Assembly: GCA_005882985.1 (NCBI GenBank)
Contig: VBEJ01000040.1
Span: forward strand, 1 to 33,591
Length of the DNA stretch: 33,591 nucleotides
Direction: 5' to 3'
From: Chloroflexota bacterium
GTDB taxonomy: Bacteria; Chloroflexota; Dehalococcoidia; SM23-28-2; RBG-16-64-32
Part shown: piece after piece, positions 1 to 33,591 of the stretch
Layout: each line of letters begins with the position of its first letter
Numbering within the stretch: the first letter of the stretch is position 1
Notes under the pieces: model-generated
The model's input: only the letters and a program-made list of their open reading frames with translations
Database searches by the model: none
Told to the model about the DNA's origin: nothing
Made by a program: the position numbers and the translations under genes

Positions 1-28
1 TGCAGGGGTCGGTGATCACGTAGGTCAT
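1..28 (-). CDS. Ferredoxin, N-terminal fragment running off the window edge (7Fe/FdxA-like)
   Basis: Reverse complement of 1-28 reads ATG ACC TAC GTG ATC ACC GAC CCC TGC = MTYVITDPC, matching the usual start of bacterial 7Fe ferredoxins (M-T-Y-V-I-T-x-P-C). An SD-like GAGGTG lies just upstream on the minus strand. Confidence 0.7.
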
Positions 29-145
29 CTCAGCACCTCTCAGTGGCTGCGCGCGGGGTCAATTGAGAGCCTTCTTCTGCAGAAAGTGCGCAATTCGTTT
101 CGCCGATGCCAATGTATCGCGGATGGGCTGTGGGGTCAAGGCAAA

Positions 146-652
146 TCAGCGTCTCCAGAACTGCCACCACCTCTTACGTGCGCGCCTCGCGGCTGCCGCC
201 TCCCGCGCCTCTTTGATCACCTCCTGGGCGCGGCCCAACGGCAGCTCACGGCGAAGCATGATTATGTCCTCGGCCAGTTGCGAGGCGTACGCCGAATCGC
301 CGGCCACCTCCGGGAAGAGCGTGCGCAGCCGCTCGTCGAACCCAGGAGCGGTGGAACGGGGGCGCCTGCTCGTACCCGCCATCGTGTCGAACACCGAGTA
401 CATCTTTAGCTCGCTGGCGACCGAGGAGAGAGAGGTCGCGAGCAGTGTCGTCTGCAGCGGGGAAAGCTCTACGAGTGCTGAGTCACCGTCAAGCTGCGAA
501 TCCAGTTCCGGCCGCAGCTCGCCGAGCCCGTGCCGGTACTCAGACAGCGTTTCGGGATCGATTTCGGAGCCGGGCCGCGAGAGGTGGTAGGAGATGGCGA
601 GAGCGACCAGTCGCGCCTGGTGCCTGGGCAAACGCACCGCGAAGCGGGTCAC
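146..652 (-). CDS. Hypothetical protein with basic/aromatic C-terminal tail (…[12 protein letters not shown])
   Basis: 168 aa ORF; ATGA-type 4-nt overlap with the end of uvrA (649-652); same strand. Confidence 0.65.
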
Positions 653-3570
653 CCTGATGCGACGGCTGCGACGGCCGTCTTCTTCCTGATCGGCCGCCTT
701 TTGAGAGTGCCGCGCAGATATCGCCCCGTCACGCTCTCCTCGATTTCCGCCACTTCTTCCGGCGTCCCTTCGGCCACGATTTCGCCACCGCGGTCGCCGC
801 CCAGCGGGCCGAGGTCGATTATGTGGTCTGCCTGCTTAATGACGTCCAAATGGTGCTCGATGATGAGTACCGTATTGCCGGCGTCGACGAGCCTGTGCAG
901 GACGCCCATTAGCGCATTCACGTCCTCGAAGGATAGACCTGTAGTCGGTTCATCGAGAATATACAACGTCCGGCCAGTGGCCCGGCGGGAGAGCTCTGTT
1001 GCGAGCTTCACGCGCTGCGCTTCACCGCCCGAGAGCGTCGTCGCCGGCTGGCCGATTCGGATGTAACCCAGACCTACGTCATGAAGCGTTTGCAGCTTCA
1101 TCCGGATACGAGGGAACGCCTCGAAGAACTGGACGGCCTGCTCGACCGTCATGTCCAACACTTCCGCGATGTTTTTTCCGCGGAAGTGAATATCCAGCGC
1201 CTCGCGGTTGTAGCGCGCTCCGTGACAGACCTCACACGGCACCTCTACGTCGGGCAGGAACTGCATCTCGATCTGGATATAACCCTCGCCTTGGCAGGCC
1301 TCGCAGCGGCCGCCCTTGACATTGAAGGAGAAGCGGCCGGGCTTGTAGCCGCGCAGCCTCGCTTCCGGGACAGACGCGAACATCTCGCGTATCGGCGTGA
1401 AGGTGCCGGTGTAGGTGGCTGGGTTCGAGCGGGGCGTGCGGCCGATCGGCGACTGGTCGATCACGACTACCTTGTCGAGTTGTTCGAGGCCCGTGATGGC
1501 ATCGCATTCGCCCGGCCGATCACGCGCGCCGTAAAGGAGCTGCGCGGCCTTCTTCGAGAGGATGTCGGTCACGAGCGTCGACTTGCCGGAACCTGACACG
1601 CCGGACACGCAAACGAACTTGCCGAGCGGAATGCGCACGTCAATGTTCTTGAGGTTGTTCTCGCGCGCGCCCTGGACAACAACCGTCTTGCCGTTTCCGA
1701 GGCGCCGAGCCGAAGGGAGCGGGATCTCACGCTTGCCACTGAGATACTGGCCGGTAATCGACTCGGGTGTTGCCGCAACATCGCCCATCGAGCCGGCGGC
1801 GACGAGGCGCCCGCCCTGCTCGCCAGCGCCCGGACCGAGGTCGATCAGATAGTCGGCCGCCCGCATCATTGCTTCGTCGTGCTCGACGATCAATACTGTG
1901 TTGCCCAGATCTCGCAACCGCTTGAGCGTATTAATGAGCCGCTCGTCGTCCGCGGGATGGAGGCCGACGGAGGGCTCATCGCACACATATAGCACCCCCA
2001 TGAGCGAGGAGCCTATCTGCGTCGCCAGGCGAATGCGCTGGGCTTCGCCGCCGGCGAGGGTACCCGTGCGTCGCTCGAGTGTGAGGTAATCGAGGCCGAC
2101 GTCGCGCAGGAACGTGAGCCGCGAGCGGATCTCTTTCAAGATCTGATAGGCAATCGTCCGCTCCCTCTCGCTCAAGGGAGAAGTGGGAGCTTGGAGGCTT
2201 TCGACCCAAGCAAGCGCATCGTCAATCGAGAGCCTGGTGACCGCAGAAATATTGCGCTCGTCAACAGTTACGGCGAGTGATTCGGGCTTGAGGCGGGCGC
2301 CGCCGCAGGCCGGACAAGGGTTCTCTGCCATGTACTTCTCGATCTCGGTGCGGATGTAGTCGGAGTCGGTTTCCTTGTAGCGGCGAGAAAGGTTCGGGAT
2401 CACCCCCTCAAACGTGGTGTTCCAGCGGTTATCATGCCCTCCGGAGCCGGTATACGAGATCGTGATCTCGCCACGATCGCCGTAGAGCACATAGTTGAGC
2501 TGTTCTTCAGTCAGCTCTCTGACCCGGGCATGGACCGAGAAGCGGTGCTTCCTTGCCAGCGCCTCAAGCATGCGCATGTACCAGGTGGACACTGTGCTCG
2601 TCCGTGCCCACGGTTGCACCGCGCCTTCCGCAAGCGACAGATTCTTGTTCGGTATGACCAGCTCCGGGTCCAGCTCCATCTTGACGCCGAGACCGGTGCA
2701 TTCTCGGCAGGCGCCGTGCGGGCTGTTGAAGCTGAAGTTTCGCGGCTCCAGCTCACCGAATGACAGGCCACAGTCCACGCAGGCGAAATGCTCCGAATAC
2801 GTCCGTTCCTCCTCCGCCTGCCCGCTCACATCATCTGTCAGCAGTTGGACGACAACGATGCCGCCACCTAGTCGCAAAGCCGTCTCGACCGAGTCCGTGA
2901 GCCGTGACCGGGCAGAATCGTCTTCGGGCTGCTCCTCGATAATTACGCGGTCAACAACGACGTCGATCGAGTGCATCTTGTAGCGATCAAGTGTTATCTG
3001 CTCATCCAGGTCTCGGACTTGTCCGTCCACGCGGACCCGCACGAACCCGGCCTTCCTAGCATCCTCGAATACCTTGTGATACTCGCCCTTGCGGTCGCGG
3101 ACGATCGGGGCGAGCACCATCAATCGCCTGCCGGGCGGTAACTCCAGCACCGAGTCGACGATCTGCTGCACGGTTTGCCGCTGGATCGGCTTCCCGCACT
3201 GAGGGCAATGGGGCCGGCCCGCGCGGGCGTAAAGCAACCGTAGGTAGTCGTAAATCTCGGTCTGCGTAGCGACGGTCGAGCGCGGATTGCGTGACGCGCC
3301 CTTCTGGTCGATGGAAATGGCGGGTGAGAGGCCCTCGATGTAATCGACGTCGGGCTTCTCCATGAGGCCGAGGAACTGGCGGGCATATGCGGAGAGGCTC
3401 TCAACGTAGCGGCGCTGGCCCTCGGCGTAAATCGTATCGAACGCGAGCGAAGATTTCCCGGAGCCAGACACGCCCGTTATGACGACCAGCTTCTCTCGTG
3501 GAATCTGGACGTCGATGTTCCTAAGGTTATGTTCGCGGGCGCCGCGAACGATGATGAATTCGTGGGGCAT
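649..3570 (-). CDS. uvrA: Excinuclease ABC subunit A
   Basis: 973 aa; two Walker A motifs ([45 protein letters not shown]), CxxC zinc motifs, ABC signatures ([33 protein letters not shown]). Confidence 0.98.
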
Positions 3571-3785
3571 TGCTTTCTTGGCTCAACCGGATATTTTAAG
3601 TTCGATTGCGAATTAGAACAAGGGTTTTAGGGTCACCTTGATTAGTCTCCTGTCTTCTATTTATGTAAATATCGAGTAAATACAGCAGCACCCGGCCTTG
3701 TCCACCGGTAACGTCATTTCCTTCTACGGCGTCCGCATTATTGGAGGCAATGTAACAAGCGTGAGCGTCCGGTAGAGGGGACTGA

Positions 3786-5282
3786 ATGACGGCAATGGTA
3801 GGCACACACCCTTCAGAAGGGCCCATAGCTGAAAACGCGGAAGAATCACTCACGATATCCGAGACGCGCTCTTTCCGGCTGCTCCGCTGGGCCGTTGCAC
3901 TACCCGTCGCTGCCGTTGCAAGCGTCGTTTCCGCCTTTGTGCTCCCCGAGGAAATAACTTTCGCCGTTCTTGCCGGGGAGCTGGCGTTACTCGGTGTCGC
4001 GGGGATCATTGTAGAGATCGCCCTATACAGGACGGAGCGGCGTTTGACACACGAACGCAAGCAGGTGCGCACGCAGTGGCTGAATCAGCGTACAGAGCTG
4101 CTCGACGTTGCCACGCGAGACGAGCTGACGCAGCTGCAGAACCGCCGGTTCTACTATGAGCGACTCGCGGCAGAGCTTACGCGGGCTGAGATGAAGAATG
4201 AAGCGCTGTCGATTCTGATGATCGATGTAGACGACTTGAAAGCCATCAACGACGAGTTCGGCCACCTCGTGGGAGACAAGGTCCTTCGTAGCTTCGCGAG
4301 GATTCTCAACAGCTCCTCACAGGATGGCAACGTCACGGCACGGCTCGGCGGAGATGAATTCGCCGTAATTATGCCCGGTGCAGATCGGCGTGAGGCCGAA
4401 CTGTTTTCACTTCAACTCTGGCAGAAGTTGGCCGACGCGCCGATTTGCGAAACGGAGCACGCAAGCATATACCTCGGCGTTTCGATCGGCAGCAGCGGCT
4501 ATCCCTGGGGCGGAAGCACAGTCGAGGAGATCACCCACTGGGCAGACACGAAGCTCTACGCCAACAAGCTGGAACGCAAGGGTTTCAAGCAGGGGCGTGG
4601 CGACAGGCGAGACGACCGGCTGGCGGCGGCGGTGGTTGAGGTCCTCTCGACCGCGCTCGACGTCCGAGATAAGATGACCCACCGTCATGCGCGCCGCGTA
4701 GCCCGAACCGCAGCTGAGGTAGCACGCTTCATGCAACTTTCCACTGAGAACGTTTCCGAAATCGAGTACGCGGCCGCGCTACACGATATCGGCAAGATCG
4801 GTGTCGCGGACAGCATCCTTCGAAAGTCCAAGTCCCTTGATGCAGATGAGTGGAAAGAAATGCGACGCCATTCGGAACTCGGCTATCAGATTCTCAAAGG
4901 GATTGATTTCTTCCAGAACGCCGCCGAGATCGTCTATGCGCATCACGAGCACTTCGACGGGACCGGCTATCCACGAGGTCTCGTCCGCGAGGAGATACCC
5001 TTGGGCGCGCGGGTTTTCGCCGTCGTCGACGCCTACGATGCTATGACCTCTCGCCGGCCTTATCGCGATGCCATACCGCGCGACGAGGCACTCGCTGAAA
5101 TCGCCAGCCACTCGGGCACCCAGTTCGATCCTAAGGTCGTCCAAGCCTTTCTCGCTGTCATCCGCCGCAGCCCAGACGGCTTCTACGAGGAAAACGAGGA
5201 CGACTCCGTCTTCGGATCGCGTGTCTCCACTGCTGAAGTGCCAGTTCGAACACCGGGCGCGCAGACACTGGTCACGCGTTAG
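3786..5282 (+). CDS. Membrane-associated GGDEF + HD-GYP protein (diguanylate cyclase / c-di-GMP phosphodiesterase)
   Basis: Hydrophobic N-terminal segments; RLGGDEFAVIMPG; HDIGKIG and HHEHFDGTGYPRGL motifs. Confidence 0.95.
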   Translation: MTAMVGTHPSEGPIAENAEESLTISETRSFRLLRWAVALPVAAVASVVSAFVLPEEITFAVLAGELALLGVAGIIVEIALYRTERRLTHERKQVRTQWLNQRTELLDVATRDELTQLQNRRFYYERLAAELTRAEMKNEALSILMIDVDDLKAINDEFGHLVGDKVLRSFARILNSSSQDGNVTARLGGDEFAVIMPGADRREAELFSLQLWQKLADAPICETEHASIYLGVSIGSSGYPWGGSTVEEITHWADTKLYANKLERKGFKQGRGDRRDDRLAAAVVEVLSTALDVRDKMTHRHARRVARTAAEVARFMQLSTENVSEIEYAAALHDIGKIGVADSILRKSKSLDADEWKEMRRHSELGYQILKGIDFFQNAAEIVYAHHEHFDGTGYPRGLVREEIPLGARVFAVVDAYDAMTSRRPYRDAIPRDEALAEIASHSGTQFDPKVVQAFLAVIRRSPDGFYEENEDDSVFGSRVSTAEVPVRTPGAQTLVTR

Positions 5283-5314
5283 CGCATCCCTGCCTCGCCA
5301 TCAGAGCCCGATGC

Positions 5315-5320
5315 TACAAT
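5315..5320 (+). promoter_or_regulatory. -10-like TACAAT upstream of the CoA-transferase gene
   Basis: TACAAT followed at 5322-5337 by GGCGCG-TTCG-CGCGCT, a 6-bp stem with TTCG tetraloop; GGAGG SD before ATG 5358. Confidence 0.3.
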
Positions 5321-5357
5321 TGGCGCGTTCGCGCGCTGTTCGTACGAGGAGGCTGCG

Positions 5358-6677
5358 ATGGACTGGCGCTCTCAGGTCGGCGAAAAATTCACGTCGGCGG
5401 CGGAGGCGGTGAAAGTAGTTAAGTCAGGGCGTCGAGTTGGCATCGCGCCCTTCACCTGCACACCGTTCACGCTCTGTGAAGCCTTGTATGCGCGCCGGGC
5501 CGAGCTCGAGAGTCTAGATATCGACCACGCCGCCGGGCTATTCGCATGGCTGCGACCTGGTGAAGAGAATGGGTTCACCGTCCGCGATAACTACGCGACC
5601 CCGCTGAACCGCGAAATGGTTCACGCCGGCAAGGTCGATTACTTGCCGATAGGCCGCTGGCGCGCGGACGAAGTCGCGCCGGGTTACGACCGCCCTCTCG
5701 ACGTATTCATGGTCCCGCTCTCTCCGCCCGACAAGCAGGGTTACTGTAGCTTCGGCCCGGGCGTCTGGATGTCGAAGCGGCTGGCGCAGGGGGCCGGCAT
5801 TGTGTTGGCGGAGGTGCACGAGAACTTTATCCGGACAGGAGGCGACAACTTCATCCACGTGTCCGAGGTGGACCTCTTCTGTGAGGCGGTGAGGCCAACT
5901 GGCAACCTGCCGATACCGCCACGCACGGACGAGGAGACGCTTGTGGTCGAGGTTGCCTGCACGCTCGTCGCCTCCGAACTCGTGCGGGACCGCGATACGG
6001 TGCAGATGGGAGTGGGAACAGTATCGAGCGCGCTGGGGCTGTACCTGGGCGAGAAGCATGACCTAGGCGTTCAGACTGAGTTGGTGACGGGCGGTATCGC
6101 CAACCTCGTACGCCAGGGAGTTGTGACTGGAAAGTACAAAACGCTCCATCGGGAGAAAGTCGTCGGCAGCGCCCTCGTGGCACTAGACGAAGAAGAGATG
6201 CGACTGATCGACGGCAACCCCGTCTTCGAGCTTTACGACTTCGGATACACGGACGACGTCCGGTTGCTCCTCCAGCAAGACAACCTCGCCGCAGTCAACA
6301 ACGCCCTGCTGGTGGACTTGACGGGACAGATCGCCTCGGAGTCGATCGGCCACAAGGTCTGGACGGGAGTCGGCGGGCAGACGGCCTTCATGATCGCGGC
6401 TCAGTACTCGCGGGGTGGCCGGTCGATCATCGTCCTGCCTTCAAGCCACATGATCAACGGCGAACGGGTGACGCGGATCGTGCCGCTCCTTCCCGAGGGT
6501 ACCCTGGTGACCGTCCCCCGAACTCTTGTGGACTACGTAGTCACGGAACACGGCATCGCGTCGCTTTGCGGCAAGACGGTTCGAGAGCGCATCGGCGAGC
6601 TGATTGGCGTCGCGCACCCCGATTTCAGGGGCGAGCTAAAGAGTGAAGCGAAGCGAATCTACGGGATTTACGTCTAG
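5358..6677 (+). CDS. Acetyl-CoA hydrolase/transferase family protein (4-hydroxybutyrate CoA-transferase-like)
   Basis: 439 aa; QMGVGTVSSALGLYL…DLGVQTELVTGG with candidate catalytic Glu; NNALLVDLTGQIASES; C-terminal VVTEHGIASLCGKTVRERIGELIGVAHPDFR. Confidence 0.9.
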   Translation: MDWRSQVGEKFTSAAEAVKVVKSGRRVGIAPFTCTPFTLCEALYARRAELESLDIDHAAGLFAWLRPGEENGFTVRDNYATPLNREMVHAGKVDYLPIGRWRADEVAPGYDRPLDVFMVPLSPPDKQGYCSFGPGVWMSKRLAQGAGIVLAEVHENFIRTGGDNFIHVSEVDLFCEAVRPTGNLPIPPRTDEETLVVEVACTLVASELVRDRDTVQMGVGTVSSALGLYLGEKHDLGVQTELVTGGIANLVRQGVVTGKYKTLHREKVVGSALVALDEEEMRLIDGNPVFELYDFGYTDDVRLLLQQDNLAAVNNALLVDLTGQIASESIGHKVWTGVGGQTAFMIAAQYSRGGRSIIVLPSSHMINGERVTRIVPLLPEGTLVTVPRTLVDYVVTEHGIASLCGKTVRERIGELIGVAHPDFRGELKSEAKRIYGIYV

Positions 6678-6711
6678 GTCCCGGCTGACGGTTGCCTTTC
6701 TCAATGGGCGC

Positions 6712-7350
6712 TTATTTGGGCAGGCGCTCCTCAAACTCGCGTAGGCGGTCCTCAAGCTGGCGCTGGGCATACGCCATCGTATAATCACCGCGCGTGCGCT
6801 CAAGGATGCCCCTCATCGCGTCCGCCGTCCGCCTGAGGCCCGATGTGACCGCCTCGGGGTAGTCCATCGTCACTAGGACATCGTAGATATCGCCCATCGC
6901 GGCCAGGCAGTCCTCGCAGTGTTGAATATCGCCGGCGCGAAGCGAGTCGAGGAGGTGGCGGCGCAGCTCGCCGACCGTCTCGCCGAGGCCGTTGAGATAA
7001 GAGCCGGCCATCACTGCGAGCGTCGCCGGAGCGGGCAGCGGACGCCCCGCGATAAGCGCGAGCGAGCAGTGAGCCTCCGCAAACTCCTTTTGCGCATCGT
7101 GGACGAAGCCGGCGTGGAAGATGTCTCGATGCTGCGAGAGGGCCGCTTCCGTCTGCTCGAGGTTCGTCTTCGCCTTCGCCAGGAGCCCTCCAGCCGCGTC
7201 GAACTCTCGGCGGTGCACGGCACGGATTGCGTTCGCCGACAAGCGAATCACTTCTCGCGTAAGCGCCAGAGCCTGTTCGCGCGCCTGATGCTTGGCGTCC
7301 AGATGGGCCCGCATCTCGTCCGCGATTGCGTTGAGGCCGTCGGTGTTCAC
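6712..7350 (-). CDS. Translin/TRAX family protein
   Basis: 212 aa all-helical-looking protein with family signature YLNGLGETVGELRRHLLDSLRAGDI…MDYPEAVTSGLRRTADAMRGILERTRGDYTMA; E89-x-x-E92 and E128 resemble the TRAX catalytic Glu triad; 4-nt GTGA overlap with the upstream FmdB-like gene. Confidence 0.85.
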   Translation of the reverse strand: MNTDGLNAIADEMRAHLDAKHQAREQALALTREVIRLSANAIRAVHRREFDAAGGLLAKAKTNLEQTEAALSQHRDIFHAGFVHDAQKEFAEAHCSLALIAGRPLPAPATLAVMAGSYLNGLGETVGELRRHLLDSLRAGDIQHCEDCLAAMGDIYDVLVTMDYPEAVTSGLRRTADAMRGILERTRGDYTMAYAQRQLEDRLREFEERLPK

Positions 7351-7685
7351 AGGTCCTTGACCGGCTCAGGGAAATCACCCTCGCGCGCCGCATCGATCAT
7401 TTGGCGCGCCTCCTGCGGCATGTCGATTCCGAACTCGTCGAACTTGCGCTCCGCCCAGCGCCCTATCTGGCGGGGATCCTTGTAGTCGTCCAGGCGCTTC
7501 GGTTCAGCGCCGTAGTCGCGCAGCATGTCGGCCTCCGACTTATGATACGCGAAGCGCGAAAGCGATCGATCCAGCTTGCCCGAGCCGCAATGCCTACATT
7601 TGGCATCGACCTGGGAATTGACGGTTCGCGCGAAGACGCTGCTCAGCCGCCCGCACTCGCTGCACTTGTATTCGTAAATGGGCAT
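7347..7685 (-). CDS. FmdB-like zinc ribbon protein (copy 1)
   Basis: MPIYEYKCSECG…CRHCGSGKLDRSLSRF; two CxxC knuckles. Confidence 0.9.
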   Translation of the reverse strand: MPIYEYKCSECGRLSSVFARTVNSQVDAKCRHCGSGKLDRSLSRFAYHKSEADMLRDYGAEPKRLDDYKDPRQIGRWAERKFDEFGIDMPQEARQMIDAAREGDFPEPVKDL

Positions 7686-7714
7686 GGCGTCAGAAGATCA
7701 GGTCTAGCAGTTCT

Positions 7715-7945
7715 CTATGTTCTTGCACGGGGAGGCCGGCAGCCGAAAGCGCAGTGACTGCGCCACTGTCCGTATTCGTATCTTGGGGGCACGAAGATAT
7801 GAAAGAACAGCAGAGCGGCAGTTGCGACAAGCGTGAGAAGCACCAAATGCCGCAGGATGATTGGAGCCGCGGACTTGCGCAGCAACCGCCCGGTACTTCT
7901 CGCCGAAGCGCCGGTCGCGACTTCAGTCCACGCCCGCGAATTCAT
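7715..7945 (-). CDS. Putative small single-TM protein
   Basis: 76 aa; one hydrophobic segment (IILRHLVLLTLVATAALLFFHIFV); fills the gap between two co-oriented genes with a short overlap of the upstream one. No family match recognised. Confidence 0.4.
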   Translation of the reverse strand: MNSRAWTEVATGASARSTGRLLRKSAAPIILRHLVLLTLVATAALLFFHIFVPPRYEYGQWRSHCAFGCRPPRART

Positions 7946-8291
7946 CCTCGACTTCTCCTCCGCCGAAGTCGTCCGGCATCTCGCCCGCCTCCATGCGCTC
8001 GAGGTCGGCCTCCATGTCGGCGTCGAGCGGCTCGCCCATCTGACGGCTCATCTTGCGTACCCACCGGGCCATCGAGCGCGGGTCGTTCTCGTCCACATCA
8101 CCCAGACTCGACTCGTCAAAGCCATCGAATGAGTCGCTCTCTGAATGGAGGACGGCCACACGCGACATCAACCGCGAGAGGTCGCCGGATCCGCAGTGCT
8201 CGCAGGCAGCCCCAGCCGGCGCGCCGATGCTGCGCGTGAAGACCGAGGTCCGGCGGCGGCAAGCGTTGCAGCGGAACTCGTAGATCGGCAC
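7923..8291 (-). CDS. FmdB-like zinc ribbon protein (copy 2)
   Basis: MPIYEFRCNACRRRTSVFTRSIG…CEHCGSGDLSRLMSRVAV; paralogous to 7347-7685; acidic C-terminus. Confidence 0.88.
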   Translation of the reverse strand: MPIYEFRCNACRRRTSVFTRSIGAPAGAACEHCGSGDLSRLMSRVAVLHSESDSFDGFDESSLGDVDENDPRSMARWVRKMSRQMGEPLDADMEADLERMEAGEMPDDFGGGEVEDEFAGVD

Positions 8292-8294
8292 TGC

Positions 8295-9071
8295 TTACCA
8301 GTCTTCCGCCAGGCGCCTGCGTTTTATCTCTTCGCGTTCAGAGCACGCATACAAGTAAGGGCAGTGGCCGCAGTGTTGCCCGACGTTCGGCGGGAATTCG
8401 CTTATCGATTGCATCTGGTTCACAGCTTCGAGGAGTTCTGAATGAGAAAGCCTTCTTTGCGCATCGCCGAAGTCTTTGGTCCAGTTATCACCGTCGTCCA
8501 GTCGCCAGAAGGAGGTGGTGGCGACCGGTTTGCCTAGACTTTTCTCGGCCATTATAGCGTAGAGGCGTAGCTGCTTCGCGTCTACCTCGTCCGGGTGCGA
8601 GCCGGTCTTGTAATCAATGAGGTGGAGGCTTCCGTCGACTCTTTCATCGATGCGATCGACGCGCCCGAAGAGTGTTACGCCGGGTTCGACCTCGACCTGA
8701 AAATAGGGCTCTACGAGAAGGGGCCGCGCCGATAAGTCGTGCTGCTTTGCCAACATGCGCAGCTGGTCGATTGACTTTTCGCGCAGCTTATCGACTCCCC
8801 TCATGCGGCGATAGCGGGGCGAAAGCGCCTCCCATCCGTCCTCAAACATACGAATGAGCCGCTGTCCATCCCTCTCCTCGACTGGCACCTTGGAGAAGAA
8901 ATCGCAGAGGACGCGGTGCAGCAGCGACCCGACCGTGTCCTGGGGGCGAAGTCGCGCGGGTATGCGATTGAGGTACTGATAGCGGTAGCGCAAGCGGCAG
9001 GTATAGAACACGCGAATGCGCAGAGGAGAAAGACGAGATACAGTGCTAATTAATTTCGATATCTGTGACAT
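8295..9071 (-). CDS. PD-(D/E)XK nuclease, RecB/Cas4/AddB-type with probable Fe-S cluster
   Basis: VGSLLHRVLCDFF, GRVDRIDERVDGSLHLIDYKTG, QLRLYA; N-terminal Cys (FYTCRLRYRYQYL) plus CGHCPYLYAC (C-x2-C-x5-C). Confidence 0.9.
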   Translation of the reverse strand: MSQISKLISTVSRLSPLRIRVFYTCRLRYRYQYLNRIPARLRPQDTVGSLLHRVLCDFFSKVPVEERDGQRLIRMFEDGWEALSPRYRRMRGVDKLREKSIDQLRMLAKQHDLSARPLLVEPYFQVEVEPGVTLFGRVDRIDERVDGSLHLIDYKTGSHPDEVDAKQLRLYAIMAEKSLGKPVATTSFWRLDDGDNWTKDFGDAQRRLSHSELLEAVNQMQSISEFPPNVGQHCGHCPYLYACSEREEIKRRRLAEDW

Positions 9072-9149
9072 GAATCACGGTTCTAGATATTGGCCAACTC
9101 CCGGCTCTATGGTAATGTTGCCACAAATCTATTAGAGTAGAGGTAGGAC

Positions 9150-10079
9150 TTGCCGATGGGGCCCGGTAGGACCGCAGCCACTGCTGCAACTAGGAATCTC
9201 CGCACTCAACTCCACCCAATCATGACGAGGACGACTTACGCATTGAACCCGGTGCTCAAATGGCGACCCGGCCTCAAGGACGGCGCCGAGGTGTTGCTGC
9301 TTGCAATGGCCTTGCCGCTCTACTACCTCGTCCGCGGCCAGGTGCACCAGCGTGTGGACGAAGCGGTCCAGCGCGGTATCGGTGTCGTCTCTCTCGAGAA
9401 GAGTCTGGGCATATTCTGGGAGGTCCAGTTACAGAGGGCTATACTGGATTACAGCTGGTTTGTCGACTTCCTAAACGGCTTCTATCTCTACGGGCACCTG
9501 CCGCTGATCGGGTTGCTTGCCGCCTGGCTGTATTTCTGGCACCGCCCGCAGTACTTGCTCATGCGGAATGCATTTCTGCTGTCTGGGGCCATCGCCCTCG
9601 TGATCTACGTGAACTTCCCAACCGCTCCACCCCGGCTCCTCCCACCGCATTTTGGAATCGTGGACACGGTATTCAATCAATACGGCCAGGAGCGACCATT
9701 CACCCCAAGCTTCTTCGTGAACCAGTATGCAGCGATGCCAAGCATGCATTTCGGCTGGAATATGCTCGTGGGCATCGCGCTATGGCTTTCCACGAGAAAT
9801 CCCTTCCTTCGCGCACTCGCAGTCCTGATGCCGCTTGGCATGTTTACCGATATCATTCTTACGGCGAACCATTACCTGCTTGACCCGATACTCGCCATTC
9901 CGGTAGTGGCACTCGGCCTGGCAATCACGCTGGGCGGAAGGTGGCTCGTGCTGCGAGCGCTCTCACCGGAGAGCAAGTCTGCCAAGGAGCATGGGTGGGT
10001 GAGCTGGGTCTACTGGTTGGTTGCAATTGACGAAGCAACCGTCCGGCAGCAGCAGCAGAGAGCGCGACAACCTGCCTGA
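9150..10079 (+). CDS. PAP2-superfamily membrane protein (AUR1/inositolphosphotransferase-like)
   Basis: Multi-TM; FPTAPPRLLPP, AAMPSMHFGWN, TANHYLLD motifs. Listed start is TTG at 9150; ATG at 9222 (MTRTTYALNP) is an alternative. Confidence 0.88.
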   Translation: MPMGPGRTAATAATRNLRTQLHPIMTRTTYALNPVLKWRPGLKDGAEVLLLAMALPLYYLVRGQVHQRVDEAVQRGIGVVSLEKSLGIFWEVQLQRAILDYSWFVDFLNGFYLYGHLPLIGLLAAWLYFWHRPQYLLMRNAFLLSGAIALVIYVNFPTAPPRLLPPHFGIVDTVFNQYGQERPFTPSFFVNQYAAMPSMHFGWNMLVGIALWLSTRNPFLRALAVLMPLGMFTDIILTANHYLLDPILAIPVVALGLAITLGGRWLVLRALSPESKSAKEHGWVSWVYWLVAIDEATVRQQQQRARQPA

Positions 10080-10116
10080 TCACACCGCATGATGGCGATC
10101 GCCTGGAGCGACGCTG

Positions 10117-11142
10117 GTGCAAGTTAAGAACCTTCTGACCACACTCCCACGCATCCTCTTCACTAACGCTCCACTCGACGCCCAACTCATTGTCACCCGT
10201 CGCTGCAACCTGAGCTGTGGCTACTGTTCTGAATACGACAGCTTCTCGGAGCCCGTACCGACTGACGTGCTCAAGCAACGCGTTGATGCTTTGCATCGCC
10301 TGCACTCGGCGAATATCACGATGCTCGGGGGGGAGCCGCTGATGCACCCGGACATCGCCGATCTCGTCGCCTACGCCGGCGGGAAATCGAACACGAGCGT
10401 CGTAACGAATGGGTTCCTCTTGCGGAACGGAGTCATAGAGTCGCTGAATGAGGCCGGCCTCAACAATTTGACCGTCAGCATTGACACCCTTCACGCCGAC
10501 CCTACTCGTTTCATTCAGAAATCGCTGCGTTCCTTGAGGACACGGCTGGAGCGGCTACGGAGGCTCGCCCGCTTCGATGTTCACGTGACTGCGGTTCTCT
10601 GCGAATCGTCGGCAAATGACTTCGCGCAACTCGTGCGCGACGTCGAGGGTTTCGGGTTTCGCATGTCGATCAACCTGATCCATAACGCTAAGGGGTACGT
10701 AACTGTCGGCGGGCAGCCCTACCTCGAGTTGTATGAAGAGTTCTATCGCGAAGGTAAGCCGTTCACGTATCTCGACTACGAGTACGGCAAGAAGCTCCTT
10801 CAAGGCGAGCGGCCGGACTGGAAGTGTCGCGCCGGCGCCCGCTACCTCTACGTGGACGAATTCGGAAACGTTCAGCTGTGCGCATCGCAGCTTGGGAGGC
10901 TGGGGAAGGCTGTCGACGAGTACAGCGCGAAAGATCTCCGGGAGCAGGCGAGGACTTATAAGGACTGCGAAGAGGGGTGCTCGGTCGGTTGCGCCTACCG
11001 TTGCTCGCTGGTGGACAATGATAAGCCTCAGTTCGTGAAAGCCCTCCTGAAGGGCTTCGTCAGCGGGACTTTGCGCGACAACAGCCGGCGGCGATCGCTC
11101 CCAGCGGGCGTTCAGGCCGGGCCGGCGCTCGGCGACAAGTAG
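10117..11142 (+). CDS. Radical SAM protein with SPASM-like C-terminal cysteines
   Basis: RRCNLSCGYCSEY (CxxxCxxC), MLGGEPLMHPDI; C-terminal CRAGARYLYVDEFGNVQLCAS…CEEGCSVGCAYRC. GTG start. Confidence 0.9.
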   Translation: MQVKNLLTTLPRILFTNAPLDAQLIVTRRCNLSCGYCSEYDSFSEPVPTDVLKQRVDALHRLHSANITMLGGEPLMHPDIADLVAYAGGKSNTSVVTNGFLLRNGVIESLNEAGLNNLTVSIDTLHADPTRFIQKSLRSLRTRLERLRRLARFDVHVTAVLCESSANDFAQLVRDVEGFGFRMSINLIHNAKGYVTVGGQPYLELYEEFYREGKPFTYLDYEYGKKLLQGERPDWKCRAGARYLYVDEFGNVQLCASQLGRLGKAVDEYSAKDLREQARTYKDCEEGCSVGCAYRCSLVDNDKPQFVKALLKGFVSGTLRDNSRRRSLPAGVQAGPALGDK

Positions 11143-11143
11143 C

Positions 11144-11515
11144 TCACTCGGCCCAGACGGCGCCTTCGATGTGTTCGAGGGAAAGCAGGCGACCGCTCGG
11201 CTCGAAATCGACGGCGATAACATCGATCCTGCGGCGCTCCGGCAGTCGATCGTCGGTCTGGCCATAAGCTTCGGCCAGACCAACCAGACGCCGCTGCTTC
11301 GCGGGCGTCAACGATTCGCTCGCCGTTCCCAGAGTTTGGCCGCGTCGGCAGCGCACCTCGATAAATGCGAGCAGGTCATCTTGTTCGGCGACGATGTCGA
11401 TCTCCCCCTCTCGAATGCGAAAGTTGCGCTCGCGAATGCGATATCCCTTCGCCAGCAAGTGCTGGACGGCCAAGCGCTCGCCGAGATCCCCGAGTATCCG
11501 GCGCGGCGGGGGCAC
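11144..11515 (-). CDS. YraN family (UPF0102) putative endonuclease
   Basis: LGERLAVQHLLAKGYRIRERNFRIREGEIDIVAEQDDLLAFIEVRCR; GTG start sharing one base with the stop of the upstream gene (TAGTG). Confidence 0.92.
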   Translation of the reverse strand: MPPPRRILGDLGERLAVQHLLAKGYRIRERNFRIREGEIDIVAEQDDLLAFIEVRCRRGQTLGTASESLTPAKQRRLVGLAEAYGQTDDRLPERRRIDVIAVDFEPSGRLLSLEHIEGAVWAE

Positions 11516-12465
11516 TAGTAAGCGCCCTGCTTCTCAAAGATGCGGCGAGGGTTCTCCACGGTCATCGTCCGGATCTGGTCCTCGGTGACGCCTGCCTCGC
11601 GGAGTGCCGGCAGGACATTGTCCGGAATGTAGTTGAAGTGCCAGTTGGGAACGATCCTTTCCCTTAGCGGCGGGTCCACCCAGCCAAAATAGCAGGCTGC
11701 GTCGTGCGATAAGACCATCTTCTCGGCATAGCCCATCCCGCACATCTTCGCGATCGTCGCAATACGCTTCTCATTCTCGAGGAAGATATCGATGCCAAAG
11801 CGGTCCATGCCGATATAGCTCCCGCGGTCGCAGAGCTTCCTCAGGTAATTCGTATCCTCTGTGTCTCCGCTGTGCCCTATGACGACCCGGGAAAGGTCGA
11901 CTCCCTCGCTCTCGAAAACGTCCTGCTGCTTGAGACCGACTTCGCTGGCCGCATGGGTGTGCGTGGAGATGGGGACGCTGGTCGCACGATGGGCTTTGGC
12001 GGACGCCCGCAAAATCCGCTCGACATCCTGCGTGACGCCGGGTTCGTCAGTCGCGCACTTGATGATGCCCGCCTTCACGCCGGTATCCATGATTCCGTCC
12101 TGTATGTCCTTGACGAACAATTCGGCGATGTAATCGATATTCCGGCCGGTGATCGAGCGGAAGTGGTGCGGCACCTCCCAGTAGATCCCCGTAGCCACAA
12201 TGACCTGCATCCCGCTGCGGCGGACGACCTCTTTCACGAGGGGAATGTCGCGCCAGTCGCCGGGTGTCAAGTCCACGAGGGTATTGACGCCGCGCTCCAT
12301 AACGTCTTTCAGCTTGGCCGCTGCTTTATCGATTTCCGCCTCCCGGTCAATGATGGGAAAGTTTTCCTTGACGCCGGGCGACTCGACGATGATGTGTTCG
12401 TGCATCAGGGTGAAGCCGAGGTCGGCAGTATCGATGGGCCCGGATACGGTGTTAACGGCGGGCAT
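11515..12465 (-). CDS. Phosphotriesterase family metallohydrolase (phosphotriesterase-like lactonase type)
   Basis: MHEHIIVE, GVKAGIIKCATD (candidate carbamylated Lys), ISTHTHAAS, VIGHSGDTEDTNYL, LSHDAACYFG. Confidence 0.92.
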   Translation of the reverse strand: MPAVNTVSGPIDTADLGFTLMHEHIIVESPGVKENFPIIDREAEIDKAAAKLKDVMERGVNTLVDLTPGDWRDIPLVKEVVRRSGMQVIVATGIYWEVPHHFRSITGRNIDYIAELFVKDIQDGIMDTGVKAGIIKCATDEPGVTQDVERILRASAKAHRATSVPISTHTHAASEVGLKQQDVFESEGVDLSRVVIGHSGDTEDTNYLRKLCDRGSYIGMDRFGIDIFLENEKRIATIAKMCGMGYAEKMVLSHDAACYFGWVDPPLRERIVPNWHFNYIPDNVLPALREAGVTEDQIRTMTVENPRRIFEKQGAY

Positions 12466-12499
12466 AGCGGGGCGTCCTTCCTACCTGTATCAGCGCCGA

Positions 12500-13147
12500 T
12501 TATAGCGGAAGACGAGGCATGACCATCTCGCGAACGGGCGAGAACGAACGGCGGTGCAACTGGCACGGCCCAAGACGGTCGAGTGCGGCGAAATGCTCCG
12601 GTGTGGCGTACCCTTTGTTCGTCACGAACCCGTAGCCGGGATACTCACCGTGCTGCTCCGCCATCAGCCGGTCGCGCGCCACTTTGGCGATGATGGATGC
12701 GCAGGCGATCGACATGATCTTTTCATCGCCGTTGATGATCGCTGTTTGGGGGAGGCGGCAAGCGGGCAAGCGAAAGGCGTCGAGCAAGAGGTGGACGGGT
12801 TGCACGACCAGCTCAGAGATCGCGCCAAGCCACGCCTGGCGGGACGCCTCCGCGATTCCGATGCGATCAATCACGCTAACTGGAACGAAGGCAACTCCCG
12901 CCGCGAGCGAGTGCCTCCAGATATACCCCGAAAGCTCTTCGCGCGCGGCTGCGGTCAACTGCTTGCTGTCACGAACGTCGCGCAGCCAGCGAAATTGCTT
13001 GGTGATCCGATCGATCCGAGGGAGAACAACCGCACCCGCTGCCACCGGCCCAGCGAGCGGCCCGCGACCAACTTCGTCGATCCCGGCGAGGAACCCGACA
13101 CCTGCTCTCCAGAGGGCGCGTTCCGCGACGAGATCGGGTGCCCGCAT
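12500..13147 (-). CDS. rnhB: Ribonuclease HII
   Basis: FLAGIDEVGRGPLAGPVAAGAVVL, RDSKQLT, INGDEKIMSIACASIIAKVARD, HRRSFSPV. Confidence 0.96.
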   Translation of the reverse strand: MRAPDLVAERALWRAGVGFLAGIDEVGRGPLAGPVAAGAVVLPRIDRITKQFRWLRDVRDSKQLTAAAREELSGYIWRHSLAAGVAFVPVSVIDRIGIAEASRQAWLGAISELVVQPVHLLLDAFRLPACRLPQTAIINGDEKIMSIACASIIAKVARDRLMAEQHGEYPGYGFVTNKGYATPEHFAALDRLGPCQLHRRSFSPVREMVMPRLPL

Positions 13148-13292
13148 GGCTTTGAGTTCATGCTAGACGCGACATTCCAGCGAGTCAATAGAGGTAAGCT
13201 GATTATCATTTCCCGCTTGACCGGTGCTTTGCTGCCGCATAACTTGTGCTCAACCATCAGAAGCGAGGAGTCGCAAGAGGAGAAGGAGAAGC

Positions 13293-13481
13293 ATGCCCAT
13301 CGTGCGTATCGAAATGTGGACAGGGCGGACGGTCGCTCAGAAGAAGGAGCTTGCACGCGTTGTCACCGACGCGATGGTGAACATCGCGCATACGACTGCT
13401 GAAGCTACCATAATCGTCTTCGAAGACATCGCGAAAGACGATTGGGCACAGGCAGGGGTACTGGCATCGGCAGAGATGTGA
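13293..13481 (+). CDS. 4-oxalocrotonate tautomerase family protein
   Basis: MPIVRIEMWTGRTVAQKKELARVVTDAMVNIAHTTAEATIIVFEDIAKDDWAQAGVLASAEM; Pro directly after the start Met; preceded by GGAGAAGGAGA. The longer ORF start at 13224 is not needed. Confidence 0.85.
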   Translation: MPIVRIEMWTGRTVAQKKELARVVTDAMVNIAHTTAEATIIVFEDIAKDDWAQAGVLASAEM

Positions 13482-13551
13482 TCGCCGGTTGTAACTCGCT
13501 CGCGGCGGGGCCCGTCCTTTCAGTATGAGCGGCGGCGAGGCGGTCGTGTGC

Positions 13552-13557
13552 TATAAT
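13552..13557 (+). promoter_or_regulatory. -10-like TATAAT upstream of ftsH
   Basis: TATAAT 58 nt before the ftsH ATG; no clear -35 seen. Confidence 0.4.
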
Positions 13558-13569
13558 CGAGCCAGATGC

Positions 13570-13590
13570 GGGTAGGCCTCAGGCCTGCCC
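13570..13590 (+). other. Hairpin in predicted ftsH 5' UTR
   Basis: GGGTAGGCC-TCA-GGCCTGCCC: 9-bp stem with one G-T pair and 3-nt loop. Confidence 0.5.
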
Positions 13591-13615
13591 AATCGCTTCT
13601 CAGGGGAAGAGACTT

Positions 13616-15571
13616 ATGTACGGACGCTGGTTGCGGAACAGCTTTATCTACCTTCTGATCTTGGTCGCCATCGTGGCCATCGTCTTCACGGTGTTTCAGG
13701 GAAGCGGATCCGGAAGGGTCAAGCAGGAGCTTCCTCAATTTATTGAACAGGTCAAGGCGGACAACGTACAAGACATTAAGGTCGATGATACGAACGTCAC
13801 CTATAAGCTCAAGGATGACCCTGACCACGGTTACAAGACGGAACTAGAGAAGGGCGACACGCTCCGTCAAGTTCTAGTCGATGCCAAAGTTACGACTTTG
13901 CCGAAGTATGAGATCAAGGATCCCAGTCCCTGGACTAACTATCTTGGCCTACTTATCAACTTCCTGCCCATCATTATCATTCTTGCAATCGTCTTCTTCT
14001 TTTTGAGGCAAGCCCAGGGTTCCAACAATCAGGCCCTCAACTTTGGGAAGAGCCGCGCGCGGATGTTCAGCGGCACCCGCCCAAGTGTGACGTTCCTTGA
14101 CGTGGCGGGCGTGGATGAAGCCAAGGAAGAGCTGAAAGAGGTCGTCGAGTTCCTGAAGTACCCGGAGAAATTCGCGGCGCTGGGCGCTCGGATTCCGAAG
14201 GGCGTCTTGTTGGTCGGACCCCCGGGCACCGGCAAGACGCTTCTCGCCAAGGCGGTCGCCGGCGAGGCGGGCGTGCCTTTCTTTTCGATCAGTGGCTCTG
14301 AATTCGTCGAGATGTTCGTGGGTGTCGGTGCCTCTCGTGTGCGCGATCTCTTCGATCAGGCTAAGCGAAACTCGCCATGCATCGTCTTCATCGATGAGAT
14401 CGATGCGGTTGGCCGTCATCGAGGCGCCGGGCTAGGGGGCAGTCATGACGAGCGTGAGCAGACACTAAACCAGATCCTCGTCGAGATGGACGGCTTCGAC
14501 ACGAATACCAACGTGATCGTTGTGGCCGCAACCAACCGTCCCGACATCCTTGACCCAGCCCTACTGCGGCCGGGACGCTTCGATCGCCAGGTCGTTCTCG
14601 ACCAGCCGGATATTCGCGGGCGAAAGGCCATCCTGGAGGTCCATGCGAAGGGCAAGCCACTAGATGGGGACGTGAGTCTCGAGGTGCTGGCGAAACAAAC
14701 GCCTGGCTTCTCAGGGGCGGACCTGGCCAACCTTATCAATGAAGGCGCCATCCTGGCTGCACGCCGCGGCAAGAAAAAAATCCAGATGCCGGAATTCAAC
14801 GAAGCAGTTGACCGCGTGATCGCGGGGCCGGAGCGCAAAAGCCGCGTTATCAGCCAGAAAGAGAAGGAAATCATCGCGTACCACGAGGCTGGTCACGCGT
14901 TGGTCGGCCACATGCTCCCGAACGCGGACCCGCCTTACAAGATCAGCATCATTGCGCGCGGGATGGCGGGAGGCTTCACTCGCTTTCTGCCGGAGGAAGA
15001 CCGCCACTTCTACAGCCGCAGCCAGCTCATCGACCGCTTATCAGCGGGCTTGGGCGGGCTCGTCGCTGAGGAGCTCGTGTTCGGGGAGAGTACTACAGGC
15101 CCTCAGAATGACCTCGAACACGCCACTCGTCTTGCGCGTCAGATGGTAACGCAGTGGGGCATGAGCGACCGGCTTGGCCCTCGTACCTTCGGCCGCAAAG
15201 AAGAGCTGGTCTTCCTTGGTCGGGAGATCTCGGAACAACGCAACTACAGTGAGAAAGTCGCTGAGGAGATCGACGAAGAGGTCCGGCAGATTATCGATAA
15301 GGCCTACCAGACGGCCAAGAAGCTGCTTACGGATAACCGCGATCGCCTGAATGCAATCGTTGGTGTGCTTCTTGAGGAAGAGACCATAGAAGGTGACCCG
15401 TTGACCGCTCTCCTCTCTGGCAAGAGGCCGGAAGACTCTACTCCGGGCCCCAAGCCGGAAGAGCCGACGGCACCTCAAGAGAGCGGAGAGCGAAAGAAGG
15501 GCGTCAGCCAGCCGAAGCCCGGCCTAGCCTGGGAGCCTCAGTCTCGGCTAGAGAACCCAAGCAGCGGCTAA
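13616..15571 (+). CDS. ftsH: ATP-dependent zinc metalloprotease FtsH
   Basis: Walker [17 protein letters not shown] region ([19 protein letters not shown]), HEAGH zinc motif, N-terminal TM segments. Confidence 0.98.
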
Positions 15572-15623
15572 CTCACCCCCGCTTCCTGGACAGACTTGCT
15601 TCACGGCGAATAGAATCGAACTC

Positions 15624-15657
15624 TGGGCCGGATACACGGCCCAGCGGCTGCGCAGCC
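15624..15657 (+). promoter_or_regulatory. Structured rplU leader
   Basis: TGGGCCG-GATACA-CGGCCCA (15624-15643, 7-bp stem) followed by the perfect palindrome GGCTGCGCAGCC (15646-15657), directly before the SD and ATT start. Confidence 0.5.
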
Positions 15658-15670
15658 ATGGAGGAATCCC

Positions 15671-16276
15671 ATTTACGCCGTAATAAGAACCGGTGGCAGG
15701 CAATATCGCGTCGAGACCGATCAGGCCCTCGACGTTGACCGCCTAACCGTCGAAGCGGGCGCCACGGTCGAGTTCAGTCACGTGTTGCTGGTGGATGACG
15801 CCGGCCAAGTACAGCTGGGAACCCCTTTTGTGGAAGGCGCGCGCGTTGTCGCCGAAGTTATCGAGCACGGGAGGGACGCGAAGATACTCGTGTTCAAATA
15901 CAAGAATAAGACCCGCTACCGGCGGCGAAGGGGACACCGCCAGGCATACACCCGAGTGGCTGTCCGGCAAATCCTGACCGGCGGACGCCAGGCCACGGAG
16001 ATCGGAGAGAAGCCGGCACGAAGGCCCCGCCGGCGATCAACTACGGAGAAAAGCGAAGGGCCCGTTCTGGCTGAGTCCGAGGCGATTACCGAGGGAGTGC
16101 CTTCGCGGGCGGCCACCGCAGCAACGATGGAGGAAGCGCCTCCAACAGCGCACCGTGCTGCCCGCCCGCGAAGGACCGCGAAGCCATCCACCGAGACGGC
16201 GGATGAGGGATCAGGCGCAAAGGACGCGAAACCGGCGAGGCGGGCGAGAACCAAGAAAGTTGAGAGTGGAGAGTAG
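15671..16276 (+). CDS. rplU: 50S ribosomal protein L21, predicted ATT start and long basic/Ala-rich C-terminal extension
   Basis: From 15671: (I/M)YAVIRTGGRQYRVETDQALDVDRLTVEAGATVEFSHVLLVDDAGQ…KNKTRYRRRRGHRQAYTRVAVRQI. The ATT aligns with the canonical Met; GGAGGA SD at 15660-15665; in-frame TAG at 15611 with no ATG/GTG/TTG between. The supplied track starts internally at 15782. Confidence 0.9.
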   Translation: MYAVIRTGGRQYRVETDQALDVDRLTVEAGATVEFSHVLLVDDAGQVQLGTPFVEGARVVAEVIEHGRDAKILVFKYKNKTRYRRRRGHRQAYTRVAVRQILTGGRQATEIGEKPARRPRRRSTTEKSEGPVLAESEAITEGVPSRAATAATMEEAPPTAHRAARPRRTAKPSTETADEGSGAKDAKPARRARTKKVESGE

Positions 16277-16282
16277 GGCAGG

Positions 16283-16543
16283 ATGGCACACAAGAAGAGT
16301 GGCGGCAGCGCCAAGAACGGGCGAGATTCTCAGTCCAAGCGACTGGGTGTGAAGCGCTTCGATGGAGAACTGGTCTTGCCCGGCACGATCATCGTGCGGC
16401 AGCGCGGCACTCGAGTGCACCCGGGTGTGAACGTTGGGTTGGGCCGCGACCACACCATCTTCGCTCTCACCGAGGGTAAGGTAAAGTTCGCGCCGTATAA
16501 TAAGGGAGGGCGAAAGAAAGTTAGTATCGTCCCGAGCGAGTAA
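16283..16543 (+). CDS. rpmA: 50S ribosomal protein L27
   Basis: [48 protein letters not shown]. Confidence 0.98.
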
Positions 16544-16549
16544 GGACTA

Positions 16550-16753
16550 ATGAAGGCAAAGATTCATCCAGAGTACGTGCAGGCCACCGTACATTGTGCT
16601 TCCTGTGGCACTACGTGGGAGACCCGCGCCACAAAACCGGATCTGCGCGTCGAGGTCTGCAGCAACTGCCACCCGTTCTTCACCGGCGAGCATCGAATCG
16701 TCGATACTGCCGGACGAGTGGAGCGCTTCAAGCGCCGCTACGGCATGAAGTAG
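16550..16753 (+). CDS. rpmE: 50S ribosomal protein L31 (zinc-type, CxxC)
   Basis: MKAKIHPEYVQATVHCASCGTTWETRATKPDLRVEVCSNCHPFFTGEHRIVDTAGRVERFKRRY. Confidence 0.97.
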   Translation: MKAKIHPEYVQATVHCASCGTTWETRATKPDLRVEVCSNCHPFFTGEHRIVDTAGRVERFKRRYGMK

Positions 16754-16778
16754 GAACGCAGGAACAGGTCACGATTTC

Positions 16779-16802
16779 CGGGCCGGGGCCATCTCCGGCC
16801 CG
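16779..16802 (+). terminator. Terminator-like hairpin after rpmE
   Basis: CGGGCCGG-GGCCATCT-CCGGCCCG, 8-bp stem, followed by ATTGTTGT (only weakly T-rich). Confidence 0.5.
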
Positions 16803-16823
16803 ATTGTTGTAAAACGGTGGGAA

Positions 16824-17765
16824 ATGGCTGAGCGCCGGGTTTATTACGGGGGACAAGCGGTCATCGAGGGCGTGATGATCCGCGGCCCGACGAGCATGGC
16901 CATCGCCTGTCGCAAGCCAGACGGACAGATCCTCGTGCGCGAGCAGCCGCTGGGTGGCGCCTATACGGGCCCCTTGCGCCGCCTGCCTCTCGTACGAGGC
17001 ATCATCGTCATGTGGGAAACCCTGGCACTCGGTATCCGCGGGCTGGTCTTTTCCTCGAACGTCGCGATGGGCCAGGAAGATAACGAGATCAAGTCGCGCG
17101 CTCTGTGGGCGACCGCCTTCGCCTCGCTAGCATTGATCGCCATTATCTTCTTCGCCGGGCCTCTGCTGCTGGCGGACTGGCTCGAGAGCCTGGTGCACAA
17201 TCACTGGTTAGTCATCCTGATTGAGGGCGCGATCAGGCTCGGAGTCGTGGTTGGCTATATGGCGGCAATCGGACTGCTGCCGGATGTGCGCCGCATCTAC
17301 GCTTATCACGGGGCGGAACACAAGACCATACACGCGCTGGAAAAAGGCGACCCCCTCGAACCACGAGCGGTGCAGCGCTATTCAACTGCGCACGTGCGTT
17401 GCGGGACGAGCTTCCTGCTCACTGTTGTTGTTGTGAGTATCGTCGTGTTTGGGCTCGTTGGTGATCCGGACCTCTGGCTTCGCGTCGTGTCGCGCGTTGT
17501 GTTGATCCCGGTCATTGCGGCGATCGCATACGAACTCATCCGCCTCGGCGGTGCCTTCGAATCGAGCCCGGTGACGCGGGTGGTAATGTGGCCGAATCTG
17601 GTGCTCCAGTCGCTTACGACGCGACAACCGGATGATACGCAGGTGGAGGTCGCGATAAGTGCGCTCCAAGAGGTGCTTTACCGGGAGGGAGTGCTTGAGC
17701 GGGTAGCGCCCAAGTTCGCCGCCGAGGCCGAGGAAAATATTGAAGCGGCTCCGCCGCTCGACTAA
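16824..17765 (+). CDS. DUF1385 family membrane protein (YqhQ-like)
   Basis: YYGGQAVIEGVMIRGPTSMAIACRKPDG; YAYHGAEHKTIHALEKGDPLEP; RCGTSFLLTV. Confidence 0.93.
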   Translation: MAERRVYYGGQAVIEGVMIRGPTSMAIACRKPDGQILVREQPLGGAYTGPLRRLPLVRGIIVMWETLALGIRGLVFSSNVAMGQEDNEIKSRALWATAFASLALIAIIFFAGPLLLADWLESLVHNHWLVILIEGAIRLGVVVGYMAAIGLLPDVRRIYAYHGAEHKTIHALEKGDPLEPRAVQRYSTAHVRCGTSFLLTVVVVSIVVFGLVGDPDLWLRVVSRVVLIPVIAAIAYELIRLGGAFESSPVTRVVMWPNLVLQSLTTRQPDDTQVEVAISALQEVLYREGVLERVAPKFAAEAEENIEAAPPLD

Positions 17766-17766
17766 G

Positions 17767-18081
17767 TTACGAAGCGTCGAGCTCTCGGTAGAAGCAAGAC
17801 CGCTCGCCGGTGTGGCAGGCCGGCCCCGTCGCCTCCACACGCACGACCAGCGCGTCTTCGTCGCAATCGTAGAGGATGCGCCGGACGTTCAAGTAGTTCC
17901 CGGATGTTTCGCCCTTCAGCATCAGCTTCTGGTGCTCGCGGCTGTAGCGCCACACTTGCCCGGACTCGCCGGTTCGCCGGACGGCTTCGTCATTCATCCA
18001 GAAGAGAGTGAGCACCTCGCCCGAATCGTCGTCCTGGATGATCGCGGGGATTAGACCACGGTGGTCATACTTGAGTGCCAT
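17767..18081 (-). CDS. hisI: Phosphoribosyl-AMP cyclohydrolase
   Basis: WMNDEAVRRTGESGQVWRYSREHQKLMLKGETSGNYLNVRRILYDCDEDALVVRVEATGPACHTGERSCF. Confidence 0.95.
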   Translation of the reverse strand: MALKYDHRGLIPAIIQDDDSGEVLTLFWMNDEAVRRTGESGQVWRYSREHQKLMLKGETSGNYLNVRRILYDCDEDALVVRVEATGPACHTGERSCFYRELDAS

Positions 18082-18109
18082 CGATGTACCTTTCGTCAGC
18101 CGGCCGCGC

Positions 18110-18889
18110 CTAAAGCCGGACCGGAATGTCGCGCTCCGCGAGATATTGCTTCACGTCGCGGATTCTATGCGTCCCGAAGTGGAAGATGCTGGCCGCAAGC
18201 GCCGCATCTGCCTTGCCATTCACGAATGCTTCGTACATATGCTCAGGCTTTCCCGCGCCGCCGGACGCGATCACGGGCACTTGGACGGCCTCAGAGACGG
18301 CGCGCGTCAGCTCGAGGTCATATCCCTCTTGCGTGCCGTCTGCGTCCATGCACGTGATCAGAATTTCGCCGGCGCCCGCCTCAGCGCAGCGTCCTGCCCA
18401 CTCGACCGCGTCGATCTCGACCGGCGTGCCCCCTCCTACCCCGCCGTATGTGTGCACCTGCCAGCCGCCCGCTGCCGAACCCTTGGCATCGATGGCGACA
18501 ACGATGCATTGAGACCCGAAGCGCTCGGCCGCCTCTCGCACCAGATCAGCGTTCTCGACCGCGGCCGTGTTTATCGCCACCTTGTCCGCGCCGGACTCGA
18601 GCATCTGCCTCACGTCCTCAGGCGAACGGATGCCACCGCCGACCGTAAACGGTATGAAGACTTCATTCGCGATTCTCTGCACCATGTCGATCGCAGTGTC
18701 GCGTCGCTCAGGTGAAGCTCTTATGTCGAGAAAAACGAGCTCGTCCGCTCCCTCGTCGTTGTACGCACGCGCCAGCTCGACCGGGTCTCCCGCGTCCCGC
18801 AGGTTAAGGAATCGGATGCCTTTGACGACGCGTCCGTCGGCCACGTCGAAGCATGGAATGATGCGCTTAGTGAGCATAGCCGTCGCCAC
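18110..18889 (-). CDS. hisF: Imidazole glycerol phosphate synthase subunit HisF
   Basis: [55 protein letters not shown]. Confidence 0.97.
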
Positions 18890-18893
18890 CCGC

Positions 18894-20177
18894 CTAGAAG
18901 ACGGTATCGCCGCGGAGCATCTGGCGGGCGATGGTACGTCGCTGGATCTCTCCCGTCCCGTCCGGAATTCGTAGCGTGCGGGCGACGCGAAAGCCTTCGT
19001 TCAGCGGCATTTCGTTGGTGAGGCCCATTCCGCCGTGCACCTGTATCGCTCGGTCGTAGCACTCTTGCGTCTTCTCAACGGCATAGGCCTTGGCAATCGA
19101 TATTTCCTTCACTGGGAGCCGGCCCGTCTGCGGAAACGTCTCGACCAGTGCCGCCGTCTGAAGAACCATGTATTTCATGGTAAAGATATCAATCGCCATG
19201 TCCGCGAGCATGAACTGAATGGCCTGGTACTCGGATATCGGCTTGCCGAAGCTCATTCTCTGCTGGGCGTACTCCAACGAGCGGTCGAGCGCATAGCCAC
19301 ACATGCCTATGCAGTTGGCGCTGATCGATATGCGACCCTCTGAGATGCCGAGCATGGCGATCTGGAAGCCCTGGTCCTGCACTCCGATGAGGCGATCCGC
19401 CGGAACGCGCAGGTTGTCGAAGGACATCGAGCCGCAATCGCCGCCCTGGTGGCCCATCACTGGCAGCACGCCGTCGAATGTGTAGCCGTCGGCGGCGGTC
19501 TCGACAAAAAAAGCGCTGATGCCGCCCTTGCGTTCCGCCATTAGGTCATCGTTGGTGATTGCGAAGACGACGGCATAATCGGCGTACGGCGAGTTCGTGA
19601 TCCACTGCTTGCTGCCGTTGATCACCCAGTCGTCACCGTCCCGCTTTGCGCGTGTGTTGATGCCCCATACGTCCGATCCGGCATCAGCCTCGCTGAGGGC
19701 GAAACATACCATCTTCTCGCCCGCCGAAATGGCCGGAAGGTAATCTTTGCGAACGGAATCGCTGACGGACACGAGCATGTGCGACGGTCCGTCCACGAAC
19801 GAGGCAATCGTCGGCTGTGTAAGAAATCCCTTTGCCCATGTGATGAGTGGGCGTCCGGGGCCGTAGCGGCGGTAGAGCGCCTCTTCCACAAACACCATCG
19901 ATCGTACTCCCAGACCATCGCCGCCGACGCTCTCCGGCGCGAACATTGCGTAGTAGCCAGCCCTGGCGGACTTCATCCGCACCTGGCGTTTGGCGTCGAT
20001 GATCTCTTGGACAGCGCGCCCCCTCTCGTCGAAGAACTTTCGCTCGTCGACAAGCACCTGCCCCATCTGCTGCTCCATCGGTAGCACTTCTGAATCGACG
20101 AACTGGTGCATTCCGCTGACAGCGCCTTTCACGAGATCACGAATATCTTCAGGGATGCCGACATCGGCTGCAGCCAT
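18894..20177 (-). CDS. Acyl-CoA dehydrogenase family protein
   Basis: [77 protein letters not shown]. Start placed at ATG 20177 (MAAADVG…) behind a GGAGGAGGTT SD; the track ORF begins at 20249. Confidence 0.93.
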
Positions 20178-20264
20178 TGTGAACCTCCTCCGCCCCCGGT
20201 TCGCGGCGGTCACACCGAAGTATACGGCGGGACGACACAGAGGCGCCACTTAAGTAAGCGACCG

Positions 20265-20996
20265 CTAAGACCGGACTGTCTCGATGGCATCCTCGAGACT
20301 TATGTCACCCGTATACAGCGCCTTGCCGATAATCGCGGCTTCTACTGGCCATGCAGCGAGCCGACGCAAGTCCTCGATCGAGGACAGGCCACCGGCGACG
20401 ATCAAGCGCATCGGGGAAGGCAAGCCGGATATGAATTCGACCAAGTCACGGAGGGCAGCGAGGTTGGGTCCGGTCAGAGTCGCGTCGCGCAGAATGTCGG
20501 TATAGATTATGCGGGCGACTCCCATCTCCGAGAGCTGCTTAACGAGATCGGTCGCCTCGATCATCGAGGCCTCAGTCCAGCCTTCCGTGGCCACGATTCC
20601 ATCTCGCGCGTCCACGCCGACAATCACGCGCTCACGGAAGAGCGCGATCCCGTTCACCAGCGTCGTCTGGTCTTTTACGGCCGTCGTACCGAGGACGACC
20701 CGATCAGCCCCGGCGTCCAGGTAGCTCTGAGCCGCCGCGATATCGCGAATGCCACCGCCCACTTGCACTGGCACATTGGAAGCGCCAAGAATCGCCTGCA
20801 CGGTAGCCTCGTTGCGGGGTTGGCCATCACGAGCGCCATCCAGGTCGACGACATGGAGGCGTCGAGCGCCAGCGGCCTGCCAACGTCCCGCAACTGCGAC
20901 CGGATCCTCATCGAAAACGGTCTCGCGAGCGTAGTCGCCCTGCTCGAGACGAACGCAACGCCCACCCCGGATATCGATAGCGGGGATGATCTGCAT
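20265..20996 (-). CDS. hisA: Phosphoribosylformimino-5-aminoimidazole carboxamide ribotide isomerase
   Basis: MQIIPAIDIRGGRCVRLEQGDYARETVFDEDPV; HVVDLDGARDGQPRN; VQVGGGIRD. Confidence 0.96.
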   Translation of the reverse strand: MQIIPAIDIRGGRCVRLEQGDYARETVFDEDPVAVAGRWQAAGARRLHVVDLDGARDGQPRNEATVQAILGASNVPVQVGGGIRDIAAAQSYLDAGADRVVLGTTAVKDQTTLVNGIALFRERVIVGVDARDGIVATEGWTEASMIEATDLVKQLSEMGVARIIYTDILRDATLTGPNLAALRDLVEFISGLPSPMRLIVAGGLSSIEDLRRLAAWPVEAAIIGKALYTGDISLEDAIETVRS

Positions 20997-21006
20997 ATTT
21001 GGCCGG

Positions 21007-21630
21007 CTAACTGACGCCGGCGGTCGTCGCGATCTTCAGAAAGTTGGCGTACATGCGCAGGCCCGCCTCGCCGCTCTTCTCCGGGTGAAACTGGGTGGCA
21101 ACGATGTTGTCGCGGGCGATAACCGAGGCGAAGTTCACGCCGTACTCGGTCTCGCCGATCACAATCTCGGGATCAGCGGGCCGCGGATAATACGAATGCA
21201 CGAAGTAGAAGTATGAGCCATCCCCAACGCCTTCGAATATCGGATGCTGCTTTACGATCCGCACTTGGTTCCAGCCCATGTGGGGTACCTTAAGCCCGTT
21301 GGCAAACCGGACGACGCGGCCCGGCAGAATGCCGAGGCATTCGTGCTCTCCACCCTCCTCGCTAACCTCGAATAGAGCCTGTTGGCCCATGCACACACCT
21401 AGGAACGGCCGTCCGGAAGAGATGTAGTCGTGGATCGGCTCGACGAAACCGCTCGCCCGCAGGTTCGACATCGTGTCCGCGGCCGCACCGACGCCCGGCA
21501 CGATCACCGCCTCGGCGTCGTCGAGGTAAGACGGATTGGACGTGACCAGAGGCCTCGTGCCAGCGTTTACGACCGCACGCGATACGCTGTGCAAATTGCC
21601 GGCACCGTAATCGACGACTACGACTTTCAT
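21007..21630 (-). CDS. hisH: Imidazole glycerol phosphate synthase glutaminase subunit HisH
   Basis: VVDYGAGNLHSVSRAV; GVCMGQQALFE (catalytic Cys); ATQFHPEKSGEAGLRMYANFL (His/Glu). Confidence 0.96.
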   Translation of the reverse strand: MKVVVVDYGAGNLHSVSRAVVNAGTRPLVTSNPSYLDDAEAVIVPGVGAAADTMSNLRASGFVEPIHDYISSGRPFLGVCMGQQALFEVSEEGGEHECLGILPGRVVRFANGLKVPHMGWNQVRIVKQHPIFEGVGDGSYFYFVHSYYPRPADPEIVIGETEYGVNFASVIARDNIVATQFHPEKSGEAGLRMYANFLKIATTAGVS

Positions 21631-21648
21631 AACGTCATTCTAGCAAAC

Positions 21649-21681
21649 GCGAATTGGCCAGAATGGCACCGTCGAATTCGC
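21649..21681. promoter_or_regulatory. Inverted repeat upstream of hisH
   Basis: GCGAATT (21649-55) … AATTCGC (21675-81), enclosing GCCA-GAA-TGGC (21657-67). On the minus strand it lies just upstream of a TAGAAT -10-like element and the hisH start. Confidence 0.4.
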
Positions 21682-21732
21682 AGCTCCCAGTTCCTGGTTA
21701 CTCGTCTAAGTCCCGGGGCTTGCTCCCGAGTC

Positions 21733-22230
21733 CTACTCAAGCATCCTCTGCATCCACGTAACGTCAATCCAGCGCTCGAATTTGTACCCCACCTCGCGCT
21801 CAACACCCACAATTTGGAAGCCGAAACGCTTGTGCAGCCGCAGGCTCGCCGGGTTGTCGCCCGCAATGCCGGCGATTATCGTGTGAAAGCCGTTTTCGGC
21901 GCCGACCTGCACGAGTCTCTGGGTTAGGGCGGTTCCGATTCCTTCAGCGTGACAATCCTTCTCCACGTAAACGGAATTTTCGGCGGTGTACCTGTACGCG
22001 GCCTTCGGGCGGAATGGGCGGAGACTAGCCCAGCCGACCACCTGGCCTGCTCGCTCGGCCACCAGGACTACATAGGGATAGGACGTCTCGCGGATCCACT
22101 CACGTTTCTCCTCGAGCGACTGCGGCTTGGTGTCGAAGGTGGCGGTCGTGTTGAGAATGGCGTCGTTGTAGATCTCGAGTATGCCGGGCAGGTCCGACTC
22201 AGTTGCGGGTCGAATCAGGGTTTCATCCAT
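21733..22230 (-). CDS. GNAT N-acetyltransferase (phosphinothricin/methionine sulfoximine acetyltransferase-like)
   Basis: IRPATESDLPGILEIYNDAILNTTATF; VYVEKDCHAEGIGTALTQRLV; GDNPASLRLHKRFGFQIVGVEREVGYKFERWIDVTWMQ. Confidence 0.93.
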   Translation of the reverse strand: MDETLIRPATESDLPGILEIYNDAILNTTATFDTKPQSLEEKREWIRETSYPYVVLVAERAGQVVGWASLRPFRPKAAYRYTAENSVYVEKDCHAEGIGTALTQRLVQVGAENGFHTIIAGIAGDNPASLRLHKRFGFQIVGVEREVGYKFERWIDVTWMQRMLE

Positions 22231-22289
22231 TGTGCCATTAGATTACTCTCCCACTCGTGCTGTGCAAACGTTGTGCCAATTAAGCTTTG

Positions 22290-22311
22290 ATTACGGGAGC
22301 CGCGCCGTAAT
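22290..22311. promoter_or_regulatory. Inverted repeat upstream of ligA
   Basis: ATTACGG-GAGCCGCG-CCGTAAT, perfect 7-bp arms, 15 nt before the ligA ATG. Confidence 0.35.
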
Positions 22312-22325
22312 ACGCTAACGTTGCG

Positions 22326-24362
22326 ATGACCTGCGGAATCGAGCACGTACAAGATGCCAAGGTAAAGGCGGAAGAGCTGCGCTTCGAGATTTCCCGGCAC
22401 GACTACCTCTACCACGTGAAATCGGAGCCAGAGATCAGCGACGCCGAATACGACGAGTTGATGCGGCGTCTGCGCGCGATTGAGGCGCACTATCCAGAAC
22501 TTGTGAGCCCAGATTCACCGACTCAGCGTGTGACCGAACAGCTCGTCGAAGGCTTTCCGCCGGTCGAGCACCGCCTGCCCATGCTCTCACTGGCCAATGC
22601 CTTCAACTTCGCTCAGCTACAGGCATGGCACAAACGGGCGTCCGCGCTGGCAGCGACAGATAAGTTCGAGATGGTATGCGAACCGAAAATCGACGGCCTC
22701 GCGGTGGCGCTGGTCTATGAGAGCGGCCGCCTCGCACAGGGAGCGACGCGCGGCAACGGCTTCCAGGGCGACAATATTACAGAGAACCTGAAGACGATTC
22801 GCAGCATCCCCCTTCAGCTGCAGGGGCAACGCTTCCCCGAACAGTTCGAGGTGCGCTGCGAAGTTTACATGCCGAAACCCGCTTTCGAGCGTCTCAACGA
22901 GACGCTTATCGACCGCGGCGAGCGGCCAGCCGCCAACCCGCGAAACGCTGCGGCTGGCTCCTTACGCCAGAAGAACCCGAAGATCACGGCCTCCCGTAAG
23001 CTGGATGTCTGGATCTACCAGCTTGGCTGGGCCGAAGGCGACGGAGCGGTGCCGCCGAGTCACCACGAGACCCTAGAGTGGCTCGGTGCGCTGGGCTTCC
23101 GTATCAACCCGGAGATCAAGCGTTTCAAGGACCTGCAAGCTGTGGAGGTCCATTACCGGACGTGGGAAGACCGCCGGCACGACCTCGACTACGAGATCGA
23201 CGGCATGGTGGTAAAGATCGACCAGAAGTCCCTTTGGGACGAGCTTGGATACGTCGGGCGGGAGCCGCGTTGGGCCATCGCCTACAAGTTCCCGCCTGTC
23301 CAAGCGACGACCAAGCTCCAGCGCATCGCTGTCAACGTCGGCCGGACCGGGAGTCTCAACCCGTTTGCGATCCTCGAGCCGGTGCAAGTCGGCGGCGTCA
23401 TTGTCAAGCAGGCGACGCTTCACAACGAGGACGACGTTCGGCGGAAGGACATTCGTGAGGGCGACACGGTGATCGTCCAGCGCGCGGGCGATGTTATCCC
23501 GCAGGTGGTCGGCCCAGTACTCGAGAAGCGCACGGGCAAGGAGAAGCCTTACCGCATACCGAAGAAATGCCCCGTATGCAGTAGCGAGGCGGTCCGCCCG
23601 CCGGGCGAGGCGATGAGCTACTGCTCGAACATCTCCTGCCCCGCCCAGATATTTCGCTGGATCGGTCACTTCGCCGGCGTGATGGACATCGAGGGACTGG
23701 GGGAGCGCTGGATCTCGATTCTGCTCGAGCGAGGCCTCATCAAAGACCCGGCCGATATCTATTCCCTGACCAAGGACCAACTGGTGGCCATCGAGCGGAT
23801 GGGATCGGTGCTTGCCGACAAGATCCTGAAGAACATCGAGGCCGCAAAGGGCCGCAATCTGAATCGGCTGCTCTTCGCCCTCGGCATACGGCACGTCGGA
23901 GGAGAAGTCGCCCAGGTGCTCGCCGCTCATTTCCACACATTAGACGCTCTTATGGAAGCGAGCGCCGAAGACATTCGCAACGTCGAGGGGATCGGCCCCA
24001 AGATCGCCGACAGCATCTACGCTTACTTCCGGGATCCGCAGAAACGCGCGATCATCGAAAAGCTGCGGAAAGCCGATGTCAATTTCGACTATAGGCGGCC
24101 GAAGCGTGTCGAAGGGCCGCTAGGCGGCGAATCCTTCGTCTTTACGGGGACGCTCGCCTCGATGCCTCGCGGGAAGGCGGAATCACTGGTTGCCTCGCTT
24201 GGCGGCGAAGCGGGGAACAGCGTCACGCGCAAAACCACTTACCTCGTTGCAGGGGCAGATCCCGGTTCCAAGATCCAAAAGGCCGAGAGCTACGGGATCA
24301 CCATGCTTGACGAGGACTCCTTCCTGCGTTTGCTCCGCGAGCATGGGGTGGATGCGGCGTAA
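22326..24362 (+). CDS. ligA: NAD-dependent DNA ligase
   Basis: CEPKIDGLAVAL (KxDG), CPVCSSEAVRPPGEAMSYCSNISCPAQ zinc finger, HhH region, C-terminal BRCT. Confidence 0.98.
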   Translation: MTCGIEHVQDAKVKAEELRFEISRHDYLYHVKSEPEISDAEYDELMRRLRAIEAHYPELVSPDSPTQRVTEQLVEGFPPVEHRLPMLSLANAFNFAQLQAWHKRASALAATDKFEMVCEPKIDGLAVALVYESGRLAQGATRGNGFQGDNITENLKTIRSIPLQLQGQRFPEQFEVRCEVYMPKPAFERLNETLIDRGERPAANPRNAAAGSLRQKNPKITASRKLDVWIYQLGWAEGDGAVPPSHHETLEWLGALGFRINPEIKRFKDLQAVEVHYRTWEDRRHDLDYEIDGMVVKIDQKSLWDELGYVGREPRWAIAYKFPPVQATTKLQRIAVNVGRTGSLNPFAILEPVQVGGVIVKQATLHNEDDVRRKDIREGDTVIVQRAGDVIPQVVGPVLEKRTGKEKPYRIPKKCPVCSSEAVRPPGEAMSYCSNISCPAQIFRWIGHFAGVMDIEGLGERWISILLERGLIKDPADIYSLTKDQLVAIERMGSVLADKILKNIEAAKGRNLNRLLFALGIRHVGGEVAQVLAAHFHTLDALMEASAEDIRNVEGIGPKIADSIYAYFRDPQKRAIIEKLRKADVNFDYRRPKRVEGPLGGESFVFTGTLASMPRGKAESLVASLGGEAGNSVTRKTTYLVAGADPGSKIQKAESYGITMLDEDSFLRLLREHGVDAA

Positions 24363-24981
24363 CGCATTGCGACGCGCGAGCGCTGGCTTGCTGAACGTTC
24401 ACTTGGTCCTACTTGTCGGCGTAGCTTTGCTAGCCGTCGGTTGTGCGAGTGAAGCGAATGTGACGGGCTCGAATTCTCCGGGGACCTCCACGCCATTCTC
24501 AGCGACGTTCGCGCAATCGCCGACGACGCCGACAGTGACGCCGTACGTTAAGCCCGGTCTCGTGCCCGCTAAAGTGACGCGTGTGGTGGACGGGGACACG
24601 ATCCACGTCGAGATAGAGGGCAAGGATTACCGGCTGCGCTATTTAGGCATGGATACGCCCGAGACGGTCGACCCGAGGCGCCCAGTAGGGTGCTTCGGCG
24701 AGGAGGCGCGTGACCGCAACCGGCAGTTCGTTGACGGCCGAATGGTTGGACTCGAGAGGGACGTATCGGAGACTGATTCGTTCGGACGTCTCCTGCGCTA
24801 CGTCTGGGTGGAAGACCGGATGATCAACGCGGCTCTCGTCGAAGAAGGTTACGCGCTGGCCTCCACTTATCCGCCCGACGTCCGCTATTCGGGCCTCTTT
24901 GCTTCGCTCCAAGTGCAAGCTCGCGAGGGCCAGCGTGGCCTATGGGGCCCTGCATGCGGCGGTGCCGTGTCTCCACGCTAG
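24352..24981 (+). CDS. SNase-like (thermonuclease) lipoprotein
   Basis: Signal peptide with lipobox-like LLAVGC; Thr/Pro linker; KVTRVVDGDTIHVEIEGKDYRLRYLGMDTPE…DSFGRLLRYVWV…LVEEGYA. Overlaps the 3' end of ligA; ATG at 24343 is also possible. Confidence 0.88.
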   Translation: MRRNALRRASAGLLNVHLVLLVGVALLAVGCASEANVTGSNSPGTSTPFSATFAQSPTTPTVTPYVKPGLVPAKVTRVVDGDTIHVEIEGKDYRLRYLGMDTPETVDPRRPVGCFGEEARDRNRQFVDGRMVGLERDVSETDSFGRLLRYVWVEDRMINAALVEEGYALASTYPPDVRYSGLFASLQVQAREGQRGLWGPACGGAVSPR

Positions 24982-24999
24982 CCTGCTACTTTGCAGGCT
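24980..24999 (+). terminator. Hairpin at the 3' end of the SNase lipoprotein gene
   Basis: AGCCTGC-TACTTT-GCAGGCT, 7-bp stem starting at the stop codon; only a short T-run (GTTTT) downstream. Confidence 0.35.
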
Positions 25000-25016
25000 T
25001 CCTACGCGTTTTAGGG

Positions 25017-25022
25017 TATAAT
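25017..25022 (+). promoter_or_regulatory. -10-like TATAAT upstream of mreB
   Basis: TATAAT 54 nt before the TTG start of mreB; no clear -35 at 17±1 nt. Confidence 0.4.
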
Positions 25023-25075
25023 GCGCTAGTCTATCCGCCTGCCGGACAGGTAGGTGAAGTGACCGGGAGGCGAGA

Positions 25076-26140
25076 TTGCCCCTAAATCCATTCAACGCCG
25101 TCCTCGGCATATTTTCTCACGACATAGCCATAGACCTCGGAACGGCTAACACCCTGGTCATGGTTAAGGGACGAGGCATCGTCATCGACGAGCCCTCCGT
25201 TGTCGCAATCGACCGCATAAACAAGAAGATCCTCGCCATCGGCGCCGAGGCCAAGCGTATGGTCGGGCGCACGCCAGCCGACATCGTTGCCGTACGGCCT
25301 CTTCGCGATGGGGTCATTTCCGATTTCAGTGTGACAGAGAAGATGCTTCACTACTTCATCCGCTCGGTCCACGACCACTTCGGGTTCGGCCTGCCAAGGC
25401 CCCGTGTTTCTGTCGGAATTCCGTCCGGGGTGACCGAGGTCGAGAAGAGGGCGGTACACGACGCGGCCCTCAACGCCGGGGCGCGCAACGCATATTTAGT
25501 AGAGGAGCCGATGGCGGCGGCGATAGGCGCTGGGCTTCCAGTGATGGAACCCGGCGGCTCCATGATTGTCGATATCGGCGGGGGAACTACTGAGGTGGCA
25601 GTCATTTCCATGGGCGGGATCGTGGTCGCGACCTCGATTCGCACGGCCGGCGACGAGATGGACGCCGAGATCGTGTCTTATGCACGCCAGGTGCACAACA
25701 TGCTGATCGGCGAGCGAACAGCGGAGGAGGTAAAGATCGAAGCCGGCTCGGCATACCCGCTCGAGCGTGAGATCACGATAGAGCTGAAGGGCCGGGACCT
25801 GGCCACGGGTCTCCCGAAGGCGGTCGAGGTGAGCAGTGTCGAGATTCGGGACGCGCTCTCAAGCTCAGTGAATGCCATCGTCGAATCTGTGCGGCAGACG
25901 ATCGAGATCACACCGCCTGAGCTCGTGGCCGATATCATGAGTACGGGGATAATTCTGGCCGGCGGAGGCGCCCTCTTGAGAGGGCTTGATCGCCGGCTCG
26001 CGCAGGAGACCCGCTTTCCGGTATACGTAGCGGAAGAGCCGCTGACCTGCGTGGTGCGTGGCGCGGCCGAAGTGCTGGAGGAAGCCGCAATCCTGCAAAA
26101 GCTCCAGGCTCGGCTCAACACCAGAAAGGCGCCGCGCTAG
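25076..26140 (+). CDS. mreB: Rod shape-determining protein MreB
   Basis: HDIAIDLGTANTLVMVKGRGIVIDEPSVVAI; VDIGGGTTEVAVISMGG; GIILAGGGALLRGLDRRL. TTG start. Confidence 0.97.
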   Translation: MPLNPFNAVLGIFSHDIAIDLGTANTLVMVKGRGIVIDEPSVVAIDRINKKILAIGAEAKRMVGRTPADIVAVRPLRDGVISDFSVTEKMLHYFIRSVHDHFGFGLPRPRVSVGIPSGVTEVEKRAVHDAALNAGARNAYLVEEPMAAAIGAGLPVMEPGGSMIVDIGGGTTEVAVISMGGIVVATSIRTAGDEMDAEIVSYARQVHNMLIGERTAEEVKIEAGSAYPLEREITIELKGRDLATGLPKAVEVSSVEIRDALSSSVNAIVESVRQTIEITPPELVADIMSTGIILAGGGALLRGLDRRLAQETRFPVYVAEEPLTCVVRGAAEVLEEAAILQKLQARLNTRKAPR

Positions 26141-26156
26141 GAGCAGACAAGGGATG

Positions 26157-26183
26157 CTCTCCGGTGGATGACCACCGGGAGAG
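26157..26183 (+). other. Strong hairpin between mreB and mreC
   Basis: CTCTCCGGTGG-ATGA-CCACCGG(G)AGAG: 11 bp with one bulged G, no T-tract. Confidence 0.55.
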
Positions 26184-26204
26184 AGGCAGACCGAGGAACG
26201 AACG

Positions 26205-27173
26205 ATGCGTCTAGTCTGGTGGCTCGCGGCAATTACCGTTGTTAGCCTCGCCAGCATCGTTCTTTCCGAACGACGGGCATTCGATCCGGTACAGAACCTA
26301 TCATTGACGGCTACAACGCCGCTGGCATCGCGCCTGCGCGATGCTGCCAGGCCCGTGGATGATTTCTTCAAGGGCATCACAGACAGGGGAGATATCGTCC
26401 GCGAAAACAAGGACCTGCGCGACCAGATCGAAAAGCTTGAGCACGCGGTGGCGGCCCAACAGAACGCCGAGCAGCGTGTCCGCGAGCTCGAGGATGCCTT
26501 GGGGGTCAAGCAGGCACGGCCCGAGGACCAACTCCTGGTGGCGAACGTGATGTCCGAAGATACTTCCGGGCTCAAGCGAATGATAGCGATTGATCGCGGG
26601 TCCAAGGACGGGCTTGACGAGGGCATGGTCGTGCTCTCGCGGGGCGGCAGTCTGGTCGGGACGGTTACCCGCACTTTTAGCGATTTCTCCTGGGTCCAGC
26701 TGGTTACAGACCCCGACAGCAGCGTCAATGCTCAAGTGATTCCGGGTGCCCCACAAGGACAAGCAGGCTCACCCTCGCCCACGCCCGCGGCCACGGCAGC
26801 GCCCGCCGTAACGCCAACGCCGGCGGGTCCCGCCTCGTCGCCTGCGGCCACTGGAGCACCGACGCCTCCACCTCCTTCGCCCACACCTGTACCTAGTCCC
26901 GTCCGCGGCGTCGCGGAAGGGGACCTTAAACACGAGCTGGTCCTGGACCTGTTGCCCCCGGATGCGTCTCTCACTGAGGGAAGCCTCGTTACCACTTCGG
27001 GCCTCGGCGGCAACTATCCGCGGGAGCTGCTCATTGGCAGCGTCGAGGGAGTGGAGCAGCGGCCGCAGTCGCCGTTCACAAAGGCCACGCTGAAACCCGC
27101 TGCCAACCTATATACGCTCGATACCGTGCTCGTATTGCTAAGCTTCAAACCGGCGAGACTGTCACCACAGTGA
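26205..27173 (+). CDS. mreC: Rod shape-determining protein MreC with Pro/Ala/Thr-rich insert
   Basis: N-terminal TM, coiled coil (ENKDLRDQIEKLEHAVAAQQNAEQRVRELEDALG), DRGSKDGLDEGMVV, LLPPDASLTEGSLVTTSGLGGNYPRELLIGSV. Confidence 0.93.
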   Translation: MRLVWWLAAITVVSLASIVLSERRAFDPVQNLSLTATTPLASRLRDAARPVDDFFKGITDRGDIVRENKDLRDQIEKLEHAVAAQQNAEQRVRELEDALGVKQARPEDQLLVANVMSEDTSGLKRMIAIDRGSKDGLDEGMVVLSRGGSLVGTVTRTFSDFSWVQLVTDPDSSVNAQVIPGAPQGQAGSPSPTPAATAAPAVTPTPAGPASSPAATGAPTPPPPSPTPVPSPVRGVAEGDLKHELVLDLLPPDASLTEGSLVTTSGLGGNYPRELLIGSVEGVEQRPQSPFTKATLKPAANLYTLDTVLVLLSFKPARLSPQ

Positions 27174-27691
27174 AGTACGTTATAGCAGCTGCCGTGGCCG
27201 AACTCCTTGCCGTTCTCCATGTATCTGTCATGCAGTACATCGAAATACTCGGCGTTACGCCGGATCTCGTTTTGATCTTCGTCGCGGTTTGGGCGGTCGT
27301 CCGTGGCCACGAAGAAGCCTGGATCGTCGCGTTACTGGCTGGTTTTGTCAAAGACCTCTCGGTCAGCGATCCGCTCGGCACCGCGGCGCTTGCGTTGACG
27401 CCAATCGTGCTGCTCGCCGCGGCGACGCGTATCCGGGCGGTCGACACCGAATTCTTGCCCAGTGTTGTCGTGGTTGCGTTGGGTAGCCTCGGATACGGTA
27501 TCATCAACATGATTGTGCTCGCCGGGACAGGACAATCCGTGGCCTGGAGCGATTCGATACTACGGGTTGTGCTCCCGGGGTGCTTGGTCAATGCCCTCTT
27601 CACACCTCTCATCTACATGCCCGTCCATACGTTTACCGCCCAGCGGAGGCTCGGCACAATTGGAACGCGAAGATTGACATCGCCCTTGTAG
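27170..27691 (+). CDS. mreD: Rod shape-determining protein MreD
   Basis: 173 aa multi-TM protein; GTGA overlap with mreC; position between mreC and pbp2. Confidence 0.87.
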   Translation: MKYVIAAAVAELLAVLHVSVMQYIEILGVTPDLVLIFVAVWAVVRGHEEAWIVALLAGFVKDLSVSDPLGTAALALTPIVLLAAATRIRAVDTEFLPSVVVVALGSLGYGIINMIVLAGTGQSVAWSDSILRVVLPGCLVNALFTPLIYMPVHTFTAQRRLGTIGTRRLTSPL

Positions 27692-27709
27692 TGGCTCACG
27701 AAGGAGTTG

Positions 27710-29620
27710 ATGGGACCCTTTAGGGAGCGAAGACGCTGGCGAAGCGCCAAGCCCAAGATAGAACGAGATCGGACCCATGGCAGTCCGGCGGCGTTTGCCA
27801 TACTTCGCGCGCTGATCATCTTGATGTTCGGCGCGCTAATCCTTCAATTGATTAACCTCCAGGTCCTACGCGGATCTGAGTTCAGAGAACGCGCTGAAAT
27901 AAATGCGCTGCGCGAGGTGCCGCTACCTGCCGCGCGCGGGCTCATCAGTGACCGCAACGGACAACCGCTCGTCGAGAACTCGGCGCGCTTCTCCGCCGCC
28001 ATACTCCCGGGCGACCTTCCAGAGAGAGGAGAAGCAAGCGTTTATAAGCTCCTGTCCGGCGTGACAGGCGTCCCGGTCGAGGAGATAGACAAGAGAGTGC
28101 GCGAAGGCGTGGCAGCGCGAGGCGAGTTCACGCCTGTCGTTGTCAAGCAAGATATCGACCACGATACGGCCTTGGTGCTTCAAGAGCTCGCGCCTCATGC
28201 CGCCGGCCTCCAGGTAATCGCGGAGCCCTCGAGGCGCTATCTCTCGGGTTCGCTGCTTTCGCACGTCCTTGGCTATGTCGGTCCGATTTCGCCGGAGGAA
28301 TACGCCGAGCTTAAAGGCAACGATTATTTGCTGCGGGACTTCATCGGTAAAAGTGGAATCGAATCGAGCTACGAGTCTGCATTGAGAGGAAAGCCTGGCA
28401 AGAAGTTGATAGAAGTCGACTCGACGGGCCGAGAGCTGAAGGTGATCTCGGAGCGCCGTCCCATCGACGGTTCCAACCTGCAGCTGAGCATCGATTTGGA
28501 CCTGCAACGAAAAACCGCCGAAGTCCTGAACGAATATGCCGCAGGCTCCGACAACGCGGCGGCAGCAGTTATGGACGTCAAAACGGGTGAACTGCTTGCG
28601 ATGGTCTCTTCGCCAGGTTTCGATAGCAATGTTTTTTCCGGGCCGTTATCAGATCAAGATCTGGCGGCGCTCGTCGATTCACCCGGAAAACCGCTCGTCA
28701 ATCACCTCGTCGCCGACAGGTATCCGCCTGGAAGCACGTTTAAGACGATTGTCGGCGCGGGCGCTCTGCAGGAAGGCATCGCTGCGCCCTGGACGACGAT
28801 CACGAGCCGCGGCTATATCACGGTCGAGAATGAGTTCGATCCTAACGTCGTCTATGTATACCCGGACTGGGCCTCCCTTGGGCCCCTCGACTTCTACGGC
28901 GGGATCGCGATGTCCTCGAACGTCTACTTTTACTATCTCGCCGGTGGTAAGGCAGACGAAGGATTCCGGGGACTCGGTGAAGACAAAGTCGCGGAATACG
29001 CGCGGGCATTCGGCTTCGGCGAGCCAACGGGCGTGGATCTCCCAGGCGAGTCGCCGGGACTGGTCCCGGACGCCGCCTGGAAAGAAGAGACGATCGGCGA
29101 GCCGTGGACATTGGGAGATACATACAACTACGGCATTGGGCAGGGCTACGTGGCCGCCACTCCTCTCCAAGTTCTGACGGCAATCTCGTCGGTCGCCAAC
29201 GGGGGCGAACTATTGACCCCCCGGATTGTCAAGGACTTCCAGGACAGCCGCGGGAACATGCTGCAGGCGACGGAAAAGCTCGTGCGCAGGAACGTCCCTG
29301 TAAGCGCCGAGAACCTAGGCACGTTGCGCGCCGCCATGCGGCAATCTGTCACGAAAGGTGTTGCGAAGAATGCCGCGATCCCGGGCGTCGAGGTCGCGGG
29401 CAAGACCGGCACCGCAGAATTCGGGCCGCGACTACCCAACGGGAAGTACGCTACGCACGGCTGGTTCGTCGGTTTCGCTCCCTACAACGATCCTCAGATC
29501 GCAGTTGTTGTGTTTGTCCAGCGGGGCAGCGGCGGCAACGATGCGTCGCCAGCGGCAGCGAAGATCCTTGATTACTATTTCAACGCGCCGAAACTTGCCC
29601 AGCAGGTAAACCGTCCATGA
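27710..29620 (+). CDS. mrdA: Penicillin-binding protein 2 (elongasome transpeptidase)
   Basis: PPGSTFKTI (SxxK), SSNVYFY (SxN), VAGKTGTAEFG (KTG); N-terminal TM; dimerisation region. Confidence 0.95.
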   Translation: MGPFRERRRWRSAKPKIERDRTHGSPAAFAILRALIILMFGALILQLINLQVLRGSEFRERAEINALREVPLPAARGLISDRNGQPLVENSARFSAAILPGDLPERGEASVYKLLSGVTGVPVEEIDKRVREGVAARGEFTPVVVKQDIDHDTALVLQELAPHAAGLQVIAEPSRRYLSGSLLSHVLGYVGPISPEEYAELKGNDYLLRDFIGKSGIESSYESALRGKPGKKLIEVDSTGRELKVISERRPIDGSNLQLSIDLDLQRKTAEVLNEYAAGSDNAAAAVMDVKTGELLAMVSSPGFDSNVFSGPLSDQDLAALVDSPGKPLVNHLVADRYPPGSTFKTIVGAGALQEGIAAPWTTITSRGYITVENEFDPNVVYVYPDWASLGPLDFYGGIAMSSNVYFYYLAGGKADEGFRGLGEDKVAEYARAFGFGEPTGVDLPGESPGLVPDAAWKEETIGEPWTLGDTYNYGIGQGYVAATPLQVLTAISSVANGGELLTPRIVKDFQDSRGNMLQATEKLVRRNVPVSAENLGTLRAAMRQSVTKGVAKNAAIPGVEVAGKTGTAEFGPRLPNGKYATHGWFVGFAPYNDPQIAVVVFVQRGSGGNDASPAAAKILDYYFNAPKLAQQVNRP

Positions 29621-30729
29621 TTGACAGCAGGGCAGCGCGGCACTTCGATTTCCTCCTAGTACTGTTTGCAGCCTGCCTAGTCGTGTACGGGGGCCTGCTT
29701 ATCTACAGTGCGCAATTGAGCGAACACCCGGGCGGCGTGAATCTGGCTCACCCCCTGACGAAACAGCTAGTGTTCGCCGCCTTCGGTCTCTGTCTCATGT
29801 TCGCCGTCGCCTGGCTGGACTACCGAGTGTTCGGTCAGATGGCGGTTGGCCTGTATGTGCTCGCCGTGCTGATGCTGGTGGCCGTGCTCGTGATCGGCGA
29901 TTCCGCGTACGGGTCGCGTCGCTGGTTCACCTTTGCCGGTCAACAGATACAGGCGTCCGAGATAGCGAAACTCTTCGTGATCGTCGCGCTCGCCCGCTAC
30001 CTGGCTGACCGCCAGGCGCGCATAAAGGAGGTTAGGGTCTTCCTCATCTCCCTGGCGATGGCCGCCGTCCCGGCGGCGCTGGTGTTGGCCGAACCAGACA
30101 TGGGGTCAGCCATGGTCTTCGGCGCCGTCTGGGTAGGCATGGTCTTGATGGCCGGCGTTCCCGTCCGGCACGTACTGGCGCTCGGTGGCATGGCGTTCTC
30201 CCTAGTGCCGTTCGGCATGCTCGTTGTGCTCGGAGAGTATCAGCGAGAGCGAATCAGGCTGTTCTTCGACCCGAATTCAGACCCTCTCGGGGGCGGCTTT
30301 AACATCCTGCAGGGCGAGATTGGGATTGGCTCTGGTGGCATTTTCGGTAAGGGCCTCACCGAGGGCTCGCAGAACCAGCTAGGATTCTTGCAAACATCGA
30401 CCACGGACTATATTTTCTCCGTCCTCGGGGAAGAGCTCGGCTTGGTGGGGGCAATCGTGTTGCTCTTGCTCTTCACCGCCCTTCTCTTCCGGGGTATCCG
30501 CGCTGCTTCCATCTCGAGCGATCAGTTCGGGCGGCTAATTGCGACCGGCATCGTAATGATGATCCTATTCCAGGTGTTCATTAACATCGCGGTCAATATT
30601 CGGATCGTGCCAGTGACCGGGATCCCCTTGCCATTTGTGAGCCAGGGCGGTAGCTCGCTGCTCATGCTGTTCGCCGCGCTGGGTTTGCTCGAAGGCATTG
30701 TCCTTCGTCACCGAAAGCTCGAGTTTTAG
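29617..30729 (+). CDS. rodA: RodA/FtsW family SEDS glycosyltransferase
   Basis: Multi-TM; ASEIAKLFVIVALARYLADR; LAEPDMGSAMVF; TTDYIFSVLGEELGLVG; GIPLPFVSQGGSSLLMLFAALGLL; ATGA overlap with pbp2. Confidence 0.95.
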   Translation: MIDSRAARHFDFLLVLFAACLVVYGGLLIYSAQLSEHPGGVNLAHPLTKQLVFAAFGLCLMFAVAWLDYRVFGQMAVGLYVLAVLMLVAVLVIGDSAYGSRRWFTFAGQQIQASEIAKLFVIVALARYLADRQARIKEVRVFLISLAMAAVPAALVLAEPDMGSAMVFGAVWVGMVLMAGVPVRHVLALGGMAFSLVPFGMLVVLGEYQRERIRLFFDPNSDPLGGGFNILQGEIGIGSGGIFGKGLTEGSQNQLGFLQTSTTDYIFSVLGEELGLVGAIVLLLLFTALLFRGIRAASISSDQFGRLIATGIVMMILFQVFINIAVNIRIVPVTGIPLPFVSQGGSSLLMLFAALGLLEGIVLRHRKLEF

Positions 30730-30744
30730 GCGCAAAGCGCCACT

Positions 30745-31596
30745 ATGCCCAGGGCTATCGACGTCCACGTACACCCGCCCAATCCGAGCGGGGAGTCCCT
30801 CACATCTTCGAAGGATGCGCAGCAGTACTTTCGGACCGGACCGCCTCCCTCTTCCGCTCAAGAAGTGGCCGAGTACTACGCATCGCTAGACATGATGGCG
30901 GTAGTATTCGACATCGATTCCGAAACCGCGACCGGCCGGCCGCCGTCGCCCAACGACTACTTTGCCGGGTTGATGGAACAGCACCCGAAGCAGTTCATCG
31001 GGTTCGGCAGCGTCGACCCGTGGAAGGGCCGGGCGGCAGTGAAGGAGGCTGAGCGCTGCGCGGAGCTGGGGCTGCGCGGCCTCAAGTTCATGCCGAACAT
31101 GCAGCAGTTCTACCCGAACGAAGAGCGCTTCTATCCGCTTTGGGAAACGGCGCAGGCACTGGGTCTCGTCGTCCTCTTGCATACAGGCACGACCGGGGTT
31201 GGGGCAGGAAGGCCGGGCGGCGGGGGCATCAAGCTAAAGTACAGCCGACCGATCCCGTATGTCGATGACGTCGCGGCCGACTTTCCGGACCTCAAGATCA
31301 TCATGGCGCATCCGTCCTGGCCCTGGCAGGAAGAACAGCTCGCGATGCTCGTACACAAGCCAAACGTCTACATGGACCTGTCCGGCTGGTCGCCCAAGTA
31401 CTTTCAGCCATCGCTCGTGCAGTACGCGAAGACGCTGATACAGGACAAGGTGCTCTTTGGCTCGGACTATCCAGTGATCAACCCTGAACGCTGGCTTAGC
31501 GACTTCGACGGCCTAGGGTTTCCTGACGACATCCGCAAGAAGATCCTTCTCGAAAACGCCGCCAAGCTTTTAGGCGTCTCTGTTGAACCTGCCTGA
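30745..31596 (+). CDS. Amidohydrolase family protein (amidohydrolase_2 type)
   Basis: AIDVHVHPP; GFGSVDPWKG; LGLRGLKFMPNMQQFYPNE; LLHTGTTG; IMAHPSWPWQEE; LFGSDYPVINPERWL; ENAAKLLGV. Confidence 0.92.
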   Translation: MPRAIDVHVHPPNPSGESLTSSKDAQQYFRTGPPPSSAQEVAEYYASLDMMAVVFDIDSETATGRPPSPNDYFAGLMEQHPKQFIGFGSVDPWKGRAAVKEAERCAELGLRGLKFMPNMQQFYPNEERFYPLWETAQALGLVVLLHTGTTGVGAGRPGGGGIKLKYSRPIPYVDDVAADFPDLKIIMAHPSWPWQEEQLAMLVHKPNVYMDLSGWSPKYFQPSLVQYAKTLIQDKVLFGSDYPVINPERWLSDFDGLGFPDDIRKKILLENAAKLLGVSVEPA

Positions 31597-31652
31597 ACTA
31601 CACAGAGGCCCATTCCGAGGCCGAAAGCGGCAGCGAGAGCGATTAGCCTCGC

Positions 31653-32078
31653 CTATTCGGGCTCATACTGCGGCGGCTGCGTGATTCCCCACTGCCGCCA
31701 GTCGTAGACGCGGAGAGCCAGCGTTAGCCTTGGCTCCCAGCCCACGGACTGGTACTGCGGGAACTTCTCGCGGATCATCGCCCAGGCGCGCTCTTGCTCT
31801 TCGCCCTCGGCGGGCTCGGCATTGCAGCGAAGGAGGACGCCTTTGAGGAGCGCCCAGTTGTCGTCGTAGTAGTCGATGAGGAGGGCGACCTTACCGCTGG
31901 CCCGTACGCCTTCCGCGCTGGCGTATTTCTGGCCGATGTCGACGTAGACGGTTGACTCGCCGTCGAAGACGGGGCAGACGGGAATGGCGTGTGGCTCGCC
32001 GTTGGGCCGGGCAGTGGCGATTCGGCAGACGCGTGCTTCGCCTATGAACTGCTTGACGGGTTCGGGAAGCGGTTCCAT
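31653..32078 (-). CDS. Pyridoxamine 5'-phosphate oxidase-like FMN-binding protein
   Basis: EARVCRIATARPNGEPHAIPVCPVFDGESTVYVDIGQKYASAEGVRASGKVALLIDYYDDNWALLKGVLLRCNAEP; start directly after the radA stop (TAAATG). Confidence 0.87.
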   Translation of the reverse strand: MEPLPEPVKQFIGEARVCRIATARPNGEPHAIPVCPVFDGESTVYVDIGQKYASAEGVRASGKVALLIDYYDDNWALLKGVLLRCNAEPAEGEEQERAWAMIREKFPQYQSVGWEPRLTLALRVYDWRQWGITQPPQYEPE

Positions 32079-33476
32079 TTATGCCAGGGCGAGTCTAACA
32101 GCATCTCGAACCGTCGGCGCCGGCATGACGTTGATCCCCGCTCGCAGCGGCCCACCCTTTGCGTTCGAGCCGGGCACGATCGCGCGGGTGAAGCCCAGGC
32201 GCTCGGCCTCTGCGAGTCGCCGGTCGAGCTGCGAGACGGAGCGCAGCTCGCCGGAGAGGCCGATCTCGCCGAGAGCGATGATATCGCCGGCGATTGGTTT
32301 GTCGCGCTGCGACGAGACGATCGCGAGAGCGAGGCCGAGGTCAGCCGCCGGCTCGCGGACGCGCAGGCCGCCCACGACAGAGGCGATGATGTCCTGCGAC
32401 GCCAGCGGGAGGCTCAGGCGACGGCTGAGGACCGCAGATACGAGAATCAGGCGGTTCACGTCGAGGCCGTTGGCTGTGCGGCGCGGCGCCGGGGTGACGG
32501 TCGGGCTGGTGAGCGCCTGGACCTCGACGAGCATGGGCCGGCTGCCTTCAAGCGTCGCTACGATCGCGGACCCTACGGCGTCTCGCGCTCGCTCTGCGAT
32601 GAAGGCCTGCGAAGGGTTCTCGACCGCTTGCATGCCCTCGCCTGTCATTTCGAAGACGCCGATCTCATCGACGGACCCGAAGCGATTCTTCACGCCGCGC
32701 AGAAGCCGGTAGCTGCTGAAGCGCTCGCCTTCGAGATAGAGGACGACGTCGACGATGTGCTCGAGCAGGCGGGGCCCGGCGATGTCTCCGTCCTTGGTGA
32801 CGTGGCCGATGATGAAGACGGGGATGCCGGTGGTCTTGCCCCAGCGCATCAGCTCCAGCGCGGACTGGCGCAGTTGGGCGACGGTGCCGGGCGCCTGCGC
32901 AGCGGCCTCTGTGTAAACCGTCTGGATGGAGTCGACGACGAGGGCGGCCGGGGCTAGAGAGTCCGCGCGCCGGAACACCTCCTCGAGGTTGGTCTCCGGG
33001 AGGGCGAAGAGGCCCTCGCCGGAGAGGCCGAGGCGCTCGCAGCGGAGCTTGAGTTGGGCGGCGCTCTCCTCGCCGGAGACGTAGAGGGCCCGTCGACCCG
33101 GCTCAGGACAGGCGGGGCGGCCGTTGGCGATGCCGGCGGCTACCTGGAGGAGGAGCGTCGACTTGCCAATGCCCGGGTCGCCGCCGACTAGGACGAGCGA
33201 GCCAGCGACGATGCCGCCGCCGAGGACTCGGTCGAACTCAGGGAGTCCGGACGACAGGCGCGGCTCGTCTGCGCCGGATAGGCTTGAGAGCTCGACGGGT
33301 TCTGTTCGAGGGCCTTCGCGCCGACCAGTGGCGGCCGCGCGCGGGGCGGGGAGGACTTCGGTGAAGGTGTTCCAGGAGGCGCAGCCGGGGCAGCGGCCGA
33401 GCCACTTGGGGCTCTCGTGGCCACACTCGGAGCAGGCGAAGGTGCTGCGTGCGGGCCTGGAGCTGACGGTGGCCAT
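32079..33476 (-). CDS. radA: DNA repair protein RadA/Sms
   Basis: C4 finger CSECGHESPKWLGRCPGCASWNTF; GGDPGIGKSTLLLQVA; KNRFGSVDEIGVFEM; Lon-like C-terminal domain. Start at 33476 gives MATVSSRPARSTFACSECG; the track ORF begins at 33578. Confidence 0.96.
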   Translation of the reverse strand: MATVSSRPARSTFACSECGHESPKWLGRCPGCASWNTFTEVLPAPRAAATGRREGPRTEPVELSSLSGADEPRLSSGLPEFDRVLGGGIVAGSLVLVGGDPGIGKSTLLLQVAAGIANGRPACPEPGRRALYVSGEESAAQLKLRCERLGLSGEGLFALPETNLEEVFRRADSLAPAALVVDSIQTVYTEAAAQAPGTVAQLRQSALELMRWGKTTGIPVFIIGHVTKDGDIAGPRLLEHIVDVVLYLEGERFSSYRLLRGVKNRFGSVDEIGVFEMTGEGMQAVENPSQAFIAERARDAVGSAIVATLEGSRPMLVEVQALTSPTVTPAPRRTANGLDVNRLILVSAVLSRRLSLPLASQDIIASVVGGLRVREPAADLGLALAIVSSQRDKPIAGDIIALGEIGLSGELRSVSQLDRRLAEAERLGFTRAIVPGSNAKGGPLRAGINVMPAPTVRDAVRLALA

Positions 33477-33591
33477 TGCGGGCATTATGGACTGCGGGTC
33501 AGGGGCGGGACAACGGCGAGATGGCACTCGTCCACAAAAAATTGGAGAGCTGATGCGGCCCTTTTGACTCGAGAGCACTTGCCGTCTTTGT

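Follow-up and report, generated by a model that had tools for sequence, protein, structure and literature searches.

The minus-strand gene cluster at positions 6712-9071 of the window (the whole 33,591-nt stretch analysed, from the 2.6-Mb, 83% complete assembly GCA_005882985.1 of a soil Chloroflexota bacterium) probably forms the downstream end of a block of co-regulated housekeeping genes, vertically inherited in the class Dehalococcoidia, and is not a single multi-part machine. The window carries the following block members, together with one small ORF that lies among them.

6712-7350, minus strand: TRAX-like protein (translin superfamily, PRK14562/COG2178-type), 212 aa; profile and AF2/Foldseek matches
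7347-7685, minus strand: fmdB2, FmdB-family zinc ribbon paralogue 2, 112 aa; Zn_ribbon_8
7715-7945, minus strand: 76-aa ORF for a small predicted membrane protein; genus-specific, outside the conserved cluster
7923-8291, minus strand: fmdB1, FmdB-family zinc ribbon paralogue 1, 122 aa; Zn_ribbon_8
8295-9071, minus strand: stand-alone PD-(D/E)XK nuclease of the RecB/AddB/Cas4 type, predicted 4Fe-4S, 258 aa; PDDEXK_1
11144-11515, minus strand: yraN (UPF0102), upstream block member (PF02021, E 8e-26); adjoins the cluster in relatives
12500-13147, minus strand: rnhB (RNase HII), upstream block member (PF01351, E 2e-35)

The five ORFs from the TRAX-like gene to the nuclease gene were recovered with the same boundaries as in an earlier reading of the DNA letters (hereafter, the sequence-only reading), as were the 3-nt spacing between the nuclease stop and the GTG start of fmdB1 and the 4-nt overlap (GTGA) between fmdB2 and TRAX. 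This overlap is not general: in a locus from the same genus (L017), an ORF at 7480-8255 encoding a lipoprotein-like protein of about 250 aa is inserted between fmdB2 and TRAX. The genes for the TRAX-like protein, FmdB1, FmdB2 and the nuclease are real genes under purifying selection, with within-genus dN/dS values of 0.04-0.07 (TRAX), 0.02-0.05 (FmdB2), 0.09-0.16 (FmdB1) and 0.13 (nuclease). The small membrane ORF, which overlaps fmdB1 by 23 nt and is followed by fmdB2 29 nt further on, had been counted as part of the proposed system. We rejected it as a cluster member: it has no family match in Pfam or NCBIfam, is present only in two loci of the same genus (L016 and L017) and is weakly constrained (dN/dS 0.28-0.63), with a drifting, unconserved C-terminus.

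In the window, rnhB and yraN lie a few kilobases upstream of the cluster on the same strand. A phosphotriesterase-family gene (11515-12465) splits these two genes, which are usually adjacent in relatives, and a divergent PAP2/radical-SAM gene pair lies between yraN and the nuclease gene, so that the block is interrupted at both points in the source genome. A promoter scan found no sigma-70-like promoter in 6400-9400, and a terminator scan gave one terminator-like site, on the plus strand, a number below chance expectation.

Across the class, the block follows the order rnhB-yraN-[nuclease]-fmdB1-fmdB2-[thiE]-TRAX-[hppA], seen in about 100 loci. The median gap between rnhB and yraN is 20 nt (47 loci), fmdB2 and TRAX are separated by a ThiD2-ThiE fusion gene in much of the class, and TRAX is followed in relatives by hppA or uvrA; the identities of thiE and hppA were confirmed by Pfam in one representative. 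In 39 of the 41 class loci that were informative, FmdB is encoded upstream of TRAX at a distance of no more than 3 kb, and none of 35 loci from outside the class has FmdB, yraN, rnhB or the nuclease gene near TRAX; as the loci in both sets are not phylogenetically independent, a Fisher value for this contrast serves as a guide only. All 66 genomes of the class sample that have both matches on one contig show FmdB and TRAX adjacent, 24 of them with a gap below 120 nt and 32 with room for about one gene between them, in most cases thiE. Orthologues of the nuclease occur in the block only in families belonging to the same order and in families f40 and f130; most of the class lacks an in-block copy. 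The co-occurrence across several genera that the sequence-only reading had named as its supporting test is observed, and the adjacency is not confined to a single genome; since the same arrangement is seen in many genera, it cannot be attributed to chance. Among the open-licence literature, we found no paper on the TRAX-FmdB gene neighbourhood. Four other loci (L076, L148, L170 and L171), of which at least three belong to genomes outside the class, have no FmdB nearby and carry an hppA-like gene for a proton-pumping pyrophosphatase directly downstream of TRAX; the pairing of TRAX with hppA may therefore predate the adjacency of FmdB and TRAX.

The protein encoded at 8295-9071 is a PD-(D/E)XK nuclease of the Cas4/AddB-like type, as originally proposed. 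It matches PDDEXK_1 (PF12705) with 121.8 bits (cut-off 22; E 6e-35) and contains the core motifs (H, G-x-x-D, D-x-K, Q-x-x-x-Y), with H52, E121, D139, D153, K155, Q167 and Y171 invariant in 17 nuclease sequences. The same 17 sequences share four invariant cysteines, one N-terminal (C25) and three C-terminal (C234, C237 and C243), matching the arrangement of Fe-S cysteines known from AddB and Cas4, and these are predicted to form a 4Fe-4S cluster site. Among solved structures, its nearest relatives are the nuclease domains carried by DNA helicases of the UvrD/Rep type, presumably mycobacterial AdnA, and the protein probably acts on DNA. Narrower assignments were rejected: the score against the Cas4 model TIGR00372 is 32.2 bits (cut-off 65) and no cas gene is found among the annotated window ORFs, and the 258-aa ORF consists of the nuclease only, with no helicase domain, and scores 42.7 bits against the AddB model TIGR02786 (cut-off 486.5). 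Remoter homologues (E 1e-57 to 1e-70) are encoded apart from the FmdB pair in four genomes (G041:C68:1952-2665, G471:C9, G458:C109 and G464:C28); hence, this nuclease also exists outside the block. In three loci (L018 at 5262-6034, L050 and L125), the nuclease reads in two frames, which reflects either gene decay or assembly error.

Both FmdB-family assignments of the sequence-only reading hold. FmdB1 and FmdB2 score 47.7 and 44.1 bits, respectively, against Zn_ribbon_8 (PF09723, cut-off 34.4) and 48.8 and 45.4 bits against TIGR02605 (cut-off 31.3), and C8, C11, C30 and C33 are invariant in each (27 sequences in either case). A PDB sequence search with FmdB2 gave no solved relative at E<0.01, and no useful literature on FmdB zinc ribbons was found among open-licence papers. 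The two proteins are probably small zinc-ribbon adaptors for nucleic acid or protein.

The TRAX-like ORF scores 18 bits against the Pfam Translin family, below the cut-off of 25.9, so that the translin call needed structural confirmation, which was obtained. A search of its own genome with this model (PF01997) gave no match, because the model is blind to the TRAX-like family. The ORF matches the NCBIfam models PRK14562.1-5 (E 6e-79), and a profile of the TRAX-like family matches AfTrax with E 7.7e-37. The AF2 model (pLDDT 94.6) consists of helices and contains no strand, and its best PDB matches in Foldseek are all C3PO/translin structures; superposition on AfTrax (chain 3zc1_C) gave a TM-score of 0.90 on the target and an rmsd of 1.8 Å at 32% identity. 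Profile and fold together establish the translin/TRAX identity that had been read from the translation. NCBIfam PRK14562 models (NF011156-NF011161) carry the product name "haloacid dehalogenase superfamily protein"; this identity, which implies the alpha/beta Rossmann-like HAD fold, was rejected given the all-helical model and the C3PO matches. Many Chloroflexota annotations may bear the wrong name via these models.

All 36 TRAX-like sequences compared from the class share four invariant acidic residues, E89, E92, E124 and E128 (E89xxE92, E124xxxE128). In the alignment with AfTrax, these residues fall on its acids, so that the ExxE/DxxxE pattern is present, with Glu replacing Asp at position 124. 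In the RNA complex 3zc0, the AfTrax chain differs from that in 3zc1 by an Ala at the Asp aligned with E124. Because of the Glu at this position, RNase activity is not certain. Of the TRAX catalytic residues, among which E197 is listed, eukaryotic translin retains just a single one (PMC9246224); with all four acids in place, the present family is TRAX-like and not translin-like. The gene is single-copy and of the TRAX type, with the translin partner absent, and a TRAX-type protein is present in 221 of 400 sampled Chloroflexota genomes. Given the match to archaeal C3PO and the four retained acids, its most likely identity is that of a homo-oligomeric single-strand RNase. In two loci (L060 and L061), TRAX reads in two frames, through gene decay or assembly error.

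As a housekeeping block, the cluster could work as follows. The nuclease, fmdB1, fmdB2 and TRAX genes would be transcribed together, their co-location reflecting co-regulation of nucleic-acid housekeeping genes. The TRAX-like protein would form a homo-oligomeric barrel resembling archaeal C3PO, inside which short single-stranded RNA could be cleaved by E89, E92, E124 and E128 with a divalent metal, serving RNA turnover or processing, for example, trimming of processed fragments. The nuclease may be an Fe-S DNA exonuclease or endonuclease acting at DNA ends, and the FmdB proteins would bind nucleic acid or protein partners as adaptors.

The members of the block are separable. In an even sampling of 118 class genomes, TRAX was found in 92 and the FmdB orthologue in 95, 75 having both, 17 TRAX alone, 20 FmdB alone and 6 neither, some absences being assembly gaps (the contigs of G034, G023 and G004 end inside the block). 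Presence of the two genes in these 118 genomes is uncorrelated (odds ratio 1.3, Fisher p=0.58). Two genomes of one family (G044 and G435, 96-97% complete) have the order rnhB-yraN-fmdB1-fmdB2-hppA, in which TRAX is absent and there is no room for it. The coupled module put forward in the sequence-only reading is supported in part: the adjacency holds (66 of 66), but the uncorrelated presence, the TRAX-less family and the confinement of the adjacency to the class speak against dedicated coupling; the genes for thiamine-phosphate synthase and the proton-pumping pyrophosphatase, which are not nucleic-acid genes and yet belong to the block, further oppose a dedicated module.

An unlikely alternative is that the genes are coupled pairwise, with FmdB1 serving the nuclease and FmdB2 being a zinc-ribbon substrate or assembly factor for TRAX. 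The junction between the nuclease gene and fmdB1 is the tightest and steadiest of the block, with a gap of 4-16 nt in 20 loci from several families and of about 3 nt in the distant genome G474, and FmdB1 and FmdB2 are kept apart as distinct, diverged paralogues throughout the class. The partial distance correlation between FmdB2 and TRAX is 0.62 (jackknife 0.55-0.74), the highest in 16 matched loci, and exceeds that between rnhB and yraN (0.46), a hint of a closer link that is weak, resting as it does on 16 loci. However, most class members without the nuclease still have FmdB1, full-length FmdB2 is retained in the family without TRAX, and TRAX occurs without FmdB2 both in the 17 class genomes noted above and outside the class. 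At the sequence level, there are hints that nuclease-FmdB1 and FmdB2-TRAX could be the best remaining functional pairs.

The dedicated four-part system for nucleic-acid processing, repair or RNA turnover that the earlier proposal envisaged is quite improbable. Four co-oriented, tightly spaced genes, all of nucleic-acid-type families, with an arrangement that several families within the same taxonomic order retain, are compatible with such a system, but most of the class has no nuclease in the block, the presence of TRAX is independent of that of FmdB, thiE splits FmdB from TRAX in many genomes, hppA adjoins TRAX and the membrane ORF is genus-specific. We likewise assign a low probability to a more specific scenario, in which a TRAX-only C3PO with a dedicated FmdB partner would, in this order and together with the Fe-S nuclease and RNase HII, clear RNA from DNA ends or RNA:DNA hybrids. 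Finally, it is very improbable that the TRAX-like protein is an RNase-inactive, translin-like nucleic-acid binder acting with RNase HII on transcription-replication conflicts: rnhB is in the same block, and in fission yeast, loss of Tsn1 is synthetic with loss of RNase H2 independently of RNase activity (PMC9246224), but all four acids at TRAX positions are retained, as opposed to one in eukaryotic translin, TRAX occurs outside the class without an rnhB neighbor, and the partial distance correlation between TRAX and RnhB in the same 16 matched loci is about 0.

The gene-order evidence also sets a limit to interpretation: the neighbors are separable and form a conserved neighborhood rather than a dedicated machine. 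To our knowledge, translin and TRAX have been studied nearly exclusively in eukaryotes and archaea. With its single gene copy, intact acidic site and fixed genomic address in one class, the TRAX-type protein makes a bacterial role testable.

Among known systems, the TRAX-like protein resembles AfTrax, the archaeal C3PO of Archaeoglobus fulgidus (3zc0, 3zc1), in fold, length, the acids at E89, E92 and E128 and the single TRAX-type subunit, and differs in the fourth acid (Glu, E124, instead of Asp), in its bacterial origin and in the adjoining fmdB genes; an archaeal TRAX gene, for its part, is reported to belong to an ancestral operon shared with SepRS (PMC5424206). The Trax of Nanoarchaeum equitans (NeC3PO; 5jr9, 5jrc), which is reported to degrade RNA by itself (PMC9051087), has the same fold (TM-score 0.83 on the target) but, at 17% identity, is far more diverged than AfTrax. 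A 2012 survey by Gupta, Kale and Kumar, cited in PMC5424206, covered translin-superfamily proteins of bacteria; going by that citation, members were already recognized, and the present protein would be one of them. The nuclease has in common with the AddB and AdnA nuclease domains and with Cas4 the RecB-type PD-(D/E)XK motifs and the arrangement of one N-terminal and three C-terminal cysteines, whereas it is a stand-alone protein of 258 aa that lacks a helicase domain, and the annotated window genes include no cas gene. FmdB1 and FmdB2 share with FmdB-family zinc ribbons (PF09723, TIGR02605) the two invariant N-terminal CxxC knuckles and are distinguished by being tandem, diverged paralogues with conserved C-terminal extensions.
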